This document shows positions 1 through 64,000 of a stretch of 64,000 bases of DNA, piece by piece. The number at the start of each line of letters is the position of its first letter. The stretch's first letter is position 1. The DNA is taken from IMG/VR virus record IMGVR_UViG_3300042879_003566, positions 1 to 64,000 of that record. The stretch is one strand, 5' to 3'. The DNA is from a virus. A program made the position numbers and the translations under genes. The notes under the pieces were generated by a model. That model had not been told where the DNA came from and did no database searches. It worked only from the letters and a program-made list of their open reading frames with translations.

Positions 1-173
1 CTGAGGAGTTCAAGCCCTACGACGAGGTGATCATGAAGCAAATCCCTGGCGCTGATCACACGACTGCTGAAGCTGCTCGTCAAGCCATCCGCGACAAGTA
101 CGCCTTGATTCAGGATGTAATTGAAGGAGCGTCTACTCCAGAGGAGATCAAGGCAGCTCTTGAGGCGTCGTAG
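1..173 (+). CDS. 3' end of an unidentified gene (partial)
   Basis: The frame is open from the window edge to a TAG at 171-173, about 56 codons. The visible tail is charged and probably helical (it ends in IKAALEAS) and matches no family I know. The stop codon sits inside a 15-nt repeat that also closes or follows two fibre genes, so this is probably another tail or fibre-associated protein. The start lies outside the window. Confidence 0.6.
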   Translation, partial: EEFKPYDEVIMKQIPGADHTTAEAARQAIRDKYALIQDVIEGASTPEEIKAALEAS

Positions 174-184
174 TCCTACTCACT
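170..184 (+). repeat. Fibre-gene trailer repeat, copy 1
   Basis: GTAGTCCTACTCACT. The TAG is the stop codon of the preceding gene. The same string follows the G2 fibre gene (3396) and, on the minus strand, contains the stop of the third fibre gene (24524). Confidence 0.75.
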
Positions 185-234
185 TCCATGACAAACACAA
201 GCATTTTATACTGGCAATATAAAGGTAACAACTA

Positions 235-1611
235 ATGGCTAAAGTTCGTATTAATGGGGATACATCTGGTTACATCGAATTAGCTTCCCCTGCTGCTGCT
301 GGATCCAATACAATTACCCTTCCGTCGAGTAACGGTAGTGCTAACCAGCTGCTTAAAAACAGTGGTACAGCTGGGACCTTGGACTGGTCCACACTCACTG
401 AAGATTCCAGTGGAAACTTAAATATTGATAGTGGGACGTTATATGTAGATGCAAGTAATAACAGGGTGGGTGTTGGGACTACGAGTCCACGCAATGTATT
501 AGACGTAAATGGAACTATATATGTAGCAGGTGGCAATCAAATTCAAATTACAGGTAGTGGTGGAACAACTGGTCTTCAACTAATTGGTCAAGATGCAGCC
601 GAATCTTTAATTGGCACAATGAGTGCGCAAGCACTTGCCATAAGAACCAATTCTACGGAACGTGCTCGTATTGATAGTTCTGGGCGTTTGCTAGTTGGCA
701 CGTCTTCTAGCGCCAGTACAACTGATGCGCAATATGGTCTATTGCAAATTCAGGGTAACGGTACAAGTTCTTCAGGTGGTGCAATTCTTACCTTAAGAAG
801 GGGTGAAGCAGCTACCAGTATTACTTCTGGTGAAACATTAGGATACATCGTTTTTACTGATACTTCTGGGAACAGGTTTGGCGAAATTTACTGTGATGCT
901 GATGGCACGGCAGGTTCAAGTGATTATCCAGGCCGCCTAGTGTTCTCCACTACCGCCGATGGAGCGAGCAGTCCGACAGAGCGGATGAGGATTACGAATG
1001 GTGGACTGTTAAAAGCTACAACTGGTACTCAAACAAGCCGATACACAAATAGCACTAACCACGCAATTGTTAGCGATAAAAGCACTGAATTTTTACTTGT
1101 CTGTAACCATACAAGTTCAACAAATCCAAATGGAATTGCGATTGAATACACTGCAGCTAGCCCTAACAATACTAGCAATAACTTCCTTGAATGTATTGAT
1201 TCTACAACTGTACGAGCTGTTTTTCGCTCAAACGGCGGCTTAGCCAACTACAGCGGTAACAATGTTAATCTTTGCGACCGCAATGCCAAAAAAGACATCG
1301 CACCTGCCGATGGAACATGGGATTGCCTGAAAGAGTGGGAAATCGTCAATTTCCGTTATAAGGACCAACCCGATGATGCCGATCTAAATATGGGCGTCAT
1401 TGCCCAGCAAATTGCTGAAAGTTGCCCAGAAGCAATCACTGTCTTCCAAGAAGCTACTGAAGATCAACCAGAGAAACTTGGTGTCAAAGAGCAACAAATG
1501 ATGTGGATGGCCATCAAGGCTCTCCAAGAAGCTCAACTTAGGATTGAACAATTAGAAACCTTAAACGTTTCGTTTGAAGCACGTCTTGCTGCCCTGGAGG
1601 TGAAGCCATGA
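235..1611 (+). CDS. Tail fibre protein with C-terminal S74 chaperone domain (Cys in place of Ser)
   Basis: 458 aa. The body holds low-complexity fibre repeats of the types DSSGRLLVGTSS and GRLVFSTTADGASSPTERM, as in many cyanophage fibres. The C-terminal ~115 residues match the peptidase S74 intramolecular chaperone, which trimerises fibres and then cleaves itself off: CDRNAKKDI, a conserved GVIAQQI segment, and a final coiled coil (ALQEAQLRIEQLE). The usual SDxRLK motif has Ser then Lys five residues on; here Cys347 and Lys352 occupy those positions. The stop overlaps the next start by 4 nt (ATGA), so the two fibre genes are translationally coupled. The virion role is inferred from family knowledge. 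Confidence 0.88.
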   Translation: MAKVRINGDTSGYIELASPAAAGSNTITLPSSNGSANQLLKNSGTAGTLDWSTLTEDSSGNLNIDSGTLYVDASNNRVGVGTTSPRNVLDVNGTIYVAGGNQIQITGSGGTTGLQLIGQDAAESLIGTMSAQALAIRTNSTERARIDSSGRLLVGTSSSASTTDAQYGLLQIQGNGTSSSGGAILTLRRGEAATSITSGETLGYIVFTDTSGNRFGEIYCDADGTAGSSDYPGRLVFSTTADGASSPTERMRITNGGLLKATTGTQTSRYTNSTNHAIVSDKSTEFLLVCNHTSSTNPNGIAIEYTAASPNNTSNNFLECIDSTTVRAVFRSNGGLANYSGNNVNLCDRNAKKDIAPADGTWDCLKEWEIVNFRYKDQPDDADLNMGVIAQQIAESCPEAITVFQEATEDQPEKLGVKEQQMMWMAIKALQEAQLRIEQLETLNVSFEARLAALEVKP

Positions 1612-3389
1612 GTACCGTTAAAGTAATCCAAATTCAGCACCCAAGTGCTGCCTCTGCTGCTCTCACCCTGGATTCCAGCGGTAACCTTACTACCAGCGGT
1701 ACCCTTACCTTCCCTGCAGGCTCGGCATCTGCACCAGCTATTCAAGCCACTGGCGACCCAAACACCGGACTGTTCTTTCCAGCAGCAGATACCATCGCAT
1801 TTGCAGAAGGTGGTACCGAAGTATTAAGGATTGATTCATCTGGACGATTAGGTCTGGGGACTTCTAGTGCTGACGCACGTTTAACAATTCAGCGTCCGAC
1901 AAACAATCAAGGCATCTCTGGTGGAATTTCCTTCAAAGGGCAAGATGGAACAACTCAGGGCGGCATCGGAACTGATGGCGTAAATACTAACAACCTTCAG
2001 ATCCTTGCAACTCAGGGTATTTATTTCCACACTGGCAATACAGACGGCACAACAAACATCCGCGCCACACTTGATTCCTCAGGCCGATTAGGGATTGGCA
2101 CTACTTCGCCCAGCGTTCGCTTGCATGTAAACGTCGATTCTGCGTCCGAAACTGACGTTGCCCGTTTTCAGGCAACAGATGGCTCAGATGTTCAATTCCT
2201 CGACATTGGTGTTGATGCAGCGAGCAATCTTGTCTCCTACGACGCAACCGGCAGCACCGGCGGAGCGCATGTATGGAGGAGAGGCGGAAGCGAGGCGATG
2301 CGAATTGATAGTTCGTCGCGTCTGTTAGTTGGCACGTCTTCGAGCCGCACTGATTACAAGCTACAGGTAGAGGGAACTGCATCAAGCAACGGGTGGGGAT
2401 CTTTTGTTCATAATTCAAATGATTCTACAGGTGCAATTTTTAAACTGCTCAAGTCAAGAGGAACAGCCGTTGGCAGCAATACTGTCGTTCAAAGTGGTGA
2501 CTCTCTTGGAAGGATTGACTTTGACGGTGCAGATGGGAGCACCAATCAGACCGCTGCAACTATTCGTTGCGACGTAGACGGCACCCCTGGCGCTGGTGAC
2601 ATGCCAGGCCGATTAGTGTTCTCCACTACGGCAGATGGCACTTCTAGTCCTACGGAGCGGATGAGGATTTCACAAGGGGGATTTGTTGGAATTGGCGAAA
2701 CAGCACCAGACCGTCAATTAACAGTTAAAACAACTGAAAATGGGCGCTGGGTAATTTCTGGACAACATACTCAAGCAAGCGGACAGCTACTGCATCTCAA
2801 TGCCAATAGCAGCTCTTATGCCGATGTAATGAGCCAACTGAGATGTGATCGCGCTGCAAATAGTGCTTATTCATTTTTCATAATGGACTCTAACTATGCG
2901 GCTACCCCCGACCGAGAGTTCACGATACGTGGCGATGGCAACGCCTTTGCAGATGGCACTTGGTCCGGTGGCGGCGCCGACTACGCCGAATACTTTGAAT
3001 GGAGCGACGGCAACCTTGATGAGGAAGACCGCCGTGGTATCAGCGTTGTTCTGGATGGCAATCAAATCCGCCCTGCTGCTGATGGCGAAGATCCCATTGG
3101 CGTCATCTCTGGTAACCCCAGCGTGGTCGGTGATGCTGCTTGGAACAAGTGGGTCGGCAAGTATTTGCGCGACGACTACGGCACCTACATCCTTGATGAA
3201 AACGGTGACCGACAGCTCAACCCCGCCTACGACCCCGATCAGGAATACGTTCCCCGCGAACAACGCCCAGAGTGGGATTGCGTTGGTCTGATGGGAAAAC
3301 TCCGCATCCGCAAGGGTCAACGTACCGGCAGCCGTTGGATCAAGATGCGCGACATCAGCGATTCCGTTGAAGAATGGTTGGTCCGCTGA
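1608..3389 (+). CDS. Tail fibre/appendage protein with C-terminal peptidase G2 domain
   Basis: 593 aa, beginning on the ATGA shared with the upstream fibre gene. The N-terminal two thirds are the same repeat type (DSSGRLGLGTSS, GRLVFSTTADGTSSPTERM). The last ~145 residues (GGGADYAEYFEW ... GVISGNPSVVGDAAWNKW ... MRDISDSVEEWLVR) look like the peptidase G2 autoproteolytic chaperone known from phage neck appendages, a different fold from S74. Two adjacent fibres with different maturation domains suggests a heteromeric fibre or a host-range cassette. Several stretches are nearly identical in DNA to the other two fibre genes. Confidence 0.85.
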   Translation: MSTVKVIQIQHPSAASAALTLDSSGNLTTSGTLTFPAGSASAPAIQATGDPNTGLFFPAADTIAFAEGGTEVLRIDSSGRLGLGTSSADARLTIQRPTNNQGISGGISFKGQDGTTQGGIGTDGVNTNNLQILATQGIYFHTGNTDGTTNIRATLDSSGRLGIGTTSPSVRLHVNVDSASETDVARFQATDGSDVQFLDIGVDAASNLVSYDATGSTGGAHVWRRGGSEAMRIDSSSRLLVGTSSSRTDYKLQVEGTASSNGWGSFVHNSNDSTGAIFKLLKSRGTAVGSNTVVQSGDSLGRIDFDGADGSTNQTAATIRCDVDGTPGAGDMPGRLVFSTTADGTSSPTERMRISQGGFVGIGETAPDRQLTVKTTENGRWVISGQHTQASGQLLHLNANSSSYADVMSQLRCDRAANSAYSFFIMDSNYAATPDREFTIRGDGNAFADGTWSGGGADYAEYFEWSDGNLDEEDRRGISVVLDGNQIRPAADGEDPIGVISGNPSVVGDAAWNKWVGKYLRDDYGTYILDENGDRQLNPAYDPDQEYVPREQRPEWDCVGLMGKLRIRKGQRTGSRWIKMRDISDSVEEWLVR

Positions 3390-3395
3390 GACCTT

Positions 3396-3414
3396 GTAGT
3401 CCTACTCACTAATT
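3396..3414 (+). repeat. Fibre-gene trailer repeat, copy 2
   Basis: GTAGTCCTACTCACTAATT, 6 nt after the TGA of the G2 fibre gene. All 19 nt match copy 3 on the minus strand; the first 15 match copy 1. Confidence 0.8.
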
Positions 3415-3446
3415 AATTGGTTTAAAATAAAGAAAAACATTTGACC

Positions 3447-3770
3447 ATGGCTAACGCTACCTGGGACATCGCAAACCTTGAGCGCCACCTCCCCGATGGT
3501 GACACCTGCCCTGACGGCGCCATCTACACCGTTCACTACACCGTCAGCCTCACAGAAGATGGTGAAACTGCCGGTGCCTATGGCAGCGTTGGCCTTGGCG
3601 CTCCCGACCCCGATTCCTTCACTCCCTTCAGTGAAGTGACCAAAGAAGAAGCCGTTAACTGGGTGCTCTCTGCCCTGGGCCCCGATCAAGTTGTCTCCAT
3701 CGAAGAGGCCCTTTACAACCAGATCCAACAGAAGGTGCACCCCACTTCTGCTGATGGTGTGCCCTGGTGA
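3447..3770 (+). CDS. Conserved cyanophage hypothetical protein
   Basis: 107 aa from ATG 3447; an in-frame TTG two codons earlier is less likely. The protein is acidic with a beta-rich N-terminal half (IYTVHYTVSLTEDGE) and a helical C-terminal half. It resembles small proteins that sit beside fibre or lysis genes in cyanophages, but I cannot assign a function. It lies between the fibre genes and the lysin. Confidence 0.7.
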   Translation: MANATWDIANLERHLPDGDTCPDGAIYTVHYTVSLTEDGETAGAYGSVGLGAPDPDSFTPFSEVTKEEAVNWVLSALGPDQVVSIEEALYNQIQQKVHPTSADGVPW

Positions 3771-3812
3771 TTCGGATAAACCGAAATCATCGGCTAACTT
3801 GAATTAATAGAC

Positions 3813-3846
3813 CTGACCTAAAGTTGTATTAAAAGCTTTAGGTCAG
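3813..3846 (+). promoter_or_regulatory. 11-bp perfect hairpin abutting the lysin start codon
   Basis: CTGACCTAAAG (3813-3823) and CTTTAGGTCAG (3836-3846) pair perfectly around a 12-nt loop. The 3' arm ends at the base before the ATG at 3847, and no Shine-Dalgarno sequence is visible. In the mRNA the ribosome-entry site would be double-stranded, suggesting translational control of lysis. Confidence 0.65.
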
Positions 3847-4866
3847 ATGTCCATAAAACTTCTGGATGCCGTTGAGCATTTTAAGAATCTTCCTCATCAA
3901 ATAGAGGCATGGGAATGGTTGCAGCAAGCAATTACCCCTGACCTTCTGGAAGAATTTGCAGAAAAATATCGGGAAGCTCCCAAAGAAGAATTTGCCAACA
4001 CCTGGGAAGGTGTCCTTGCTGCAGCACAAAAAGTAGGCGCCAAATACCCAGAGGTTGTAGCCGCTCAGTGGGCATTGGAAAGTGCATGGGGCAAGCACAC
4101 ATCCTGCAATCACAATTACTTCGGTATCAAAGACGTTCAAGGCAGTGGCTGTTGCGTCAAGACACAAGAGGTGTACAACGGTAAGGAAGTCACAATTGCC
4201 GCTTGGTTCAAACGATTCCCAACCCTTTACAGCTGCGTTGAGCATTTAGTCAATCGCTGGTACAAAGACTACAAAGGATACAAAGGAGTCAATAGGGCTG
4301 GCAGTCGCAACGAATGCGCACAACTCTTGACGAAAGAGGGATATGCCACAGACCCGAACTACGCTACAAAACTGATCCAAATTATGGATCAAAAGTTAGG
4401 TACTGCAGGCACAGCACCGAAACCCACAGATCCACCGCAAGCGCAAAAGTTCACACCCTGGAGTCCCTTCAGTTACAAAGTAACTCCGCATATCACATAC
4501 GGAGAGCTAACCCTTGGTGAGGAATCCAGGCGCTTTACCAAGCAATACCAGTGTGATACAGCACTTGAACTCTGCCGGTTCCTGGAAAAGGTCCGCTCAC
4601 AATTTGGTAACAAACCAATTGTCATCACAAGTGGGCACAGGCCGCCAGCCGTCAATCAAAAAATTGGTGGCGCAAAGAATTCCGAACATCTATACTCCGG
4701 TCCCGATGAAGGCGCCGTTGATTTCTACATCAAAGGTGCAGACACCTATGCCGTTGAAAAATACTGCGACAAAAATTGGCCGTACTCTGTTGGCTATGGT
4801 GCAGACCGTGGGTTTGTGCATTTAGGAATGCGATTGGGGAAACAACGAATCAGATGGGATTATTAA
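3847..4866 (+). CDS. Two-domain endolysin: glucosaminidase-type N-terminus + peptidase M15
   Basis: 339 aa. Residues about 50-185 resemble the lysozyme-like N-acetylglucosaminidase fold (VVAAQWALESAWGKH with the catalytic Glu, NYFGIKD, AWFKRFPTLYSC). After a Pro/Lys linker, residues about 205-339 match a Zn-dependent M15A peptidase: SGHRPPAVNQKIGGA, a SEH pair, AVDFYI and FVHLG supply the metal ligands and active site. The enzyme would cut both glycan and peptide parts of host peptidoglycan at lysis. No signal peptide is seen, so a holin would be needed; a small membrane protein lies just downstream at 5030-5194. A perfect hairpin covers the region before the start. Confidence 0.88.
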   Translation: MSIKLLDAVEHFKNLPHQIEAWEWLQQAITPDLLEEFAEKYREAPKEEFANTWEGVLAAAQKVGAKYPEVVAAQWALESAWGKHTSCNHNYFGIKDVQGSGCCVKTQEVYNGKEVTIAAWFKRFPTLYSCVEHLVNRWYKDYKGYKGVNRAGSRNECAQLLTKEGYATDPNYATKLIQIMDQKLGTAGTAPKPTDPPQAQKFTPWSPFSYKVTPHITYGELTLGEESRRFTKQYQCDTALELCRFLEKVRSQFGNKPIVITSGHRPPAVNQKIGGAKNSEHLYSGPDEGAVDFYIKGADTYAVEKYCDKNWPYSVGYGADRGFVHLGMRLGKQRIRWDY

Positions 4867-4867
4867 G

Positions 4868-5029
4868 GTGAAAAAGTACAAAGAACCTTATATACGCGTC
4901 AATATCTGCTGGGAAGTTAAAGATGAAAAAAAATGCGTAACCCTGTCAAAAGAACAGGCCTACGCAACGAGAGATTGGGTGGAACAGCGGGGCGGATGCG
5001 TCTACTGGTTCCAGGCTTTGCCAAGCTAA
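4868..5029 (+). CDS. Small hypothetical protein
   Basis: 53 aa from GTG 4868, one base after the lysin stop. It contains Trp- and Cys-bearing segments (NICWEVKDEKK, GGCVYWFQALPS). The tight spacing and the stop at 5029, directly against the opposite-strand stop at 5030, support it. Function unknown. Confidence 0.55.
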   Translation: MKKYKEPYIRVNICWEVKDEKKCVTLSKEQAYATRDWVEQRGGCVYWFQALPS

Positions 5030-5194
5030 TCAGCGATCTTTGGCGCGACCAATATTCAGTGCCAGAAACTCAAGCACTTTATAAGCTTTGCCGAGGAAGT
5101 CATCATCCTTGAGAGTGGGAGTTAAGGCGCAGATAACAGAAGCAGCGGCGTGGATAGCCAGGGCCACTTCCAGGTAATCACGAAACTTTTCCAT
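5030..5194 (-). CDS. Small one-helix membrane protein, possible holin-like
   Basis: 54 aa from ATG 5194. A hydrophobic helix (VALAIHAAASVICALTPTL) is followed by a charged tail (NIGRAKDR). Similar short proteins with the LTPTxKDD signature are common in phages. Position next to the endolysin fits a lysis role, but it is on the opposite strand and this is inference. Confidence 0.6.
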   Translation of the reverse strand: MEKFRDYLEVALAIHAAASVICALTPTLKDDDFLGKAYKVLEFLALNIGRAKDR

Positions 5195-5212
5195 GGGTAT
5201 AATCCATTTCTT

Positions 5213-5383
5213 TTATTCTACAAACCTTGGCTTATAAAAGAAAAAAGATTTGTATTCGTCTGATATTTCCCACCGATTGTCTTCATGTTTTAGAAACCAT
5301 TTCTTCCATACTTCAAACTGTTTATCGGGCAGTGCCGATTCACAGCGCAAACACATGGAGTCGCCTTCAGGAAGTTCTTTCAT
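5213..5383 (-). CDS. Small hypothetical protein with a CxxC pair
   Basis: 56 aa from ATG 5383, which has AGGTG six bases upstream. It holds MCLRCESALP followed by a Trp/Lys-rich helix and an aromatic end (FFFYKPRF). The frame stays open upstream to 5653, but that part runs out of frame across the next gene and looks like a shadow. Function unknown. Confidence 0.5.
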   Translation of the reverse strand: MKELPEGDSMCLRCESALPDKQFEVWKKWFLKHEDNRWEISDEYKSFFFYKPRFVE

Positions 5384-5432
5384 CCATTGACGCACCTGGC
5401 GAATAGCAATCGCCTGTGTCTTGGGGCCAAAC

Positions 5433-5660
5433 CTACCGGTCAAACTCGAACTCAACCGTGACACGGATTTTTTCTTTCGTTGTGTCATCCAGTCGCTTAG
5501 TTGTCTTTTTGATTTGCCGACCGCTAAGCTCGCAAGCCACACGCACCCTTTCTGGGTACGAATCCATGGCTTCAATCGCATCTTGAGGATCATCCCATCC
5601 GGCAAAGAAATCATCCCAATCTTCTTTGCGCGTCGTGGTCTGTATGTTGTCACTGCCCAT
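5433..5660 (-). CDS. Small acidic hypothetical protein
   Basis: 75 aa, MGSDNIQTTTRKEDWDDFF..., acidic and Trp-rich at the N-terminus and basic toward the C-terminus. Its ATG overlaps the TGA of the upstream gene (TGATG), so the two are coupled. No family recognised. Confidence 0.6.
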   Translation of the reverse strand: MGSDNIQTTTRKEDWDDFFAGWDDPQDAIEAMDSYPERVRVACELSGRQIKKTTKRLDDTTKEKIRVTVEFEFDR

Positions 5661-5794
5661 CACTCTTCATAAATACGACAACTAGCCGACCAGGGCTGGT
5701 CTTTGCAATAACAATCTAAAAGTTGTTTTGTTGTCTTGGGCTTCTTATTAATGCGGAACACGTAATTAATAAGACGTTGCAGTTTAGCAATCAT
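5660..5794 (-). CDS. Small basic hypothetical protein
   Basis: 44 aa, MIAKLQRLINYVFRINKKPK... with three Cys near the end. The ATG overlaps the stop of the upstream gene (ATGA) and its stop overlaps the next start (TGATG); this double coupling is the main evidence. Confidence 0.6.
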   Translation of the reverse strand: MIAKLQRLINYVFRINKKPKTTKQLLDCYCKDQPWSASCRIYEE

Positions 5795-6516
5795 GGTCTT
5801 GTCGTCAAAGGAACAAAGACTTCAGGGAAGGGTGAATCAATGGGATGCTCACGGTTCCAGGCAGTTTGCCACTCAGAAAGCGAATGTTCATGCTCTTCTG
5901 CACCCGTGTAGCTTGGAGTGGTATCTAGGAGAACAGCACTTTCAGCAATAATGTCCTCAAAAAGAATACGCGAAAAATCTTCTAAGAGAAGGAAAGGTGT
6001 TGGATCTGCAACTTCAATAACAATACCAACAGCATAATCAAGACGCTCGTTGCGTGTACTGGAAATACACAACAAATACTCCCCTACTCCCAAGGGAAAG
6101 TACATGTCATCGCCACGGTCCAAGCGTGCAGGATTAAAGACGTTATATAAATCTGACCCAGCACTCATCACGTGCCCAACATAGGGGTGAATAATATCTC
6201 CTTCACTATTAACAGTTTCTACACTATTGGCATCAAAGACACCGCGACTTTCAATCGGATTACGGTTTAAGTCGTAAGCAGAGACTTGAATATATTTCGG
6301 ACGTGGGCCGCCCTTGGCGATGATGATCCAACCCGGTGTACTAAGCGTAACTTTGAACCAATGGTTATATGTACCGCCGCCATAGCCACCACTAATTACC
6401 TGGCTCAGTGGGCCCAGGGTTCCGGTCAAATAACGCAACGATGTTTGGCTAAATGAACCAAGCGGCAACGGATCATTAGCTGTCCGCTGCCTCTGATTCA
6501 ATTGATTACGAGACAT
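5791..6516 (-). CDS. Hypothetical protein, probably virion-associated
   Basis: 241 aa, rich in beta-type segments (WFKVTLSTPGWIIIAKGG, YFPLGVGEYLLCISSTR). It has no membrane helix, no enzyme motif and a Pro-rich C-terminus. The beta-sandwich-like composition and nearness to lysis and fibre genes suggest a structural protein, but I do not recognise the family. It heads a chain of coupled small genes running to 5213. Confidence 0.7.
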   Translation of the reverse strand: MSRNQLNQRQRTANDPLPLGSFSQTSLRYLTGTLGPLSQVISGGYGGGTYNHWFKVTLSTPGWIIIAKGGPRPKYIQVSAYDLNRNPIESRGVFDANSVETVNSEGDIIHPYVGHVMSAGSDLYNVFNPARLDRGDDMYFPLGVGEYLLCISSTRNERLDYAVGIVIEVADPTPFLLLEDFSRILFEDIIAESAVLLDTTPSYTGAEEHEHSLSEWQTAWNREHPIDSPFPEVFVPLTTRP

Positions 6517-6533
6517 TATCGACCATTAATTTT

Positions 6534-7205
6534 CTATCCCTCATCATAATCGGGGGGATCCTTGGCGCATAAGGGATGACGTATGGTATGGCGATAGGAA
6601 TCACGAATGACATCATTTTCTCTTCCGGCGTGAGAAGCATTGGTGATCAGCATTAATTGCTCTGGCCTGAACTCCGTCACAAACGGATGGACATTCGCAG
6701 GTGGCATCCCGATATTCCAGCTGGAGATCAGATGAAGTGGGTTGCCGCACCAGGGATTACCACATGCCTTGCTGATGACAAGCGAACCGACATCCCCCCA
6801 AGCACATTGGTAAATCAACTTTTGTGGCGTGACGTTTTCAGAGGCACGTCCCGTATAAAACGAACGATACGACGGGAAGCACATACGCCTGGGCGTCTTG
6901 GCACCAGGGAGATTCATGTCCCAACATTCGTCCGGTTCACCGATTCGTACTGATTTCCACAAGGATTCGTACTTGTAGTTGTAGTACGGGTGAAGGAAGT
7001 TCATGTTGAAGCCACAGATATTCGATTTGATCTTGATGACGCAGTGGTAGCACCAATGGTGTTGTGCGTCGCGAATGGTGTGGCGGTGGGCGCAGGGATA
7101 CCCCCTGTAATACCCATGAGACTTAAGTTGAGAATCGTCTAGCGAGTCAATGTCCCGGACGTAGCGGAAGGCAATTGGCTCAAGGACTTTGGTCAAGTTG
7201 GCCAT
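6534..7205 (-). CDS. Cys/His-rich HNH/His-Me-finger-like protein
   Basis: 223 aa. The N-terminal third has a Cys/His-rich segment (YPCAHRHTI ... HWCYHCVIKIKSNICGF). The middle has CGNPWCGNPLHLI, resembling the CxNPxCxNPxHL zinc-loop of His-Me-finger homing-type endonucleases. The start overlaps the stop of the upstream HNH-like gene (TGATG). Nuclease activity is inferred; it could instead be a Zn-binding DNA-binding protein. Confidence 0.65.
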   Translation of the reverse strand: MANLTKVLEPIAFRYVRDIDSLDDSQLKSHGYYRGYPCAHRHTIRDAQHHWCYHCVIKIKSNICGFNMNFLHPYYNYKYESLWKSVRIGEPDECWDMNLPGAKTPRRMCFPSYRSFYTGRASENVTPQKLIYQCAWGDVGSLVISKACGNPWCGNPLHLISSWNIGMPPANVHPFVTEFRPEQLMLITNASHAGRENDVIRDSYRHTIRHPLCAKDPPDYDEG

Positions 7206-7558
7206 CAGTTCCAGCTCCAGTCAGGCTTGCGTTCCTTCCGTCGGGGCTGCCAGCAGGCGTGCAACTCCCTCCTGTTGTCCCGGTTGTGGTTGTAGTGGTG
7301 GTGCTTCACGCCGTGGGAGTCAGGGCAATCGCCAGTGCGTAAGTAGTAGACGATGCGATGGGCAAGATACACCTCGTTGTCGATGGACACCTGGTAGAAC
7401 CCCGACTGCCTGTGGCGGCGCTCAACAAACTCCCCGGACCCCACCCACCGGAGCCCACTGGGGTGATCGTCCGTTAATTCCAGGAGTTGTTCCAAGTGCC
7501 AGAGGGGTGGGAGTGGTTTGTAGTTGTGTGGCAAAACAGAGAATAGGAATGAAATCAC
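7205..7558 (-). CDS. HNH endonuclease-like protein
   Basis: 117 aa from GTG 7558. It contains YLAHRIVYYLRTG followed by HHHYNHNRDNRRELHAC, matching the YxAHRxxxxLxxG ... DHxNxxxxDNRxxNL layout of phage HNH homing endonucleases. His replaces the usual Asp before the first catalytic His. The first ~9 codons lie inside the left arm of a large inverted repeat, so the true start may be further in. It is coupled to the next gene. Confidence 0.7.
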   Translation of the reverse strand: MISFLFSVLPHNYKPLPPLWHLEQLLELTDDHPSGLRWVGSGEFVERRHRQSGFYQVSIDNEVYLAHRIVYYLRTGDCPDSHGVKHHHYNHNRDNRRELHACWQPRRKERKPDWSWN

Positions 7559-7710
7559 TTAATACTAATGCGTGTTACACGATGCGCACGGTGTAGTAAC
7601 GTATTCTTCTTTTTCTTATGAGTCTCATGAGAAGCAGAATGGATGACTACACGCCGGCCACCGTGTAACGCGCCCTTCTATTAAACGAAATAACTCCTAT
7701 TCTCTGTTTT
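7533..7710. repeat. 178-bp imperfect inverted repeat (long hairpin)
   Basis: Two arms fold around one centre near 7621/7622. 7533-7547 (AAAACAGAGAATAGG) pairs perfectly with 7696-7710. In the same register pair 7559-7564/7679-7684, 7574-7581/7662-7669, 7591-7596/7647-7652 and much of 7602-7611/7632-7641, leaving a short unpaired loop. It overlaps the 5' end of the HNH-like gene and lies between that gene and the terminator of the glycosyltransferase gene. Confidence 0.8.
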
Positions 7711-7778
7711 ACGCACATCTACCCCTCTTTTCACCTCACCCGCCTCACCTGCGTCTCATTCCAAGACTCCTGGCCAAT

Positions 7779-7811
7779 AAAAAACCCCACCTTCCGTAGC
7801 GGAGGGCGGGG
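7779..7811 (-). terminator. Intrinsic terminator after the glycosyltransferase gene
   Basis: On the minus strand a 12-bp GC-rich stem with one mismatch (7785-7796 with 7800-7811) and a 3-nt loop is followed by six T. It lies ~40 nt beyond the stop at 7850. Confidence 0.85.
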
Positions 7812-7849
7812 GGAGAGGCAGTGCGTTCATGCCTTCATGCCGCATGAAT

Positions 7850-9124
7850 TTATGCAGGCACCAATTCCTTCTTCTTTTTCTTGTCCTTCTTTTTCTTACG
7901 AGGCGTCTCAGCCGAGACGGTGTCTTCTACGCTGTGATCCACATCGTTCATCACGTCCTCGAAGATGCCGCCAAATTGGGAGGCCACCGTATCCCACGCA
8001 AACTGAGCATCGGTTGCCCGCTGGTAGCACAGTTCGGCCACAGCGTCCAACTTATGACGGTTTTCGTATAGATCCGTGAGGATTTCAGCGAGGTGATCGT
8101 CGGAGGGGCAGGGCATCTCCCGTGCGTAGTTGATGTCCACATCCACGTGGTCGCAACGGATCAGCTTGCCGTAACCGTTGAAGATCTCCTTGCAGGAGGT
8201 GTGGTCAGGCACCACCTGTGCAACGCGGCAGGCAGCGTGTTCAAAGTTAACCAGGCCCCAGCCCTCACCTTTGCAGGTATTCACGCCCACATCGACAGCG
8301 TTATAGATGTTATTCAGCATCTCCACCGACACGTTCGGCGGGGAAGGCCCAACCGTGGTGTTGATGATGCGGTGGTTCGGGTCCATGCCATTCTTCTGCA
8401 TTTCACGAGCGAAGACCGACATGATGTCCCAGCCCTGGTCCTTCTGCCCCATGTGCAGATACAGCTGGGTATCAGGCTTGTCCTTAGCAAACTTGGCGAA
8501 GGCCGAAATGGTTAAGTCAATCCGCTTACGGAATTGATTACGGTTGCCATTGAAGACAATGAAGATGTCCTCAGGCAGGCCCAGTGCCCTCCGAGCTTCC
8601 TTCTTATCCACTGGATAGAACTGACCAGGTGTCACACCATGGGGAATCACCGCGATGGGCTTGTTGATTCCACCCTTCACAAACTCGTGAGCGCCAAATT
8701 CCGTATAGGAAATGATGGCGTCCCAGTCGTTAGCAGTCTCCGACAGGCACCCGATCCAGTTGTAGGAGTCCATGGGGACATAACCCACGAACTTAAACTT
8801 CTTCTGCTGGTGCAGATCCTGGATACGCCGGTACTGTTCGTTGACGATCCACATGTCGTTGATCGAGAAGACGATGTCAGGCTGCTCGGCCTCAACGATC
8901 TCCCGAATGCGTTCCTCACCAAAAGGTGCGGTTTGGTAACGGTTGGACGAAGGGTACATCTTGTACCGTTCACAGAGCGGATGCGGGTCGCCCCACCAAT
9001 TGTTCCCCAGAACAACAATTTCAAAGTTGTCATCCAACCGTGAGATGACGTTTTCTGTTACGCGGGCAAAACCCGTCATTGCGACGATGTCTCCGCACCA
9101 CAAGATCTTCGTCTTTTTACTCAT
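7850..9124 (-). CDS. GT-B glycosyltransferase (GT4-type)
   Basis: 424 aa. The N-terminal half has the nucleotide-binding start (KILWCGDIVAMTGFARV) typical of GT-B folds. The C-terminal half carries VFNGNRNQFRKRIDLTI and GEGWGLVNFEHAA (residue ~286), the E-x7-E motif that binds the donor sugar nucleotide in GT4 enzymes. It probably transfers a sugar to a virion or host-surface glycan, or less likely to modified DNA. The C-terminus is a Lys-rich tail (KKKKDKKKKK). The sugar-nucleotide cluster at 14-19.5 kb is a plausible donor source. A terminator follows. Confidence 0.85.
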   Translation of the reverse strand: MSKKTKILWCGDIVAMTGFARVTENVISRLDDNFEIVVLGNNWWGDPHPLCERYKMYPSSNRYQTAPFGEERIREIVEAEQPDIVFSINDMWIVNEQYRRIQDLHQQKKFKFVGYVPMDSYNWIGCLSETANDWDAIISYTEFGAHEFVKGGINKPIAVIPHGVTPGQFYPVDKKEARRALGLPEDIFIVFNGNRNQFRKRIDLTISAFAKFAKDKPDTQLYLHMGQKDQGWDIMSVFAREMQKNGMDPNHRIINTTVGPSPPNVSVEMLNNIYNAVDVGVNTCKGEGWGLVNFEHAACRVAQVVPDHTSCKEIFNGYGKLIRCDHVDVDINYAREMPCPSDDHLAEILTDLYENRHKLDAVAELCYQRATDAQFAWDTVASQFGGIFEDVMNDVDHSVEDTVSAETPRKKKKDKKKKKELVPA

Positions 9125-9147
9125 TTAAGCGGACTTATCTCGATTTA

Positions 9148-9507
9148 CTATACACAAATTGACGGTGTTGTTGACCGCAATAGTTCCTTTTCTTCCGATA
9201 TTTTTGCCTTGAGTTTATGCTTTAAAAACTCTGCCGCCTTATGAGTCTTCGTCTTATCGCCACAGGTATAAAGATCGATAGCGCAATAACCCAACTCCGG
9301 CCAGGTGTGAATCGATGCGTGGGATTCAGCCAGGAGTGCCAGTAGCGTCACCCCTTGCGGCTGAAACTTCTCACCAAAGATCCGAAGAATAGTGGCGTTG
9401 CTCATCAAGAGTGCCGTCTCAAGCAACCTGGACAACTCGTCATAGTCATCCAGGAGTGCATGATCACACTCATACAGATCCAATATGAGGTGGCGTCCGT
9501 TGCTCAC
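9148..9507 (-). CDS. speD: S-adenosylmethionine decarboxylase proenzyme
   Basis: 119 aa, the normal size of the short prokaryotic SpeD. LLAESHASIHTWPE holds the self-cleavage site: cleavage between Glu61 and Ser62 would turn Ser62 into the pyruvoyl cofactor. His67 and Cys82 (YTCGDK) fit the processing and proton-donor residues. The product, decarboxylated SAM, is the aminopropyl donor for spermidine. No spermidine synthase is seen, so it would feed host SpeE. SpeD is a known cyanophage auxiliary gene. The start is GTG 9507, just after the primase-helicase stop. Confidence 0.93.
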   Translation of the reverse strand: MSNGRHLILDLYECDHALLDDYDELSRLLETALLMSNATILRIFGEKFQPQGVTLLALLAESHASIHTWPELGYCAIDLYTCGDKTKTHKAAEFLKHKLKAKISEEKELLRSTTPSICV

Positions 9508-9509
9508 AA

Positions 9510-12149
9510 CTATTCTTCATCAACTTCTATTTTGTCACTACTCTTCTTATCCAGAACATCTCCGTAGTGGATTCGCCACTCCTCTTTATTCAAACCAACT
9601 TCCACGATGGATGGATATTTGGCATATTTCTGATCTGATGCGCGGCATGCAATATTCACGACGCGTGCACCACGCCTTTGCTCCTTGAATTTGTAGACAT
9701 TCAGCTGGAGCTGGTGGACACACACGTCCATCAACAGGGTTTCAAATCGACTGCGCCCCAGGATATTGCTGTTGGATGCCCTGGAGAATTCGCAGTAGCT
9801 GGCATACAGAAACTTATCCCAATTTGCGTACACATTTGAAGTGCCCGGCGCTGCATGCTTAGCCAAGCCAACGGCAGTCGACACACCTGGATCAAAGACA
9901 ACACAGTGCTCCATCCAATCCATGATTTGGTTGGACTTCAGGATCTGCTCACTGTGGTGCTTGGCAAAGAACGCAACCTTCTTGGTGGTTTCCATGAGGT
10001 ATTCGCGCATCTCCGCTTCCGTCATGTCGAGCACCCAATTCACCAACCCAGGGAGAAGAGATGCAAAATCCCCGAAAGGATGTCCGTTATCGTCCATGTC
10101 AATGAGGACGCGCTGTTCTGCAGAGCTGCCAGTAAAAGGCCGATCAAAAGGAATGGTGAGGCGACGACGAGCCAAACCAGAAGTTGGGTCAGTAGTTTGA
10201 ATGGGTTCATTGGCAGTGATGATGACAAGTCCGTTGAACTTGAAGGGCTTCTGCGAGCCAGCCTGGAACTTGCGCTCCTTACGAATCAAGTCGCGTCCGG
10301 TGACTGCTTTGAGTACAGAAACCGAGCCACCATATCGCTCCACATCATTGAAGAGCAGAAGCTTTTTCTTGTAGAGATTCGCAGTTTCAAAGCGGTTCTT
10401 CTCCAGGTGCTCCAGGGAGGAGATCATGGCATTTTCATCACCGACCAATGCGTGGGCCAGGTTGGCATAGGTCGACTTGCCGGACTTACCAGGGCCAACG
10501 ATCTCAACAAACTTTTGGATTTCCGAATGGCTTAACAGGACTGCCCGCAACCATGCCCGCAGAACCTGGACCCGACCCCAGTTATCTTCTTGCGCCTGCT
10601 TCAACCACTTAATGATTGGTTCACAAGTTGCGCTGGGCTCATAGTTGTATGGAAGCTGTTGGGTCATGTAGCGATCCCGATCAAACGGCATCAGCTCCCT
10701 GGACTTCACATCCAGAATCCCATTGGTGAACAGCAGGTAGTCGTTGCCTTCATACCAGTCGTCATAAATGGTGGTGATCCGAAGCTGCTCCATGACATCG
10801 TTGATCAGGTTCATGCTGTAGCCATTGGGCAAGCGATGAGCCTTGATGCGTTCCAGCTGGTCCTTGATGGAACCCTTCATCTCAACATCGGACACATGAG
10901 ACCAAAGCCCAGGCTTCCGATATTCATAAATGTAAAAAGAACCTTGATTTTCGCTGTATTTCAGATTTTCCCCATACATTTGCAGCAGCTCATCCGACAC
11001 CACATCCGATGAAGGGTTACGCGGCTTCGGTTCTTTTTTCCCTTGCGGGGCCATTTTCATTATGTTCTTTTTGCCCTGAGGCGCCCAGGCTTGCCGTACT
11101 TCTTCGCCAATCGACTCCAGGGGGAGAGACGTTACACCGAGCTGATCCATACCGATTTGATTTACAAGATTTGAAACATGTTCCAGCATTGAATCATCTA
11201 CGTTCATGGCACGATGATCTTGTGAAGGCTCCCAGCCCTGCTCCTTCGCTACATGCAGCAAAGAGCCAAGTCCCCTGCCACCATCACGGTTGAAGGAAAG
11301 CCACCGCCTGTGGCACTCACCTTCCCGGTATTTATCCGACTGCTTGGACCATTCGTCCCATACATCCAGCAGTGATTCATCCAGCTGGTGGAGCGTCTGA
11401 CCAACTGTGATCCAGATGTCGTAATCATCAGCCGCTTCCGGCGGCATACCCCAAGTTGCTTCTGTCGCGAGCTTGATGTCTCGCTCCAGTTCAATGACAC
11501 TGTTGATTGCAAAGTTGGGGCCGACAAGTCTAGTGGTCTCCTTGGCGGGCACCCCCTGTTTGACATTTTTATTAATGATGGCGTTCAGCAGCCAGTCCGG
11601 TAGCTCAGGCAACCGATCAACCCACTCAAAACCCTGGTCTTCTGCGGTGTAATAACCCTCAGTTTCTGGGTGCAGGCCCATGAGCACACCCTGGTGCTTG
11701 CGCCACAGAATTTCAAGTTTTTCGCGGTTTGCTTCGCCGTGCCACGTATATTTGTTACGCGCAAAATGTTTATGTTTCTCCCGATCTAGTCGATAAAGCT
11801 TCCGTTCGCGCCCCTCTTTACCACTGAGGATTGTCAGTGTTGGGGGTAGAGCTTCTGCAAATGACTTACCAGCGATTGCTTCGACAAGCGGATAGATGCT
11901 CGGTCCATCAACATCCACCCAGACCAGACCATAAGGATGATTGAAAGCAGGGCCGCCGAGTAGGCCGATAGCTTTGCATTTGCCACCGACGATTTCCTCT
12001 TCAATTTCCTTGACACCAAACGGACTACCCTGCCATCCCTGGATGTACGGATCTTTTTTGGCACCAAGCGGCGTAAGCGGCCAGTCAAGGGGAATGTAAT
12101 CAAGGCGAATCTCTCCGGGCCGAAGCGCCTGCTGGTTCATGCTCGTCAT
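9510..12149 (-). CDS. Primase-polymerase / SF3 helicase replication protein
   Basis: 879 aa. The N-terminal region carries GLVWVDVDGPS (residue ~78), the acidic motif of the archaeo-eukaryotic/primpol primase domain. Residues about 545-680 form a superfamily-3 helicase of the D5/P4 type: GPGKSGKST (Walker A), LLLFNDVERYGG (Walker B), then VIITANEPI (sensor). It would prime and unwind the phage origin. It is the only helicase candidate in the window and lies directly upstream of speD. The C-terminal ~180 residues resemble the winged-helix part of P4-type primases, but weakly. Confidence 0.88.
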   Translation of the reverse strand: MTSMNQQALRPGEIRLDYIPLDWPLTPLGAKKDPYIQGWQGSPFGVKEIEEEIVGGKCKAIGLLGGPAFNHPYGLVWVDVDGPSIYPLVEAIAGKSFAEALPPTLTILSGKEGRERKLYRLDREKHKHFARNKYTWHGEANREKLEILWRKHQGVLMGLHPETEGYYTAEDQGFEWVDRLPELPDWLLNAIINKNVKQGVPAKETTRLVGPNFAINSVIELERDIKLATEATWGMPPEAADDYDIWITVGQTLHQLDESLLDVWDEWSKQSDKYREGECHRRWLSFNRDGGRGLGSLLHVAKEQGWEPSQDHRAMNVDDSMLEHVSNLVNQIGMDQLGVTSLPLESIGEEVRQAWAPQGKKNIMKMAPQGKKEPKPRNPSSDVVSDELLQMYGENLKYSENQGSFYIYEYRKPGLWSHVSDVEMKGSIKDQLERIKAHRLPNGYSMNLINDVMEQLRITTIYDDWYEGNDYLLFTNGILDVKSRELMPFDRDRYMTQQLPYNYEPSATCEPIIKWLKQAQEDNWGRVQVLRAWLRAVLLSHSEIQKFVEIVGPGKSGKSTYANLAHALVGDENAMISSLEHLEKNRFETANLYKKKLLLFNDVERYGGSVSVLKAVTGRDLIRKERKFQAGSQKPFKFNGLVIITANEPIQTTDPTSGLARRRLTIPFDRPFTGSSAEQRVLIDMDDNGHPFGDFASLLPGLVNWVLDMTEAEMREYLMETTKKVAFFAKHHSEQILKSNQIMDWMEHCVVFDPGVSTAVGLAKHAAPGTSNVYANWDKFLYASYCEFSRASNSNILGRSRFETLLMDVCVHQLQLNVYKFKEQRRGARVVNIACRASDQKYAKYPSIVEVGLNKEEWRIHYGDVLDKKSSDKIEVDEE

Positions 12150-12154
12150 TTTTT

Positions 12155-12355
12155 CTACTGCTTAACTTCCACTTTAAAGTTTTTATCCGCGAAACCCTGT
12201 TCTTTCACCAATGTATAAGCATGGAGATGCATCATGGTGGGCAGATAAAAACAGTCCCCATCATCCGCACTGGCCATGCGAACCATGAGGCTATTTATCC
12301 ACTCACCTACGGAGACATGGATGTCCATAGGTCTTGGAATTGAGCGTTTCTTCAT
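12155..12355 (-). CDS. Small hypothetical protein upstream of the primase-helicase
   Basis: 66 aa, MKKRSIPRPMDIHVSVGEW..., with an amphipathic, Met- and His-rich middle. It ends 6 nt before the primase-helicase start and so is the first gene of that minus-strand operon. No family recognised. Confidence 0.6.
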   Translation of the reverse strand: MKKRSIPRPMDIHVSVGEWINSLMVRMASADDGDCFYLPTMMHLHAYTLVKEQGFADKNFKVEVKQ

Positions 12356-12467
12356 CCTACGGCCGGAAATTCAGGGGGTGATTATCCGTTCCTTAAGATA
12401 AGTTAGTCTCATTGGACTCATAACAATCGTTAAATTTACCTTTAATCCTTCGCAAGAAATTAATTTA

Positions 12468-12496
12468 TTGTTGATTAATTTATATTAAAATATAAA
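12468..12496 (+). promoter_or_regulatory. Candidate sigma70-type promoter
   Basis: TTGTTG, a 17-nt spacer and TATAAA (12491-12496) lie in an AT-rich gap between divergent genes, 15 nt before the start at 12511. The -10 is good and the -35 weak. Confidence 0.4.
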
Positions 12497-12510
12497 AAAT
12501 ACTTCTTGAC

Positions 12511-12762
12511 ATGGGCGCGGATCGTTCTTCCCCAAAAGTCACTTTGGCGGGCACTGGCTTTACCGGTGGTGGCCCCGCTGCATCTTCTTCTGCGTCTACT
12601 GCTCGAGAATCACAATCACGGATGAAGGCCTACACCGACCGACAGTATAGAGAGGCACAGACGCGAGAAAAAATGAAAGAGAGAGAGGCACAGACGCGAG
12701 AAAAAATGAAAAAGCAGGAAGCCTTGGCTCGCTCCCAAGTTGCGCGACGCCCGTTTAAGTAA
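12511..12762 (+). CDS. Small repetitive hypothetical protein
   Basis: 83 aa. A Gly/Ser/Ala-rich N-terminus is followed by a highly charged helix built from a tandem 11-residue unit (REAQTREKMKE, REAQTREKMKK). It is a lone plus-strand gene in a minus-strand region. No function can be assigned. Confidence 0.6.
   Translation: MGADRSSPKVTLAGTGFTGGGPAASSSASTARESQSRMKAYTDRQYREAQTREKMKEREAQTREKMKKQEALARSQVARRPFK
12651..12711 (+). repeat. Tandem 33-bp period repeat inside a gene
   Basis: A 28-nt string beginning AGAGGCACAGACGCGAGAAA occurs at 12651-12678 and 12684-12711, identical in both, with an 11-codon period. Confidence 0.85.
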
Positions 12763-12770
12763 ATTATTGG

Positions 12771-13052
12771 TTAGTTGTCATTACTAGAATCGACTACACC
12801 ATCCGACTTGTACCACGGAGCCCTTAGTTCCATGGCGCCACCCAAATCTTTGGAGGCACCCGTCTGAAGCTCAGGATCAATTGGGTGTTCGATGTAGATC
12901 GGCTTGTTCTTCTCTTTTAGTTCCAATTCGGCAGCAACACGATTGTCAAATTCAATCATGTCGAGACGGGCCTTGAGCTTGGCGGCAAACCAAATGCGCT
13001 TCCACCAAGCGACCAGTTCCTTAACAATGTCTTTAAATAAGGTCCGCATCAT
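12771..13052 (-). CDS. Small hypothetical protein, basic N-terminus and acidic C-terminus
   Basis: 93 aa from ATG 13052, overlapping the nuclease gene by 20 nt. The N-terminus is amphipathic and Trp/Lys-rich (LVAWWKRIWFAAKLKARL); the C-terminus is acidic (DGVVDSSNDN). It may act with the nuclease, on position only. Confidence 0.6.
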   Translation of the reverse strand: MMRTLFKDIVKELVAWWKRIWFAAKLKARLDMIEFDNRVAAELELKEKNKPIYIEHPIDPELQTGASKDLGGAMELRAPWYKSDGVVDSSNDN

Positions 13053-13851
13053 ACTCGCCACTCTCCTCCACTTGTTTGTAGTACTCTTCTACTATTTTGT
13101 ACCAATCATCCCTTAAGGAATTCAAAAAATTCCTGGAGATCTTGAAGACCTGAGTACGTACAGGCGTCGAAACCAGGATGGCCGCCTGCTGGACACGCAT
13201 CCCAAGGGTCTGTTCAATAGCTATGTCATACGCAGCCAACTGTTTGCACGTCTTCTTGAATTTCATGTGGCCGCCGAGGAGGTCTCTCCATTCAGGCGAA
13301 CCCTTCTCCAGGTCCTTGGGCCACTTACGGCTATAGGGTTTGACGCTGGTTTTCAAGTCAGCAAGAGTAAGCTTGTTACCGACCACGCCAATGATGTCAG
13401 GAGCACCAGCCCAGGAACGTCCCTGGTCATCGCAACCCCACACACGAGCCACGTCATCAGCACCAATAGTAAAATCAAACTTGTCAAGTACCGGTGATTC
13501 CGCCCAAAGGACCTCCTCGAACTGGTCCAATATCGGCGGCATTCCCGACCAAAAGTCCCCGTAGTCTTCAGGGATTTCCGGAGTTTTATTCCCCTTAAGG
13601 TATTGTTCCATCCCATAGTGAACAGCTGTCCCCCGCTCTGCAGCGGCCTCTTTAACTCCAGGGTTTGCCTTGGACCACATTTCCAACTTCCTTTTGTTGG
13701 CTTCAGATGCGGTCTCCGAAATGATTGTTGTTACCGAAGGAGCAGGCCCAGTTGGCAACGGGGTAACGTAATGGCGCTTACCGTTAAGCGTAATTCGGGC
13801 AGGACCTTTGTTTAAATGGGTTAACTTATCCCGCCAGTTGTTAGCCACCAC
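13033..13851 (-). CDS. RecB-family PD-(D/E)XK nuclease
   Basis: 272 aa from GTG 13851 (a second GTG follows directly). The order ERGTAVHYGMEQYL, AGAPDIIGVV, LTLADLKTS, KTCKQLAAYDIA gives the E, D, D-x-K and Q/Y elements of Cas4/RecB-like nucleases (D in PDIIG, DLK as the catalytic pair, QLAAY as motif IV). It probably acts in recombination, host-DNA breakdown or replication-end processing, matching the primase-helicase nearby. No helicase is fused. Confidence 0.83.
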   Translation of the reverse strand: MVANNWRDKLTHLNKGPARITLNGKRHYVTPLPTGPAPSVTTIISETASEANKRKLEMWSKANPGVKEAAAERGTAVHYGMEQYLKGNKTPEIPEDYGDFWSGMPPILDQFEEVLWAESPVLDKFDFTIGADDVARVWGCDDQGRSWAGAPDIIGVVGNKLTLADLKTSVKPYSRKWPKDLEKGSPEWRDLLGGHMKFKKTCKQLAAYDIAIEQTLGMRVQQAAILVSTPVRTQVFKISRNFLNSLRDDWYKIVEEYYKQVEESGEYDADLI

Positions 13852-13902
13852 GGAAAGTTTTGTATATTGTTAATATCTTACCCAATAATTAAGGAGAATG
13901 GA

Positions 13903-14007
13903 ATGGGCGGTTTTACCCCGAGCATTATGACGATCCTTGGCGCTATCCTTGTGCTTGTAGGTATTGATGCCTATATCTTCATTCACGAAGTTATGTCTCG
14001 GCAATGA
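13903..14007 (+). CDS. 34-aa single-pass membrane peptide upstream of Hli
   Basis: The sequence is MGGFTPSIMTILGAILVLVG..., one strong hydrophobic helix followed by HEVMSRQ. AAGGAG lies six bases before the ATG. The TGA overlaps the Hli start (ATGA), so the pair is coupled. Size and topology recall small photosystem subunits, but no specific match is recognised. Partnership with Hli in thylakoids is inference. Confidence 0.65.
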   Translation: MGGFTPSIMTILGAILVLVGIDAYIFIHEVMSRQ

Positions 14008-14252
14008 AAAAAATTTGGTGGACAATCCAAGGCTACGCCTCGTGTTTCGGCTGGATGGTTGCCGCCATTTGGGAGTGGATGCTGGAGGAATGCGGAGAGA
14101 TTCGCTTCTGGAAACGGTACGAAAACCTCGATGATCACATCTGGTATGCCGAGCGGGTCAACGGTCGCCTCGCCATGGTGACCCTCACAATCACACTAAT
14201 CTTAGAATTAGTCTCACACCATTCAATTTGGGACTTGTTATATGGGCATTAA
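14004..14252 (+). CDS. hli: High-light-inducible (Hli/CAB-type) protein
   Basis: 82 aa. Residues 49-77 contain AERVNGRLAM followed by a hydrophobic helix and ELVSHHSIWDLL, the Hli core in which Glu50, Asn53 and Arg55 (ExxNxR) bind chlorophyll and hold the helix pair. The Gly usual after AMV is Thr here. The N-terminal 48 residues (Trp-rich, possibly amphipathic) are longer than in most phage Hli proteins. These thylakoid proteins protect photosystem II during infection. The gene is translationally coupled to a 34-aa membrane peptide and overlaps the next small gene by 11 nt. Confidence 0.85.
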   Translation: MKKIWWTIQGYASCFGWMVAAIWEWMLEECGEIRFWKRYENLDDHIWYAERVNGRLAMVTLTITLILELVSHHSIWDLLYGH

Positions 14253-14403
14253 TCTGACGCGCTTCTACTTCGACATCGACGAGGAATGCCGTACAGGCTG
14301 TGTCAATAATCTTGCGTTTCAAGACGTTGAGACAGGGGAGGCCGACGAATTGGAAGAGGATCTGAAGGTGCAGAACATCAACTACATTAGGGTTGATCTT
14401 TAA
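14242..14403 (+). CDS. Small acidic hypothetical protein
   Basis: 53 aa, MGINLTRFYFDIDEECRTG..., strongly acidic in the second half. It overlaps the end of hli by 11 nt and is followed 14 nt later by the glycosyltransferase. No family recognised. Confidence 0.6.
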   Translation: MGINLTRFYFDIDEECRTGCVNNLAFQDVETGEADELEEDLKVQNINYIRVDL

Positions 14404-14417
14404 ACGGTCCTCAACCC

Positions 14418-15929
14418 ATGAAGGTTGACCCCAAGGACATCCACCTTTACGCCGTCGCACACGACAACAAACCAGTCACATTCAAGAGCGTTGCTTCGGT
14501 GCATCGGTTTGATGCAACGCATGGGTACAAGGGAGAGCTGAATCCCTACTGGTCTGAGCTGACGTGCATGGAGTGGATGGCACTTGAGTGCCCGCACGAG
14601 TTCATGGGTGTTGCCAACTACCGGCGTTGTTTTACCGACGAAGCACTCTCCAATTCATACGACGAAACCCTTTACGTACCGCAACGTTTCTACCTGCATA
14701 CGTCCGTCAGCGAGCATTGGCACGGCTGCCACTCCCCGACGTACCAAATTCCGAATCAAACGTTGGCTCTAGCCAAGAAGCACAAACTTCCCATCCCAGA
14801 GGGCATGCTGTCTGACTTCTGGAATGGCAACAGATTGCATCCAATCTTGATGCATTACGGGCGTCGGGATCTTGTCAAGCGATTCACCGGCCTTCTGTTC
14901 TCCTGCATGATGCCTATCTGGGAAGCATACAAGGATGAGTACGCACACCTGGAGGGCTACCCCCAACGTTGGCTTGGTTACTTAACAGAGCGAATTCAAA
15001 GTGCAATTATCATCAATTCAACATATTTCTTTGGGAATATGAAGGTTGAGGAAACGCCCATGGTGATGGTAGAAAACGGAAGAACGCATGAATTTGCTGG
15101 TCTTGCGCCGCCGGATCTACTCATCAAGGACAAAGATGGTTACCATCATTTCGGACAGCTTAATACACAGCCCGAAACCATGGAAGAAACTACTGAAGCC
15201 ATTGAGTTAATGGCGACTGTTGTGGTGAATGGTGCCGAGAATTTATTGAAGCATTACAACTCGATTGACTATCCGGTTGAGCGTTACGTTGTCGTCAATA
15301 ATTCCGAGCATCGATTCCCGGAGGTCACCAAAGCACTCGAAGACATTTGTAATGGTTCCAACACATTTGTCGAAGAAGTAATCGTCATCAACAATTGTTT
15401 TAACGCAGGTTTTGCCGGCGCAATCAACCAGATCATCAAGCAGAACGTCGACTGCAATTATTGGTTCATCACCAATGATGACTGGCATGTTGCCCCAGGC
15501 GAACTGAAGCGCCTCGCCACACGTCTCCAGTACGAATTCACAGGTGTTCTGTGCGAAGGAGGAGACCTTAACGGTTATTCCGCCTTCGTCATGAGTGATG
15601 AGATGGTGTCGCGTGTCGGCTTAATGGACGAAAATTTCTACCCCGCCTACTGCGAAGACAATGATCATCGCTACCGCATGAAACTTGCGGGCCTGACCTG
15701 GGATCGATTCCCCTTGGAAGCTGAGCACGTCATCAGTAGTACGCTGCACAGCCGCAAGGAATTTGAGGAGCGCAACAAGTACACCTTCTCGCAGAACATT
15801 AAGTATTACATCGAGAAGTGGGGAGGCGACCGTGGTATGGAGGTGTTCACCACCCCTTTTAATTCAGGTGCACCCCTTGACTATTGGCCATACCGACCTG
15901 ATCGCATCTACGACCAAGCCTGGATGTGA
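14418..15929 (+). CDS. Two-domain glycosyltransferase (DUF4422 + GT2-like)
   Basis: 503 aa. Residues about 1-240 resemble DUF4422 putative capsule glycosyltransferases (DIHLYAVAHDNKPV, GVANYRRCF). Residues about 280-480 resemble a GT2 domain: VVVNNSEHRFPEV, then NAGFAGAINQII and a WFITNDDWH acidic motif (donor/metal site), then YCEDNDHRYRMK. It would add two sugars, or have one inactive domain. It opens the sugar gene cluster and ends 3 nt before the SDR gene, supporting a role in a phage-directed surface glycan. Confidence 0.75.
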   Translation: MKVDPKDIHLYAVAHDNKPVTFKSVASVHRFDATHGYKGELNPYWSELTCMEWMALECPHEFMGVANYRRCFTDEALSNSYDETLYVPQRFYLHTSVSEHWHGCHSPTYQIPNQTLALAKKHKLPIPEGMLSDFWNGNRLHPILMHYGRRDLVKRFTGLLFSCMMPIWEAYKDEYAHLEGYPQRWLGYLTERIQSAIIINSTYFFGNMKVEETPMVMVENGRTHEFAGLAPPDLLIKDKDGYHHFGQLNTQPETMEETTEAIELMATVVVNGAENLLKHYNSIDYPVERYVVVNNSEHRFPEVTKALEDICNGSNTFVEEVIVINNCFNAGFAGAINQIIKQNVDCNYWFITNDDWHVAPGELKRLATRLQYEFTGVLCEGGDLNGYSAFVMSDEMVSRVGLMDENFYPAYCEDNDHRYRMKLAGLTWDRFPLEAEHVISSTLHSRKEFEERNKYTFSQNIKYYIEKWGGDRGMEVFTTPFNSGAPLDYWPYRPDRIYDQAWM

Positions 15930-15932
15930 ACC

Positions 15933-16799
15933 ATGACAATCAGTATTTACGGCGGGACCGGAATCCTGGGAAGCTATTACCGAAATATTTTCCCTACTTT
16001 GCTTGTACCGCGAAACCAGCTGGTACCTGAAAGCGAAGACGTGTTGTATCTCATCAGCACGACCGACAACTTCTCCTATCGAGAAGATCCGCTCGTCGAT
16101 GTCAATACCAATTTGGTTGCATTGATGGAACGGTTAGATCGCTGCCGTGCACACGGGATCCACACTTTTAATTTCATCAGCAGTCATTTTGTTTATGGCC
16201 CTAATCACCGCAAACCCATGGAGTTTGCCACTTGCGAACCCAACGGATTTTATTCGGTGACCAAGCGTACCGCAGAAAAACTAATGATGGAATATTGCAC
16301 CACTTTTGGAATCAAGTGGCGCATCCTGAGAATTGGCAATGTGTATGGCGGCCCCGACTCTGGTTCAAACAAAAGGAATGCCTTACATTTCTTAATTAAT
16401 AAGTTGAGAATCGGGGCAGAAGTCATGGTGGATCGAGAGGTATCCCGGGACTTCATGCATATCTTCGATGTGTGTGGCGCCATCCATCGCATCTGTACAG
16501 ACGGTGAGTACAACACGATTTACAACGTGGGTACCGGCATTGAAACACGTCTGCTTGATTGCGTGTATAAGGCAAAACAAATCCTGAAATCTACGTCAGA
16601 AATTTATCTGACTGAAACACCGCCCGATTATCCGCAAGCTGTACGATTTAGCCTAGACTGCACCAAGCTTTACGACCTGGGCTTTACACCCAGCATCTCT
16701 CTAGAGGAAGGACTTCAAGACCTATGTTTAAGTCAAAGGTTATGTACTCCGGACCGTACTTTGACGGACAAGAAATTGAAGCAGCAGTCAAGGCCCTGA
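15933..16799 (+). CDS. NAD-dependent sugar epimerase/dehydratase (extended SDR)
   Basis: 288 aa. GGTGILG is the dinucleotide-binding glycine motif. YSVTK is the catalytic YxxxK, preceded by ISSHFVYG with the catalytic Ser region. The end overlaps the RfbH-type gene by 76 nt. It probably epimerises or reduces the 4-keto sugar made by the neighbouring dehydratase. It is shorter than typical epimerases (~320 aa) and substrate cannot be told from sequence. Confidence 0.82.
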   Translation: MTISIYGGTGILGSYYRNIFPTLLVPRNQLVPESEDVLYLISTTDNFSYREDPLVDVNTNLVALMERLDRCRAHGIHTFNFISSHFVYGPNHRKPMEFATCEPNGFYSVTKRTAEKLMMEYCTTFGIKWRILRIGNVYGGPDSGSNKRNALHFLINKLRIGAEVMVDREVSRDFMHIFDVCGAIHRICTDGEYNTIYNVGTGIETRLLDCVYKAKQILKSTSEIYLTETPPDYPQAVRFSLDCTKLYDLGFTPSISLEEGLQDLCLSQRLCTPDRTLTDKKLKQQSRP

Positions 16800-17941
16800 G
16801 GGAAGGAAGCTGGTACCCGGCTGGAGAAGAGGTTGACAAATTTGAAAAACAATTTTCCAAACGTTTTAATTTCACTTCATCTTTGATGGTGAATAGCGGC
16901 AGTTCCGCCAACCTGGTGATGATTGCCGCCTTAAAAAAATATTTTGATTGGCCGGATGGCGCCGAGATTATCGTCAGCGTTGTCGGCTTCCCCACCACCG
17001 TCAACCCCATCATCCAAAATGGTTTAGTCCCCAGGTTCGTTGATATCACCTGGCACGACTTGAATTGGAGTCTGCAACAAGTCAAGGAGGCAATCAATGA
17101 GAACACCGTTGCCGTTTTTAGTAGTCCTGTATTGGGCAATCCTTATGACCTTGACCACCTCCTTGATCTCTGCGAACAACATTCACTGAGGTACATCGCG
17201 GACAACTGCGACTCCCTTGGGTCCAAATGGAAAGGCGAGTACCTGACGGAGTATGCCGTTGCTGCATCGTCGTCTTTCTATCCGGCGCACCACATCACCA
17301 CATTGGAAGGTGGGATGGTGTCATCCAAGATTCCTGAGATTGTGCATCTTGCCCGTCAGTTTGCATGGTGGGGACGCGACTGTTATTGCGTCGGCTCATG
17401 CAACCAGTTGATCAACGGTAGTTGCGGCAAGCGTTTTGATCAATGGCTGGAAGGGTACGACGGTGTGGTCGACCACAAGTATGTGTTCAGCCAAATTGGG
17501 TACAACTTAAAACCGATTGACTTGCAGGGTGCTATCGGCCAGGTGCAACTGACCAAATTCGACGAGATCCACGAGAAGCGCAGGGCAAATTACGAACGCA
17601 CCAAGCAACTCCTTAGCAAGTTGGACAAGGACTTGCGTGTCGTGGAGGAAGAACCAATGGCCGAAACCTCTTGGTTCGGTGTGCCAATCGTCTGCTTTGA
17701 CAAGACATTCAAGCGGGAGCTCCAGCTGTACCTAGAAGCCAATGGCATCCAAACGCGCAACTATTTTGCCGGCAATCTTCTGTTGCATCCCGCCTACAAA
17801 CACCTGGGCGATGCCAAAGATTATCCCAATGGTTATGACGTTTTAAGTCGTGTGTTCTTTATGAGCACTGCACCGATACTCACTGATGAAAACTTTGAGT
17901 ATATTGACGAAATAATCTCCAGCTTTGGCGCGGCATACTGA
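16724..17941 (+). CDS. rfbH: RfbH/ColD-type nucleotide-sugar 3-dehydrase (PLP- or PMP-dependent, Fe-S ligands)
   Basis: 405 aa of the DegT/DnrJ/EryC1/StrS fold (MVNSGSSANLVM, DNCDSLG). Where aminotransferases have the PLP-binding Lys, this protein reads SSFYPAHHITTLEGG with His189-His190. That replacement marks the 3-dehydrases ColD and RfbH (E1), which use PMP to remove the C3 hydroxyl. It also has Cys220, Cys222, Cys226 and Cys234 followed by GKRF, matching the [2Fe-2S] cluster segment of E1. It would give a 3,6-dideoxy-4-keto-hexose. No E3 reductase is seen, so a host one would be needed. It overlaps the SDR gene and its TGA overlaps the rfbC start. Confidence 0.85.
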   Translation: MFKSKVMYSGPYFDGQEIEAAVKALREGSWYPAGEEVDKFEKQFSKRFNFTSSLMVNSGSSANLVMIAALKKYFDWPDGAEIIVSVVGFPTTVNPIIQNGLVPRFVDITWHDLNWSLQQVKEAINENTVAVFSSPVLGNPYDLDHLLDLCEQHSLRYIADNCDSLGSKWKGEYLTEYAVAASSSFYPAHHITTLEGGMVSSKIPEIVHLARQFAWWGRDCYCVGSCNQLINGSCGKRFDQWLEGYDGVVDHKYVFSQIGYNLKPIDLQGAIGQVQLTKFDEIHEKRRANYERTKQLLSKLDKDLRVVEEEPMAETSWFGVPIVCFDKTFKRELQLYLEANGIQTRNYFAGNLLLHPAYKHLGDAKDYPNGYDVLSRVFFMSTAPILTDENFEYIDEIISSFGAAY

Positions 17942-18486
17942 TGGAAGTTAAACCGCTTGCGATACCGGAAGTCAAGTTGATTTCCTTAGATGCATTCCCG
18001 GATGATCGCGGTTCTTTTACTGTGCATTGGCACGAAGAAGAATTTAAGGAAGCAGTAGACGGCCATGTCTTCCGTCAGGATAGTTATGTGACCTCAGTGC
18101 CCCATGTGGTGCGTGGCTTGCATTATCAATTGCCACCCCACGCGCAAGGTAAGTTGGTTCGTTGTTTATCTGGTAGCATCCAAGATGTAGCCGTAGACAT
18201 TCGGATGTCTTCCCCTACCTTTGGTATGTGGGTTGACGTGCACCTCTACGCGCACAACAACGAAGCCCTGTGGATCCCCCCTGGGTTTGCACATGGGTAT
18301 GCCTCCTTATCAGAAGGTGCAACAGTCTTCTACAAAATCACGGAAGTTTATACACCAAGCCACGAGCACAGCTTGTTGTGGAACGATCCATACATTGACA
18401 TCTTGTGGAATGTACCAAGAAACCCTATTGTTTCTGAAAAGGATTCCAAAGGGAAAGGACTTACAGAAGCCCAGTTATTTGAATAA
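17941..18486 (+). CDS. rfbC: dTDP-4-dehydrorhamnose 3,5-epimerase family protein
   Basis: 181 aa, normal family length. DDRGSFTVHW, VVRGLHYQLPPHAQGKLVR and IPPGFAHGYASLSE are the family hallmarks, including the active-site His in RGLHYQ. It epimerises C3 and/or C5 of a 4-keto-6-deoxy sugar nucleotide. Start and stop each overlap the neighbouring genes (TGATG, TAATG), so the cluster is translated as a unit. Confidence 0.92.
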   Translation: MEVKPLAIPEVKLISLDAFPDDRGSFTVHWHEEEFKEAVDGHVFRQDSYVTSVPHVVRGLHYQLPPHAQGKLVRCLSGSIQDVAVDIRMSSPTFGMWVDVHLYAHNNEALWIPPGFAHGYASLSEGATVFYKITEVYTPSHEHSLLWNDPYIDILWNVPRNPIVSEKDSKGKGLTEAQLFE

Positions 18487-19460
18487 TGGAAAACATTTTA
18501 GTTACCGGTGGCGCCGGGTTTATTGGTAGGCATCTCATTGCCCATCTCCTTGAGACGCCTGATGTTCGCGTCATTAACTTCGACAAGCTGGGCTATGCCA
18601 GTAACGCAGCTCCCATTATGGGAGCCCGTCATGTGAACACCCATTATGAATTAATGGTCGGGGATCTTCTTGATGAAGAATTCCTGAATTGGGTGGTAGA
18701 AGAAAATCAACCCACCAAGATTTACCACCTGGCTGCCGAGAGCCACGTCGATAACTCGATTGCTTCTCCGCGTGAGTTCATCCAAAGCAATGTGGTGGGC
18801 ACCTTTAATTTGCTGGAAGCATGCCGCAGCAAGCTAAAGGATTCTTTTAAGTTCTTGCATGTCAGCACCGATGAAGTGTATGGGAGCTTGCATCCCGACA
18901 GCACCGACACTTATTTCGTGGAGACATCGCGCTACAACCCGAGGTCCCCGTACTCTGCCAGTAAAGCTGGGAGTGACCACCTGGTGATGGCATGGCACAA
19001 CACTTACAACTTCCCTGCCGTCATTACGAACTGCAGCAATAACTATGGGCCAGGCCAGTATCCCGAGAAGTTAATCCCGATGACAATCACCCGTGCATTG
19101 GCGGGCAAACCAATCACGATCCACGGTGAAGGGAAGAACATTCGCGATTGGCTCCACGTCAAGGATCACGTCAAGGCCTTGGCGCTTGTGATGGAAGAAG
19201 GTGCGTTGGGCCAGCAGTATTGCATTGGCGGCTTTGGTGAGCGGACCAATGTTGAGGTCGTGGAGATGATCTGCGAACTCCTGGATGAACTGAAGCCCAT
19301 CTACTGCCCATACTCCGATTACATTACGCACGTCAAAGACCGTCCCGGTAATGATCTGCGGTATGCGATTGACCCACGCAAGATTCAAGAACTTGGCTGG
19401 CGTCCTGATTATGAATTTGAAGATGGCCTACGAGAAACAATTCTTACGTACTTGTCTTAA
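18486..19460 (+). CDS. rfbB: dTDP-glucose 4,6-dehydratase
   Basis: 324 aa, an extended SDR. VTGGAGFIGRHL binds NAD; AAESHVDNSI, HVSTDEVYG (catalytic Asp-Glu pair) and SPYSASKAGSDHLV (YxxxK) are typical of RfbB/RmlB; NNYGPGQYPEKLIP binds the nucleotide sugar. It makes 4-keto-6-deoxyglucose, the entry to the RfbC, SDR and RfbH steps. A nucleotidyltransferase (RfbA) is absent, so the host must supply the NDP-glucose. Confidence 0.93.
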   Translation: MENILVTGGAGFIGRHLIAHLLETPDVRVINFDKLGYASNAAPIMGARHVNTHYELMVGDLLDEEFLNWVVEENQPTKIYHLAAESHVDNSIASPREFIQSNVVGTFNLLEACRSKLKDSFKFLHVSTDEVYGSLHPDSTDTYFVETSRYNPRSPYSASKAGSDHLVMAWHNTYNFPAVITNCSNNYGPGQYPEKLIPMTITRALAGKPITIHGEGKNIRDWLHVKDHVKALALVMEEGALGQQYCIGGFGERTNVEVVEMICELLDELKPIYCPYSDYITHVKDRPGNDLRYAIDPRKIQELGWRPDYEFEDGLRETILTYLS

Positions 19461-19508
19461 GTACGGTTAACTTAACTGCTAGTATTGGGTATACCACATT
19501 GTCGCCCC

Positions 19509-19676
19509 ATGGAAAAGTTGCAAAAATATGATGAGGTTATGAGAGAGGGCGCACAGTTCCTCGACAACCATAACCAGCTCTTACAAAGTTTACTTATCTC
19601 AAGGCACAATGCTGGTAACAATACCCCTACTCAGGACACCCCGGGAATCGGAAATGAGTCTGTCGAACCAGGTTAA
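19509..19676 (+). CDS. Small hypothetical protein
   Basis: 55 aa from ATG 19509, MEKLQKYDEVMREGAQFLDN..., helical then Asn/Thr/Pro-rich. It overlaps the next gene by 23 nt. A TTG 8 codons upstream is a weaker start. Function unknown. Confidence 0.55.
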   Translation: MEKLQKYDEVMREGAQFLDNHNQLLQSLLISRHNAGNNTPTQDTPGIGNESVEPG

Positions 19677-19860
19677 GCAATCGGTCAACGAAGCAGCCGG
19701 TGTGCTGCGAGAAGCGTTGGCCTTTGCTGCACGCACCGAACATCCTGTGGTGATTAGCAGCATCACCGATATCCTGGTCCGACTGGAATCCCTGGAGCAG
19801 ATGGAAGAAATTATGGAGAAGTTCGGCAAGAACCATAACTTGCCCACGTCCCTTGGCTGA
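19654..19860 (+). CDS. Small helical hypothetical protein
   Basis: 68 aa from ATG 19654, MSLSNQVKQSVNEAAGVLRE..., predicted almost fully alpha-helical with a coiled-coil-like C-terminal half (LESLEQMEEIMEKFG). It is part of a chain of overlapping small genes. Function unknown. Confidence 0.6.
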   Translation: MSLSNQVKQSVNEAAGVLREALAFAARTEHPVVISSITDILVRLESLEQMEEIMEKFGKNHNLPTSLG

Positions 19861-20008
19861 ACGTTACTCGGAAGAGCAACGACTTCAGGATTTTTTCTGG
19901 AAGCTGGAAAGCTTGATTCCTAATCCACCGAAAGACTGGCAGAAACTAGCCAAGCCCTGCAAGTGGAAAAAGATTCTTGAAGACAAAGAAAAAGGTAAGA
20001 AGGAATAA
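19853..20008 (+). CDS. Small hypothetical protein with TTG start
   Basis: 51 aa from TTG 19853, overlapping the previous stop by 8 nt. It reads LAERYSEEQRLQDFFWKLES... and ends in a Lys/Glu-rich tail. The TAA overlaps the ATG of the next (frameshifted) gene as TAATG. The coupled position supports it. Confidence 0.6.
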   Translation: MAERYSEEQRLQDFFWKLESLIPNPPKDWQKLAKPCKWKKILEDKEKGKKE

Positions 20009-20140
20009 TGGTATCTTTACCTCGGAGCAATTTCGCTCTGGGACCAATAGTCGAAAGTCCCTCCACTTTACGAACGTAGAGCTCGAAAGGGCAAGAAAGG
20101 AAGCTATGATCCCGGTATAAAAGCCGGGATTTTTTTATGA
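20008..20140 (+). CDS. Small gene requiring a +1 frameshift (43-codon product)
   Basis: ATG 20008 shares its A with the upstream TAA. Frame 1 reads MVSLPRSNFALGPIVESPST and stops at TAG 20077. The +1 frame continues as PLYERRARKGKKGSYDPGIK... to TGA 20138, which overlaps the next gene's ATG (ATGA). A slip at CCC-T (20059-20062) joins the two into 43 residues. No start codon exists in the second frame after its own upstream TAG (20048). Both junctions have the coupling overlaps seen throughout this operon, so the locus is probably one gene: a programmed +1 shift, a recent indel, or an assembly error. Confidence 0.6.
20109..20136 (+). terminator. Terminator-like hairpin inside coding sequence, ending at a start codon
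   Basis: ATCCCGG (20109-20115) pairs with CCGGGAT (20124-20130) and is followed by a run of seven T (20130-20136). The ATG of the next gene begins at 20137. It has the form of an intrinsic terminator but also encodes DPGIKAGIFL of the frameshifted gene. Confidence 0.7.
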
Positions 20141-20808
20141 CGACACTTGTTGCCAACGTACCGCCCGTCAAGGTGTGGGTCAGACGGGAATACTTGCGTG
20201 ACCTACGCGACGGCCATGGTGAATACACACCTGGTTATTGGGTGACCTGTAAATCATTGACGGGTCGTGCCCTGTATTTCGAGACGTACCTTACTGAGTA
20301 TGGCGCCCTATACGACAAGTTACCGATCAGTGCATTCCTAGCATGGGACTCAGATCATCCCGACAAACCACAACCACCAACACCTGATCTTGAGCTGACT
20401 GACCTGCAGTTTTGGAATGGGTTTGACACTGGGCTTACGGTCATTGAAAAGAACCTGATCTACAACATGGAGTTTCAGGTGATGACGCGTAGTGCAGGCG
20501 TCATGAAAGGCGAGTATCTTTTTACAATTGATAACTATCACCCCCACCGCAATGAACCCGATTTTTACTTTGCTGAATTCCCTGATGAGCACAAGTCTCA
20601 CAACATTGTGGCCTTGGATAACGGCCAAATCGGCGCTTATCCCAACAATCGTTGTCGCATGTGCGACCCATCGTTAACGCACCACAACCTCAAGACCCCA
20701 GACTTTAAGGTGTCGACGCGGTACTTTGATGTTGAACATGCACCGAAGTGGGGCAGGCTGGGTGAAACAGATGATTACTTCTGGAAAACACCCAACGAAA
20801 CCCTATAA
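20137..20808 (+). CDS. Conserved cyanophage hypothetical protein
   Basis: 223 aa, rich in aromatic and acidic residues (YFETYLTEYGALYD, HRNEPDFYFAEFPDEHK). It has a CRMCDPSL Cys pair near residue 175 and no recognised catalytic motif or membrane helix. Its ATG directly follows a terminator-like T run and overlaps the previous stop, so expression is probably set by read-through or coupling. Confidence 0.75.
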   Translation: MTTLVANVPPVKVWVRREYLRDLRDGHGEYTPGYWVTCKSLTGRALYFETYLTEYGALYDKLPISAFLAWDSDHPDKPQPPTPDLELTDLQFWNGFDTGLTVIEKNLIYNMEFQVMTRSAGVMKGEYLFTIDNYHPHRNEPDFYFAEFPDEHKSHNIVALDNGQIGAYPNNRCRMCDPSLTHHNLKTPDFKVSTRYFDVEHAPKWGRLGETDDYFWKTPNETL

Positions 20809-20896
20809 TTTACGAAAGGGTACAACAAGGAACGTTGTATTAAATGAAGAGTCCCTTAAGCTGCAGCGTAAATTAGCGAAACTTGCTTCAGCATAA
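20771..20896 (+). CDS. Small basic hypothetical protein
   Basis: 41 aa from ATG 20771, overlapping the previous gene by 38 nt. It reads MITSGKHPTKPYNLRKGTTR... and ends in a basic helix (KLQRKLAKLASA). Composition and position in the coupled chain support it. Function unknown. Confidence 0.5.
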   Translation: MITSGKHPTKPYNLRKGTTRNVVLNEESLKLQRKLAKLASA

Positions 20897-20939
20897 GTCG
20901 CCTAGTCGCTAATCGTAGGCAGATACTCTCGCCCTACTC

Positions 20940-21011
20940 GCTGGATTAGCTCAGTGGTAGAGCAATGGTTTTGTAAACCATTGGCCATCGGTTCAAATCC
21001 GATATCCAGCT
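20940..21011 (+). tRNA. tRNA-Thr (anticodon TGT)
   Basis: A full cloverleaf: acceptor GCTGGAT/ATCCAGC, D-arm GCTC..GAGC with AGTGGTAGA loop, anticodon stem ATGGT/ACCAT around TTTGTAA, T-arm ATCGG-TTCAAAT-CCGAT. The anticodon reads ACA. CCA is not encoded (discriminator T, then TTG). Confidence 0.93.
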
Positions 21012-21043
21012 TTGCAAAAGTTAGTTATAGTTATCGCAGTGAC

Positions 21044-21304
21044 TTGTTGGCATTAGTGCCAAGTTCCAAGCCAAAGCTTCAAGAGAACCGAAACAAGTTC
21101 TTGGAGTACAAAAAGACTTTGTCCTGCAATAACTGTGGGATAGATGACCATCGCGTCCTGGAATTCCATCATGTTGGAGACAAGGACCATACGATCTCAA
21201 AGATGGTGAACCACGGCTACAGCTGGGAGCGGATAGAAGAAGAGATGCGTAAATGCATTCCGCTGTGCTGCAACTGCCATCGGCTTGAGCACTGGAGTGC
21301 CTGA
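21044..21304 (+). CDS. HNH endonuclease-like protein immediately after tRNA-Thr
   Basis: 86 aa from TTG 21044, chosen because the only ATG (20954) lies inside the tRNA. It contains CNNCGIDD, VLEFHHVGDKDHTISKMV and CIPLCCNCHRLEHW, the Zn-ribbon plus HNH-like layout of small phage endonucleases (FHH as catalytic His region, CxxCH closing the zinc site). It is likely a free-standing homing-type nuclease or DNA-binding protein. The frame is open back through the tRNA, and GTG 21056 is another possible start. Confidence 0.65.
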   Translation: MLALVPSSKPKLQENRNKFLEYKKTLSCNNCGIDDHRVLEFHHVGDKDHTISKMVNHGYSWERIEEEMRKCIPLCCNCHRLEHWSA

Positions 21305-21418
21305 TTACTTTTTCTTGCCGCCGTTTTTAGCTTTACGCGCAGTTGCATTACCGGAGTTCTGCTTAGCGTTTTGCTTTGCAGCGGCCGTCTTTTTCTTTTT
21401 GTTTTTAGATTTAGCCAT
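21305..21418 (-). CDS. Small Lys/Ala-rich basic protein
   Basis: 37 aa from ATG 21418, MAKSKNKKKKTAAAKQNAKQ... ending GGKKK. It is composed almost wholly of Lys, Ala, Asn, Gln and Gly, with the look of a histone-tail-like nucleic-acid-binding peptide. It overlaps the end of the Dps-like gene by 8 nt and ends against the HNH gene. Confidence 0.55.
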   Translation of the reverse strand: MAKSKNKKKKTAAAKQNAKQNSGNATARKAKNGGKKK

Positions 21419-21962
21419 TTCTCAGTGTGGCTTTGATTTGCCAAGCGGCCTTAAATGCCTGACCAGTTAAGTCAGCAAGATAGTTTTGAATATCGATGGC
21501 ACCCACCTTGGCGGCAATCGGCTCCAGTTTCTTGCACTTCATGCCCAGCTCCTCAAGGTTCTTGTAGTACACAGCGAGCATTTCCGTGCCCTTGTAGCTG
21601 GTAACTTTTTGGATACCGGGTGAGGCATCGGCAAGACCCATGCCACAAAGAGGCATCAGATAATCCATAGATCTGATGAACTCAGCCAACGTATCGAACT
21701 GTTCCAGATGAGCTTCGTATTGGTCTTTAAGGAATGCATGCACCCCGAGGAAGTTAGACCCCTCGTAGTTCAAGTGAATGAGATGGGATTGTGTCTCAAG
21801 TTCCTTGAGGTAGGAAGTGAGGGAAATGCACTGCTGGATGAAGGACCCGACATCACCATTCTTTGATTTACCAGGAGCCTTGGGCTTGTCCTGGGGCTGA
21901 GGAACCGCTTGCGTTGAAGCGGGTTGAGCTTGCTGGGGTTGACCAGGACCGGGAGTATACAT
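21411..21962 (-). CDS. dps: Dps/ferritin-like protein
   Basis: 183 aa. A Pro/Gln-rich N-terminal linker (~38 residues) precedes a helical domain reading YLKELETQSHLIHLNYEG, FLGVHAFLKDQYEAHLEQFD and TLAEFIRSMD. His63, His75, Asp90 and Glu94 have the same spacing as ferroxidase ligands of E. coli Dps (H51, H63, D78, E82); the fifth position (D67) is Lys79 with Asp80 next to it. It may store iron or protect DNA from peroxide, but the extended N-terminus and one changed ligand mean a structural or virion role is possible. The gene follows a virion-like protein gene. Confidence 0.72.
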   Translation of the reverse strand: MYTPGPGQPQQAQPASTQAVPQPQDKPKAPGKSKNGDVGSFIQQCISLTSYLKELETQSHLIHLNYEGSNFLGVHAFLKDQYEAHLEQFDTLAEFIRSMDYLMPLCGMGLADASPGIQKVTSYKGTEMLAVYYKNLEELGMKCKKLEPIAAKVGAIDIQNYLADLTGQAFKAAWQIKATLRNG

Positions 21963-21988
21963 GGCGTTAAATCAGTATTTTCAGTTTA

Positions 21989-23308
21989 TCAGCGGCTAAC
22001 TTCTTCCCAATCCATCGTAGCTAGCACCTGAGCGTTGTTGTCTTCGCTGCTACAGACCAGCGTTAGTTCATATGCTGTACCAGTAAAGGTATCACGCTCC
22101 AGCTGGAACTTAAACAAAGCTTCTTTTAAGATGTTAACCACAGCTGACCCTTGGTTTGAACCATTGGTAAAGCCACTGGCAAGAACCCGACCCACTCCCA
22201 AGGTGAAAGATGTGCCATTAAGCTTGTACTCAACCGATGAGTCTGCCCCCAAGTCAGACCAGGAACCACCTCCGGTCGTTCCATTAAGAACAACTTCCCA
22301 GTTATAACTAGCGTTATTCGTAATACCCATGATTGATAACGCCGTCAGGATAATGATGGCATCCAATCGTGTTGACTTAAGGCGCAAGGAGATGACTGGA
22401 TAAACAGTAGGTGCGGTTGTTAATGTATACGGCGTGTTAACTGGAATACCAACAGCGTTTTGAGCGCCCCGTAATTCGTATCCGCCTTCTGATATTGCAG
22501 TTGAACACACTTGTTTTAGTGTGCTGTTGCTTGCTGTAGTTCCAAGGTTTTCAATCTCATAACGCAACGGCAGCGATGCTGTCGTCATATATGTAGATGT
22601 AATTAAGTTGGCGTGATGGAATGAATGGCAATGCACCAGCTGACCGTTAATCACAAACCCTGTGCGAACCGTGCCTAAACCAAGCCATTCGATATCAGTC
22701 CAATGGATCTGAGCTTTAGTAATGTCAAGGGTAAAGCCAGAGGGTCCATTGCCGTCCAACTTGTCAATGTTCCAGTCGGCCTGAGCAACACGGGTTTCCG
22801 CAACAGAGCCAGAAACTGAATTACGCTCCACAAATGACGGAGAGCTAGTACCGCTTACCTCCACATAAATGCCATTAGCTGTTCCAAAATAACCAACCCG
22901 CTGCCGCAAGTTTGCTTGACCAGACGCCATGATAAATGTATTCATAATCTGCAGGCTTTTCCCTGGCTGATAAGAACACACTTTTGTTGTTTCTCTTAAT
23001 ACTTTTGCGCCTGATGCAGTCGTAACGTTTAGGTTGATTAAACCTTCTCCACTGCTAAATGCATAGGTACCACCAGTACCCGTGGACGTTGTCCACAGAC
23101 CATTGTCGCGATAGCGGTGGCTGGAATCAAAGAGTGTTAGGGGGCTTGATGTACGCAACCGCCCAAAAGCATCACCAGCTGTAGTCGCTGGTTGCATATA
23201 AACAGTATTGCCACTTGCCGTTGTAACTTCTAACGGTTGCCCACTGCAAGTCTGAACTTTTACAACTTCGTACAGAATTGTTGCGCCGGATTCCCTATAG
23301 ACAGGCAT
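21989..23308 (-). CDS. Predicted virion/tail structural protein
   Basis: 439 aa, dominated by Ser/Thr/Gly-rich beta segments. The N-terminal motif DAFGRLRTSSPLTLFDSSHR followed by RYRDNGLW recurs in structural proteins of marine phages. No protease, enzyme or membrane motif is visible. Neighbours are the Dps-like gene and small unknown genes; the third fibre gene lies 1.2 kb upstream. A beta-rich virion or tail-associated role is likely but the exact location is unknown. Confidence 0.7.
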   Translation of the reverse strand: MPVYRESGATILYEVVKVQTCSGQPLEVTTASGNTVYMQPATTAGDAFGRLRTSSPLTLFDSSHRYRDNGLWTTSTGTGGTYAFSSGEGLINLNVTTASGAKVLRETTKVCSYQPGKSLQIMNTFIMASGQANLRQRVGYFGTANGIYVEVSGTSSPSFVERNSVSGSVAETRVAQADWNIDKLDGNGPSGFTLDITKAQIHWTDIEWLGLGTVRTGFVINGQLVHCHSFHHANLITSTYMTTASLPLRYEIENLGTTASNSTLKQVCSTAISEGGYELRGAQNAVGIPVNTPYTLTTAPTVYPVISLRLKSTRLDAIIILTALSIMGITNNASYNWEVVLNGTTGGGSWSDLGADSSVEYKLNGTSFTLGVGRVLASGFTNGSNQGSAVVNILKEALFKFQLERDTFTGTAYELTLVCSSEDNNAQVLATMDWEEVSR

Positions 23309-23323
23309 GGACTTAAGTCATAT

Positions 23324-23533
23324 TTATTTATTATCCCATCCCGCAACTAACCCACCGTAATCCCTTGGCTCCGTTACAGATACATTGTCTATACCACAAA
23401 GATCACAAGTATCCATGTGGTACGTGGAGTAGTAATGACTGGGGCCTTTGTAGTCACCTTTCTCGTACCACTTGCCGTAAGTAACACCGCATGGATGACA
23501 GACCCACTTGGGATACGTCTTACGCTTTGCCAT
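23324..23533 (-). CDS. Small zinc-ribbon-like protein
   Basis: 69 aa with CHPCG and CDLCG pairs, probably one zinc site, and a Tyr-rich middle (HYYSTYHMD). It overlaps the upstream gene by 14 nt. It may bind nucleic acid; no family assigned. Confidence 0.65.
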   Translation of the reverse strand: MAKRKTYPKWVCHPCGVTYGKWYEKGDYKGPSHYYSTYHMDTCDLCGIDNVSVTEPRDYGGLVAGWDNK

Positions 23534-23927
23534 TGCGCTTACCTTTGGCTGCGTCCATTAAATCACGGGCGCGGTCATATTGTTTTGTGGCGTAATCCAA
23601 CTGACATGCAACGGCATCTACAAAGCATTCGTACATTTCATCACCGGTCATCTCGTCAATGAACTCAGCAATAGTGTCAGCAAATCCGTCTGTTGCTTTT
23701 TGTTTAATGAACATGTCACTTTCTGCCAGGGGAATACGGTCGCCAATGAGTTCAGCATAATGGCTACGCCAGTTCGGAAGCGTGTCCGTAGCATTGGAAG
23801 TGTCATGAAGTTGTTCACGGGAATCCTTGGTGACTAATGGCTCATCCATTTCTGCAACGACGCGATGGTTTTTGTACCAATCTTGCCAAGCCTTAATGGT
23901 TTCTACTGGATCAGTTGAATCAGACAT
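23520..23927 (-). CDS. Hypothetical protein
   Basis: 135 aa from ATG 23927, MSDSTDPVETIKAWQDWYKN.... It is acidic and helical with a basic tail (KGKRNGKA). A GTCACTgAGTGAC palindrome and a GTGACTTAC element lie ~17 nt upstream of its start. Function unknown. Confidence 0.6.
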   Translation of the reverse strand: MSDSTDPVETIKAWQDWYKNHRVVAEMDEPLVTKDSREQLHDTSNATDTLPNWRSHYAELIGDRIPLAESDMFIKQKATDGFADTIAEFIDEMTGDEMYECFVDAVACQLDYATKQYDRARDLMDAAKGKRNGKA

Positions 23928-23989
23928 AATAAAAAAGGGGTTCGTCACTGAGTGACTTACCCCACAAGTGTAATAAAAAATCAGTTAGA

Positions 23990-24271
23990 TCAAGCAGTGA
24001 TCATAACTTTTTCCGGATTAACTTCCTGAAGTTGTCCTTCTTCATACAGACGAACAGCTTCCAACATCTCGAAGTAACGGTCACGCATCACAGGTCCAGC
24101 TTCATTGATACAGAAGTCTTGCCAGAGTCTTGTATAAAGACCGCGCATTGGGTGAGAAGGATCTTTTCTACCTGAACATTGATACATGTGTTCCATGAAG
24201 TCAGCTTTTTGCTGTTCTTTGGTGACACTCCAGCTATCAAGGACAGCTTGCCAATTAAATGCGTCAGTCAT
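23990..24271 (-). CDS. Hypothetical protein
   Basis: 93 aa from ATG 24271, MTDAFNWQAVLDSWSVTKEQ..., helical and aromatic. It overlaps the upstream gene by 8 nt. The frame extends upstream across that gene, but that part looks like a shadow. Function unknown. Confidence 0.6.
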   Translation of the reverse strand: MTDAFNWQAVLDSWSVTKEQQKADFMEHMYQCSGRKDPSHPMRGLYTRLWQDFCINEAGPVMRDRYFEMLEAVRLYEEGQLQEVNPEKVMITA

Positions 24272-24461
24272 TGAAACCAATTTGTGTAATGGAAGTAAAG
24301 ACGCCTTTGACACTGGGACCGATCTCAAATAATAGGTCGTCCAGTTCGTCTTGCAAGGCTTCTGCAATTTCGTCGGCAGTTTTACCACCGAAGGAATTGT
24401 ATTCAACCTCAAGATCAACCGCAAATGAAACGGTCAACTTGGGCACAGTGATTGGTTCCAT
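24264..24461 (-). CDS. Small acidic hypothetical protein
   Basis: 65 aa, MEPITVPKLTVSFAVDLEVE..., with an acidic helix (ADEIAEALQDELDDLLFEIG). It is coupled to the next gene. No family recognised. Confidence 0.6.
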   Translation of the reverse strand: MEPITVPKLTVSFAVDLEVEYNSFGGKTADEIAEALQDELDDLLFEIGPSVKGVFTSITQIGFND

Positions 24462-24505
24462 TCCTGAATGAAAGGGTTCAATTACTGTAGCAGCAAATTA
24501 AAAAC

Positions 24506-24524
24506 AATTAGTGAGTAGGACTAC
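24506..24524 (-). repeat. Fibre-gene trailer repeat, copy 3
   Basis: Read on the minus strand this is GTAGTCCTACTCACTAATT, identical over 19 nt to copy 2. The TAG at 24521-24523 is the stop of the third fibre gene. Confidence 0.8.
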
Positions 24525-26773
24525 GCGCCCTTGAGAGCTGCTACTTCAGCTTCCAAGGTTTCGATGCGACCGATGGCTTCCTGAAGCGCAGCAGTCAGCA
24601 ACGGCACAAGCTTGGATTGGTCGATGCCTTGGTAGACGGGATTGCCGTCTTCGTCCACTTCATCCTTGGCGCCAGTGACGCACTCAGGAACAACAGCTTG
24701 GGCTTCGTGAGCAATGAAACCATCAACCTGTATATCGGGATCAGCGATAAAGTTGAAGCGGCTGGGCTTGAGTTGCAGCACACGCTCCGATGCGCCAGTG
24801 AGTGGAATGATGTTTTCTTTTAAGCGGTAGTCGGAAGAAGTTGTAAACGACGTTGCCGTACCGCTAGTGCTGATTGAACCAACAACACCATTACCATTGC
24901 TGAAACTAATGTGAAATCTAGCTGCGGTTGAACTTGCATAACACTCAAGTGCAACGCCACTTGCATTATTAGTCGCGCCGCTAGTGGCAGTTAGATATGC
25001 AGTTGTATTTACACCGCCAGCGTTAACGGTTGACCCATAGCCAATTCTTTGGGCGCTGTTAATGCGTAAAGCCTCCGTCGGGCTGCTCGCTCCATCGGCG
25101 GTAGTGGAGAACACTAATCTGCCCGGAATATCTGTATTTGAAGAACTTGCTCCGTCAGTAAAAACATCGATTGATGCATAACCATAATTGCTGCTGGTGT
25201 TGTCGTTACTTATGAATCGCAGAGCGCCAATCTGGGTATTAGCAGCGGTTGGGCGAGCTGTGTTGCGCCTAATGTCTATAGCGCCAGTAGCATTGTCAGA
25301 CGTGTTTCCCGCAAAAACGGCTCTAGCGTTGCCATCGTAACTAGACGTGCCAACTAACAGGCGTCCCGAACTGTCGATGCGGGCACGTTCTGAACCAACA
25401 GTATTGAATACAATCTGACCAGCACCGGCATTGTTGTTTATATCAAACTGCAAAAGTTCATTTGAGCCTCCATTGTTGGAGATCGCTGCAGTATTAACAT
25501 TACTGCTATTGGCGAATCGAATTTGAGACCCAAGGCCGCCGGAGGTGTTAAAACCAATATAACCGGTAGCAGTCTTAACATCAAAGATCCAGCTAGGCGT
25601 CTGAGTGCCAATCCCTACTCGGCCACTGGAATCAATGGTAATCCCCGTAGAGTTAAAAGAATCGCCTACATTGATTCCAAAGGTATTGGTGCTGCTGCGA
25701 TAGCCGGATGTCCACTGAACCGTGTTGGTGGAGTCGGAGTATGTATGCTTTGCATGGTTGCCCGCAGCGCCAGCCTGAAGCCTGACGTTTGTATCTGCAG
25801 CGGCTCCTGCATTGATATGCAAGATTGAGCTAACAGTCGAAGTCCCCAGACCTACACGCCCGCTTGAATCTATACGCAGTCTTTCAGTAGGACTTGCTGC
25901 ACCATCAGCCGTTGTACTGAAGACCAGGCGCCCTGGCATGTCATTGGTGCCAGGCGTCCCATCTACTTCACCGGCAACAGTTGCCGCTTCGATAAAACTA
26001 GTACCATCTGCACCGTGAAAAGTTAAAGTTCCAAGGCGGCTTCCACTGACAACCGCAGCATTTGAACCAAGTGTTGCTGCACCTGATCTTCCAAGAAGAA
26101 CGTAAGGAGGGTCATTGCTTACAGCATTATTAATTACGCTTAAAGCACCCCGTGCAGTAGAACCACCTGTTCCTTCTGTTTGAGTTAAAGAACTAAGAGT
26201 TGTGCCAAAGAAATTACTACGCGCTGTAGATGTGCCAACTAACAGGCGTCCACTGGAGTCTAGGCGCATGCGCTCGACGCTGTTTGTCCAAAAAGTAATT
26301 GGTTGCGCTGCTGTCTGAAATAAACGGGTCAATCCTGTAGTGTCTTGACCGATTAAGAACGGATCAGGGCTGCCATTGTTGCCACTGAAAGTGGCATACG
26401 CAGCGGCAGATGTACCAGCAAAAACATGCAGCGATGTTTGCGGGCTTGCTATGCCCACCCCAACACGCCCATTCGCATCAACGAACAACCGCCCAGTGCC
26501 ATTAGTTGAGATGGCTACTTGGTTTGCCCCTGGTGAGTACACTCCAGTGTCTGGGTCTGTGGTCCAGCTGTAGGTTGGGGCGGAAGCACTACCTAATGAA
26601 ACAGCTTCTAATTGACCAGCGGAATCAATCCGTAAGCGTTCAGTTGTATTAGTTGCAAACGACAGTTGATTTGTCGCAGACAGGTACACACCATTTGCAG
26701 GTGCACTACTTGTTCCAGTAAAAGAAAGTGCCTGAACTAAATTATCAATTAGCTGGGCTTTTGTCTGCGACAT
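24521..26773 (-). CDS. Tail fibre protein with canonical S74 chaperone domain
   Basis: 750 aa. The body has at least five copies of the (S)SGRLLVGTS / GRLVFSTTADGASSPTE repeat type, some nearly identical in DNA to the fibre genes at 235-3389. The C-terminal 104 residues form a peptidase S74 domain with SDYRLKENI (catalytic Ser647 and Lys652), DGFIAHEAQAVVPE and a closing coiled coil (EAIGRIETLEAEVAALKG). The domain would guide trimerisation and then release itself. It is on the opposite strand and over 20 kb from the other fibres, which fits module shuffling or a phase-specific receptor-binding protein. Confidence 0.88.
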   Translation of the reverse strand: MSQTKAQLIDNLVQALSFTGTSSAPANGVYLSATNQLSFATNTTERLRIDSAGQLEAVSLGSASAPTYSWTTDPDTGVYSPGANQVAISTNGTGRLFVDANGRVGVGIASPQTSLHVFAGTSAAAYATFSGNNGSPDPFLIGQDTTGLTRLFQTAAQPITFWTNSVERMRLDSSGRLLVGTSTARSNFFGTTLSSLTQTEGTGGSTARGALSVINNAVSNDPPYVLLGRSGAATLGSNAAVVSGSRLGTLTFHGADGTSFIEAATVAGEVDGTPGTNDMPGRLVFSTTADGAASPTERLRIDSSGRVGLGTSTVSSILHINAGAAADTNVRLQAGAAGNHAKHTYSDSTNTVQWTSGYRSSTNTFGINVGDSFNSTGITIDSSGRVGIGTQTPSWIFDVKTATGYIGFNTSGGLGSQIRFANSSNVNTAAISNNGGSNELLQFDINNNAGAGQIVFNTVGSERARIDSSGRLLVGTSSYDGNARAVFAGNTSDNATGAIDIRRNTARPTAANTQIGALRFISNDNTSSNYGYASIDVFTDGASSSNTDIPGRLVFSTTADGASSPTEALRINSAQRIGYGSTVNAGGVNTTAYLTATSGATNNASGVALECYASSTAARFHISFSNGNGVVGSISTSGTATSFTTSSDYRLKENIIPLTGASERVLQLKPSRFNFIADPDIQVDGFIAHEAQAVVPECVTGAKDEVDEDGNPVYQGIDQSKLVPLLTAALQEAIGRIETLEAEVAALKGA

Positions 26774-26808
26774 CTTAAAGAACGGTTTCCAGTTCTTTCA
26801 TTTTAATG

Positions 26809-27069
26809 TTAGTTGCCCAATAACCTTTCAAGTGAATGCGCCTGGTGTTGCTGGTAGTAACCAAGCCGTTCTTGAATCAAGTTATAGTAATTGATGGCAG
26901 CATCAACCATTTCTTCTGCATCCATACTGGCAGCCAGTTGTTCATTAGCCAGCATGCCTGCAGTTAAAACAGTGACGCCCCATTCAAGCTTGGAGCCAAT
27001 AATTGCAGGAAGAGGAGTGCCATCGCTGGTGAACCCAGCCATTAATCTGGTCAGGTTCTCATCAGCCAT
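26809..27069 (-). CDS. Hypothetical protein
   Basis: 86 aa, MADENLTRLMAGFTSDGTPL..., a helical protein with Gln/His-rich end (GYYQQHQAHSLERLLGN). It lies directly upstream of the fibre gene. Function unknown. Confidence 0.6.
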   Translation of the reverse strand: MADENLTRLMAGFTSDGTPLPAIIGSKLEWGVTVLTAGMLANEQLAASMDAEEMVDAAINYYNLIQERLGYYQQHQAHSLERLLGN

Positions 27070-27105
27070 AGCACTCCTGTGTTGTTACCTTTATTGTATA
27101 GGCTT

Positions 27106-27354
27106 TTATTTAGTAGCCCGTTCTAAATAATACCAATAAGCATGGGTTGCATTTTGGTGAAACCGTTTGCCAAGCAATAGCTTGAGTTTTTTCTGCTCCA
27201 GTTCATCCATACGATTTTCATTGTATGGAAGGACATCACCACTGCCATCTTTAAGCATGTTCATCTCAAGGTCATTCATCTCCAGCTGGAGATCAAAGTC
27301 TTTGATGGCATGCTGATGACAATTCATCTTGATGGAAGCTTCTTCAGCATTCAT
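27106..27354 (-). CDS. Hypothetical helical protein
   Basis: 82 aa from ATG 27354, MNAEEASIKMNCHQHAIKDF..., with heptad-like Leu/Met spacing (LQLEMNDLEMNMLKDG). It overlaps the Gp157-like gene by 11 nt. The frame is open upstream but that part shadows the neighbour. Confidence 0.6.
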   Translation of the reverse strand: MNAEEASIKMNCHQHAIKDFDLQLEMNDLEMNMLKDGSGDVLPYNENRMDELEQKKLKLLLGKRFHQNATHAYWYYLERATK

Positions 27355-28063
27355 CGGCGCATCGATCTTCAGGAAGAAGGTCTCTTGGATACTCGGATGA
27401 CGCCAGGTCCACTGAGGACTTTCCATAGATTCGAGAGGAGCGGATGGAATATTCTTGAAAGACCTTGACTCCTTGGGGGAGTAGCTGACCAGCTTGGTGG
27501 GCACTGCGGATTGCATCAAGGTTTGGGAGAACGTTTGTTTTATTAGAAGGTTCAATCCTTTCAGAAAGGATTTCTCCTGACATTGAACGTAACACAGTTC
27601 GCTTGGTTGTGGTGACTTCTTCTTCAACACAAAAGTGCTGTCGTTCTTCAGAAGACCAAAACTCCGGATCCGACTTGATTTCAACAGTTAAGTCTTTCTT
27701 TTTAACAAGAGTGAACTGATAGTTGCGGCCAGTAATTTTATTGGCATCAACCGGTAGCACCCGCTTCAAATAATTGAGCAGGTGCTTGAGGCTATCGACT
27801 TGGGACTCGTGATGCTTTTGGGCCTTTAGGATAAGACCCTTTTCTTTTTTGATCCGCTCAACAGCATCCTCATGGGCTGCCATGGCGTAGTAGATACGAT
27901 CAATCTTTTCAGACCGTAGGGTAATACAAGCTTCCAGCTCTGCTCGCGCCAAGTCTTGGGACTCAGGAGTGAGGAGAGGAAGAGAGCGTTCCAGGGCACC
28001 ATAGTGCTCGTATAGCTGGATGACATTCAGCTCTTTGAGCTTAGTGTGAGTGATTTGAGCCAT
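27344..28063 (-). CDS. Gp157-like coiled-coil protein
   Basis: 239 aa. Residues about 40-140 form a long charged coiled coil (RAELEACITLRSEKIDRIYY, ERIKKEKGLILKAQKHHE) followed by LKRVLPVDANKITGRNYQFT and SDPEFW. This layout matches the siphovirus Gp157 family, associated with phage resistance or recombination functions in other phages. The C-terminal ~100 residues are less ordered. Assignment is by pattern only. Confidence 0.6.
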   Translation of the reverse strand: MAQITHTKLKELNVIQLYEHYGALERSLPLLTPESQDLARAELEACITLRSEKIDRIYYAMAAHEDAVERIKKEKGLILKAQKHHESQVDSLKHLLNYLKRVLPVDANKITGRNYQFTLVKKKDLTVEIKSDPEFWSSEERQHFCVEEEVTTTKRTVLRSMSGEILSERIEPSNKTNVLPNLDAIRSAHQAGQLLPQGVKVFQEYSIRSSRIYGKSSVDLASSEYPRDLLPEDRCADEC

Positions 28064-28111
28064 GGCTTGATTTGTGTTGGAATGGTGTTACGGCTAATCA
28101 GGCAATAACCA

Positions 28112-28231
28112 TCAGCCGTTTTGAAAGTGTGATTGAAGTTTATTGAGTGTGTAGGCCAGCAGCGCTGCGGCTGCTGTCCAAAGAAGATCACGGACAACAG
28201 AAGTAATGCTTGAAAGAATGAAGTCGAACAT
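28112..28231 (-). CDS. Small single-pass membrane protein
   Basis: 39 aa from ATG 28231, MFDFILSSITSVVRDLLWTA..., one hydrophobic helix and a polar tail. A leader element with a 7-bp hairpin sits 21 nt upstream and the leader ends CCACACCATCCA. Function unknown. Confidence 0.55.
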   Translation of the reverse strand: MFDFILSSITSVVRDLLWTAAAALLAYTLNKLQSHFQNG

Positions 28232-28251
28232 TGGATGGTGTGGTTAAAAAG

Positions 28252-28281
28252 CTGGTCAGTTTAACGTCATGACCAGGACGG
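28252..28281 (-). promoter_or_regulatory. Leader element A, copy 1
   Basis: Plus-strand CTGGTCA-GTTTAACGTCA-TGACCAG-GACGG: a 7-bp perfect stem with the conserved loop, 21 nt before the start at 28231. On the transcribed strand the core is TGACGTTAAAC. Confidence 0.7.
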
Positions 28282-28285
28282 AGAC

Positions 28286-28702
28286 TCAAGCTGACGTTTC
28301 CGCCGAGTCGTCGAAGCAGTCTACCAGGTCTGTCAAGCCAACCTTGGTGACTGTTACAAGGTTTGCAATGTAATCCGTCAATGCTTCAACCTTGGCATTG
28401 ACAGAGTCCAGTTTTTCGGACAGTTCTTCGCGACTTGGTGAAATAAAGTCAAGGGTTTCTTCTTTGAAGGTGTCAGGGTTTTCTTTGCGTTGAATCTTGC
28501 GGGCGTCATCGTTTGTTGAATAGAGAACATCGGTAAACAAATCGTATTTAGTTTTTTCAGAAGGCTTGGCATAACCAAAGTCCTTTGCACATTTTTCAAT
28601 GGCTTTGTCAAATTCAAAATACAAGTACAGCAAATGTGCTGCTTCTTGCAAGAACAGATCCTTGTAGCGGTCAAACTCAAGGCCGTAAGTATCAAGTGAC
28701 AT
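28286..28702 (-). CDS. Hypothetical protein
   Basis: 138 aa from ATG 28702, MSLDTYGLEFDRYKDLFLQE.... It is helical with a possible coiled coil (LSEKLDSVNAKVEALTDYIA) and an acidic end. It overlaps the upstream gene by 11 nt. Function unknown. Confidence 0.6.
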   Translation of the reverse strand: MSLDTYGLEFDRYKDLFLQEAAHLLYLYFEFDKAIEKCAKDFGYAKPSEKTKYDLFTDVLYSTNDDARKIQRKENPDTFKEETLDFISPSREELSEKLDSVNAKVEALTDYIANLVTVTKVGLTDLVDCFDDSAETSA

Positions 28703-28892
28703 GGGGAAAATCGACATCAATGGCGGTTTGTAAAGCTTTAAGGACAAAGTCCTGCTGGTGTTGTTCACCCCAGCTGGTCCATTCTGCTAGATCTGGGTCG
28801 GTATCGTCCCACTCAATGTGGATACAACACCCACCATCGTCTTCTTCAATCACCTCTAGCTGCAGCTTCGTTATCCAAGTGTTGTTCGACAT
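28692..28892 (-). CDS. Small acidic hypothetical protein
   Basis: 66 aa from ATG 28892, MSNNTWITKLQLEVIEEDDG..., acidic with several Trp and a Cys-Cys pair. It overlaps genes on both sides. Function unknown. Confidence 0.6.
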   Translation of the reverse strand: MSNNTWITKLQLEVIEEDDGGCCIHIEWDDTDPDLAEWTSWGEQHQQDFVLKALQTAIDVDFPHVT

Positions 28893-29073
28893 GGGCAATC
28901 AACATGTTTTGAACATAGTCTTCGTGATGCATCCTAAGGTCTGCAGCCATCTTTACAAGTTCCCAGTGAGTGTCTTCTGGAACTTCAAGGTCATAGCGTT
29001 GGTAGTTGCTCATGAAATTAACAGTTGGTTGCGTTGCAAGTTGACGAGCGTATTCAAGGATGTCGTCAGTCAT
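28846..29073 (-). CDS. Small hypothetical protein
   Basis: 75 aa, MTDDILEYARQLATQPTVNF..., acidic and His-rich in the second half (HHEDYVQNMLIAHVEQHLDN). Its ATG overlaps the stop of the SWIM gene. Function unknown. Confidence 0.6.
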   Translation of the reverse strand: MTDDILEYARQLATQPTVNFMSNYQRYDLEVPEDTHWELVKMAADLRMHHEDYVQNMLIAHVEQHLDNEAAARGD

Positions 29074-30005
29074 TTTTTGGTTGTAGTTTTGAGTTGAGGC
29101 AAAGCAACACCTGGGAAAGGCACGTAGCCTGACTCCAGCATGTTATCGAACAAAGTCCAGGCATCATGCTGGGTGAACACCTCCTTTGGTTTGTAGGTAC
29201 GCCAGTGGGTTAGCGGTGCTTGTGCACCATGTTTGGTGTGCAGCAACAAGAAACGTCCATCCGTAATGGCATCCGACGGTGGTGCATACCACCAAGCCAC
29301 ACACTTATCAGGTGCGTAGGCAGGACAGGCATTGCGTACTTCAGTACGTTTGCACAGAAGATCTCTGTATTTGTTGAACCAAGTCAGGTGGATGCACCAA
29401 GGTTTGAACCCTTGGATCTCTTGTTGGAATTGCGATAGATGATTGAGCTGACGCTGAAAGGACCCACACGAGCAGCTAGGTTCGCCAAAGCTGGACCGTT
29501 GTTCATTCTCATCCAGTTCAGAGTCCATGTCAACGAGCCGATCCTCAAGCCGAAACCCGTCCGGTGCAACCAGATATCCAAGGTCGGTCTGGTCAGACTG
29601 AAGTACGGCTTTGAGCTGGTCTTGGTCTGAAAGGCGAATGAACTTGTCTGCCCACTGGGCTTGGAGACGAGCGTTAACGGTGTGCGATCCAAGGGCATGA
29701 ACGTAGCTCCATCCTTTGAACATAACGTAGGCATTCTGATTCCAGATACTTGGACCCCTGTAATTGGGGCCAAGGTAAGCAAAGAAATCTTTTAGCCTGT
29801 TGGTAAAAGAAACAAATGCTTCTTTTATTGGTTGGCGTGGATAATCAACTTTGCTACCGTCACGGTAAAGCACACGGCAAAGGTCATCAAAAAGATAGAT
29901 GCCCGTGACATCGGCTTCATTGAAGTCCGGGAACGCACGGCGTATATTCGTCCGTGTGTAGATGAACGTTTGAGCTTCATTAAGTTCAAGCAGAGTTTCA
30001 GTCAT
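29070..30005 (-). CDS. SWIM zinc-finger-like protein
   Basis: 311 aa. Around residues 175-207, SCSCGSF ... KPWCIHLTWF matches the CxCx(n)CxH SWIM zinc finger used in protein or DNA contacts. The N-terminal half has YLFDDLCRVLYRDGSKVDYP and Trp-rich segments; the C-terminal part has KCVAWWYAPPSDAITDGRF. The leader contains CACACCACACCA 10 nt before the start. A nucleic-acid-related early function is likely; the exact role is unknown. Confidence 0.65.
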   Translation of the reverse strand: MTETLLELNEAQTFIYTRTNIRRAFPDFNEADVTGIYLFDDLCRVLYRDGSKVDYPRQPIKEAFVSFTNRLKDFFAYLGPNYRGPSIWNQNAYVMFKGWSYVHALGSHTVNARLQAQWADKFIRLSDQDQLKAVLQSDQTDLGYLVAPDGFRLEDRLVDMDSELDENEQRSSFGEPSCSCGSFQRQLNHLSQFQQEIQGFKPWCIHLTWFNKYRDLLCKRTEVRNACPAYAPDKCVAWWYAPPSDAITDGRFLLLHTKHGAQAPLTHWRTYKPKEVFTQHDAWTLFDNMLESGYVPFPGVALPQLKTTTKK

Positions 30006-30031
30006 AGCAGATTGGTGTGGTGTGAAATGTG

Positions 30032-30235
30032 TCAGATGAACAGATCGGGATCTTGTCCTGACCGCTGGAGCTTAACACGTTCTTGTTCCTTGAGGTAGGC
30101 GGATTTACCAACCTTGTAGGTTGCGTAGCCAAGTGCTGCCCAGGCAACGGGATTACCAAGGACAAGAAGTGCACCGGCTCCAATGGCGCCAAATGTTCCT
30201 GCAGTTTTAAGAACTGCTTTGTGCTCTGGTTTCAT
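30032..30235 (-). CDS. Small membrane protein
   Basis: 67 aa. A Gly/Ala-rich hydrophobic stretch of ~35 residues (AGTFGAIGAGALLVLGNPVA) precedes a basic tail (KEQERVKLQRSG). It could span the membrane once or as a short hairpin. Function unknown. Confidence 0.6.
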   Translation of the reverse strand: MKPEHKAVLKTAGTFGAIGAGALLVLGNPVAWAALGYATYKVGKSAYLKEQERVKLQRSGQDPDLFI

Positions 30236-30254
30236 GAGGTGATTGTTAATACAT

Positions 30255-30282
30255 TTGGAAAAAGATAAACGGTGTTTACTAT
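30255..30282 (+). promoter_or_regulatory. Candidate sigma70-type promoter
   Basis: TTGGAA, a 16-nt spacer and TACTAT lie 35 nt before the plus-strand gene at 30317 in a divergent gap. Confidence 0.45.
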
Positions 30283-30316
30283 AGAAGTAAAATTAAGTAA
30301 CAATTGAATACATTCC

Positions 30317-30580
30317 ATGGATCAAATTAAGTATGTGTCGCTGTCTCAATTCCAAATCGAACCATCGTTAGACGATAAGTTTTGGGAAGAGAAGCTAAAG
30401 CGCACAATCCAGGAATGTAATTCGGTTAGTGCATTGAAAGAAATAGCGACCCTCTTAGCGAGGATCGCTACCCAAAGACAAGGTGTAATAAGGGGATTGG
30501 TACAAGATATGTTCATCTTTAATAACGTTGCCGTTAATCAAGATGATCTTGCCAACCCCCAGGTTGAATCAGATCAGTGA
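30317..30580 (+). CDS. Hypothetical protein on an isolated plus-strand gene
   Basis: 87 aa, MDQIKYVSLSQFQIEPSLDD.... A central helix with Arg/Gln-rich face (LLARIATQRQGVIRGLVQ) is followed by an acidic end. It runs against the surrounding minus-strand genes and its end overlaps the DUF5895 gene by 12 nt, tail to tail. A promoter candidate precedes it. Function unknown. Confidence 0.6.
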   Translation: MDQIKYVSLSQFQIEPSLDDKFWEEKLKRTIQECNSVSALKEIATLLARIATQRQGVIRGLVQDMFIFNNVAVNQDDLANPQVESDQ

Positions 30581-31669
30581 ATCGTCTTCACCGGTCATTG
30601 GATCACGGGCAGGCAAAGCCTTGACTTCGACATCCGTGGTGCGGGACACAGGAAGAATCTCAACACCAGCCTTGATTCCATAGGCACCGCCAAGCTTTTC
30701 AGCATCTTGCCGTGCGTGTTGGTTGATGTAATCGCTGAACATTTCCTGGAACTTCCAGGTGGATTCACGATCTTCATCAGGAATCGAGAGGCGATTCAAT
30801 GATTCGATTGCAGTTTCCTGATCGGAATAATCAGGGATGTCAAACGATTCAATAGCGCAGATCTCAACGTTGTTGGCACCGCGCATCTCATTGGCAAGCA
30901 CCGGAGCAAAGACGGTGGTTGCATAGAACTTCTCGTTGAATGCAAGAGGAACTTCAGAGTCCAGTGCTTTGCTCAGACACTTGGACATTTCCTTCTCATA
31001 CATCTTGATCTTCTCAGACACGTCGGTGCCATTAAGACCCTTCAAAGTCAAGACCATGGGGATCTTGTGGGCACGCTTGTTGTCTTCCGTCAGGATGTAA
31101 ACAAGGTACTTGGTACGCACACTGTACTTGCGCTTGTACATCTCACCTTTGCTATTGGCAAGGTCGGATGCAATCTTATCGGCTTCAAACAATTCTTTAA
31201 CGTCTGGATCCTCAAAGGTTCCAATCGTCTGCCTCATCCCAGTTGTTTCCTCAACCATAAGGGGAGAACGTAGAAGGACTTGAAGTCGAGGCTCAGTAAA
31301 ATTGAGTCCTTCTTCCACTGAAGTATTGGGAGCCATACCAAAAGTTTGCTTGTAGTTCCAGATAAGTGAACCTTTAGCAAATTGATCTTCAGTGGCGTTC
31401 CATCCACAAGTGTCAAGGTCTGACTTCCGCACGAACCAACCTCGTGTCTTGGATTTGTTGAGAGGTTGGATGGTGACGAGATTCTGGTATCCGGACACAA
31501 ACTTTTTATCTTGGAAAAGTTTGAAGGAATCCAGGCCACGGGTGGCAAGAGCAGAGGTTTTCTTCATGGTCAAAGTCGTAGTAGGTTTCTTGGGAGAAAA
31601 GGAATCAACTTTGGATTGGAGTTCATCCATCCAAGCTTCATCCATCATGTCAACAGGAGTCGTTGTCAT
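30569..31669 (-). CDS. DUF5895-like protein
   Basis: 366 aa from ATG 31669 (leader ends CCAACC). It contains GWFVRKSDLDTCGWN, WNYKQTFG and MVLTLKGLNGTDVSEKIKMY, resembling a cyanobacterial and cyanophage family annotated DUF5895. No catalytic motif stands out. It follows the SSB gene with a leader element between, so a part in DNA replication or recombination is plausible. Confidence 0.65.
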   Translation of the reverse strand: MTTTPVDMMDEAWMDELQSKVDSFSPKKPTTTLTMKKTSALATRGLDSFKLFQDKKFVSGYQNLVTIQPLNKSKTRGWFVRKSDLDTCGWNATEDQFAKGSLIWNYKQTFGMAPNTSVEEGLNFTEPRLQVLLRSPLMVEETTGMRQTIGTFEDPDVKELFEADKIASDLANSKGEMYKRKYSVRTKYLVYILTEDNKRAHKIPMVLTLKGLNGTDVSEKIKMYEKEMSKCLSKALDSEVPLAFNEKFYATTVFAPVLANEMRGANNVEICAIESFDIPDYSDQETAIESLNRLSIPDEDRESTWKFQEMFSDYINQHARQDAEKLGGAYGIKAGVEILPVSRTTDVEVKALPARDPMTGEDDSLI

Positions 31670-31695
31670 GGTTGGTTCGTAGTAGAACAACAGAT

Positions 31696-31746
31696 GCTTT
31701 TAACGTCATCCCAGGACGGGCGCCTAGTCTAGGAGTGACCAGGCGC
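31696..31746 (-). promoter_or_regulatory. Leader element A, copy 2, plus adjacent hairpin
   Basis: CTTTTAACGTCATCCCAGGACGG (plus-strand reading) lies 27 nt upstream of the start at 31669. A GCGCCT/AGGCGC stem (31720-31725 with 31741-31746) follows. Confidence 0.65.
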
Positions 31747-31768
31747 TATGGAACATCAGCGTTTGTTA

Positions 31769-32584
31769 TCAAAACGGTGCGTTGTCGTCATCTTTGGATG
31801 GGCTGCCGTATTGACCAGGGAGATCAGGCAGTCCGCTTTCACCATGACCCCAAGGATCAGGTTGTTCATCCATAGTGCGACCACCCCACAGTGAACCAAC
31901 ATTCCCTTCGGATGCAACAGTTGTTTGGGGCTGGATCGGAGCGGAACCATCGACTGCCTTGGGAGACAGCGTCATCTTCTTAAGTTCGATCTTAGTTTGT
32001 ATTTTCTTTTCCCTTGAATCTTTATCGATCCAGGAATCAGTAACCAGTCGACCCTTAATTGTTAAGCCCGTTCCTTTGCGGGTGAAGTTACACAGAAGTT
32101 CTGCGTAGTTAGGCTTATCTTCTGCGTTGTTAATTGCGTAGAAGTTAAAGAGATCAGATTGATTGCGACCAGTATTAACCGCAAGGGTTTGGTTGCAGAT
32201 CATCAAACCACTTGGTGTGGTTTTAAAAGCACGTTCATCTTCGTGGTTGACATCTTTGACGCAACGTCCACTAAGGATGACAGTGTTAAGAATCGGAAAT
32301 GTCTCTGCATTAACCATGCCAATGACACCACCATGCAAAGAGAGTTGCCTGGTATCTAAGTCATAGCGGAGCGTGGAATCATGCAGGTAAATTCCCATGT
32401 TCTTTTTCATGCGAGCAAAACGTTCAGCCGTCTTGCCGTAGATGTTAAGTTCGATGGGAGTGTCTGCTTTCTTAGCGCCGACAGCCGGTAGGCTAATCAT
32501 GCAGCGCATTGCAGTTGAGTTGGCGCCTGTAAAAACTTCCCGAGGATCTTCAAGAAGTTGAGCGCAACCAGCAAAGAAATTCAT
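31769..32584 (-). CDS. ssb: Single-stranded DNA-binding protein
   Basis: 271 aa. Residues about 105-215 read as an SSB OB-fold (TVILSGRCVKDVN, LMICNQTLAVNTGRNQSDLF, GTGLTIKGRLVTDSWIDKD). The Pro/Gly-rich linker ends in the acidic tail KDDDNAPF, like the partner-recruiting tip (DDDIPF) of bacterial SSBs. The N-terminal ~100 residues look like an extra beta domain. It would coat phage ssDNA and recruit PolA, encoded just upstream. A leader element A copy lies 21 nt before its ATG. Confidence 0.8.
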   Translation of the reverse strand: MNFFAGCAQLLEDPREVFTGANSTAMRCMISLPAVGAKKADTPIELNIYGKTAERFARMKKNMGIYLHDSTLRYDLDTRQLSLHGGVIGMVNAETFPILNTVILSGRCVKDVNHEDERAFKTTPSGLMICNQTLAVNTGRNQSDLFNFYAINNAEDKPNYAELLCNFTRKGTGLTIKGRLVTDSWIDKDSREKKIQTKIELKKMTLSPKAVDGSAPIQPQTTVASEGNVGSLWGGRTMDEQPDPWGHGESGLPDLPGQYGSPSKDDDNAPF

Positions 32585-32604
32585 TGCAAGAGAAGTAGGG
32601 TGGA

Positions 32605-32631
32605 AGGCAGTTTAACGTCATACCTGGGACG
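32605..32631 (-). promoter_or_regulatory. Leader element A, copy 3
   Basis: AGGCAGTTTAACGTCATACCTGGGACG (plus-strand reading): an imperfect 5-bp stem around GTTTAACGTCA, 21 nt before the SSB start, between polA and ssb. Confidence 0.7.
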
Positions 32632-32642
32632 GGTCCATAGAT

Positions 32643-34466
32643 TTAGTGGGTATCAGACCAAGTCTTACCAACTCGGGAGTCACCTTCAATCAAGCATTGA
32701 AAGTTAAAAAACTCCTGGGCCTGGGGGAATGAAAGCATAGCTTGCTCCCTGATTTTTTCTGTGTGATCTGGATGGCATGCAATTTGGATTTCATCATGCA
32801 CCATCAACAGCTGCTCCCAGTCTTGACCGTAGACCAGACCAAGGTTTTGTTCAATGTTTTGTTGCGTAAAAACAACAACTTGTTTCATAAGGATTGCACC
32901 TGCGGATTGCAGGAGAACATTCAATCCTTTGAACGCAGAGCGACAATGCAGAACGCGACGATCAAGACCACGCAAATAACCCCGGGATCCAATAGTTTCA
33001 TCAATCTGTTGTTTAAGTTTCTTTAATGCAGGTACACCTTTCATGAATGAATTGATAGCATTACTTCCCAGTTGCCGGAGAACTAATTCATCCTTTTCAT
33101 CAGGGTCGATAATGGTACCAGCCTTGGCAGCACCACATCCGTAAAGCATTCCATACAATAACCGCTTACTAATATCACGAGTTGCTACGCCAAACTGCTC
33201 TTGGTTATACGTATGGATATCAATTTCCGGGTTAACAACTAGAGAAGCATACTCTCCGTTGTCCCAAAGGGCCAAGTATCCAGCAAGGCAGCGCAGCTCA
33301 AGTGCTTTAGCGTCAATACCAATGAGGTCCCACCCGTAAGGAGCATGGAATAAATTGCGACATTCCTTTCCATATGGGGAGTAAGACGCAGGCACTTGGC
33401 CCATGTTTGGATTACGGTGTGCGCACCGCCCAGTGATGCAACCGTTAGTAATAAGGTCGCCGTGGATACAGCCAGATTCGTTGTTGAACAACTTGATCCA
33501 AGCATTGTTGCCATCTGCAATTTGACCAAGACGTTTTTTGACCAGCATGTATTCTGCCAATGGCTTGGCTTCTGGGAAAGGCAATGTCTCTAATACCTCA
33601 TCATTAAGGATTGGATTTCCTTTCTCAGTAGTTTTTTCTGGTCGCCATCCGTACTTCTGCGCAAGTCGATTAGCAATCTGGTCACGAGATCCAGGATTGA
33701 ATTCTTCAATGCAGACTTTTTCAAATGGGACACCTTTGACATAGCCACGGGTTTTGTTGTTGACCTTGGGAGTAAACCAAGAGCGATGTTCAATAGGCGG
33801 GAAGACTTTCTTTAACTCGTCTTCAAGTTCTTTTTGTCTTGTGCGTAGTACATCCACAAGATCAAAAGCTGCATCAAGATCAAAAGGAACACCTGATCTA
33901 ACTTGTCGATCAATTGCAAGCGCAAAGTCGTGCTCCAGTTTGAGCGCCGCCTCTGGGTAGTGTTGCTTGCAGATGTGTTCCCAAAGTTTCTTAGTAACTT
34001 CCACGTCTTGGATGCAGTACTTAAGCATCTCTTCTGAATAGACGGAGAAGTCCTTGAAGTTGATCTTATGATCGGCCAAGCGCCATCCCCACGCCTTAAG
34101 CGATGCGGATCCACGTAGGTTCGGTGAAACCTGCGAATATTGTTCGATGTCAAGGTCATAGAGAAGTTCTTTGGGCCAGATCAATCGTGTGCAAATGAGT
34201 GTGTCAATGATGCGTGATTTGCATGTGAATGAATGTAGTTTTTGTAGGACTGGAATGTCATAGAAAATAATATTGTGCCCGATCAAAACATCAGCGGTTG
34301 CCAGATGAGCAAGAGCATCAGCAATGTGATCAGGCCCATAAGTAAAAGTTTGTTTGCGTCCAATGTCATAGAGAACAATGCAGTGGATAACTGTGACAGC
34401 ATCATAAAGATTGTCAGACTCAAGGTCAAAGACCAACCAGGTTTCACTTACGGAATCTGGCTTCAT
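32643..34466 (-). CDS. Family-A DNA polymerase with 3'-5' exonuclease (T7-like)
   Basis: 607 aa from ATG 34466. The exonuclease domain starts at LVFDLESDN (Asp14, Glu16) with IGHNIIFYDIPVL and YCIQDVEVTKKL. The polymerase domain has motif A (DLIGIDAKALELRCLAGY), motif B (RDISKRLLYGMLYGCGA, with Arg, Lys and Tyr on the fingers helix) and motif C (MVHDEIQIA). There is no 5'-nuclease domain, as in T7 gp5. It is the phage replicase. Tyr rather than Phe in motif B is as in T7. Confidence 0.93.
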   Translation of the reverse strand: MKPDSVSETWLVFDLESDNLYDAVTVIHCIVLYDIGRKQTFTYGPDHIADALAHLATADVLIGHNIIFYDIPVLQKLHSFTCKSRIIDTLICTRLIWPKELLYDLDIEQYSQVSPNLRGSASLKAWGWRLADHKINFKDFSVYSEEMLKYCIQDVEVTKKLWEHICKQHYPEAALKLEHDFALAIDRQVRSGVPFDLDAAFDLVDVLRTRQKELEDELKKVFPPIEHRSWFTPKVNNKTRGYVKGVPFEKVCIEEFNPGSRDQIANRLAQKYGWRPEKTTEKGNPILNDEVLETLPFPEAKPLAEYMLVKKRLGQIADGNNAWIKLFNNESGCIHGDLITNGCITGRCAHRNPNMGQVPASYSPYGKECRNLFHAPYGWDLIGIDAKALELRCLAGYLALWDNGEYASLVVNPEIDIHTYNQEQFGVATRDISKRLLYGMLYGCGAAKAGTIIDPDEKDELVLRQLGSNAINSFMKGVPALKKLKQQIDETIGSRGYLRGLDRRVLHCRSAFKGLNVLLQSAGAILMKQVVVFTQQNIEQNLGLVYGQDWEQLLMVHDEIQIACHPDHTEKIREQAMLSFPQAQEFFNFQCLIEGDSRVGKTWSDTH

Positions 34467-34677
34467 CTTGAATTGAGAGGTCTTGACCAGAGAGCTTGTC
34501 ATTGTTCTTGTTAATCCACGCCAAGATTTGCTGCGCACCCGCACGGTACGGATGAGAGAAAATCTTGTTGAGAGCTACGTCAGAGTCTAACGGAATCAAC
34601 AGAAATTGATTGGATTTATTACACGCAGTAATGGCGTGTGGCACTCCATTTTTCCAGGTTGCAATGACGTAGCTCAC
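34444..34677 (-). CDS. Small hypothetical protein upstream of DNA polymerase
   Basis: 77 aa, MSYVIATWKNGVPHAITACN.... It overlaps the start of the polymerase gene by 23 nt, so is probably co-translated with it. The C-terminal half is basic and helical. Function unknown. Confidence 0.6.
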   Translation of the reverse strand: MSYVIATWKNGVPHAITACNKSNQFLLIPLDSDVALNKIFSHPYRAGAQQILAWINKNNDKLSGQDLSIQDEARFRK

Positions 34678-34740
34678 GGTGAACGTTGAAAGAACGCTCA
34701 GATAATATCCGATTTATTGAGCAATGCAAGATGTGCGGAA

Positions 34741-35502
34741 TTACTTTCGATTTGATTTGCCGTATCCCACAAAGTCACCATCTTTCTTGCGTTGAGACAA
34801 CGCCTTGCTGGCTTCTGTACCAGCGCGTTGACTGCCATGTACCAGCAGTGCAAACGGCTTGTCGCCCAAGCAATGGCTATCGTCGTGATCGATTTCCAAT
34901 CCCAGCTCAGTTGCCTGCTGTTCTGTGTAGACCACATAGGCAATGCGCTTGAACACCTTGGGGTGTTTGGGAATTAGGTAATCGAGCGTACCACCATGGG
35001 ACGCAGTGAGATAGAAGTTAGGTGGAATGATGTCGGCAAGGTTAAGCCACATGCCCAACGACTTGGTGTAGGCATAGAAGGTTTGGTTGGGCCGCTCGGT
35101 TGCAGCCATGAACCAAGCCTTCATGTAGTTCTCTGTCCAGAAATCACCAGACTCATGAACCCGCACCAATTGTTTGGGCGGCATCATGGTCAAGGACAGA
35201 TCAATGAGGTCACGCAGCAGTGTGACTTGGTTGCCATTGGAATACAACGTTTCACGCAGCAAATCCCAGTTGTGCCAGCGTGCTTCCCTGACGTTGGGCC
35301 GCACTTCTGACATAGCTGCAAAGCAGCGGAACTCATCTGCTGTGGTACCAGTGGTCTGGGGCAGATCAGTGATGGTACCTGTGGCACGGTCAGCAAAGGT
35401 CTTGCAAACACCAGCGTGCGGGCAGGAGTAACCCGCTGGAAGCGAGAAGATCAAACGGTTCTTGAGCTTACCGTTACCGGTGGAAAACTTGAGGAGTTTC
35501 AT
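34741..35502 (-). CDS. GP88-family protein
   Basis: 253 aa from ATG 35502. It begins MKLLKFSTGNGKLKNRLIFS and has CPHAGVCKTFADR, FRCFAAMSEVRPNVREARW, VRVHESGDFW and YAYTKSLGMWL, the layout of the phage 'gene product 88' family found in actinophages and cyanophages. Conserved Cys residues suggest metal binding. No biochemical function is established to my knowledge. Its leader is CACACCACACC-ATG with no Shine-Dalgarno site. Confidence 0.7.
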   Translation of the reverse strand: MKLLKFSTGNGKLKNRLIFSLPAGYSCPHAGVCKTFADRATGTITDLPQTTGTTADEFRCFAAMSEVRPNVREARWHNWDLLRETLYSNGNQVTLLRDLIDLSLTMMPPKQLVRVHESGDFWTENYMKAWFMAATERPNQTFYAYTKSLGMWLNLADIIPPNFYLTASHGGTLDYLIPKHPKVFKRIAYVVYTEQQATELGLEIDHDDSHCLGDKPFALLVHGSQRAGTEASKALSQRKKDGDFVGYGKSNRK

Positions 35503-35540
35503 GGTGTGGTGTGGATAAAAGATAAGCAAAGCTTATGGAT

Positions 35541-35564
35541 GAGTTTAAGGACATCCCAGGTCCG
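35541..35564 (-). promoter_or_regulatory. Leader element A, diverged copy 4
   Basis: GAGTTTAAGGACATCCCAGGTCCG (plus-strand reading) resembles the AGTTTAACGTCAT...CCCAGGACG pattern, 39 nt before the GP88 start. Confidence 0.45.
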
Positions 35565-35640
35565 TTGATGTGTTACATGATGAACGACATCATATACAAC
35601 AACGATCATATACTTTCCGTATCAATAGATACAGAATCTT

Positions 35641-35793
35641 ATGGAACTAACGTATCGCGGCTGCAAGTATGACAAAGGGCAACAAGCCAAGAAGGATAGG
35701 GACTGGTGGAACCTGACCCATCGCCCTTGGCTGCGCCTGACATACCGTAATATTGGATACCTTCCTTACCTGATCGGAGGTCAAATCAAATGA
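35641..35793 (+). CDS. DUF4278-like small protein
   Basis: 50 aa, starting MELTYRGCKYDKGQQAKKDR. The MxLTYRGxxY opening is the mark of DUF4278, a cyanobacterial family of unknown function, suggesting capture from a host. The end (YLPYLIGGQIK) is hydrophobic. It is coupled to the next gene by ATGA. Confidence 0.7.
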   Translation: MELTYRGCKYDKGQQAKKDRDWWNLTHRPWLRLTYRNIGYLPYLIGGQIK

Positions 35794-35906
35794 ACAAGGC
35801 ACTGATTGTTTACTTAATTGATCAAAAGAAAAAGACGGCACGTAAGGATATTGAATCCAAACATGCCATCAAAGAATTAAAAAAACAACCGGCCTCGACT
35901 TTTTAA
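35790..35906 (+). CDS. Small basic hypothetical protein
   Basis: 38 aa, MNKALIVYLIDQKKKTARKD..., a short hydrophobic start and then a Lys-rich helix. Its ATG overlaps the DUF4278 stop (ATGA), and a terminator follows 15 nt after the stop. Function unknown. Confidence 0.6.
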   Translation: MNKALIVYLIDQKKKTARKDIESKHAIKELKKQPASTF

Positions 35907-35920
35907 TTCCCGTTCATCAG

Positions 35921-35946
35921 CCTCCGGATCAAACGGAGGTTTTTTA
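35921..35946 (+). terminator. Intrinsic terminator after the DUF4278 pair
   Basis: CCTCCG (35921-35926) pairs with CGGAGG (35934-35939), followed by seven T. It separates the plus-strand pair from the convergent thyX gene. Confidence 0.85.
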
Positions 35947-36576
35947 TTGGAAGACAGCTTCTCCGATAACAGGGAATTGGTCACAGAAGATTTGCTGGAT
36001 GTCTCGGGCGATTTGTTGGTGTTCGAGTTGGGTTCCATTGGCAGTGCGCAGTTGAAGGTAGTGTATCCACGAACGGAGTGTACCGTTCATGTATAGACGT
36101 GTCTGTGTCGAAAGCGGCAAAACCGCACGAGCACATTCCTTGGCGACACCGTTACTGATCATCTCACGGTACAGATGTTCAGCGTCTTCATATAGATGAC
36201 TGATGCGACGGTAGTAACCAGAGATTAAATCAGAATCCAAATCATCAATACTGTTTTGACGATTCTTCTGATCTTGACGACGCAGGTGAGGGATCACAGC
36301 GGAGCCAAGTTCACTGGCATCTGCATAGCGTTGACTGAATTCCTGGAAACTAAATGAACGATGGCGCAAGATCTGTGGTGCGATTGCACGTGTCGTTTCA
36401 ATCTCAACGCACATGTTTGCCATCTCATACGGCGACCAATGGTTGTTGTTAATTAGATAACGCAGCAACCGTGGTGCAGTGTCCATGTTGTCTTGATTGC
36501 GCGGTGCAGAAACACGCGCCATCTTGACGATCATTTCTTCTGCGTTGGGCGTTGCCCATACCAATTTGACAGGCAT
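35944..36576 (-). CDS. thyX: Flavin-dependent thymidylate synthase
   Basis: 210 aa. Residues 71-84 read RHRSFSFQEFSQRY, the ThyX signature RHRxxSxNExSxRY with Asn replaced by Gln. ARVSAPRNQDN and a C-terminal TQLEHQQIA segment fit the flavin and substrate regions. It makes dTMP from dUMP using FAD, folate and NADPH, supplying DNA synthesis. ThyX is common in cyanophages. It ends convergently against the plus-strand terminator. Confidence 0.93.
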   Translation of the reverse strand: MPVKLVWATPNAEEMIVKMARVSAPRNQDNMDTAPRLLRYLINNNHWSPYEMANMCVEIETTRAIAPQILRHRSFSFQEFSQRYADASELGSAVIPHLRRQDQKNRQNSIDDLDSDLISGYYRRISHLYEDAEHLYREMISNGVAKECARAVLPLSTQTRLYMNGTLRSWIHYLQLRTANGTQLEHQQIARDIQQIFCDQFPVIGEAVFQ

Positions 36577-36578
36577 CT

Positions 36579-36878
36579 TTATTCTCCAGGTACCACGGTA
36601 TTTTTGCTGAGTTGATCGAGATGATCAATAGGACAAATACGCATTTGCGCGTGCTCCGTTGGAGAAGCAAGGTGGTCCCATTGGACGACAAGGACTTTCA
36701 TCTTGGTACCACGGGAGTCACGCTTTTCCTTGAAGTCAATGACCGTACCGTAGCGTTGTGTCCTGTGTTGTGCGATGCGTTCACGCACATCTTGTTTGTT
36801 GGTGAAGATCCCATGGGTCTTGGGACGTTCAGCAACGCGATCACCAATGGTGTATTTGAACTGTGCTTTGTTTGCCAT
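36579..36878 (-). CDS. Conserved phage hypothetical protein
   Basis: 99 aa from ATG 36878, MANKAQFKYTIGDRVAERPK.... The opening GDRVAERPKTHGIF and later KVLVVQWDHLASPTEH suggest a small beta-barrel (SH3- or Tudor-like) similar to KOW/YopX-type folds, but this is only a pattern. It ends 3 nt before thyX. Confidence 0.6.
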   Translation of the reverse strand: MANKAQFKYTIGDRVAERPKTHGIFTNKQDVRERIAQHRTQRYGTVIDFKEKRDSRGTKMKVLVVQWDHLASPTEHAQMRICPIDHLDQLSKNTVVPGE

Positions 36879-37222
36879 CAGATGTGAGTCCAAGCTTTTC
36901 GGTTAACAATGCGTGAGATGTACGATACGCTGATGCCGTATTTTGCAGAGATTGCTTGATGGTTAAAACCCCAGGCATGCATACGGCGAATATGCAGTAC
37001 GTTCTTTTCAGTCAGTACAGCATTACCGTTGTCAGCTCCACGGGCAACGTTACCAGGCCTTGGTTTACCCTTAGGAGGACCCGGCTTCAAGACTTCGTAT
37101 CGCTCAATGGTGCGGTACTTAGCATCACATGAAAGACATCGGCAATAGCGTTTAGTAAAACCAGGGAAGTGATTGGTGCAGGTGACGCGTGTGTACTTGC
37201 TTGAGCAAGACGGGCAGTTCAT
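36878..37222 (-). CDS. Zinc-ribbon + helix-turn-helix DNA-binding protein
   Basis: 114 aa. The N-terminal CPSCSSKYTRVTC ... YCRCLSCDAKYRTIERYE is a four-Cys zinc ribbon like that of NrdR. The C-terminal half has MHAWGFNHQAISAKYGISVS and YISRIVNRKAWTHI, a helix-turn-helix of the kind fused to phage HNH nucleases. It may be a regulator or a homing-nuclease relative without the nuclease core. A related C-terminal HTH occurs at 42759-43181. Confidence 0.72.
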   Translation of the reverse strand: MNCPSCSSKYTRVTCTNHFPGFTKRYCRCLSCDAKYRTIERYEVLKPGPPKGKPRPGNVARGADNGNAVLTEKNVLHIRRMHAWGFNHQAISAKYGISVSYISRIVNRKAWTHI

Positions 37223-37581
37223 TGGGGATCAAGTGAACAGGGTGCGTTATCAATAGATTGATTACGTATTTCTGCATACTTATCTAACTGCAAAGAATCC
37301 AATAAATACAGAGTATTTTCTGGGCCAATGATCTTGAATGCATCAACAATTAGATCATGCTTACGCAAAGGGATGCGGTAGTAATCCAAAAGGATTTCTT
37401 CTGCACGATCAAAGTCATCGATGGTTCCAGTCAACCGTTCAACAACAGTGCTTGGCATGTTGTCAACAATGTTACCAACAATGGCATCGATGACTGCTGA
37501 CCAAGTCTCGGATGGAATCATCGCGATGACTTTATCAACCAAGTCAAGATCAATGGGATCGTTTTGAGACTGACTGATCAT
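37219..37581 (-). CDS. Hypothetical acidic protein
   Basis: 120 aa, MISQSQNDPIDLDLVDKVIA..., helical and acidic throughout. It overlaps the next gene as ATGA. A terminator for the upstream transcript lies just before its start. Function unknown. Confidence 0.6.
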   Translation of the reverse strand: MISQSQNDPIDLDLVDKVIAMIPSETWSAVIDAIVGNIVDNMPSTVVERLTGTIDDFDRAEEILLDYYRIPLRKHDLIVDAFKIIGPENTLYLLDSLQLDKYAEIRNQSIDNAPCSLDPQ

Positions 37582-37585
37582 AAGG

Positions 37586-37610
37586 AAAAAGCCCCCGGTT
37601 TCCCAGGGGC
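37586..37610 (-). terminator. Intrinsic terminator, minus strand
   Basis: On the minus strand GCCCCTGG-GAAA-CCGGGGGC (37610-37591, one G-T pair) is followed by five T. It lies between the stop at 37632 and the next start at 37581. Confidence 0.8.
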
Positions 37611-37631
37611 CGTCTGCACTTCTCGTGTAGT

Positions 37632-37994
37632 TTAGACCGCTTGAACCTGGGTGTCCACCACTGGTTCCATCACGCCAGCTTCTTTGAGTTTATCGAGCAT
37701 GGCGCACATGATTGTGGCGTGCTGATGGGTTTGTTCCATGAAGTGTTTGGCACGATCAGCGGTAATGGTGTGAGTACAACCATTGGGTTCGGTGTACTTC
37801 CAACTGCCATCCGGTTGAGGATCGCCTTGGAGCGCAAGGCGTTCAGAGTTGTGAACGTAGCGCAGTTCCAAGTTGTGGTAATCCTTGAGACCGTCTGGTG
37901 CAGTCCAAGTTGCACCGAGGTTGTAGCGATTGTCTTCGTCAGAAAACGCATGGAATTCAGGGATAACTGATTTGAAAGCAGCAAGAATTTGCAT
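37632..37994 (-). CDS. Hypothetical protein
   Basis: 120 aa, MQILAAFKSVIPEFHAFSDE..., mixed alpha/beta with NLELRYVHNSERLALQG and GCTHTITADRAKHFM. Its leader runs from the tRNA-Leu 3' end (CAACACC-ATG), so it may be released by tRNA processing. Function unknown. Confidence 0.6.
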   Translation of the reverse strand: MQILAAFKSVIPEFHAFSDEDNRYNLGATWTAPDGLKDYHNLELRYVHNSERLALQGDPQPDGSWKYTEPNGCTHTITADRAKHFMEQTHQHATIMCAMLDKLKEAGVMEPVVDTQVQAV

Positions 37995-38012
37995 GGTGTT
38001 GAGTAAGGGAAT

Positions 38013-38088
38013 TGGTACCCGAGGTGAGATTCGAACTCACGCTGGAGCGATTTTAAGTCGCTTGCCTCTTCCGCTGGGCTACTCGGGC
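38013..38088 (-). tRNA. tRNA-Leu (anticodon TAA), short variable arm, CCA encoded
   Basis: Minus-strand cloverleaf: acceptor GCCCGAG/CTCGGGT, D-arm beginning GCCCAGCGG, anticodon stem AGCGA/TCGCT around CTTAAAA, 5-nt variable region CCAGC, T-arm GTGAG-TTCGAAT-CTCAC, then ACCA. The anticodon reads UUA. Bacterial tRNA-Leu normally has a long variable arm; this one does not. Confidence 0.9.
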
Positions 38089-38300
38089 GCACTTGGACTT
38101 ACGCTTACATCAATGGATGCATGCTGCCAAGTGTGGTCATGGGGCAATGGCTCAGTGCCATATTCCCATGTGTCGTAGTCTTCTTCATTACGTGGATCGT
38201 CTTCGATCAGTACGTAATGCGGAGAGTTGTCATGAATGAAATCTCCGATGTTTGCCATAGCCATAGCCAGGAGTTGATCATCGGTGTAGTCGTGTTCCAT
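38079..38300 (-). CDS. Small acidic hypothetical protein
   Basis: 73 aa, MEHDYTDDQLLAMAMANIGD..., very acidic. Its TAG is made by bases 8-10 of tRNA-Leu, so the coding region overlaps the tRNA by 10 nt. A hairpin (38308-38339) lies just upstream of the start. Function unknown. Confidence 0.6.
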   Translation of the reverse strand: MEHDYTDDQLLAMAMANIGDFIHDNSPHYVLIEDDPRNEEDYDTWEYGTEPLPHDHTWQHASIDVSVSPSAPE

Positions 38301-38307
38301 GGTGAAG

Positions 38308-38339
38308 GACCAGCCCTAGTATCGAGGCTAAGGCTGGTC
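38308..38339 (-). promoter_or_regulatory. Leader hairpin 8 nt before a start codon
   Basis: GACCAGCC (38308-38315) pairs perfectly with GGCTGGTC (38332-38339). The start at 38300 follows after CTTCACC on the minus strand. Confidence 0.65.
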
Positions 38340-38355
38340 AATTTGGCTTCGGCCT

Positions 38356-40062
38356 TTAAGAGGCTAGCTGTTCATTGCGGGTTTGCAATGCCTCATGGAA
38401 CCCTTCGGTGTATTGGTCTCGCTGATCAGGCGTCAGGTTTTGATTAGATAAACCTTTGATTTGATCAACGGACATCATGCCACCGTCAACCTTGAGTTGA
38501 ATGGTGAACCTGGGTTTACCTTCTACCATACAAAGCACAATGAAGTGCTTCTTCTTACGAACACCTTCAGCGTAACCAGAGGCAGAGCCAACGCAATTGC
38601 GTACGGCTTGACCCCACATGGCGAGCTGATGCGTGTCGTGTGGCTGGAAGAACGACCAAGTTTCACCATCAACAGATACTTTGATGGGTTCAGGGAATAA
38701 ATCCTGCGGTAGCTTTTCATTTGGATTTTGAATCTTCCATGACTCTGCCTGGACATGGTCATGGAATTCATTGATGCGCCAACGTTTGGGAGGATTTAGA
38801 TCCTTGTGCTCAAGCACGCGGTTAAGCATGTTGATTGTGTCTGACCATTCGTAGAATCCATAAACGTGTAGACCAAGGTCACGTTCCATGGTGACGTTAG
38901 AGCCATTAGCACGTACACGTTGCTGCTCTTCTTCATAGTATTTGGCAAAGATGCCAAAGAAAGAAGCAACAGGCATGTGTTGACGCAACCAATCAATAGT
39001 CTTGTCTTGCACGGCGTACGAACGAATGCGTATGCCTAGCAATTCTTGAATGTGGTTTTGATAATAATCAATGGGACAATCAGGCCAGATGCCATGAACA
39101 TAGCTAATGGAATCAACTAGTTTCTTAGCTTGATTAAAAGGTTGTTTGATGTTGACTTGTAGTTTGTTGTTCTTATCTTCATAGACAGCAATAGATTCAT
39201 CTAGTTTTTGCTGGACCCACTTACGGAAGAATGGTGTATTAAAGATGTGTTTGACATTGCGTAGTGGCAGCCAATCAAGGTATGCAGGCGTTCTTAATTC
39301 AGTAAGTGAATAGAAGTTATCAACAGTTAGCTGCCAAGTTGATTGCTCTTCTTGACTTACAAAGACAGGAGGAATCTCAAGAGCTTGGGCAATGCCAGCA
39401 CATTGAAGGCGGCTAAAAAGGAAACGGCTATCATCCCAGGTGGGAATTGATTCTTGCAAGGCTTTACTGAATTCTTCAACAGCCTTGGCAATGTTCCGTC
39501 CCTTTTGGGTATAACTACCAAGATAACGAGCACGCCATTCACGATCTTCTTTGCCATCAATGATGTCTTGACGAGTTACAAGACGACGGTCAATGAAGAA
39601 TGTTGAGCGGCCAATCTCAATCTTGTTGTAGTTATCAATGTTGTTGATGATATCGCGTGGAATTGTCTTACGTGCTGATGCAGTGTCACGGAAGACACGT
39701 GCATAGCCATAGACATACTTGTCTTCTTGGCCAGCTGGCGGCAGCCATCCGGCGTACCAACATTGTTCGAAGTGATAAAGGATTGCGCGTGTCTGGAGAC
39801 GGGCCTGCGGAGTAGCAACATCCACAGGCTTGGTAAATGAGTGGTGACGATCTGGCGCAAGCTGCGTGTTAATCGAATCAATTGCATCTTGCTGCAGTGA
39901 TTCACGCACCACGTCATAAGGAATGACATGCGGGATGTTGCCAAGGGGATACTTGGCTTTCTTGGCAGGAGATGATTGCTTTTGTTGGCGAACCAAAGCT
40001 TTGAGCTTGGGATCGTAGGCAATCAACTCGGTCTGCAAGTTTTGAGGAAGTTGGAATTGCAT
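38356..40062 (-). CDS. PcfJ-like protein
   Basis: 568 aa. Around residues 485-550, LAMWGQAVRNCVGSASGYAE followed by FIVLCMVEGKPRFTIQLKV and DQIKGLSNQNLTPDQ matches the conserved C-terminal domain of PcfJ-like proteins (W-G-x-NCVGSY, then a beta-hairpin and a G-x-x-N motif). Such proteins occur in conjugative plasmids and phages; the activity is not established. The N-terminal ~400 residues are helical and unfamiliar. A leader element A lies 30 nt before its ATG. It is the largest unknown of the early tract. Confidence 0.72.
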   Translation of the reverse strand: MQFQLPQNLQTELIAYDPKLKALVRQQKQSSPAKKAKYPLGNIPHVIPYDVVRESLQQDAIDSINTQLAPDRHHSFTKPVDVATPQARLQTRAILYHFEQCWYAGWLPPAGQEDKYVYGYARVFRDTASARKTIPRDIINNIDNYNKIEIGRSTFFIDRRLVTRQDIIDGKEDREWRARYLGSYTQKGRNIAKAVEEFSKALQESIPTWDDSRFLFSRLQCAGIAQALEIPPVFVSQEEQSTWQLTVDNFYSLTELRTPAYLDWLPLRNVKHIFNTPFFRKWVQQKLDESIAVYEDKNNKLQVNIKQPFNQAKKLVDSISYVHGIWPDCPIDYYQNHIQELLGIRIRSYAVQDKTIDWLRQHMPVASFFGIFAKYYEEEQQRVRANGSNVTMERDLGLHVYGFYEWSDTINMLNRVLEHKDLNPPKRWRINEFHDHVQAESWKIQNPNEKLPQDLFPEPIKVSVDGETWSFFQPHDTHQLAMWGQAVRNCVGSASGYAEGVRKKKHFIVLCMVEGKPRFTIQLKVDGGMMSVDQIKGLSNQNLTPDQRDQYTEGFHEALQTRNEQLAS

Positions 40063-40091
40063 GGTGAGTTCAGAGTAAGTTCGTAGTGTGT

Positions 40092-40120
40092 GAGCAGTTT
40101 AATGTCATGCTCAGGACAGG
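40092..40120 (-). promoter_or_regulatory. Leader element A, copy 5
   Basis: GAGCA-GTTTAATGTCA-TGCTC then AGGACAGG (plus-strand reading): a 5-bp perfect stem with a one-base variant of the conserved loop, 30 nt before the PcfJ-like start. Confidence 0.7.
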
Positions 40121-40123
40121 GGA

Positions 40124-40381
40124 TCAGTCTAGATCGTAATCGGAGGTGTCGACGAGTTGCCAGTGAAGATCGAGCTGATCAAGATAGCAGCAGAAGCCAT
40201 CTTCATCAGTAGGGATTTGTTGTTCCTCATCCAGCTCAAAGCTTGCTGTGCAAAGAGCTGGAGCCCATTCTTCAGGTTCGAAATATGTTGCCCGATAGAG
40301 CAAACGCATTTCGTCAACCACTGCTGTAACTGTGACATTGGTACCTTCGATGATGGTGTCTTCAATAGCAAGGACAGACAT
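40124..40381 (-). CDS. Small acidic hypothetical protein
   Basis: 85 aa, MSVLAIEDTIIEGTNVTVTA..., beta-rich then acidic (ELDEEQQIPTDEDGF, DTSDYDLD). It is chosen over an alternative frame at 40129-40371 for its acidic composition, like its neighbours. Function unknown. Confidence 0.6.
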   Translation of the reverse strand: MSVLAIEDTIIEGTNVTVTAVVDEMRLLYRATYFEPEEWAPALCTASFELDEEQQIPTDEDGFCCYLDQLDLHWQLVDTSDYDLD

Positions 40382-40384
40382 GAG

Positions 40385-40582
40385 TCAGACCTGAATGAAT
40401 TGCTTGGGTTTCATGAAGTCAGATGTTGGTCCATACTTCTCGATAAGATCAGGGAATGCGTCGAGCAAACGCTGACGATTCACTGGATCTGCAACGCGCA
40501 GTGCTTGTGCAATCGATGAAACAAATGAACCACCATGTGATTGCATGAGGCAAATCATGGCGGTCAGCTGAGCTGAATTCAT
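40385..40582 (-). CDS. Small hypothetical protein
   Basis: 65 aa from ATG 40582, MNSAQLTAMICLMQSHGGSF..., helical with ALRVADPVNRQRLLDAFPDL. Leader element A copy 6 lies 23 nt upstream. The longer frame to 40621 would run through that element. Confidence 0.6.
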   Translation of the reverse strand: MNSAQLTAMICLMQSHGGSFVSSIAQALRVADPVNRQRLLDAFPDLIEKYGPTSDFMKPKQFIQV

Positions 40583-40604
40583 GTGTTGAATTGCAATGGA
40601 ATGT

Positions 40605-40631
40605 AGGCAGTTTAACGTCATACCCAGGACG
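40605..40631 (-). promoter_or_regulatory. Leader element A, copy 6
   Basis: AGGCAGTTTAACGTCATACCCAGGACG (plus-strand reading); differs from copy 3 at only a few bases. It lies 23 nt before the start at 40582. Confidence 0.7.
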
Positions 40632-40636
40632 TATCT

Positions 40637-40834
40637 TTAGAATAATTTAATGTTTCGTTTGCTCAATCCTGTGCCAGGAATTGAGAACGATCCAAGCAGT
40701 CCAGACGGACGTGCGTTGAGTGTGAATTGGATGGGGCCAAGTCGTATCGATTTGGTGAACGACTTGATGCCCCGTTCCGTGATGTTGACTCCGGCAATAG
40801 TTTTGTCGAAGTTAAAGGCTGAGCGTTCAGTCAT
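40637..40834 (-). CDS. DUF4236-like small protein
   Basis: 65 aa. The C-terminal half reads FTKSIRLGPIQFTLNARPSG then FSIPGTGLS, the beta-hairpin pattern of DUF4236 (FRKSIKLGPGVRLN...GIPGTGLSY). The function of that domain is unknown. It overlaps the upstream gene by 8 nt. Confidence 0.65.
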   Translation of the reverse strand: MTERSAFNFDKTIAGVNITERGIKSFTKSIRLGPIQFTLNARPSGLLGSFSIPGTGLSKRNIKLF

Positions 40835-41123
40835 AACAAGAATTGGATTCGGCCAATGTAAATCTCAATTGAAAGTATTCATCTTGATCTTTGTCTTTGG
40901 CGTAGTAACGGGCTTCAAATCCACCAGAGCCAACAACGTTGTTCTTGATGGATTCTCTTAGCAAATGGCGTGCCATTGCTTTAAGTCTTGCGATGGATGG
41001 AACTGCGTGCCCATTACCTTCAGTTGTTTGCCACTGCCAGTCAACCGCTGTCATAGCAATGTAAACACGTTGAAAATCAAACGTGTCAATTACGTTATCA
41101 ATCAATGATTCTTTTGAGTCCAT
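40827..41123 (-). CDS. Hypothetical protein
   Basis: 98 aa, MDSKESLIDNVIDTFDFQRV.... An acidic helical start is followed by WQWQTTEGNGHAVPSIARLK and a FEARYYAKDKDQDEYFQLRF strand pair. Its ATG overlaps the stop of a 23-aa peptide gene (TAATG). Function unknown. Confidence 0.6.
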   Translation of the reverse strand: MDSKESLIDNVIDTFDFQRVYIAMTAVDWQWQTTEGNGHAVPSIARLKAMARHLLRESIKNNVVGSGGFEARYYAKDKDQDEYFQLRFTLAESNSCYD

Positions 41124-41194
41124 TAGTTGTAGATCATGTCGAGGGACAAAATGATTGCACTAAGGAATAACATGGAGCAGAGAAGGATCATCAT
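41123..41194 (-). CDS. 23-aa hydrophobic membrane peptide
   Basis: The sequence is MMILLCSMLFLSAIILSLDM..., essentially one membrane helix. Its ATG overlaps the upstream stop (ATGA) and its TAA overlaps the downstream ATG (TAATG). These exact couplings are the evidence that it is translated. Confidence 0.5.
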   Translation of the reverse strand: MMILLCSMLFLSAIILSLDMIYN

Positions 41195-41397
41195 TTGAGG
41201 TCATCAGGAAGGAGCATTTGAGTGTCTTCGTCAGACATGTTGGTCATCATGAACTTCTCTCCGTTGGGTGAAATGAAACCACCAACGAAACCAACTCCGT
41301 ACTTGTCAGCTGATTCCTTCATCTTTGCTACGAGTTGCATAGCGGATAGACGTTGGAGATCAATGGAGTCTGGGATGCGGGGAGTGTTGTCAGGCAT
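41191..41397 (-). CDS. Small hypothetical protein
   Basis: 68 aa, MPDNTPRIPDSIDLQRLSAM.... It contains KYGVGFVGGFISPNGEKFMM (a beta hairpin) and an acidic end. A nested hairpin lies in its leader (41429-41497). Function unknown. Confidence 0.6.
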   Translation of the reverse strand: MPDNTPRIPDSIDLQRLSAMQLVAKMKESADKYGVGFVGGFISPNGEKFMMTNMSDEDTQMLLPDDLK

Positions 41398-41428
41398 TGG
41401 AATGAAGTGGAATGATTGATGGAGTGTA

Positions 41429-41497
41429 GCAGGGAATAGGGGGAGTAAACATTAGTTTATCTAATAGAATTAATGGTTCCCCCCTGGTACTCCCTGC
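41429..41497 (-). promoter_or_regulatory. Nested leader hairpin
   Basis: GCAGGGA (41429-41435) pairs with TCCCTGC (41491-41497), GGGGGA (41439-41444) with TCCCCC (41478-41483), and ATTAG with CTAAT inside. It lies upstream of the start at 41397. Confidence 0.65.
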
Positions 41498-41511
41498 GGG
41501 GTTGTAGGGGT

Positions 41512-41769
41512 TCAGCTGTGCATAGCTTGATGTTCTTTCCATGCATTGGTATGCATTTCATCCAAAGTCAAAGGCGGTTCATTGACTTCGTCTGGATCAA
41601 AGTCAGCATCAAGGTAATTCACAAGCATTGGAATGATTTCCTCTTCGAGTAAGCAATAGATGGACGGAGTGAGATGCTGGTCCATCTGATGCCGCTTCGC
41701 TTCACGTGCCATGACATCTTGGAGGATAGTCAATGCTTCACGCACGTGGACATACTCGTTTTGTTCCAT
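41512..41769 (-). CDS. Small acidic hypothetical protein
   Basis: 85 aa, MEQNEYVHVREALTILQDVM..., helical and acidic. The leader is CACACCACACC-ATG and carries a large nested hairpin with a GGACTTAC element. Function unknown. Confidence 0.6.
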   Translation of the reverse strand: MEQNEYVHVREALTILQDVMAREAKRHQMDQHLTPSIYCLLEEEIIPMLVNYLDADFDPDEVNEPPLTLDEMHTNAWKEHQAMHS

Positions 41770-41795
41770 GGTGTGGTGTGTAGGTTGAATGGGAT

Positions 41796-41850
41796 GACCT
41801 GGGACTTACACCATTATTGAGAAGAGTTCTCAATTGTGGATGCCCAGGTC
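41796..41850 (-). promoter_or_regulatory. Leader element B with 55-nt nested hairpin
   Basis: GACCTGGG (41796-41803) pairs with CCCAGGTC (41843-41850). Inside, ATTGAGAA-GAG-TTCTCAAT forms an 8-bp hairpin. GGACTTAC (41802-41809) begins 33 nt before the start at 41769. Confidence 0.72.
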
Positions 41851-41870
41851 TTGTTGTGTTGCCAGAGAAA

Positions 41871-42113
41871 TCATCTGGGATCAAGGATGATCCAGCCCGT
41901 GTAGTTATCGCTGGTGCGATCCACACGAATTAAGCGTTTCTCTTCGAGGCTTTCAATGGTGCGTATGTAATCAGCCATTCGATTTCCTTGGACCGGAATC
42001 TTTGGTACGAAACATGGAGTGTTCGCATGTTTCCTCCTGTGATTTAAGTAATACAGATAGAGATTCCGTTGGTTAATACTCAGGCTGAGTGGTGCTGAGT
42101 TGTCGATTTGCAT
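41871..42113 (-). CDS. Small basic protein, possibly winged helix
   Basis: 80 aa, MQIDNSAPLSLSINQRNLYL.... The run MADYIRTIESLEEKRLIRV then GWIILD resembles the recognition helix and wing of a winged HTH, so a DNA-binding role is possible. Coupled to the upstream gene by TAATG. Confidence 0.55.
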   Translation of the reverse strand: MQIDNSAPLSLSINQRNLYLYYLNHRRKHANTPCFVPKIPVQGNRMADYIRTIESLEEKRLIRVDRTSDNYTGWIILDPR

Positions 42114-42448
42114 TAGATCAATCCAAGAAGACTAAGCCAACTATCGGGATGGTCCGGTTCTACTTCGTCGTCGTCCGGTGTGAACGCGACTGAGTCGAAC
42201 GACCACTCTTCGATTTCCTCGTTGGTCGGGACATCGTACCAGCCTTGGAGTTCTTTGTCGGCGTACCGTGGGATCCAGTAGCACCGGAGGATGCCTCGCT
42301 TGTTGCGATAGACATCGCCGTTGCTTGGACGTTCGCCTTTCTCTCCGTCGTAGTTGACTTCGGCTTGGTACTGTTGGTCGAGGTCTTCTTCTGAGAAGGG
42401 GACGTAGCCGAAAGATTCGGCAATTTCTTGGGTGACGGGGTGAAGCAT
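42113..42448 (-). CDS. Hypothetical acidic protein
   Basis: 111 aa, MLHPVTQEIAESFGYVPFSE..., with RNKRGILRCYWIPRYADKEL in the middle and an acidic C-terminal third. Function unknown. A frame on the same strand across it (to 42537) is a probable shadow apart from its first ~35 codons. Confidence 0.6.
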   Translation of the reverse strand: MLHPVTQEIAESFGYVPFSEEDLDQQYQAEVNYDGEKGERPSNGDVYRNKRGILRCYWIPRYADKELQGWYDVPTNEEIEEWSFDSVAFTPDDDEVEPDHPDSWLSLLGLI

Positions 42449-42517
42449 GAGATTAGTACCGTGATGAGGATTGAGATGAGTGCGATGACATGAATAATGA
42501 TGTCATCTTCTTGAGGA

Positions 42518-42655
42518 CTAGGAGTCTTCGTCGTCATAGATGACGCCCTCCCACTCATCTTGATTGGATTCTGTCATTGCTTGATATTGTTCTTCTGCCA
42601 TGTCAGCCATGGCATCAAGCAAGTCAGCGTTGTAGTTGTTGTCGAGTTGAGTCAT
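42518..42655 (-). CDS. Small acidic hypothetical protein
   Basis: 45 aa from ATG 42655, MTQLDNNYNADLLDAMADMA... ending YDDEDS. It is strongly acidic with a Met-rich helix, possibly a host-targeting or DNA-mimic peptide on charge alone. Leader element B lies 33 nt upstream. Confidence 0.55.
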   Translation of the reverse strand: MTQLDNNYNADLLDAMADMAEEQYQAMTESNQDEWEGVIYDDEDS

Positions 42656-42681
42656 GGTTTGAATTGGTATAATGAATTGAA

Positions 42682-42726
42682 AGCCTGGGACTTACGCACC
42701 GAGCTGGCGTCGGTACTGCCCAGGCT
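42682..42726 (-). promoter_or_regulatory. Leader element B with nested hairpin
   Basis: AGCCTGGG (42682-42689) pairs with CCCAGGCT (42719-42726); inside, ACCGA (42698-42702) pairs with TCGGT (42710-42714). GGACTTAC (42688-42695) begins 33 nt before the start at 42655. Confidence 0.72.
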
Positions 42727-42758
42727 ATTTGTAGTACTGACGTACTAACGGACGTGGG

Positions 42759-43181
42759 TCAAACCTTGACGTGAGACCAAGCTTTGCCCTTGTGGATATT
42801 GGAGATGGTGTGTTGGCTAACGCCGTACGCCTTACCGATCTCGATGTACGCACGATTGGTGCTCTTGAATTCCTTCATGATTGAAGGCGTTGCAAGGACA
42901 CCTTTGATCTCGCGGACATCGCTCTCGCTGAGCTTGGCATTGCAGAAGGCAGCTGGCTTAATTCTCCCGGAGAATTCGCCGCTTGTGATCTTCTTAACCA
43001 ATGCCATCTCACCGTCCTGCTGGAGAGCAGGCCGAGGCGTGGTATTGAGAACCTGACGGATGGGTAGACCAAGAGTCACAGAAGTTCCGTCTTTTATGAC
43101 GGAGATCGTGACCTTGCCTTCTCGGGTGATAACCGAGACGTGATCAGGGTTCTGGATGTCGAGTTGACTGATGGCTTCCAT
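42759..43181 (-). CDS. Helix-turn-helix protein related to homing-nuclease C-termini
   Basis: 140 aa from ATG 43181. The C-terminal ~60 residues read NAKLSESDVREIKGVL ... IEIGKAYGVSQHTISNIHKG then KAWSHV, the HTH commonly fused to phage HNH nucleases. The N-terminal part (VSVITREGKVTISVIKDGTS) is a beta region without a nuclease motif. It probably binds DNA and may regulate. It shares the C-terminal pattern with 36878-37222. The frame is open to 43256 but an earlier start is less likely. Confidence 0.65.
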   Translation of the reverse strand: MEAISQLDIQNPDHVSVITREGKVTISVIKDGTSVTLGLPIRQVLNTTPRPALQQDGEMALVKKITSGEFSGRIKPAAFCNAKLSESDVREIKGVLATPSIMKEFKSTNRAYIEIGKAYGVSQHTISNIHKGKAWSHVKV

Positions 43182-43304
43182 GAGTTGAGTGGAGTGCAGT
43201 ACGAGGATAGCTGGATGATTACTGGATGCAAGTACTAGGTCTAGTCCACAGCACACTCTCCCACGCCACCGGTAGTGGCGCAGGGGGGAGTGGGGACTGA
43301 CCTT

Positions 43305-43661
43305 CTACCTCATGTAGAGGTAAGAGCCTGCCCAATCAGCATTGTGGAGACAAGCTTCGTAGGAGGCGTCATCCAGTAGTTGGTAGCGGACGTGAAGAGC
43401 TGGTGCCTTCCAGCTGGCGGGCTTATAGACTGCACCTGTCTCACGTGAGACAAATGCATGTACAGATCGCCCGACACGTCCGGCACCAGAATTTGTGACT
43501 TGAATGATCTTGTAATACTTGGTACCACGAACAATCTCGTGGTTCAAGTAGTCAGGATATTCTTCACGTTGTGGATACTGCTTGTAGTAACGCTTGGTTA
43601 GTACATCGATAACGGCATTGATGCGATCTTCGATGAGCTGCGTTTTCTCAGCGAGTTTCAT
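43305..43661 (-). CDS. Conserved phage protein of unknown function
   Basis: 118 aa from ATG 43661. EIVRGTKYYKIIQVTNSGAG, GRSVHAFVSRETGAVYKPAS and WKAPALHVRYQLL form a pattern I recall in many podovirus and siphovirus early genes, with no known function. It overlaps the upstream gene by 14 nt. Confidence 0.68.
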   Translation of the reverse strand: MKLAEKTQLIEDRINAVIDVLTKRYYKQYPQREEYPDYLNHEIVRGTKYYKIIQVTNSGAGRVGRSVHAFVSRETGAVYKPASWKAPALHVRYQLLDDASYEACLHNADWAGSYLYMR

Positions 43662-43842
43662 GTTGAGTTTGCTGTGAGTGGATCTTGGTGATGTCGACGC
43701 CCAGTGCACCGCCAATCGTTAGTGCCATTACTGCAATAGCAAAGACACCAACGAGGAAGTTGGCTATGGGCATCTCATTTCGAGAACCATAAGAATCAAG
43801 TTGAACATACTGATTCTTGCCAAGTGAGACAATGCGTTTCAT
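43648..43842 (-). CDS. Small single-pass membrane protein
   Basis: 64 aa from ATG 43842. A basic N-terminal stretch (MKRIVSLGKNQYVQLDSYGS) is followed by one membrane helix (FLVGVFAIAVMALTIGGALG). A GCAGTCCT/AGGACTGC hairpin lies 26 nt upstream. Function unknown. Confidence 0.6.
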   Translation of the reverse strand: MKRIVSLGKNQYVQLDSYGSRNEMPIANFLVGVFAIAVMALTIGGALGVDITKIHSQQTQHETR

Positions 43843-43867
43843 TAGAATAAGAATGAAGTGAACAGAG

Positions 43868-43888
43868 GCAGTCCTGGGTGAGGACTGC
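43868..43888 (-). promoter_or_regulatory. Leader hairpin
   Basis: GCAGTCCT (43868-43875) and AGGACTGC (43881-43888) form a perfect 8-bp stem with a 5-nt loop, 26 nt before the start at 43842. Confidence 0.7.
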
Positions 43889-43903
43889 AGAAAACCCACC
43901 GCC

Positions 43904-43919
43904 GATACGAATTCGTATC
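43904..43919. promoter_or_regulatory. 16-bp palindrome, candidate operator 1
   Basis: GATACGAATTCGTATC is a perfect palindrome in an intergenic gap. A one-mismatch copy with the same AA flank occurs at 45011-45026. Two such sites flanking 43943-44841 suggest binding of a dimeric regulator. Confidence 0.55.
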
Positions 43920-43942
43920 AACGGAAGGGTTAAGTGCAGTCG

Positions 43943-44332
43943 TCAGAAAGGAATTTCTTCCAGCGTCGGCTCAACCTTGGATTCAGCCACTGGTGTGACT
44001 GCAGGCTTAGCCTCCGGTGATGCACCGATGACAGCACGGACTCGCGTCAGTGCAATCTCTGGATATTTGAGGGCTACCAGCTGGTCATCTTTGACGTAAT
44101 GCGTGCGAATACTGGCGATCCGCACATCATACTGGACAAGGATCAGCTGCTGACCAACCACCAACGTACCGTTGTTGTAGGCAGTAAGTAGCCCGTTGCC
44201 ATTGTTGAATTTGATGCGGCAGACACCATCGAACTGGTCCTTGACATACATGGTGATCGCAAGGAACTCGCGACCTTCATGCACAGCAGTTTCCATGTAA
44301 GCAATGTTGCCGATGATTGTGTTGCTAAACAT
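43943..44332 (-). CDS. Second SSB-like OB-fold protein
   Basis: 129 aa from ATG 44332. NTIIGNIAYMETAVHEGREF, CRIKFNNGNGLLTA and VVGQQLILVQYDVRIASIRT read as an OB-fold barrel. The Pro/Ala-rich tail ends EPTLEEIPF, very like the SSB C-terminal tip. It is about half the size of the first SSB and distinct from it. It may bind ssDNA at another stage or recruit partners through its tail. Confidence 0.6.
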   Translation of the reverse strand: MFSNTIIGNIAYMETAVHEGREFLAITMYVKDQFDGVCRIKFNNGNGLLTAYNNGTLVVGQQLILVQYDVRIASIRTHYVKDDQLVALKYPEIALTRVRAVIGASPEAKPAVTPVAESKVEPTLEEIPF

Positions 44333-44355
44333 AATCAATGTGAAGTAAGGGACTA

Positions 44356-44398
44356 GCAGGAATGAATCCTGCAGGAAACCCTGGTGTTACTCAGGGTT
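44356..44398 (-). promoter_or_regulatory. Twin leader hairpins before the second SSB-like gene
   Basis: GCAGGA/TCCTGC (44356-44361 with 44367-44372) and AACCCTG/CAGGGTT (44377-44383 with 44392-44398) both form perfect stems upstream of the start at 44332. Confidence 0.62.
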
Positions 44399-44409
44399 AA
44401 TTGCAAGAA

Positions 44410-44598
44410 TCAGTTGTTAGCAAGCTGTGTATACAACTTGCGGGCACCAGCGAGTGAGAGGCTGGTGCTTTGGTCGTAACCTTTGTGACCCTTGCGGATC
44501 AACTTGGTTACATGCGCCACATTTCCCTCCGTATACACGAAGAAGAAATAGATGGCTTGGTCCGTTTCAACTGCCAGGGTCTTATCAGGGTTAGACAT
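44410..44598 (-). CDS. Small hypothetical protein
   Basis: 62 aa from ATG 44598, MSNPDKTLAVETDQAIYFFF..., a beta-rich start and helical end (LSLAGARKLYTQLANN). The leader is AACACCACACC-ATG with a TGCCC/GGGCA hairpin further up. Function unknown. Confidence 0.6.
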   Translation of the reverse strand: MSNPDKTLAVETDQAIYFFFVYTEGNVAHVTKLIRKGHKGYDQSTSLSLAGARKLYTQLANN

Positions 44599-44647
44599 GG
44601 TGTGGTGTTGAATGTGCCGTGCCCATCTCGGCGTTGGGCAATGGCTG

Positions 44648-44668
44648 GACCAGGGATTGCACCTGGTC
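44648..44668 (-). promoter_or_regulatory. Intergenic hairpin
   Basis: GACCAGG (44648-44654) pairs with CCTGGTC (44662-44668) around a 7-nt loop, between the stop at 44677 and the next start at 44598. Confidence 0.6.
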
Positions 44669-44676
44669 ACTCGCTT

Positions 44677-44841
44677 CTACGAATCAGCTGTTGTCATGGG
44701 TAATTCACCAGTTGGTTCAATCGCCTTGGCGATCTGCACCCTGGTATTACGTATCCACATCTGAATACGTTCTTTGCTCTGGTCTTCTGCTACTACCTTG
44801 GCAGCAGCGATCAGACCAGTTGCTAGCTTGGCTCGTAACAT
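44677..44841 (-). CDS. Small basic hypothetical protein at the head of the early block
   Basis: 54 aa from ATG 44841 with AGGAG seven bases upstream. It reads MLRAKLATGLIAAAKVVAED..., with a mixed Arg/Lys helix and a neutral end. It is the first gene of the long minus-strand tract. Function unknown. Confidence 0.6.
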   Translation of the reverse strand: MLRAKLATGLIAAAKVVAEDQSKERIQMWIRNTRVQIAKAIEPTGELPMTTADS

Positions 44842-44874
44842 TGTGAACTCCTGGTTAAATCAATTGAATTGTTT

Positions 44875-44903
44875 GGACTTACCCGCGCTGTGCGCGGTGC
44901 CAA
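44875..44903 (-). promoter_or_regulatory. Leader element B with compact hairpin
   Basis: GGACTTAC (44875-44882) adjoins CCGCGC-TGT-GCGCGG (44883-44888 with 44892-44897). It begins 34 nt before the start at 44841. Confidence 0.7.
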
Positions 44904-45010
44904 ATCAAAGTAAACTCAGTTACAATTGAAGTCTTATTCCAAGTGGTTGTTAAGTTACAGTCTTTATCTGAAAGCTATTGCGGCGCGGGGCTTTCCCCAA
45001 TTTCGAGCAC

Positions 45011-45026
45011 GATATGAATTCGTATC
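45011..45026. promoter_or_regulatory. 16-bp palindrome, candidate operator 2
   Basis: GATATGAATTCGTATC, one mismatch from the perfect palindrome at 43904, also followed by AA. Confidence 0.5.
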
Positions 45027-45071
45027 AATCGATAAATTGCCACCGAATTGTGTTAGTTTCAACAAATTACT

Positions 45072-45100
45072 TGACAAATTTGCACTCTTAGTATCTAATT
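45072..45100 (+). promoter_or_regulatory. Sigma70-type promoter, plus strand
   Basis: TTGACA (45072-45077), a 17-nt spacer, and TCTAAT (45095-45100). It points to the late genes, but the minus-strand gene at 45343-45555 lies between, so it may also give an antisense or small RNA. Confidence 0.6.
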
Positions 45101-45291
45101 TGACCTGACCTTCACTACATCATGTGGAGCCATCACGCATTCTTTTTTTTCTCCCCATAATTCGCTTCGGTCAGGTGGTGGGAGAAGCGTCAGGTAATTT
45201 TGTCCCCTATTTCGGGCTATAACGGGGCCTTACTTTTAAGTAAAAATGCATTTATGTAGTAAATATCACCACTTTTCCCAAATTTTTACAC

Positions 45292-45317
45292 AAAAAAGCC
45301 GGGGTCTATTCCCCGGC
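45292..45317 (-). terminator. Intrinsic terminator, minus strand
   Basis: On the minus strand GCCGGGG (45317-45311) pairs with CCCCGGC (45304-45298), followed by six T. It ends the gene at 45343-45555. Confidence 0.87.
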
Positions 45318-45342
45318 GTTAATTCAAAGTTTGGAAAATTTA

Positions 45343-45555
45343 TTATTCTCCCTTCTTTGCCTTGTATGCGAGCGTTGCACCCATTGCTTTTTTAAATGCT
45401 TCCTCATCGGGAAGCTCATAGGCCAGTTCTTTTTTAGCTGAAGTTACAAAATCACGCACTTCAAACGAATCTTTCCCTTCTTGTGCCATTTGCATTGCCT
45501 TGTCTTTAATCTTTTCCAAGGCTTCGACACGTTTTTGGCGCGTTCCAGCTTCCAT
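45343..45555 (-). CDS. Small charged helical protein
   Basis: 70 aa, MEAGTRQKRVEALEKIKDKA..., mostly Lys/Glu helices. It is a single-gene transcript with its own terminator, set back to back with the late operon promoter. That position would suit an early regulator, but no DNA-binding motif is seen. Confidence 0.6.
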   Translation of the reverse strand: MEAGTRQKRVEALEKIKDKAMQMAQEGKDSFEVRDFVTSAKKELAYELPDEEAFKKAMGATLAYKAKKGE

Positions 45556-45624
45556 CCTTGGTGCAAATTGAATTATTCTTCAACTATAACGCCTACATTT
45601 CTTGGATTCATCAACAATAGAATG

Positions 45625-45652
45625 TTGACAGACAAAATAATCGGGCTATAAA
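45625..45652 (+). promoter_or_regulatory. Strong sigma70-type promoter of the late block
   Basis: TTGACA (45625-45630), a 16-nt spacer, and TATAAA (45647-45652). The expected transcription start (~45659) is only about six bases before the ATG at 45665, so the message would be nearly leaderless. Confidence 0.75.
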
Positions 45653-45664
45653 GCCATTAATGGC

Positions 45665-47107
45665 ATGACTCCTGCTGAATTAGCCGCTGCTTCGGCTTAC
45701 CAACAAGAACAACAACGTTTAGCAGCGCAAAACCAGCAAGAACCGTCAAATATCCTGGACGTAATCGGAAAAATTGCGTTAGGCGCAGGTGTTGCCGCAG
45801 CCGGGACTCTGGGTGTTCGTCGTATGCTCCGTGGTGGAGCAGCAAAAGCAGCCACGCTGCAAGATGTAGCTTCTGCTGCCACTACTGGAGCGCCCAAAGC
45901 CAAAGAAGCGGTTGGTCGCCTTGGCGAAATTAATGAATACGTGCGGCAAGCAAGGACAGAACGTCCGACTGGCATTGTTCAAGCCAAACTTCCTACAGTT
46001 TCTGAGCTTGTTGCAGCAGAAGAAGAGTATCGGGCGTTCCGTCCAGACATCAGAGAAGATCTTTCGCCCGCTGTACAAGAAGCCCGCAGACAACAAGCAA
46101 CTTCTAACTTGCTTGCCCGGGCACAAAAGATGCGTGAACCGTATCAAATGTCATTACCTGGCATTAATCCAACACTGATGGCAATCCGGGGGGCAGCGCA
46201 GGAGGTTGCCCCTAGCGTTGTTTATCAACCTGGGCCGTCGGTGCGTCTTTCTGCTGCACCCAAACAACTTGGTATTTCTCTTGAGACTTTAACGTCTCAA
46301 CAACAGGCAAATCTTCCTAATGTTTCTGCACACGCATCAAACGCCATTGGATCGGCAGAAGATCAAATTACAGGTAATGTGACGCGTGCTATCCAACGGA
46401 ACGAAGATTTAAACCCTGAGCGTCTACAGCAAATTATGCAAGGTCGCAGGGAAGCGGCGGCTGCTCGTGGGCGTCGGGGTCCTGCAATAGAACGTTCTTT
46501 AATTTTTAGGCCGGAAGAACGTGCAGCCTTTGAACAAAGCGTTGCATTATCTCAACCAACACCAGAAATTACTGTGCCGACCATTGGCGCACCCGGCGCT
46601 GAAGGCATGGGATTACTTGAGACTGGTGCCGTAACTGGCTCTCGCTCCAGCGTTATCAGCCAAGGTGCAAGTAATACATCTGTTCGCGGTATTTCTCGTG
46701 TTTCTTACGACTTGAGCACACGCAATCCAAGCACACAAGAATTTGAAGAACTTGGTGGTGGCATTGGCGTTTATGGTGTTGAACCTGCTTATGCCTCTGG
46801 TGCAGTCAAAAAAGAAACCGGTGAGTACACTCCGACTGCAACACGCAAACCCACTGATCTTCCCCCTAGCTCCAAACGCTCTTTCCCTGAGGGGGTGATG
46901 TCACCCTTTGCCAAAATGTCGGACGAAGAGTTGGGCATGATGAGCATGGTGGGCGAAGGGGCCGAGGCACAAGCCGCACAACAGATGTTGAACCGTCGCC
47001 AGAATTTGGATTTAAACAGGGAGATAGATAGAATATATAAATCAAATCCCCGTGAGCGGGCCCAACAACTCGTCTCTGATCTTTTAGATACCTTAAAGGG
47101 TGAATAA
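45665..47107 (+). CDS. Putative internal virion protein
   Basis: 480 aa, Ala/Gln/Arg-rich. Near the N-terminus a hydrophobic Gly/Ala segment (VIGKIALGAGVAAAGTLGVR) could insert in membrane. The rest is low-complexity and helical with no enzyme motif. As first gene of the late operon, followed by several Gly/Ala-rich proteins before terminase, it may be an ejection (internal core) protein. This is inference from composition and order. Confidence 0.65.
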   Translation: MTPAELAAASAYQQEQQRLAAQNQQEPSNILDVIGKIALGAGVAAAGTLGVRRMLRGGAAKAATLQDVASAATTGAPKAKEAVGRLGEINEYVRQARTERPTGIVQAKLPTVSELVAAEEEYRAFRPDIREDLSPAVQEARRQQATSNLLARAQKMREPYQMSLPGINPTLMAIRGAAQEVAPSVVYQPGPSVRLSAAPKQLGISLETLTSQQQANLPNVSAHASNAIGSAEDQITGNVTRAIQRNEDLNPERLQQIMQGRREAAAARGRRGPAIERSLIFRPEERAAFEQSVALSQPTPEITVPTIGAPGAEGMGLLETGAVTGSRSSVISQGASNTSVRGISRVSYDLSTRNPSTQEFEELGGGIGVYGVEPAYASGAVKKETGEYTPTATRKPTDLPPSSKRSFPEGVMSPFAKMSDEELGMMSMVGEGAEAQAAQQMLNRRQNLDLNREIDRIYKSNPRERAQQLVSDLLDTLKGE

Positions 47108-47109
47108 AA

Positions 47110-47331
47110 ATGGCTGAAAAAAAGAAAGAAAAAAAGTGGATCCAAGGCATGGACATGAAGGAAGGGGCCTTCACTGCCAAAGCTAAGAAGAAAGGGATTA
47201 CTACCGCTCAGCTCCAAGAAAACGTGCTGGCCAATCCCGATAAGTACGATGAAAAAACGGTGAAGCAAGCGCGTCTTCGCCAAACGCTGGTAGGATTAAA
47301 AAAGAAAAAGAAAGAAAAGTCTGAGGGCTGA
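47110..47331 (+). CDS. Conserved small basic phage protein
   Basis: 73 aa. The KWIQGMDMKEGAFTAKAKKK start and KQARLRQTLVGLKKKK end match a small family in many phages (KWIQGAIKKPGALTxKA ... RQARLAxTLxKL) of unknown role, often near structural genes. Its stop overlaps the next start (TGATG). Confidence 0.72.
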   Translation: MAEKKKEKKWIQGMDMKEGAFTAKAKKKGITTAQLQENVLANPDKYDEKTVKQARLRQTLVGLKKKKKEKSEG

Positions 47332-47984
47332 TGGCTAAAGACGCCAGGCTTGATCTAGGCCGTTATATTCAAAACCCTTTTAATCGACGCGGTGAAATTG
47401 GTAAGCGTCTAGATTTTGATGATCTGTTTCGGGCCAAACCTGAAACCGGTGACTATCCCTGGAACCCGTCAAGATTCAATGAACACGACCTTTTAAAGCG
47501 TTCAATGACACGTAAGGTCACCTTAAACCCTGACCTTAACTTTGTAGGTAATACCCCGTTTTTTGACGACGCCGATTCTGGGGCAGACTTCCAGGTATTT
47601 GAAGGCTTGGGTCGTTTTAACCGTCCGGAAGATTATGACTTTAATGAGGGACGTGCACGTACAACCCAACGCCCTCAAGATCAACCAGACTTTAATCCCA
47701 CCTGGATAGAAGCTTACAAAATTAGTCCAACTCTTAATCCTGGCAAGATGGCAAAAAATCCAATGCCACGCTTGCGTAATCCAGATCCCAACGGTTACCT
47801 CATGGCAATGGCTGAGAAACGTGTGGAGAGTGAGGCGGAAGATAAACCGTCAATTGCTCAGCTGTTAGATCGTCAAGGCCTTATTAAAAAAGAACAGGCC
47901 CAAGCTGAAGAACGGCAAGGTGAAAAAACCGTTGATGCAGAACAAGTAGAAACAAACGTTTCTCCTGGTAAAAGCCAAGGGTAA
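47331..47984 (+). CDS. Hypothetical late protein
   Basis: 217 aa, Asp/Arg/Pro/Phe-rich with repeated FNRxxE-type segments (NPFNRRGEIGKRLDF, LGRFNRPEDYDFNEG). No family recognised. The second half is charged and probably disordered. Likely virion-associated by position. Confidence 0.65.
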   Translation: MAKDARLDLGRYIQNPFNRRGEIGKRLDFDDLFRAKPETGDYPWNPSRFNEHDLLKRSMTRKVTLNPDLNFVGNTPFFDDADSGADFQVFEGLGRFNRPEDYDFNEGRARTTQRPQDQPDFNPTWIEAYKISPTLNPGKMAKNPMPRLRNPDPNGYLMAMAEKRVESEAEDKPSIAQLLDRQGLIKKEQAQAEERQGEKTVDAEQVETNVSPGKSQG

Positions 47985-48017
47985 CCACCGATAAAATACA
48001 AATAACAAGGAGATAAC

Positions 48018-48641
48018 ATGATTCAACTTGCGGGTAGATTTCTTAATGCAGCCAGAAGTTCGCCGCAAGTTCAACGGTTTCTTGCTGGTGGCGGTAAGGA
48101 GTTAATTGGTTCCTCGGTGCCGGGTGCCGTGTTAACCGGTGGTTTATCTGCGCTGTCCACAGGAAATCCCCTCGCAGGCTTGGTGGTTGGTGCAGCCGAC
48201 CTGGTTACGAGCTCGGCACTTGCCCGTGGCCTTGGCAGCAAAACACTAGGTACTGCTTTAGAAAGAGCCGGGGCTCCAAAGGCGGCCACTGCATTGGCAG
48301 GTCGCTACGAAACCATTGTCCCGCAAGGGGGCAAAGCAGTTACTCGCTATTCGCCAAGTACACCGCAACACATTGCGATGGGCGTTGGAAGCATTGGTTC
48401 TACCTTGATGCTTGAACCGCTTTTCCATCAAGCTGGCGCCGATCAACTAGCACAACAGCCGTATGTTGCAAGTCAAACCGCAACAGCTGATCAACAAATG
48501 TTACAGCGTGATTTAGTTAATAGGCTGCACGCTCAACAGCAGTTATCACCGGGCACCATGTATCAACTCCAGGGTTTGCCTGAGCGTATGGAAACTCCTT
48601 ATGAGCTTGATCCATATATGCTCTCGGGAGGAAATATGTAA
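48018..48641 (+). CDS. Putative internal virion protein (Gly/Ala-rich)
   Basis: 207 aa, preceded by AAGGAG. A long hydrophobic Gly/Ala/Leu region spans residues ~30-90 (VLTGGLSALSTGNPLAGLVV) and may insert in membrane. The C-terminus is Gln-rich. The stop overlaps the next start (TAATG). Resembles membrane-active ejection proteins in composition only. Confidence 0.65.
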   Translation: MIQLAGRFLNAARSSPQVQRFLAGGGKELIGSSVPGAVLTGGLSALSTGNPLAGLVVGAADLVTSSALARGLGSKTLGTALERAGAPKAATALAGRYETIVPQGGKAVTRYSPSTPQHIAMGVGSIGSTLMLEPLFHQAGADQLAQQPYVASQTATADQQMLQRDLVNRLHAQQQLSPGTMYQLQGLPERMETPYELDPYMLSGGNM

Positions 48642-49609
48642 TGGCGCCGCAAGTTAAATTTGCTAATCCAACAAAACTTACGGAATTTATTGGTGCCACT
48701 GTCGGCAAAATTATTCCGCAATCGGTGAAGGCAGGTTTTGCCACGGGTGTTGAAACCATGGCAGAACAGAAGGCACTCTCTCCTTCTACCCGTTACTCGG
48801 TTTTTTCTTCCAAGTTTCCTCAGCAACTGGCAGAAAAAGGTGTGACCATTGGCCAAAAACCTGGCGAGTTTCTGGGTGCTTATGCCGCACGTGTATTAAC
48901 TGATATTGGTAGTGATTCGTCACGCCAGGTGTATTGGCGCTACAACCATCCGATGGCGCTTGCTGATCGCGCTGTAGAGCAAATTGCAGGCACAGCATAT
49001 GGTGATTTAGATCCCACGCAAAAAGCATTAGTTGGCCTAGCGGTCGGCGCTCCGGTTGCTGCTTCTCTTGGAACAATGGATCTTACAAATCCTGGCGAGT
49101 TGTTCCGCCCCAAGGGATTCTCGCAAAGCTATGCAGAAGAGGGTTCGCAAGATCGACGGGAAACAGCTCAACCAGGGCTTGAGTTTGTTGAGCGTGTCGT
49201 TCTGGGTCGTCAAGGGCGCCCCTTAAAATATGAAACGGCGCAAGAAGATATTCCTTCTTTAACGCCTGAGCGTTATGGCAGATATATGCAAAATTATTAC
49301 CAGGATCGTGGCTTAGCTGGTCTTGGCTTGGTCAAGTTCACCCCCGAAAACCTTGAGGGTTATCCCGAAGCCCGCATCGTTGGTTTCCCAGTTGGCCTCC
49401 AAGCAGTAGGCGCTGTTGCTGGTGGTGCTACCGCAATGCGTCAGGCATTAAAACAACCGGGATTATCTACTGGCGGAAAAGCTGGTATTACTTTGGCCGG
49501 CTCTTTGATCGGTGCTGCAACAGGCAATTTAATTAATAAAGCAATTGCATCATCACAAAATCATCCAGAAAAACTTCCTTCTACGTATGAATACCAGCAA
49601 AACATGTAG
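48641..49609 (+). CDS. Putative internal virion protein
   Basis: 322 aa. The N-terminal third has mixed helices. Residues ~120-160 and ~245-310 are Gly/Ala-rich hydrophobic (LVGLAVGAPVAASLGTMDL, AVGAVAGGATAMRQALK, ITLAGSLIGAATGNLINKAI). It is coupled to the previous gene. No enzyme motif recognised; grouped with its neighbours as likely core or ejection protein. Confidence 0.63.
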   Translation: MAPQVKFANPTKLTEFIGATVGKIIPQSVKAGFATGVETMAEQKALSPSTRYSVFSSKFPQQLAEKGVTIGQKPGEFLGAYAARVLTDIGSDSSRQVYWRYNHPMALADRAVEQIAGTAYGDLDPTQKALVGLAVGAPVAASLGTMDLTNPGELFRPKGFSQSYAEEGSQDRRETAQPGLEFVERVVLGRQGRPLKYETAQEDIPSLTPERYGRYMQNYYQDRGLAGLGLVKFTPENLEGYPEARIVGFPVGLQAVGAVAGGATAMRQALKQPGLSTGGKAGITLAGSLIGAATGNLINKAIASSQNHPEKLPSTYEYQQNM

Positions 49610-49648
49610 GCTGGTAAAATTAACTTATTAAAAGCAGATAACTTTAAG

Positions 49649-50458
49649 ATGGCTAACGGTATTCCGGATCCCTGGTCAACGGCGGCCCAGGCTCCTTCTA
49701 GCCCTTTGTACGCTGCCCAAGGTGCTGCCACTTCTGGCATGGGGTTCCAGGATTTACTGAACCGCTTAAAAGGTGTTGGTACAAAAGGTCTTGAAGCAGG
49801 TCGCCAGGCCGCTGGCGCCGCAACAACTCCCCTCGGCACTCGCGCAATCGGCTTGGCCGCTCCCGTTGCCGCAGGTGCAAGCAGCCTGATGCAAGGTGAA
49901 ATTGCGAAAGGCGGTGGTGAGTTGGCTGGTGGTTTACTCGGTTATAAATTGACCGGTGGCTTAGCCTCTGCTGCTCAAACAGCAATGCCTGGTATTCGCG
50001 GCAAGATCGCTGGTGCTGGCATTCGCGCTCTCGGTGGTATTCTTGGCGGTGGCATTGGTGGCGGCGTCGCCGGTGGTGCTGCGCAGGCTGCACAAGACAT
50101 CGTTGGTGGCGTTGAGCGCCGTCAGATGGGCGCTGGCGAATCCCCCACAGGCGTTATCCCTGGCATTACCTCCAAGGGAGTTGAAGGGATCACAATGAAT
50201 GATGTGCAACGGTTAATGATGCTTCAGCCCAAGATTGCTGAGCAGCTTATCCCGACATACAACCGCATGCGCGACGCTGACATGAGCCGCCAGATGCAGT
50301 TGAATCAACAGATGGGTCAACTCACGGGTGCTCTTAACCAGCAACGCTTCATGGCTGAGCTTGCCGGCGGCGCTCAATCCGAGGCTGGCGCTACCACTCG
50401 CAGCATCTTGACCGCAGCCAATCCTTATGCAGCTTCTGCATTCCAATACAGGATTTGA
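49649..50458 (+). CDS. Putative internal virion protein (Gly-rich)
   Basis: 269 aa. Residues ~70-165 are dominated by Gly/Ala (ALGGILGGGIGGGVAGGAAQ), with a helical Met/Gln-rich C-terminal part (MNDVQRLMMLQPKIAEQL). It may form membrane-active helices. No homologous family recognised. Confidence 0.63.
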   Translation: MANGIPDPWSTAAQAPSSPLYAAQGAATSGMGFQDLLNRLKGVGTKGLEAGRQAAGAATTPLGTRAIGLAAPVAAGASSLMQGEIAKGGGELAGGLLGYKLTGGLASAAQTAMPGIRGKIAGAGIRALGGILGGGIGGGVAGGAAQAAQDIVGGVERRQMGAGESPTGVIPGITSKGVEGITMNDVQRLMMLQPKIAEQLIPTYNRMRDADMSRQMQLNQQMGQLTGALNQQRFMAELAGGAQSEAGATTRSILTAANPYAASAFQYRI

Positions 50459-50460
50459 TA

Positions 50461-50865
50461 ATGGAAAGTTTTTCCCTAGCCGGCAAGTATCCATTTTTAA
50501 TGGATCCGGCTTTTCAAAAATTTTCTCCGGGTCTGCAAAAGCAAGTTTTTGCTGCTGAAACAGCAGGCAGTGAAACTAAAGCATTGACTGAGATGCTAGA
50601 TCGCTTTAGCGATCCTGCGCGGATGCGCCAACAACTTCAGCTGGCTTCTGAATTTGATGAGCGTCGCTTAAAAGAAGCTGGTAAGTACAAGCTTCTCTTC
50701 GATCTTCCCGCTCAAATTACCGCTGCTTACGCAATCCCCGGCGCAATTGAAGCACAAGGTGGGGTCAATGTTGCCAACATTATGACAAGCGCTGGGGCTA
50801 CAATTCCAAATCTTGTCGACTATCAACGCGGTTCTTATAATTACACACCAAATCGTTATTTCTAA
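50461..50865 (+). CDS. Hypothetical late protein
   Basis: 134 aa from ATG 50461, two bases after the previous stop. It is helical (LQKQVFAAETAGSETKALTE, MRQQLQLASEFDERRLKEAG) with an aromatic end (YNYTPNRYF). Part of the late block; function unknown. Confidence 0.62.
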   Translation: MESFSLAGKYPFLMDPAFQKFSPGLQKQVFAAETAGSETKALTEMLDRFSDPARMRQQLQLASEFDERRLKEAGKYKLLFDLPAQITAAYAIPGAIEAQGGVNVANIMTSAGATIPNLVDYQRGSYNYTPNRYF

Positions 50866-50889
50866 TGTGAATGACATTAGACTGTAGAC

Positions 50890-51468
50890 ATGAGTGCTCC
50901 CGATTATTCTTCTATTTTTAGCAACTCAAAGTTTAATGCTTTTACACCAGTTGCTTTTGGTGAAAAAACCGGGAATTTAAGCAAAGCAGGAGGAGGAATG
51001 GCATTTGATCCCGTTACTTTAGGTCTAGGTGCTGCCAGCATTGGCGCTAGTCTCTTTGGTGCCGGCCAAGCTCGCCAAGCGCAAGCCAGTATTGCCAATG
51101 CCCAAATGGCAGCGGCAGCTGATCAACTCAAGTGGCAGACCATGCTGGCCCGTGATACGGCCAAAGGTCAAATGGGTTCGGAAATCGGTTCTCGCGTTTT
51201 CCAAAGCACTGTTGCGCCTGATCTTGAGTTTGGTCGTCAACGGGAAGCCGCTATGTTTGCTGCTGGTCCCTTAGGTGAACGCCAGCTTGGTCTTGATGTT
51301 GAGCGTGCTCGGCGTCAATTTGGCCTAGAAGGTTCCGCTGAGGTGCGTGAAGCTAAGCAACGCGCAAATCGGGATGCCCTAAAGCAATCTTTGGCAGAAA
51401 GAGAAGCCACAATGGCTGGCATGTTTGGTCGTATTGCTCCACGTGAAGTGGGCACATTCTTTGTGTAG
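50890..51468 (+). CDS. Putative internal virion/ejection protein
   Basis: 192 aa. The segment GLGAASIGASLFGAGQARQA followed by a long Ala/Gln/Arg helix (SIANAQMAAAADQLKWQTML) is the type found in podovirus internal core proteins. The C-terminal half is a charged helix (REAKQRANRDALKQSLAERE). Assignment is by composition and position. Confidence 0.63.
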   Translation: MSAPDYSSIFSNSKFNAFTPVAFGEKTGNLSKAGGGMAFDPVTLGLGAASIGASLFGAGQARQAQASIANAQMAAAADQLKWQTMLARDTAKGQMGSEIGSRVFQSTVAPDLEFGRQREAAMFAAGPLGERQLGLDVERARRQFGLEGSAEVREAKQRANRDALKQSLAEREATMAGMFGRIAPREVGTFFV

Positions 51469-51478
51469 GAGTTAAATC

Positions 51479-52372
51479 ATGGGCGGCGGCGGAACCACAG
51501 TTCAATATCAATCTCCTCAGATTCCAAAGGATGACACCTTTGAGAAATATCTGGCGTATCAGCAGCAAAAAGAAACTGCTGCAGAAGAACGCGCTGCAAA
51601 AGAACGTGCAGAAGCTGCAGCTAAAGAAACGGCTCGTAAAGCTTCTGGCCAAGCCGGCTTCACTGGTCTTCGTACAGGTGTTGAACAGCAGCTGCGCCAA
51701 GGTTTAATTAGTTATTCCGATGCTACGGGTCAGCTGCGTGACTACGCCGCCAAATATGACCTGACGCCGCCTGAAACGGATATTGCTTCTTTAACCAAAA
51801 CATATACAGAAGAGTTGCTCCCTGGTCGCCGCCAGACAGGTATCTCTGCCGCATACGAAGAACTTCTTGGCCGTCAAGCTACGGAAGAAGAAAAAGGCAA
51901 GGCAATGGAGCGTTTCCAGCAGGGCTACTACAGCTCTGTCCAGGATCTGCGTGATTCTCTTTCCAAAGGTCAAGAGTATCAAGACAAATTTAATCAAAGT
52001 TATCTTGATAACTATTACGACACCATGTTTGGCAAGCAAGGTGTTGACGAGGCTGGTAAGAAAACGGGCAAGCGTACATTCACTTTTGACAAGAGTCTTC
52101 TGCCTACTTACGCAGAAACTACCAAAGATCGAGCTGGCGTCGCACTACCTTCTTTTGCCGATCAGTTCCAAGGCAGCCCTGCAGAAATTGAAGAGCAGCT
52201 TCAGAATGTACGTGAAACACGCAAGTACCTGTACAGTGCAGGTTTGACTAATCTCCAAGGAGAAATTGACAAAGAAACGCAGAAACTTAAGAATGAAGGT
52301 TCTTCTGCTGTTGCCAAGATTCAAGCGCAAGGAAATGTTTATCAACAACTTGTTGGCGCATTCAGTTTCTAA
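51479..52372 (+). CDS. Late protein with DUF4214-like segment
   Basis: 297 aa. It starts MGGGGTTVQYQSPQIPKD and has an Ala/Glu/Lys coiled coil (residues ~35-60). Residues ~115-185 resemble a DUF4214-type repeat: AAYEELLGRQATEEEKGKAM then SSVQDLRDSLSKGQEYQDKF and QSYLDNYY, with the Y-x-x-LGR-x-A pattern. The end is a charged helix. Probably a virion component; the fold call is tentative. Confidence 0.62.
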   Translation: MGGGGTTVQYQSPQIPKDDTFEKYLAYQQQKETAAEERAAKERAEAAAKETARKASGQAGFTGLRTGVEQQLRQGLISYSDATGQLRDYAAKYDLTPPETDIASLTKTYTEELLPGRRQTGISAAYEELLGRQATEEEKGKAMERFQQGYYSSVQDLRDSLSKGQEYQDKFNQSYLDNYYDTMFGKQGVDEAGKKTGKRTFTFDKSLLPTYAETTKDRAGVALPSFADQFQGSPAEIEEQLQNVRETRKYLYSAGLTNLQGEIDKETQKLKNEGSSAVAKIQAQGNVYQQLVGAFSF

Positions 52373-52414
52373 AAGAATGTGCTTGATATAATTACTTTAG
52401 TTCTAAAAACGTAA

Positions 52415-52594
52415 ATGACCTACACTGCGCCCACCGGCCAAAGCGCCGCAGATGATTATTTTGACATTAATAAATTTGAGCAACTGCTTTCTCGCCTGGA
52501 ATCTTCCAAGGGTCGTCAACAACGTCAAAAGTCTACCGAAGGTCGTCGTGACATTTATGCTCAGGGCCTTGCTTCAATGATGAGCAACTTTTGA
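52415..52594 (+). CDS. Tandem small-protein family, member 1
   Basis: 59 aa, MTYTAPTGQSAADDYFDINK.... An acidic aromatic N-terminal motif (DDYFDINKFEQLL) is followed by a basic Gln/Arg helix and LASMMSNF. It is nearly identical to the next gene (4 differences in 59) and shares its N-terminal motif with the third. Function unknown; location before terminase suggests packaging or a minor virion part. Confidence 0.72.
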   Translation: MTYTAPTGQSAADDYFDINKFEQLLSRLESSKGRQQRQKSTEGRRDIYAQGLASMMSNF

Positions 52595-52614
52595 TCTTAC
52601 CTGACATTTAAGTC

Positions 52615-52794
52615 ATGACTTATACTGCCCCCACTGGCCAAAGCGCCTCCGACGATTATTTTGATATTTCCAAGTTTGAACAGCTGCTTGATCGCCTGGA
52701 ATCTTCCAAGGGTCGTCAGCAGCGTCAAAAATCTACCGAAGGCCGTCGCGATATCTTCGCTCAGGGTCTTGCTTCAATGATGAGCAACTTCTGA
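52615..52794 (+). CDS. Tandem small-protein family, member 2
   Basis: 59 aa, differing from member 1 only at positions 12 (A to S), 19 (N to S), 26 (S to D) and 48 (Y to F). The two genes start exactly 200 nt apart. Recent tandem duplication is the simplest reading. Confidence 0.75.
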   Translation: MTYTAPTGQSASDDYFDISKFEQLLDRLESSKGRQQRQKSTEGRRDIFAQGLASMMSNF

Positions 52795-52819
52795 TTTTTT
52801 CTTGTAAGATTTGTAAGCC

Positions 52820-53068
52820 ATGACCAGCAGCGTTCCCGCCGGACAAGTCGATGTTGATGATTGGTTCGACTTAGACAAATACCGTCAGGCTGCTGGCGTG
52901 GCCTATGAATTTTCCAAGAAAAAGATGGAGACCGCTGGTGAACAAGAACGAGAAACCATCGGCAAAGGCGCAGAAGAGCAGCGCACATCCGCTGAGCAGT
53001 CGCAAGAATTCAAGCAGCGCGACGAAACCCGGGACTACGGCCAGGCCCAACGAGCTTATCGATATTGA
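52820..53068 (+). CDS. Tandem small-protein family, diverged member 3
   Basis: 82 aa, MTSSVPAGQVDVDDWFDLDK.... The DDWFDLDKYRQAAG start parallels DDYFDINKFEQLL of members 1 and 2. It continues as a longer Glu/Gln/Arg helix and stops at TGA 53066-53068. The +1 frame from that point encodes a long folded-looking domain without a start codon, so the two may be one frameshifted product. Confidence 0.65.
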   Translation: MTSSVPAGQVDVDDWFDLDKYRQAAGVAYEFSKKKMETAGEQERETIGKGAEEQRTSAEQSQEFKQRDETRDYGQAQRAYRY

Positions 53069-53555
53069 GTTATTCGATGCGTGGGTAGATAATCTCGACG
53101 CATCAACTCAAGAATCTTTCTGTGCGTTTGCCGCAGAAAATTACTCGTTAATCGAAATTTATCTCTACTCTCGTTTCCTTGGTTACAAGGGGACTATTAC
53201 TGCGTGTGAACTCTGGGTTAAGGACAACTACAAGAAACCCGATCACCGCAAAAAACTCCTTTATGAAATCGATGAGATGCAAGAGGATGTTCGTAAGTTA
53301 CGTGAAGACGTAGAGAATGGTGTGGTCAAACGTGATGCAGGTGTTGCACGCGTTGCTTCTATGCAAAAAGAAATTAGAGGTCATATTGATCAAATTGAAA
53401 AATTCACCAATTCCAAAGACCGTAAGGGTTTGTTAATGGCCGGCGCAGATCGTGCCATTCGAGAGTTAATGTTTATTTTTAAAGATGACCCCATTGAGAT
53501 TCCCTTGGAAGAAGCAACGATGAGTGTATGGGCACGTATGCAACTTGAAGAATAA
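52905..53555 (+). CDS. Helical protein upstream of terminase; true start unclear (possible +1 fusion with the preceding gene)
   Basis: The frame is open from ATG 52905 but its first ~48 codons run out of frame inside member 3 and look like a shadow (Ser/Lys/Pro-rich). From ~53049 the protein is convincing: NELIDIELFDAWVDNLDAST, YSRFLGYKGTITACELWVKD, then a long coiled coil (EIDEMQEDVRKLREDVENGV) and FIFKDDPIEIPLEEATMSVW. No ATG, GTG or TTG starts this part. Position two small genes before the large terminase makes it a candidate small terminase subunit, by order only. Confidence 0.6.
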   Translation: MNFPRKRWRPLVNKNEKPSAKAQKSSAHPLSSRKNSSSATKPGTTARPNELIDIELFDAWVDNLDASTQESFCAFAAENYSLIEIYLYSRFLGYKGTITACELWVKDNYKKPDHRKKLLYEIDEMQEDVRKLREDVENGVVKRDAGVARVASMQKEIRGHIDQIEKFTNSKDRKGLLMAGADRAIRELMFIFKDDPIEIPLEEATMSVWARMQLEE

Positions 53556-53592
53556 TTCAGTTAGGATAGGTTTAAATCAAATAATTATACCG

Positions 53593-53862
53593 ATGGGCGC
53601 CAAACAGGTTGACATTACCGATCCTCAACAACGTCAATTAGCACGCGAAGGAATTCGCATGCGTCAAGACAGTATTCGTCGTCAAGAAACCGCTCCGCAA
53701 ACTGGCAGTGCGCCGATGGCGCCGGGAACTGAGCCGGGCAATGCGTTTGCCGGCAGGCGCCCTGGTATTGAGTTTGGTCCTGGTCGTGCCAACCGCTTCC
53801 CCGAGCCTGGCTCTCCTGAGTATCAAATGGCAATTGCTCGCATGCGTCGGGGTAAACGCTGA
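53593..53862 (+). CDS. Hypothetical late protein
   Basis: 89 aa from ATG 53593, MGAKQVDITDPQQRQLAREG.... An Arg/Gln helix is followed by Pro/Gly-rich disordered sequence and a basic end (MRRGKR). Stop and next start overlap (TGATG). Function unknown. Confidence 0.62.
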   Translation: MGAKQVDITDPQQRQLAREGIRMRQDSIRRQETAPQTGSAPMAPGTEPGNAFAGRRPGIEFGPGRANRFPEPGSPEYQMAIARMRRGKR

Positions 53863-54026
53863 TGGCTAAAGGTAAGATGCCCCCTCAACTTCTTGAGCAC
53901 TTTAAGAAGAAAGAAGCCAAGAAAGAAGATGGTACTGAGATGAGCGATAGCGAAAAACGCAAGGCAGCCTTGGATAAAGCGCGTAAATATAAAGAACAGA
54001 AAAAAGACAAAGAAGAAGCAAAATAA
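53862..54026 (+). CDS. Small Lys-rich protein before terminase
   Basis: 54 aa, MAKGKMPPQLLEHFKKKEAK..., over one third Lys. It resembles the family of small Lys/Ala-rich late proteins in this genome (56798, 57278). Possibly DNA-binding during packaging; inference only. Confidence 0.6.
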   Translation: MAKGKMPPQLLEHFKKKEAKKEDGTEMSDSEKRKAALDKARKYKEQKKDKEEAK

Positions 54027-54058
54027 GATAGTATTCAGTTAACAACTGATTTATTCTT

Positions 54059-55585
54059 GTGCCTAGCTATACGCATCTTGCCTATCGTCGCAATGCGAAG
54101 GCTGCGGCACGCCGCCAACAGATCCGAATTCCGCGCAACGCAGAAGCACTGGAGCTTGCGCGGGAAGACTTTGCTTATTTCTGTGAGTATGTTGCAGATA
54201 AACCTCCCGCTACTCATCACAAAGAATGGCATCGGCACTTTGTTACCAACGAAGACAGCAATTGTTTAATTAAAATTGCTGGTCCCAATATTGATCTTCT
54301 TGCGCCACGAGGATCAGCTAAATCAACGGTTCTTGGCTTGCTGACTGCTTGGGCTATTGGTATTCATACACAAGCCAAGTTACCATTGCAGATCCTTTAT
54401 CTGTCGTACACGGTTGATATTGCACGTTCTAAGTCCGCAACGATTAAACGCATTATTGAAAGCAAACGCTATCAGGAAGTTTTCCCGACGGTGCGTTTGA
54501 TGAAGAACGTTACCAGTAATGAGTATTGGTCAATTGACCATAAGTTTGCTGGCATTGACACTACTGGTGACGAACAATTTACCCTCTGCGCTGCAGGCCT
54601 TAAGGGTTCGGTGACTTCTAAGCGTTCTCACCTGGTAATGATTGATGACGCTATTAAATCTGCCGCTGACATTGCCAACCCTGACATTCGGAAACAAATG
54701 CAGGAGAACTGGAACGCGGTGATTGCTCCCACCATGTTTGAAGGCGCACGTGCTATTTGCCTTGGAACTCGCTTTAGGCACGATGATATTCACGCCACTA
54801 CTTTTAACAAACAGAACAATTGGATGCAGATCGTTCTTTCTGCAATTAATACAAACCTTAAAACAGGAGAAGAAGAGTCTTATTGGCCTGAGATGTGGTC
54901 ACTAGACTACCTCAAAGAAAAGAAACGGCAAGCGCCAATTGCTTTCTCGTTTCAATATATGAATCAAATTGTCAGACAGAACGAGCTTTCCTTGGCGCCA
55001 GAACTAATTGTTAAAGCGGAAATTTCAACGGAGTTTGATACGCTCGGTATTGGTGTGGACCTTTCTGCTGGCACCAAAGAGAAGAACGATTACACCGTGA
55101 TGATCCTTGGCGGACGCATTGGCGACCGCATTCATATCATCGATTACAGGCGCATACGCGTCATGGGCAACCTGGAAAAACTGGACGCTCTTAAAGAATT
55201 GTTGAACGATTGGTCGGTGATTGGACGTGATGATAGCGGAAATTATTTTCCGACTTATTCCACATGTGATATTTGGTCAGAAGCCGTCCAATACCAAGCT
55301 TCTCTCGAAGCCGACTTCAAACGGGTTTGCCTGAATAACGAAGGTCTCTACAATTTGATTTGGCATCCAGTCAAGGGTTTCCGTGCAGACAAGCTGGCAC
55401 GTTTCCGTGGAATCATGGGTATGTTTGAAGATCGAAAGATAATCTTCAATCGTTTCCGGAACTTCACAAATCTCTTCGAGGAACTCACAAATTTCGGCGT
55501 TAGTGGTCATGATGACTGCGTTGACGCGTTGGTTTGGTTGGTTACTGGACTTGCAAGAAAAGGTCAGTTGCACATTGATTACTAA
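54059..55585 (+). CDS. terL: Terminase large subunit
   Basis: 508 aa from GTG 54059. The ATPase domain has LLAPRGSAKSTVLGLLTAWA (Walker A, residues ~80-100), LVMIDDAIKS (Walker B) and ICLGTRFRHDD (coupling motif). The RNase-H-like nuclease domain has IGVDLSAGTKEKNDYTVMIL (first acidic residue), a middle CDIWSEAVQYQ, and GHDDCVDALVWL (last acidic pair). It drives DNA packaging through the portal and cuts the concatemer. It is followed by head genes in the expected order. Confidence 0.93.
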   Translation: MPSYTHLAYRRNAKAAARRQQIRIPRNAEALELAREDFAYFCEYVADKPPATHHKEWHRHFVTNEDSNCLIKIAGPNIDLLAPRGSAKSTVLGLLTAWAIGIHTQAKLPLQILYLSYTVDIARSKSATIKRIIESKRYQEVFPTVRLMKNVTSNEYWSIDHKFAGIDTTGDEQFTLCAAGLKGSVTSKRSHLVMIDDAIKSAADIANPDIRKQMQENWNAVIAPTMFEGARAICLGTRFRHDDIHATTFNKQNNWMQIVLSAINTNLKTGEEESYWPEMWSLDYLKEKKRQAPIAFSFQYMNQIVRQNELSLAPELIVKAEISTEFDTLGIGVDLSAGTKEKNDYTVMILGGRIGDRIHIIDYRRIRVMGNLEKLDALKELLNDWSVIGRDDSGNYFPTYSTCDIWSEAVQYQASLEADFKRVCLNNEGLYNLIWHPVKGFRADKLARFRGIMGMFEDRKIIFNRFRNFTNLFEELTNFGVSGHDDCVDALVWLVTGLARKGQLHIDY

Positions 55586-55615
55586 TCCTAGAATTAGAAA
55601 AAAAGCAGTGCATTC

Positions 55616-55909
55616 GTGGGACCCGAATATGTAGCCATTGGCATCACTGCCCTTGTATCGGCGGTTACAGGCGCTACGTGGGTTGCCAATAAAATATTAG
55701 ATAGGCATCAAGAGCGGATCCAACAAGCTTTTGATTACATTGGATCTCAAAAACGAAGGATTGACATCTTGGAAGATCAAATCAACCGCATGCCTTTGGA
55801 CTATGTGCTGAAGGTTGATTTTCTCCGGGAGATCCAGGAGATGCATGATAATTTTAGACAAATCAATGACAAGCTTGATAAGCTAATGGAAAAGCTTTTG
55901 TCAAAATGA
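55616..55909 (+). CDS. Membrane-anchored coiled-coil protein
   Basis: 97 aa from GTG 55616. One N-terminal membrane helix (YVAIGITALVSAVTGATWVA) is followed by a coiled coil (QAFDYIGSQKRRIDILEDQI, RQINDKLDKLMEKLLSK). The topology would suit a holin or spanin-like protein but there is no lysin beside it; a head-region role is also possible. It overlaps the next gene by 4 nt. Confidence 0.65.
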   Translation: MGPEYVAIGITALVSAVTGATWVANKILDRHQERIQQAFDYIGSQKRRIDILEDQINRMPLDYVLKVDFLREIQEMHDNFRQINDKLDKLMEKLLSK

Positions 55910-56088
55910 GCTACATTCTGGAAGTAGAAGAAGACGAAAACGGAGAAAATTTTATTACTTTGCCTGACGAACTAATCGAAGAACTTGGCTGGCAAGAGGG
56001 CGATGTTCTTGATTGGGATGTTCGCGGTAACGGAATTATTTTAACCAAGGTTAACGACTCCCCTGGTTACGAAGTTATAGAAGAGTAG
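55906..56088 (+). CDS. AbrB/MazE-like small DNA-binding protein
   Basis: 60 aa. FITLPDELIEELGWQEGDVL then DWDVRGNGIILTKV matches the swapped-hairpin AbrB/MazE fold (x-I-T-L-P-x-x-L-x-x-x-L-G-x-x-x-G-D-x-x). Flanks are acidic, unusual for a DNA binder. No toxin gene is beside it. It may regulate late genes, or use the fold only as a scaffold. Confidence 0.68.
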   Translation: MSYILEVEEDENGENFITLPDELIEELGWQEGDVLDWDVRGNGIILTKVNDSPGYEVIEE

Positions 56089-56111
56089 AATACGAAAAAA
56101 GAGATAACGAC

Positions 56112-56798
56112 ATGTTTTACGGCGGTGAATCAAACGTTCCAGGCGCTCCCGGTAATTTACTGGCAGGCGCCCCAAGCTTTGACATTCGGCGTGTACCCGG
56201 TGCGTTAGGTGGCCGCTCAGGTGAACAGCTTCGCCGTTTGTATGAAGGCGGCACCCAACAGAACGAACAGCTCAATGACGAGTTGATGCGTCGTGGCATT
56301 ATGCCCGGCAGTGGGCCGCAGCTTCCCATGGCCTTTGGCTCCAGTAATCTCCCTGGGGCTGTAGGCAACATGGGCGGTATCGCCAATGCTCAGTTCTTTG
56401 AAGGTCCTCAGCTTGGTCAAGCCTCTCCGCAAGGTGAGCCACAAAAACCTTATGGTGGCGCACCAAATATTCCTCTGACTCCAGAGCAAAAGGCTAAGCT
56501 CATGCAGCAGGGCAGTCCGCCGCCCGCTGAGTTTAACATTCAAGATTATTTACGCAAAGCGCAGGCACCTGGCAGTTTTCAAGCAGATTCTTTAGTTGCC
56601 AATGTTCCCGGCCGTTATCCGAGTGGCATGGAAGGCGCAGTAGACCTTACTTATCCAGCTGGAAGCCCTAACTATGGCAAGCCGGTGCCAAACCCTATGC
56701 AGCCCGGTCAACCCCTAGATGCAAACGCAGCAGAAATGGAAATGATTCGTCGTTTGCGTTCCGCTCCCCAAGGATTTCAAAATAAAATGGTTTACTGA
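56112..56798 (+). CDS. Hypothetical Gly/Pro-rich late protein
   Basis: 228 aa, Gly/Pro/Asn/Gln-rich and probably largely disordered, with one helical segment (EQLRRLYEGGTQQNEQLNDE). Its stop overlaps the next start by one base. Found among head genes; function unknown. Confidence 0.62.
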   Translation: MFYGGESNVPGAPGNLLAGAPSFDIRRVPGALGGRSGEQLRRLYEGGTQQNEQLNDELMRRGIMPGSGPQLPMAFGSSNLPGAVGNMGGIANAQFFEGPQLGQASPQGEPQKPYGGAPNIPLTPEQKAKLMQQGSPPPAEFNIQDYLRKAQAPGSFQADSLVANVPGRYPSGMEGAVDLTYPAGSPNYGKPVPNPMQPGQPLDANAAEMEMIRRLRSAPQGFQNKMVY

Positions 56799-57088
56799 TG
56801 GCACAAGACAATAGCAAATATTCCAAACCTGAGCTGCGTGAGCGGATCAAAGATCGGATTATGGCCGGCGAAAAAGGCGGCAAAGCTGGTCAATGGTCGG
56901 CACGCAAGGCTCAGCTCCTCGCCCAGGAGTACAAAGAGGCCGGTGGCGGGTATCGTGGTGGCAAAGGGGAAAAGCAAAAATCCTTAGAGAAATGGGGTAA
57001 AGAAAAGTGGATGACTAAGGACGAATACGAGAAACGGGGCAAAGCAAAAGCTGCTGCTAAAAAGTACAAAGAAACAAAGGATAAATGA
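56798..57088 (+). CDS. DUF5872-like basic protein
   Basis: 96 aa. YSKPELRERIKDRIMAGEKG, GQWSARKAQLLAQEYKEAGG and QKSLEKWGKEKW match DUF5872, a small phage/virus family of unknown function. The end is Lys/Ala-rich. It overlaps the next gene by 4 nt. A short relative follows at 57278. Confidence 0.75.
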   Translation: MAQDNSKYSKPELRERIKDRIMAGEKGGKAGQWSARKAQLLAQEYKEAGGGYRGGKGEKQKSLEKWGKEKWMTKDEYEKRGKAKAAAKKYKETKDK

Positions 57089-57285
57089 AACAACAACCAA
57101 TTTCAGATCTTTCAGTTAATCTTGCTGTTGATCCAAAAAGTTCAATTTCGTTTCGAGGCAACCCTCAAGAGTATCTCGCCAATTTCATTGGACGAGCCGG
57201 TAATACGCGTCCCGGAGGCATGCTGATTGGTGCGGATAAAATAATGGAAGAGATTCAAAGTAATTCCAGAAGATTCCGTGGCTGA
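57085..57285 (+). CDS. Small hypothetical protein
   Basis: 66 aa, MKQQPISDLSVNLAVDPKSS.... It has no recognised motif. It overlaps both neighbours (ATGA upstream, 8 nt downstream), which supports translation. Confidence 0.6.
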   Translation: MKQQPISDLSVNLAVDPKSSISFRGNPQEYLANFIGRAGNTRPGGMLIGADKIMEEIQSNSRRFRG

Positions 57286-57487
57286 TAAAGCAATACAAAA
57301 AGGATATACAAAACGCTACCTTCCCGAGAAAGCGTGGGCTTCTTTGTCTAAAGAAGAAAGGCAGGAGACAGATCAAAAGAAACGAGAAGGCAGTCGCAAG
57401 GGAAAACAATTTGTTTCAAATACGGAATCCGCCAAGAAAGCGGGCAAGGCTGCTCGCGCAGCTAAACGTTACAAGGAGTCAAAATGA
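57278..57487 (+). CDS. Second DUF5872-type small basic protein
   Basis: 69 aa from GTG 57278. GYTKRYLPEKAWASLSKEER followed by QFVSNTESAKKAGKAARAAK resembles the C-terminal half of DUF5872-type proteins. It overlaps both neighbours. Function unknown. Confidence 0.65.
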   Translation: MADKAIQKGYTKRYLPEKAWASLSKEERQETDQKKREGSRKGKQFVSNTESAKKAGKAARAAKRYKESK

Positions 57488-57630
57488 AAACTAAAAAACT
57501 TGTTAAGCAAGCGCTCAACCATCCCGAACTTTATTCTTCTGCCGAACTCGTATTCTTTGATAAGTGGTTGCGCCTGAAGAAGCAAGCGAAGGCTGCTAAG
57601 ATCAATAAAGATAAAAAGGCAAATAGTTGA
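57484..57630 (+). CDS. Small Lys-rich protein before portal
   Basis: 48 aa, MKTKKLVKQALNHPELYSSA... ending in a Lys/Ala helix. The start overlaps the previous stop (ATGA) and its stop overlaps the portal start (TGATG). Function unknown. Confidence 0.62.
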   Translation: MKTKKLVKQALNHPELYSSAELVFFDKWLRLKKQAKAAKINKDKKANS

Positions 57631-59975
57631 TGGCTGGGGACGCAAAGGCCAGACTTAAAGAAATCATTGACTCCTACCTCGAAAAAGACGGTGGAGCTTC
57701 AATCGATACTGGCGTCGTTGCGGCACACCTTGCGCAGATGAAATTATTCGGCATCCGCCAGGGTGTCGAATTTTTTCCTGCCCAAGACAACTTTGGCAAT
57801 CAACGCAAAGACTTTATTGATCGCGTAATTAAATACAACCAACTTGATACGCGCCTTGATTCGGTTTGGGATTATTTCCTTTGTGATGGACAGGGGTTGT
57901 TTTACATCCGTCCTACGCAAAATAATTACCGTCTTTACTTTTTCCGTAAACACGAATACAGAAGTTTCTACAATATTGACGGTGAGCTAGATGAAGTCGT
58001 CATCATTTATAGCTATAAGGTTCGTCAAGGTCTTGGCTTCCAGCAGGACATTGAAGTCAGTAACCTTAGTGGTCCGGCTGGCATGGGGCGGGGCGGCGTC
58101 AAGCGTTACATCCGTCTGTCGATTAAACGTAAAACAATCGAAGAAACGCATTCTGAAGGCGAGATTTCTTTCGACACCAACTACCAATCTGTCCCTGGCC
58201 GCACAAAAACATTTAAAAATACTCTTGGTTTTATTCCCTGCGTTGAAATCTTTAACAACGCTAAGGGCTTCTCGACAGAGGGCGTTGGTGAATTCGATGC
58301 GTTAGCCAATCACATCTGTACGCATGACGAAATGGTTCGCACCATGCGTAAGAACGTTCAGTTCTTTGGTAACCCAACACTGCTTTCGTCTCGTCCCAAG
58401 ACAGACCTAATGGAGTCCGGTGGCGAAACCGTTGTCCAGCGTCCGTCTATTGCAGCTAACTCTGGTTTCATGGGCGGTGGTGCTCTGAGTCAGTCACGCT
58501 TCAAAGCAGATCCCGTCTATCGCGGTGTTGATGGTCAGCTCCGCGTTCCACGCATCATTGCCAACCTGGAGCCAAACGACCGAGTTGGTTATATCGTCCC
58601 TGACGCCATCACTGGTGACCAAAATTCTTTTGCACGCCAGTATCGAGAGGAAATCCGTACCGCCCTTGGTGGCGTTGATGAACTCTCAATTTCTGCAGGT
58701 GTTACTGCAACTGAATACAAATCTTTGTTTGGACGTGTTTCTGCAACATCCAAGAAAAAAGCAATTTCTATTTATACCTATGGCATTTGCCGTTGTTTGG
58801 AACTGATTATTTTCCAAGAAGAACGTCTTTTCCGTGACACCCTGGCCGCTGCTGCAGGTCTTGAAAAGCCCCTGGAATTACCAGAGACAGCAACGCCTGA
58901 AGACTTTGTTGCCTACGAAGATGCCATGGGCATGTTTGAAGATCAAGTCAAGCAGTTGATGATGGCTTGTCTGCGTACCCAGCAGATTCCTCCTGGTGTT
59001 TTAGGCCTTATTCCCGATGGTGATGTCACCGTTCAGTGGCGTTGGTTGGGTCCTGTTTACGAAGATTCCACCCAAGATATTCTCAACAACTCCATTGTTG
59101 TTCGAAATCTGCAAGAATTAGGTGTTGATAGCATTGAGGCACTGAAATACCTCTTTCCGTCTAAAACGGATGAGGAACGGGCCGAGATGCTATCTGGGTT
59201 CCCGTTCAGAATGGTGAACGAATTACAGGGTGCATACTCTGCTTTCGCTCGCTTAGTGGGAGGAATGATGCAGACCCCCCACCCGCAATCACCGGATTTA
59301 CCGATGGCTGCGGACCCGCGATTGGATTTGACCCCATATCTGTATCGCACTTTAGAAGCCTTACAAAAGGAGATGAGTTATGCAGGACGCTACCGTCCAA
59401 TCGATCCCACAGACGAGCCAAGCACCAGTGGCCGTCGCTCCGAGCAGCTACGTGGTGGCAGCACCGCAGGCAGCTCCGGCGCAGGCTCCAGTGGCTTATC
59501 AGGTGGGTACCAGCTACCCCCAAGCGGTGCCTCAGGCGGCCCCCAGCTACCAATCAGCCCCTACTCAGTACGCCCCCCAATCCCAACCGGAGGCACCTCA
59601 GGGGAATCCTTGGGAATCGGCGTTCAACAAGGTGGTGAACCTGCTGAGCGCACCAGTCCAATCCCCGTTCCAGGGTCAACAGTATCCAGCGACGACTCAG
59701 TTTACCCCGGCCAATTACGGACAGCCCAGCAGCCAAGCTACGCAACAATCGGCTCCGCAGACCTGGTCTCCCAGCCCGGCATACTCGCCCAGCTCTTCCC
59801 AAACTTCCTCGACTCCCTCCTTGGAGCAAATCGCGGACCTGGTGGGAATGAGCCAGGAAAGCCGTCAGGTGATGGACGCGTTCGGGATCGAAGCTCCGGC
59901 TCTGCTGAACAACTACGCTCTAAACCTGGAGCAAATGCTGGACAGCGCCGTCGCGTGGGGAAACCGCGCCGCTGA
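57630..59975 (+). CDS. Portal protein with long C-terminal extension overlapping the scaffold gene
   Basis: 781 aa from ATG 57630. The first ~585 residues look like a phage portal: FIDRVIKYNQLDTRLDSVWD, a GQGLFYIRP strand, IPCVEIFNNAKGFSTEGVGE and a long helical stem/crown (IALKYLFPSK region, RTLEALQKEMSYAGRY). It would form the dodecameric DNA gate at one capsid vertex and dock terminase. From residue ~584 the frame continues for ~199 codons as Ser/Gly/Pro-rich sequence, all of it overlapping the scaffold gene in another frame. Typical portals end before this, so the tail is an extension or a consequence of overlap. Confidence 0.82.
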   Translation: MAGDAKARLKEIIDSYLEKDGGASIDTGVVAAHLAQMKLFGIRQGVEFFPAQDNFGNQRKDFIDRVIKYNQLDTRLDSVWDYFLCDGQGLFYIRPTQNNYRLYFFRKHEYRSFYNIDGELDEVVIIYSYKVRQGLGFQQDIEVSNLSGPAGMGRGGVKRYIRLSIKRKTIEETHSEGEISFDTNYQSVPGRTKTFKNTLGFIPCVEIFNNAKGFSTEGVGEFDALANHICTHDEMVRTMRKNVQFFGNPTLLSSRPKTDLMESGGETVVQRPSIAANSGFMGGGALSQSRFKADPVYRGVDGQLRVPRIIANLEPNDRVGYIVPDAITGDQNSFARQYREEIRTALGGVDELSISAGVTATEYKSLFGRVSATSKKKAISIYTYGICRCLELIIFQEERLFRDTLAAAAGLEKPLELPETATPEDFVAYEDAMGMFEDQVKQLMMACLRTQQIPPGVLGLIPDGDVTVQWRWLGPVYEDSTQDILNNSIVVRNLQELGVDSIEALKYLFPSKTDEERAEMLSGFPFRMVNELQGAYSAFARLVGGMMQTPHPQSPDLPMAADPRLDLTPYLYRTLEALQKEMSYAGRYRPIDPTDEPSTSGRRSEQLRGGSTAGSSGAGSSGLSGGYQLPPSGASGGPQLPISPYSVRPPIPTGGTSGESLGIGVQQGGEPAERTSPIPVPGSTVSSDDSVYPGQLRTAQQPSYATIGSADLVSQPGILAQLFPNFLDSLLGANRGPGGNEPGKPSGDGRVRDRSSGSAEQLRSKPGANAGQRRRVGKPRR

Positions 59976-60339
59976 CACGATCAAAGGCTACGCCGAGTTC
60001 TCTGTCAACGAGCACCAGGAGAACCTGGCTTACAACGAAATTCTGACCAACCCCGACGTGCTCAGCGATTACACGCTGAAATTCTTCGGTCCTGAAGGTC
60101 CCTATCCCGTGTACGAAAACGAAGCTCAACTGGAGACTCGCGGCTATCCTACCCAAGCCGTGGCTCAGCCTCAACTGGGTCAGCTGCCCGCTCCCCCGGC
60201 TGCCGCTGCTCCTCAGGCCCCCGAAAACTTCTGGGGCAACTTCAGTGAGATGATGGCTCGTGATCCCCAGAATGCCTGGCGCGTTCTGAACCAAGCGCAA
60301 CCTCAAACAGTTGCTAACAAACTGTTTGTGATGGAGTGA
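59380..60339 (+). CDS. Scaffold-like head protein (Pro/Gln-rich)
   Basis: 319 aa from ATG 59380 with AAGGAG eight bases before. The N-terminal ~165 residues are Pro/Gln/Ala/Ser-rich; the rest is helical and acidic (LEQIADLVGMSQESRQVMDA, LNNYALNLEQMLDSAVAWGN), with AENFWGNF-type motifs near the end. Position between portal and major capsid, size and helical acidic content fit a scaffolding protein. It starts inside the portal gene in the +1 frame, sharing 596 nt. Confidence 0.72.
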   Translation: MQDATVQSIPQTSQAPVAVAPSSYVVAAPQAAPAQAPVAYQVGTSYPQAVPQAAPSYQSAPTQYAPQSQPEAPQGNPWESAFNKVVNLLSAPVQSPFQGQQYPATTQFTPANYGQPSSQATQQSAPQTWSPSPAYSPSSSQTSSTPSLEQIADLVGMSQESRQVMDAFGIEAPALLNNYALNLEQMLDSAVAWGNRAADTIKGYAEFSVNEHQENLAYNEILTNPDVLSDYTLKFFGPEGPYPVYENEAQLETRGYPTQAVAQPQLGQLPAPPAAAAPQAPENFWGNFSEMMARDPQNAWRVLNQAQPQTVANKLFVME

Positions 60340-60346
60340 TAAATAA

Positions 60347-60385
60347 GTCGGTAATTTGTTTAACTTTTAAAAATAAATTACCGAC
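60347..60385 (+). promoter_or_regulatory. 11-bp perfect hairpin before the capsid gene
   Basis: GTCGGTAATTT (60347-60357) pairs perfectly with AAATTACCGAC (60375-60385) around a 17-nt loop. There is no T run, so an mRNA stability or processing element is more likely than a terminator. A second small stem, AGACA/TGTCT, follows near 60408. Confidence 0.7.
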
Positions 60386-60471
60386 TGCTAAAATTTGTGT
60401 TAGATAAGACATATATTGTCTGAATCTTTCACCCGGCAAAATCTCCCCAAGATTCTGGAGGATAAAACAAA

Positions 60472-61635
60472 GTGTTCATTGATAACGATTTTCCAAAGAT
60501 TTTAGGTGCGGAGCTCTACCGTCCCCATCCTGCTTACATCGCTGAAATGGCGGTTGAGCCCGTGGTAGTCCACGACTTCACCCGTCAGCCTGGTCAAACC
60601 GTTCAGCTGGATCGCTACAAGTTCTGGGGTACCCCTGGTACTAAGGACAGCCGTGAGCGCATCGCTGACCAGACCATCGGTACTGCCAACAGCCGCAACA
60701 TCACCAAGGAGAAGGTGCTTGTTGTGCTGAAGGAATACACCGGTCCTGCGGACCCGGGCGATCCGACCCAGCCCAGCACCTTCAAAATTGCTCGTGAAAC
60801 CCTGGTTACCGCCCAGCGCCTGCTGCTGGACACCGGCAACCTGAACATGTTCCACCAGAGCATCGGTTCGCTGACCCTGCTCGACGACTATCGCCGTTGG
60901 CGCGACCGCGTCTTTATTGACGAACTCTCTAAAGCTGAAGCCAATGGTGCCGCTTCCTCCACCCAGGGCGGTTACTATTTCGCTGGTGGTAAGACCAAAG
61001 ACTCTTCTGGTCGCGTGTCTTACAGCACCGCCGAGTACGGCAATGAAGTGCAGCAGTTCCAGGTGCGTACCGACCTGTTGACCGTGGTCAAGGACCTGCG
61101 TAAGCGCAACGTCCCCACTTTCGCTGATGGTCTGTATCGCTGCATCTGCGATCCTACCTTCATGATGCACCTGCGTCGTGATCCTGACTTCCGTGAGATC
61201 GCCCGCTACAGCGGCAACCCTGGCCAAGGCATGTACATGGGCAACCCCATGATGCCTAACAACGCCAGCTTCTACATGGGTCCCCAAGCTGGTCAGGCTT
61301 ACTTCCTGGCTGGTGAACCCGTGATGCCCACCGGCGTTCAGTTTGAAGGCGTTAAGTTCTACGAGTCGACCAACTTCCCGATCAAGAACGTGACCGCCTC
61401 TTTCGATGGTGGTTCCGCCTACGCTTCCAAGGAAGTTGCCCAAGGCTACTTCTTCGGTCCTCAGTCCATCGGTGTTGGCATCGGCGGCCCGAACGCTCAG
61501 GTGCTCATCAACAACAACGACGACTTCAGCCGCTTCATCATCCTGATCTGGCAACTGTACGCTGGCTTCGAAATCCTGAACAAGGACTTCGTGACTACCG
61601 CCTACAGCTTCGTTCAAGATGATGGCGACATCTGA
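60472..61635 (+). CDS. Major capsid protein
   Basis: 387 aa from GTG 60472, with GGAGG upstream. Position after portal and scaffold, and sequence such as VQLDRYKFWGTPGTKDSRER, TDLLTVVKDLRKRNVPTFAD, YRCICDPTFMMHLRRDPDFR and GAEL...ESTNFP-type segments fit an HK97-fold capsid protein of the kind seen in cyanophages. Codon use is GC-richer and more regular than in neighbours, as expected for high expression. No N-terminal protease-cleaved delta domain is obvious; a separate scaffold is present instead. Confidence 0.85.
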   Translation: MFIDNDFPKILGAELYRPHPAYIAEMAVEPVVVHDFTRQPGQTVQLDRYKFWGTPGTKDSRERIADQTIGTANSRNITKEKVLVVLKEYTGPADPGDPTQPSTFKIARETLVTAQRLLLDTGNLNMFHQSIGSLTLLDDYRRWRDRVFIDELSKAEANGAASSTQGGYYFAGGKTKDSSGRVSYSTAEYGNEVQQFQVRTDLLTVVKDLRKRNVPTFADGLYRCICDPTFMMHLRRDPDFREIARYSGNPGQGMYMGNPMMPNNASFYMGPQAGQAYFLAGEPVMPTGVQFEGVKFYESTNFPIKNVTASFDGGSAYASKEVAQGYFFGPQSIGVGIGGPNAQVLINNNDDFSRFIILIWQLYAGFEILNKDFVTTAYSFVQDDGDI

Positions 61636-61671
61636 TAGTTAAATACATACCTTATACCTAGGAAAAGATAA

Positions 61672-62472
61672 ATGACCTATTTGTCTGCTAAGAAAATCTA
61701 CCCCGGTAACTGGGCAGAGCCCCTGAACGGTTGGTACAAGAACATTGATGCCGACTACGCAGGTGTTAATGATGGTTCCAAGGGTGGCCCCACTTCGGTG
61801 CTGGCCATCCCTGGCTACCGCTACTTCCAGCAGCGTGGCTATGTGCCCGTGAACGCTACCTCTGGTGGCGGCGCAATCGGCACCGGCAACGTGATCGTTC
61901 CTTCGCCTTACCGCCAGGACGACACCCGCCCCGACATCACCGGCATGGTGATCTCTGGTAGTGCCACCCTGCCTGCTTATGTGTATCGCGCTACCGTATC
62001 CGTGGCTTCTGGCTGGGGCGACGGTCGTGTGGCTTCCGGTGTGTATGCCGCTACCGGTAACGTGATCAGCTTCTGCCGCGATTCCAGCGGTCCTGTGGCT
62101 TCCACAGGCGTTGGTGAATCTGTGGCTCAGGCCAACCTGGCTTCTACCACCTCCGGCTCCCAGCCCGGCGAAGTCTTCTTCGCTGGTGGCTCGGCTGCTT
62201 ATAGCACCAACGCTTTCCTCACCGCTACCGGTGCTGCTGGCGTTTCCGGTTCCGTGGTGAACTATCAGGTGACTGCCGCTACCACCTTCAAGGTGTTCGC
62301 CCGTGGCACCACCACTGGCCTGACCACTTCCGGTGGTTTCTACATCTCCAGTGGTGATGCATCTGCCAGTCGCACTGGTTACCTCGTGGTTGAAGTGTGC
62401 TACGTCCAGCCGGACGAAGCTCCTGGCTACGAAGATATCGACGGCTATCTGACCGGTCGCACAGTTAGCTGA
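61672..62472 (+). CDS. Putative capsid-associated structural protein
   Basis: 266 aa. It is Gly/Ser/Thr/Ala-rich with beta character (ATVSVASGWGDGRVASGVYA, VVNYQVTAATTFKVFARGTT), and the same GC-rich regular codon use as the capsid gene 37 nt upstream. These features fit a capsid decoration or cement protein. No specific family recognised. Confidence 0.68.
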   Translation: MTYLSAKKIYPGNWAEPLNGWYKNIDADYAGVNDGSKGGPTSVLAIPGYRYFQQRGYVPVNATSGGGAIGTGNVIVPSPYRQDDTRPDITGMVISGSATLPAYVYRATVSVASGWGDGRVASGVYAATGNVISFCRDSSGPVASTGVGESVAQANLASTTSGSQPGEVFFAGGSAAYSTNAFLTATGAAGVSGSVVNYQVTAATTFKVFARGTTTGLTTSGGFYISSGDASASRTGYLVVEVCYVQPDEAPGYEDIDGYLTGRTVS

Positions 62473-62484
62473 TTAGGGTAAACT

Positions 62485-62509
62485 AGGACCAGAATATTCT
62501 TCTGGTCCT
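62485..62509 (+). promoter_or_regulatory. 10-bp perfect hairpin abutting a start codon
   Basis: AGGACCAGAA (62485-62494) pairs with TTCTGGTCCT (62500-62509) around a 5-nt loop; the ATG is at 62511. No Shine-Dalgarno site is accessible. Same design as the hairpin before the lysin at 3847. Confidence 0.68.
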
Positions 62510-62510
62510 T

Positions 62511-62921
62511 ATGCTCTACCAGCACAGAAAGACTGGCGCTCGCGTCAAAATTGTAAGTGAATGGGATAACGGCGATTGGTTCATGGTCGAAGATCAGGAC
62601 GGTCGCCTTTATACCGCTTACAAACAAGAACTTGAACCTGACGAAGCAGCAACAAAAACTGTTAAAACTCTTCAGGTAAAAGATAAAGCGGCTAAAGAAG
62701 AACCTCGGTCTTTCCCGCCCGACAATCGCCTCAACATTAATGCGGCGACCGCTCAGATGATCGCAGATCACATCAAGGGTATCGGCTTAAAGACAGCGCG
62801 TGAGATCAAAGATCTCCAGATGTCCTTGTCGGGTGAAAGATTCAACAATCTCGAACAGCTGAAGCAAATCAAACGGGTTGATTGGGATTCTGTTTTGGCG
62901 GCTGACCTAATCCGCGTCTAA
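62511..62921 (+). CDS. Helix-hairpin-helix protein, possible head-completion factor
   Basis: 136 aa. The N-terminal half is a small beta domain (VKIVSEWDNGDWFMVEDQDG). The C-terminal half reads LNINAATAQMIADHIKGIGL then KTAREIKDL and LEQLKQIKRVDWDSVLAADL, a ComEA-like helix-hairpin-helix with the GIGxxxA turn that contacts DNA backbone. It may be an adaptor touching packaged DNA or a DNA-binding regulator. A terminator follows. Confidence 0.7.
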   Translation: MLYQHRKTGARVKIVSEWDNGDWFMVEDQDGRLYTAYKQELEPDEAATKTVKTLQVKDKAAKEEPRSFPPDNRLNINAATAQMIADHIKGIGLKTAREIKDLQMSLSGERFNNLEQLKQIKRVDWDSVLAADLIRV

Positions 62922-62938
62922 CACTCATCTCCTCCAAG

Positions 62939-62961
62939 CCCCTGGGAAACCAGGGGTTTTT
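62939..62961 (+). terminator. Intrinsic terminator after the capsid operon
   Basis: CCCCTGG (62939-62945) pairs with CCAGGGG (62950-62956), followed by TTTTT. It ends the capsid/HhH transcript. Confidence 0.88.
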
Positions 62962-62987
62962 CGTTTTACAATAAAAAGAAAAAGGAT

Positions 62988-63734
62988 ATGGCTGGCCCAG
63001 CAGTATATTTAGGTCGTCAAGGCTCTACCGGAGATTCAACCGGTGAACATTTTCATTTCACTTTAAAAAATAAAAAAGGGCAGACAATTCCTTTTTCAAC
63101 AGCCAGAACAGACGTTGGTCAATATCTGCAATACCGTTTACCAGGATCCGAAGAATGGGTAAATCTTTATAAGAAAAATCCTGCGGGAGGTTTTACCTCT
63201 GCGCCATATATGCAAGCTCCAACCGGGGGAAGTGCATATGGTATGCGGGAGTCTCATCCTATCCACGGTGATCGACGCATGCACTATGGAGAAGATTACC
63301 CTCTTCCCAAAGGAGCGCAGTTGCGTTTTCTTGGTCAAGGGTCTGTAAGCACGCACGCTGGTCGCGGTGGAGCAGGCAATGTTTCGGTTTTACGTTTGCC
63401 CAGCGGTTATGAATTAGAAACCTATCACCTCAGCGAACTTCCCCAAGCAGCAACAACGCGCCCTTCTGATACCGTGGAAACTGCAGGTGCTCCCACAGAT
63501 TCACGGACCGACGATATCTTGAAAGCGTTTATGTATGGCACACAACTTCAAAATAAAAAAGAAGAGGTGGCGGGTCCTTCTTTGCAAGATACGTTAAAAG
63601 GGCAAATTGTTGGTGGATTACTTTCCCAGGCCTTAAATCCCATGGGGTTTTTAGATTCCTATCGTGGAGGTAATCCCTTCCTCTCGGGTAAAACTGCAGC
63701 TACCTCTGATTACCTGGGCGGACTTTTTGGTTGA
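62988..63734 (+). CDS. M23-like (LytM) peptidase-domain virion protein
   Basis: 248 aa. Residues ~88-105 read HPIHGDRRMHYGEDY, close to the M23 motif HxxxxxHxGxD with metal-binding His and Asp; a later TYHLSEL supplies a further His. An earlier TGEHFHFTL segment resembles the HxH strand of the same family, so the order may be permuted or there may be two half-domains. It may open peptidoglycan during DNA entry. The last ~60 residues are Gly/Leu-rich (LKGQIVGGLLSQALNPMGFL). Confidence 0.68.
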   Translation: MAGPAVYLGRQGSTGDSTGEHFHFTLKNKKGQTIPFSTARTDVGQYLQYRLPGSEEWVNLYKKNPAGGFTSAPYMQAPTGGSAYGMRESHPIHGDRRMHYGEDYPLPKGAQLRFLGQGSVSTHAGRGGAGNVSVLRLPSGYELETYHLSELPQAATTRPSDTVETAGAPTDSRTDDILKAFMYGTQLQNKKEEVAGPSLQDTLKGQIVGGLLSQALNPMGFLDSYRGGNPFLSGKTAATSDYLGGLFG

Positions 63735-63773
63735 TTACTTGCTTTTATAATTAAAAGATAAGGAGAAATAGAA

Positions 63774-64000
63774 GTGCGGCTCTCTGACTTCGACAAAAGT
63801 AGAGTCAGGTATCACCTGGGGTATTTCACGGTTTCTGTTCCTGCGGGTGATTACGCTCGTCTAGAAGAAGCAATGAATACCGTCCCGGATTCATACTTCT
63901 ATGACAAAATCACAATCCAGATCGGTCGTTGCGATACCGCTGAAAAGAAAACAGAAGTTGCAACTTCTCCTTCGACGCGGTTAGAAAGCATTGCCGGTGA
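63774..64000 (+). CDS. Hypothetical protein, 5' part (runs off the window)
   Basis: It starts at GTG 63774, with AGGAG seven bases upstream, and is open to the window end (75 codons seen): VRLSDFDKSRVRYHLGYFTV.... Early residues have the SDFDKSRVRYHLGY pattern of a small head-tail connector-like protein in cyanophages, but this is a weak recollection. Confidence 0.6.
   Translation, partial: MRLSDFDKSRVRYHLGYFTVSVPAGDYARLEEAMNTVPDSYFYDKITIQIGRCDTAEKKTEVATSPSTRLESIAG

Follow-up and report, generated by a model that had tools for sequence, protein, structure and literature searches.

Replication of pRN1 requires a 100-nt stem-loop downstream of the Prim-Pol/helicase gene (Berkner et al. 2014, PMC4234260). 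In the pRN family, the structure of this stem-loop is kept while its sequence drifts (PMC4234260), and the pRN1 origin is described as being without iterons. For Bordetella phage BIP-1, whose replication protein contains PriCT_2, a stem-loop origin 3' of the gene has been proposed (PMC4234260). We recovered the BIP-1 palindrome at approximately 26,592-26,724 of AY526909 with a score of 35. It comprises four inverted copies of AACGAGGC and a TTTCTCAT/ATGAGAAA apex. The top-scoring palindromic region of BPP-1 (L221 13236-13511) is a low-complexity repeat array and was set aside for the second hit, which lies 3' of the primase. The 'endonuclease' gene beside the BPP-1 palindrome was considered as an HNH gene, for which Pfam gives no support. 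In PICI-type islands, an AT-rich stretch with an iteron set on either side lies 3' of the gene for the initiator (PMC6092414).

The window analysed here, a stretch of 64,000 nucleotides from the 80,457-bp virus record IMGVR_UViG_3300042879_003566, comes from a virus related to Synechococcus phage S-EIV1. Its primase and the BPP-1 protein share one Pfam architecture. Read along the minus strand, the genes and sites around the locus are ordered as follows:

9510-12149, minus strand: primase, a Prim-Pol/PriCT_2/D5_N/SF3-helicase (DUF5906) replication protein (Pfam, all domains above cut-offs); proposed initiator
9148-9507, minus strand: S-adenosylmethionine decarboxylase gene (Pfam AdoMet_dc, E = 1.4e-34)
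7850-9124, minus strand: glycosyltransferase (GT) gene (Pfam Glycos_transf_1); one flank of the palindrome and a query for fetching relatives
7779-7814, minus strand: intrinsic terminator-like hairpin seen in the sequence, between the GT gene and the palindrome
7520-7722, no strand: imperfect palindrome with conserved position across relatives; predicted replication origin core
7205-7534, minus strand: small HNH-like gene whose start codon is likely the TTG at 7534, on the edge of the palindrome; missing in some relatives
6534-7205, minus strand: P223, weakly endonuclease-like (phrog_1872 endonuclease, E = 7.7e-10); present in the compared relatives

The long DNA palindrome is real. The sequence-only reading had placed a 178-bp imperfect palindrome at 7533-7710, which is borne out, with the symmetry reaching 7520-7722 around a centre at approximately 7621. 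Folded as single-stranded DNA, 7533-7710 forms a single long hairpin of -37.9 kcal/mol. Shuffles of the same segment reach -15.2 +/- 3.1 kcal/mol (z = -7.4), and 0 of 200 are as stable, so the folding check proposed at the outset gives a stability far beyond that of shuffled controls. In this fold, the outermost 16 bp are perfectly paired, where 15 bp had been claimed. In a gapped stem search across the window, 7520-7722 scores 34.1, the next-best palindrome scores 13.8, and the best palindromes in five shuffled windows score 10-15. No other palindrome of such strength is present in the whole virus record. The arms are complementary in relatives as well, rather than unrelated sequence. The palindrome does not have the form of an intrinsic terminator, a short GC-rich stem with a T run after it; the terminator-like site is the separate hairpin at 7779-7814, and 31 of 52 relatives carry such a site in the same gap.

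Like BIP-1/BPP-1 and the pRN1 family, the window virus combines a Prim-Pol, PriCT_2 (shared with BIP-1) and D5_N/SF3-helicase protein, the putative initiator, with a long stem-loop 3' of its gene. As in BIP-1, the palindrome is made of inverted repeated boxes, and as in the pRN family, the structure is kept despite sequence drift. Unlike the BIP-1 and pRN1 stem-loops, however, it is about twice as long and carries a GTCTC/GAGAC apex; and whereas those adjoin the initiator gene, it is separated from the primase stop by two genes (1.8 kb) in the 3' direction. The locus also resembles PICI (SaPI and relatives) in its SF3 primase-helicase as putative initiator and in a candidate origin 3' of the gene, with two repeat sets on either side of AT-rich DNA. 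It differs in that the available part of the PICI account (PMC6092414) describes no long nested palindrome for the islands, and in that the window virus has no helper-phage context.

To place the palindrome among relatives, approximately 190 loci were gathered by scans with GT, P223, and a primase profile. With loops of at most 25 nt, a strict palindrome search overlooked members whose apex is larger, and larger loops were then allowed. Gene order is nearly constant among the relatives, and so is the position of the palindrome 3' of the primase; approximately 118 of the 136 loci with primase, GT, and P223 pass the palindrome threshold in the gap from GT to HNH/P223. This gap falls into 34 sequence families. 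A contiguous palindrome well above dinucleotide shuffles is present in 31 of them, two have split arms, and the palindrome is also present in L036, beside a second or duplicated HNH gene. The sequence drifts among relatives while the arms stay complementary; the structure is thus conserved despite sequence change in the 31 families and L036, and it is decayed in one subclade (L144, L145, L148, L149, L152-L156, L158, L205, L208, and L181), which has the outer boxes and has lost most of the symmetry. In the strict search, the palindrome is the strongest in five of six whole genomes; in the sixth, G005 (L146), it has a larger apex and scores 49.5 versus 20.5 for the next. S-CBS4 has only the glycosyltransferase in common, and its gene context differs.

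In L036 (7389-8600), the palindrome is flanked by two copies of the small HNH-like gene. A 39.8-kb record, IMGVR_UViG_3300042914_002843 (L003/L046/L135), is 100% identical to the window in GT, P223, and primase and is evidently the same virus. In S-EIV1 (KJ410740 7027-7725), tblastn places the P223 homologue on the minus strand at 7033-7704; the record annotates just part of this gene and has two small CDS on the plus strand overlying it.

The distribution bears on mobility. The inverted-repeat form, and arms that flank a gene in three relatives, would suit a MITE-like or otherwise mobile element, or else a hairpin for packaging or recombination. However, the palindrome occurs once per genome and keeps a fixed position within a lineage whose flanking proteins differ by 30-50%, no empty site was found, and no transposase or recombinase lies beside it. 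The MITE-like element that had been offered as an option finds no support, given this single copy at the same position in all relatives. The packaging hairpin, another early option, fares no better: the palindrome is internal, neither at the genome ends nor near the terminase gene, which is tens of kilobases away in S-EIV1. We therefore hold this whole group of explanations to be extremely improbable. We reject both a mobile insertion and an appendage of the small HNH gene as readings of the palindrome, the latter because relatives without that gene keep it.

The relatives with split arms are L009/L105 and L100, in which both arms are kept with an inserted glycosyltransferase-like gene between them, and L172 is arranged likewise (L009, approximately 7388-8345; L100, approximately 2973-3890; L172, in the GT-HNH gap). 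Some 600-900 nt separate the arms in L009, L100, and L172. In these three, the cargo gene is placed as if it had entered at the apex, with both arms preserved. Because a gene lies between the arms there, the arrangement suggests that a cruciform is not essential in these relatives.

Split arms also bear on whether the palindrome acts at the DNA or the RNA level. If it formed a long, structured leader at the 5' end of the HNH/P223 transcript, this would fit the strong RNA folding energies of all members and the position of the palindrome before a start codon. An RNA hairpin is expected to favour G·U pairs. On the presumed transcript strand, however, the stem mismatches of 29 families comprise 99 G·T versus 120 A·C (p = 0.18), which is no excess of G·U over A·C; the Rfam search matched only two tRNAs and nothing at the palindrome; and the arms of L009, L100, and L172 stand apart around a gene. 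We accordingly give very little credence to an RNA leader. Selection looks DNA-level, given the mismatch counts and the split-arm relatives, and the comparison of sequences points to the palindrome as a set of DNA-level sites.

Within each arm, from the centre outward, the apex motif (GTCTC/GAGAC) comes first; the inner box (I) is next, then the middle segment (M), and the outer box (O) is last. In the window, these parts are as follows:

7533-7548, plus strand: outer box O (AAAACAGAGAATAGGA), a perfectly paired 16-bp end next to the codon at which the HNH-like gene likely starts
7575-7599, no strand: middle segment M (TTACACGATGCGCACGGTGTAGTAA), roughly self-symmetric and paired with 7645-7669 in the fold
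7602-7614, minus strand: inner box I (TATTCTTCTTTTT on the plus strand), a degenerate copy of the outer box, assigned with the help of within-arm O/I repeats in relatives
7618-7632, no strand: apex with TGAGTCTCATGAGA; GTCTC/GAGAC motifs are also at the apex in most relatives
7631-7642, plus strand: inner box I' (GAAGCAGAATGG), assigned on the same basis as I
7645-7669, no strand: middle segment M' (GACTACACGCCGGCCACCGTGTAAC), assigned from fold pairing
7695-7710, minus strand: outer box O' (TCCTATTCTCTGTTTT on the plus strand), the mirror of O and the other perfectly paired 16-bp end

Each palindrome thus has approximately four related boxes besides its apex. The outer box is approximately the reverse complement of the inner box of the same arm, and the middle segment is often self-symmetric (for example, ACATTTT..AAAATGT). 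At up to four mismatches, AAAACAGAGAATAGGAA has only two sites in the genome, both within the palindrome. The box sequence varies among phages (TATTCTGTGTTTT, TATTGTGTGTTTT, ATTCGCCATTT, CCAAAGTCTGC, GTATAGTCGG, and others), and O, I, I', and O' tend to match inside one phage, so that the boxes change jointly between phages. Across 47 loci, the outer box recurs in the inner region above shuffles (Wilcoxon p = 3e-6), and a phage's own boxes fit its inner region better than the boxes of other phages do (p = 2e-4). In the window's virus (L135), the outer box matches the inner region better than shuffles with p = 0.02. Taken locus by locus, the outer/inner box test reaches p <= 0.01 in 13 of the 47 and is non-significant in more than half; therefore, four good box copies are not universal. 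Besides the apex copies, extra GTCTC/GAGAC motifs, often in inverted pairs, lie in the stretch that separates the palindrome from the terminator-like hairpin, at 7740-7780 of the window and in the same gap of relatives.

To determine which protein the boxes track, box similarity was compared with protein similarity between phages at 47 non-redundant loci; five loci, in which the automatically chosen box lay outside the outer box, had been left out by hand. Within the primase, box similarity correlates with the D5_N segment (rho 0.52; partial 0.41 when the other genes are taken into account), with the SF3 segment (0.38), and with the C-terminus (0.42), and the value for the Prim-Pol segment is 0.01, phage relatedness being controlled by partial correlation and label permutation only. 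The difference between the primase halves is firm, with a bootstrap interval of 0.29-0.63. GT residues 201-400, the nearest part of GT, give only 0.05; therefore, simple linkage does not explain the correlation pattern. Box similarity also correlates with GT residues 1-200 (0.41) and with P223 (0.40). The advantage of the primase C-terminal half over whole GT is marginal (interval -0.00 to 0.34), and among HNH-bearing phages only, GT 1-200 is approximately equal to D5_N. These sequence correlations are suggestive of a box type that follows the D5/helicase half of the primase and not the Prim-Pol half. A PICI-type iteron origin would have two repeat sets, specific to each element, that the initiator recognises; the lineage studied here has two inverted box sets that change jointly and track the D5 half of the primase, and other genes correlate as well.

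By profile (A1), the only solved structure found for the primase is the SaPI5 primase-helicase 7ola (E = 2.3e-13). Foldseek matches of the low-confidence predicted model are AsfvPrimPol, D5/E5, and 7ola; the mean pLDDT is 57.5 for the full-length model and 67.7 for the C-terminal model, and the fold searches are weak. The C-terminus is predicted to contain helices and a beta hairpin, with pLDDT 80-90 in that part, and its top PDB match is the P4 origin-binding domain 1ka8, which is non-significant (E = 0.29). The model suggests a C-terminal winged helix in the putative initiator, the DNA-binding domain expected of an initiator of the pRN1/BIP-1 type. Phage P4 (ori1/crr, alpha protein) is alike in its D5/SF3-type initiator and, if the suggested winged helix binds the boxes, in short repeats read by a C-terminal domain, but alpha has a bacterial-type (Toprim) primase, and the P4 origin is built of iterons, not of a long palindrome.

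An origin for an SF3 initiator is most likely the best reading of the locus, ahead of a MITE, a terminator, or an HNH appendage, and of the four options first put forward for the palindrome, the replication origin is the one that the evidence favours. We consider it reasonably probable that the S-EIV1-like cyanophage lineage has its replication origin, or the initiator-binding core of one, in the palindrome. The sequences show the anatomy of the palindrome and how it evolves; origin activity, binding by the primase, and involvement of melting or of a cruciform are what we infer. The Prim-Pol/D5/SF3-helicase protein, encoded 1.8 kb away, would bind the repeated boxes of both inverted arms through the domains of its helicase half. 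Head-to-head assembly on the symmetric site would place two helicase rings, the AT-rich apex region would melt, and the Prim-Pol domain would prime synthesis. GC skew, which had been proposed as a check, lends no support to an origin and does not mark a bidirectional one here: in none of six genomes does the palindrome coincide with the skew minimum, and in several it is nearer the maximum; skew is therefore not used as support.

The strongest rival to the origin is a promoter or operator function, which could coexist with it. In this case, the palindrome would be an operator/promoter array of the HNH-like/P223 operon, with a symmetric regulator on the four boxes. It is bounded by the terminator-like hairpin on one side and by the next gene's start codon on the other, and in the marine relatives L068 and L069, the arm facing the HNH gene contains a sigma-70-like TTGACA-N15-TAATAT, a possible promoter of that operon. 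Arms that survive as separate sites where a gene is inserted at the apex, and repeated boxes that change jointly, would also fit a repressor. However, an operator of 200 bp with nested symmetry would be a long one, the mirror arm faces the glycosyltransferase, where there is no divergently transcribed gene for it to regulate, the box is absent from the genome's other promoters, and there is no adjacent regulator gene. Regulation also leaves the link to the primase D5 half and the BIP-1 parallel unexplained. We regard it as unlikely.

The small HNH-like gene does adjoin the palindrome, as had been noted, but its HNH likeness is at low significance only (Pfam HNH_3, E = 0.0057, below its cut-off; phrog_99 HNH, E = 5.8e-6). 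Homologues of the protein begin with M(P/S)(H/R)NYKxxPPLW, and the start codon is therefore likely the TTG at 7534-7532, at the palindrome edge. Accordingly, and contrary to the sequence-only reading, the left arm probably does not encode the start of the gene; the palindrome would end at that codon instead. A recognition or homing site that the small HNH protein or P223 nicks or cuts would fit the direct adjacency and the correlation of HNH protein similarity with box similarity (rho 0.43; 0.54 in a smaller set). Against it, allowing for the primase removes the P223 correlation (partial -0.08), the relatives showed no empty-site alleles, and the palindrome is retained without the small HNH gene in L007, L097, L112, L113, and S-EIV1, directly or closely upstream of P223. 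The palindrome thus does not require the HNH-like gene, and the suggestion that it is the target of that nuclease keeps a possible side role. We consider a nuclease site highly unlikely as the explanation of the palindrome.

In a related proposal, the HNH-like nuclease reads the same boxes as the initiator with matched or opposed specificity, and box diversity is driven by that conflict. The protein may serve as a weapon aimed at the origins of rival phages, or it may assist initiation as a nickase. A parallel is the origin-directed nuclease Odn of ICP1, whose specificity follows the origin repeats (PMC8263062), much as an HNH-like gene lies beside the boxes here. Odn, for its part, borrows an initiator-like binding domain (PMC8263062). 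We view shared reading of the boxes as quite unlikely.

We also scanned ten other phages with D5/SF3 primases. In four of the ten (Proteus phage RS10pmA, Flyfo podovirus Tbat2_2, Klebsiella phage KP13-27, and a Halorubrum tailed virus), the strongest palindrome is intergenic and repeat-rich, at distances of 0.1 to approximately 9 kb from the primase; in the Halorubrum virus, it lies 100 nt 3' of the primase and holds seven copies of ACCGTTAC. The palindrome scan found no convincing palindrome near the primase in the other six. Repeat-rich long palindromes of D5/SF3-primase phages are located at L212 24654-24923, L218 25375-25643, L219 22242-22433, and L220 6593-6725 and are candidate origins.

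Many freshwater and marine samples contain S-EIV1-like cyanophages, for which the literature searched reports no replication origin. If the origin reading is true, the palindrome offers a defined locus for how Prim-Pol/SF3-helicase phages start replication and supports the older pRN1/BIP-1 origin proposal. Dozens of naturally diverged initiator/origin pairs would then be at hand for working out the recognition rule, and the palindrome would serve as an origin marker for other phages with this primase type.

Elsewhere in the window, 658-3414 and 24506-25987 contain inverted stretches of 70-87% similarity, which link the plus-strand ORFs 235-3389 with the minus-strand ORF 24521-26773. They include a perfect 19-nt repeat at both 3' ends, and the linked genes are probably paralogous structural genes.
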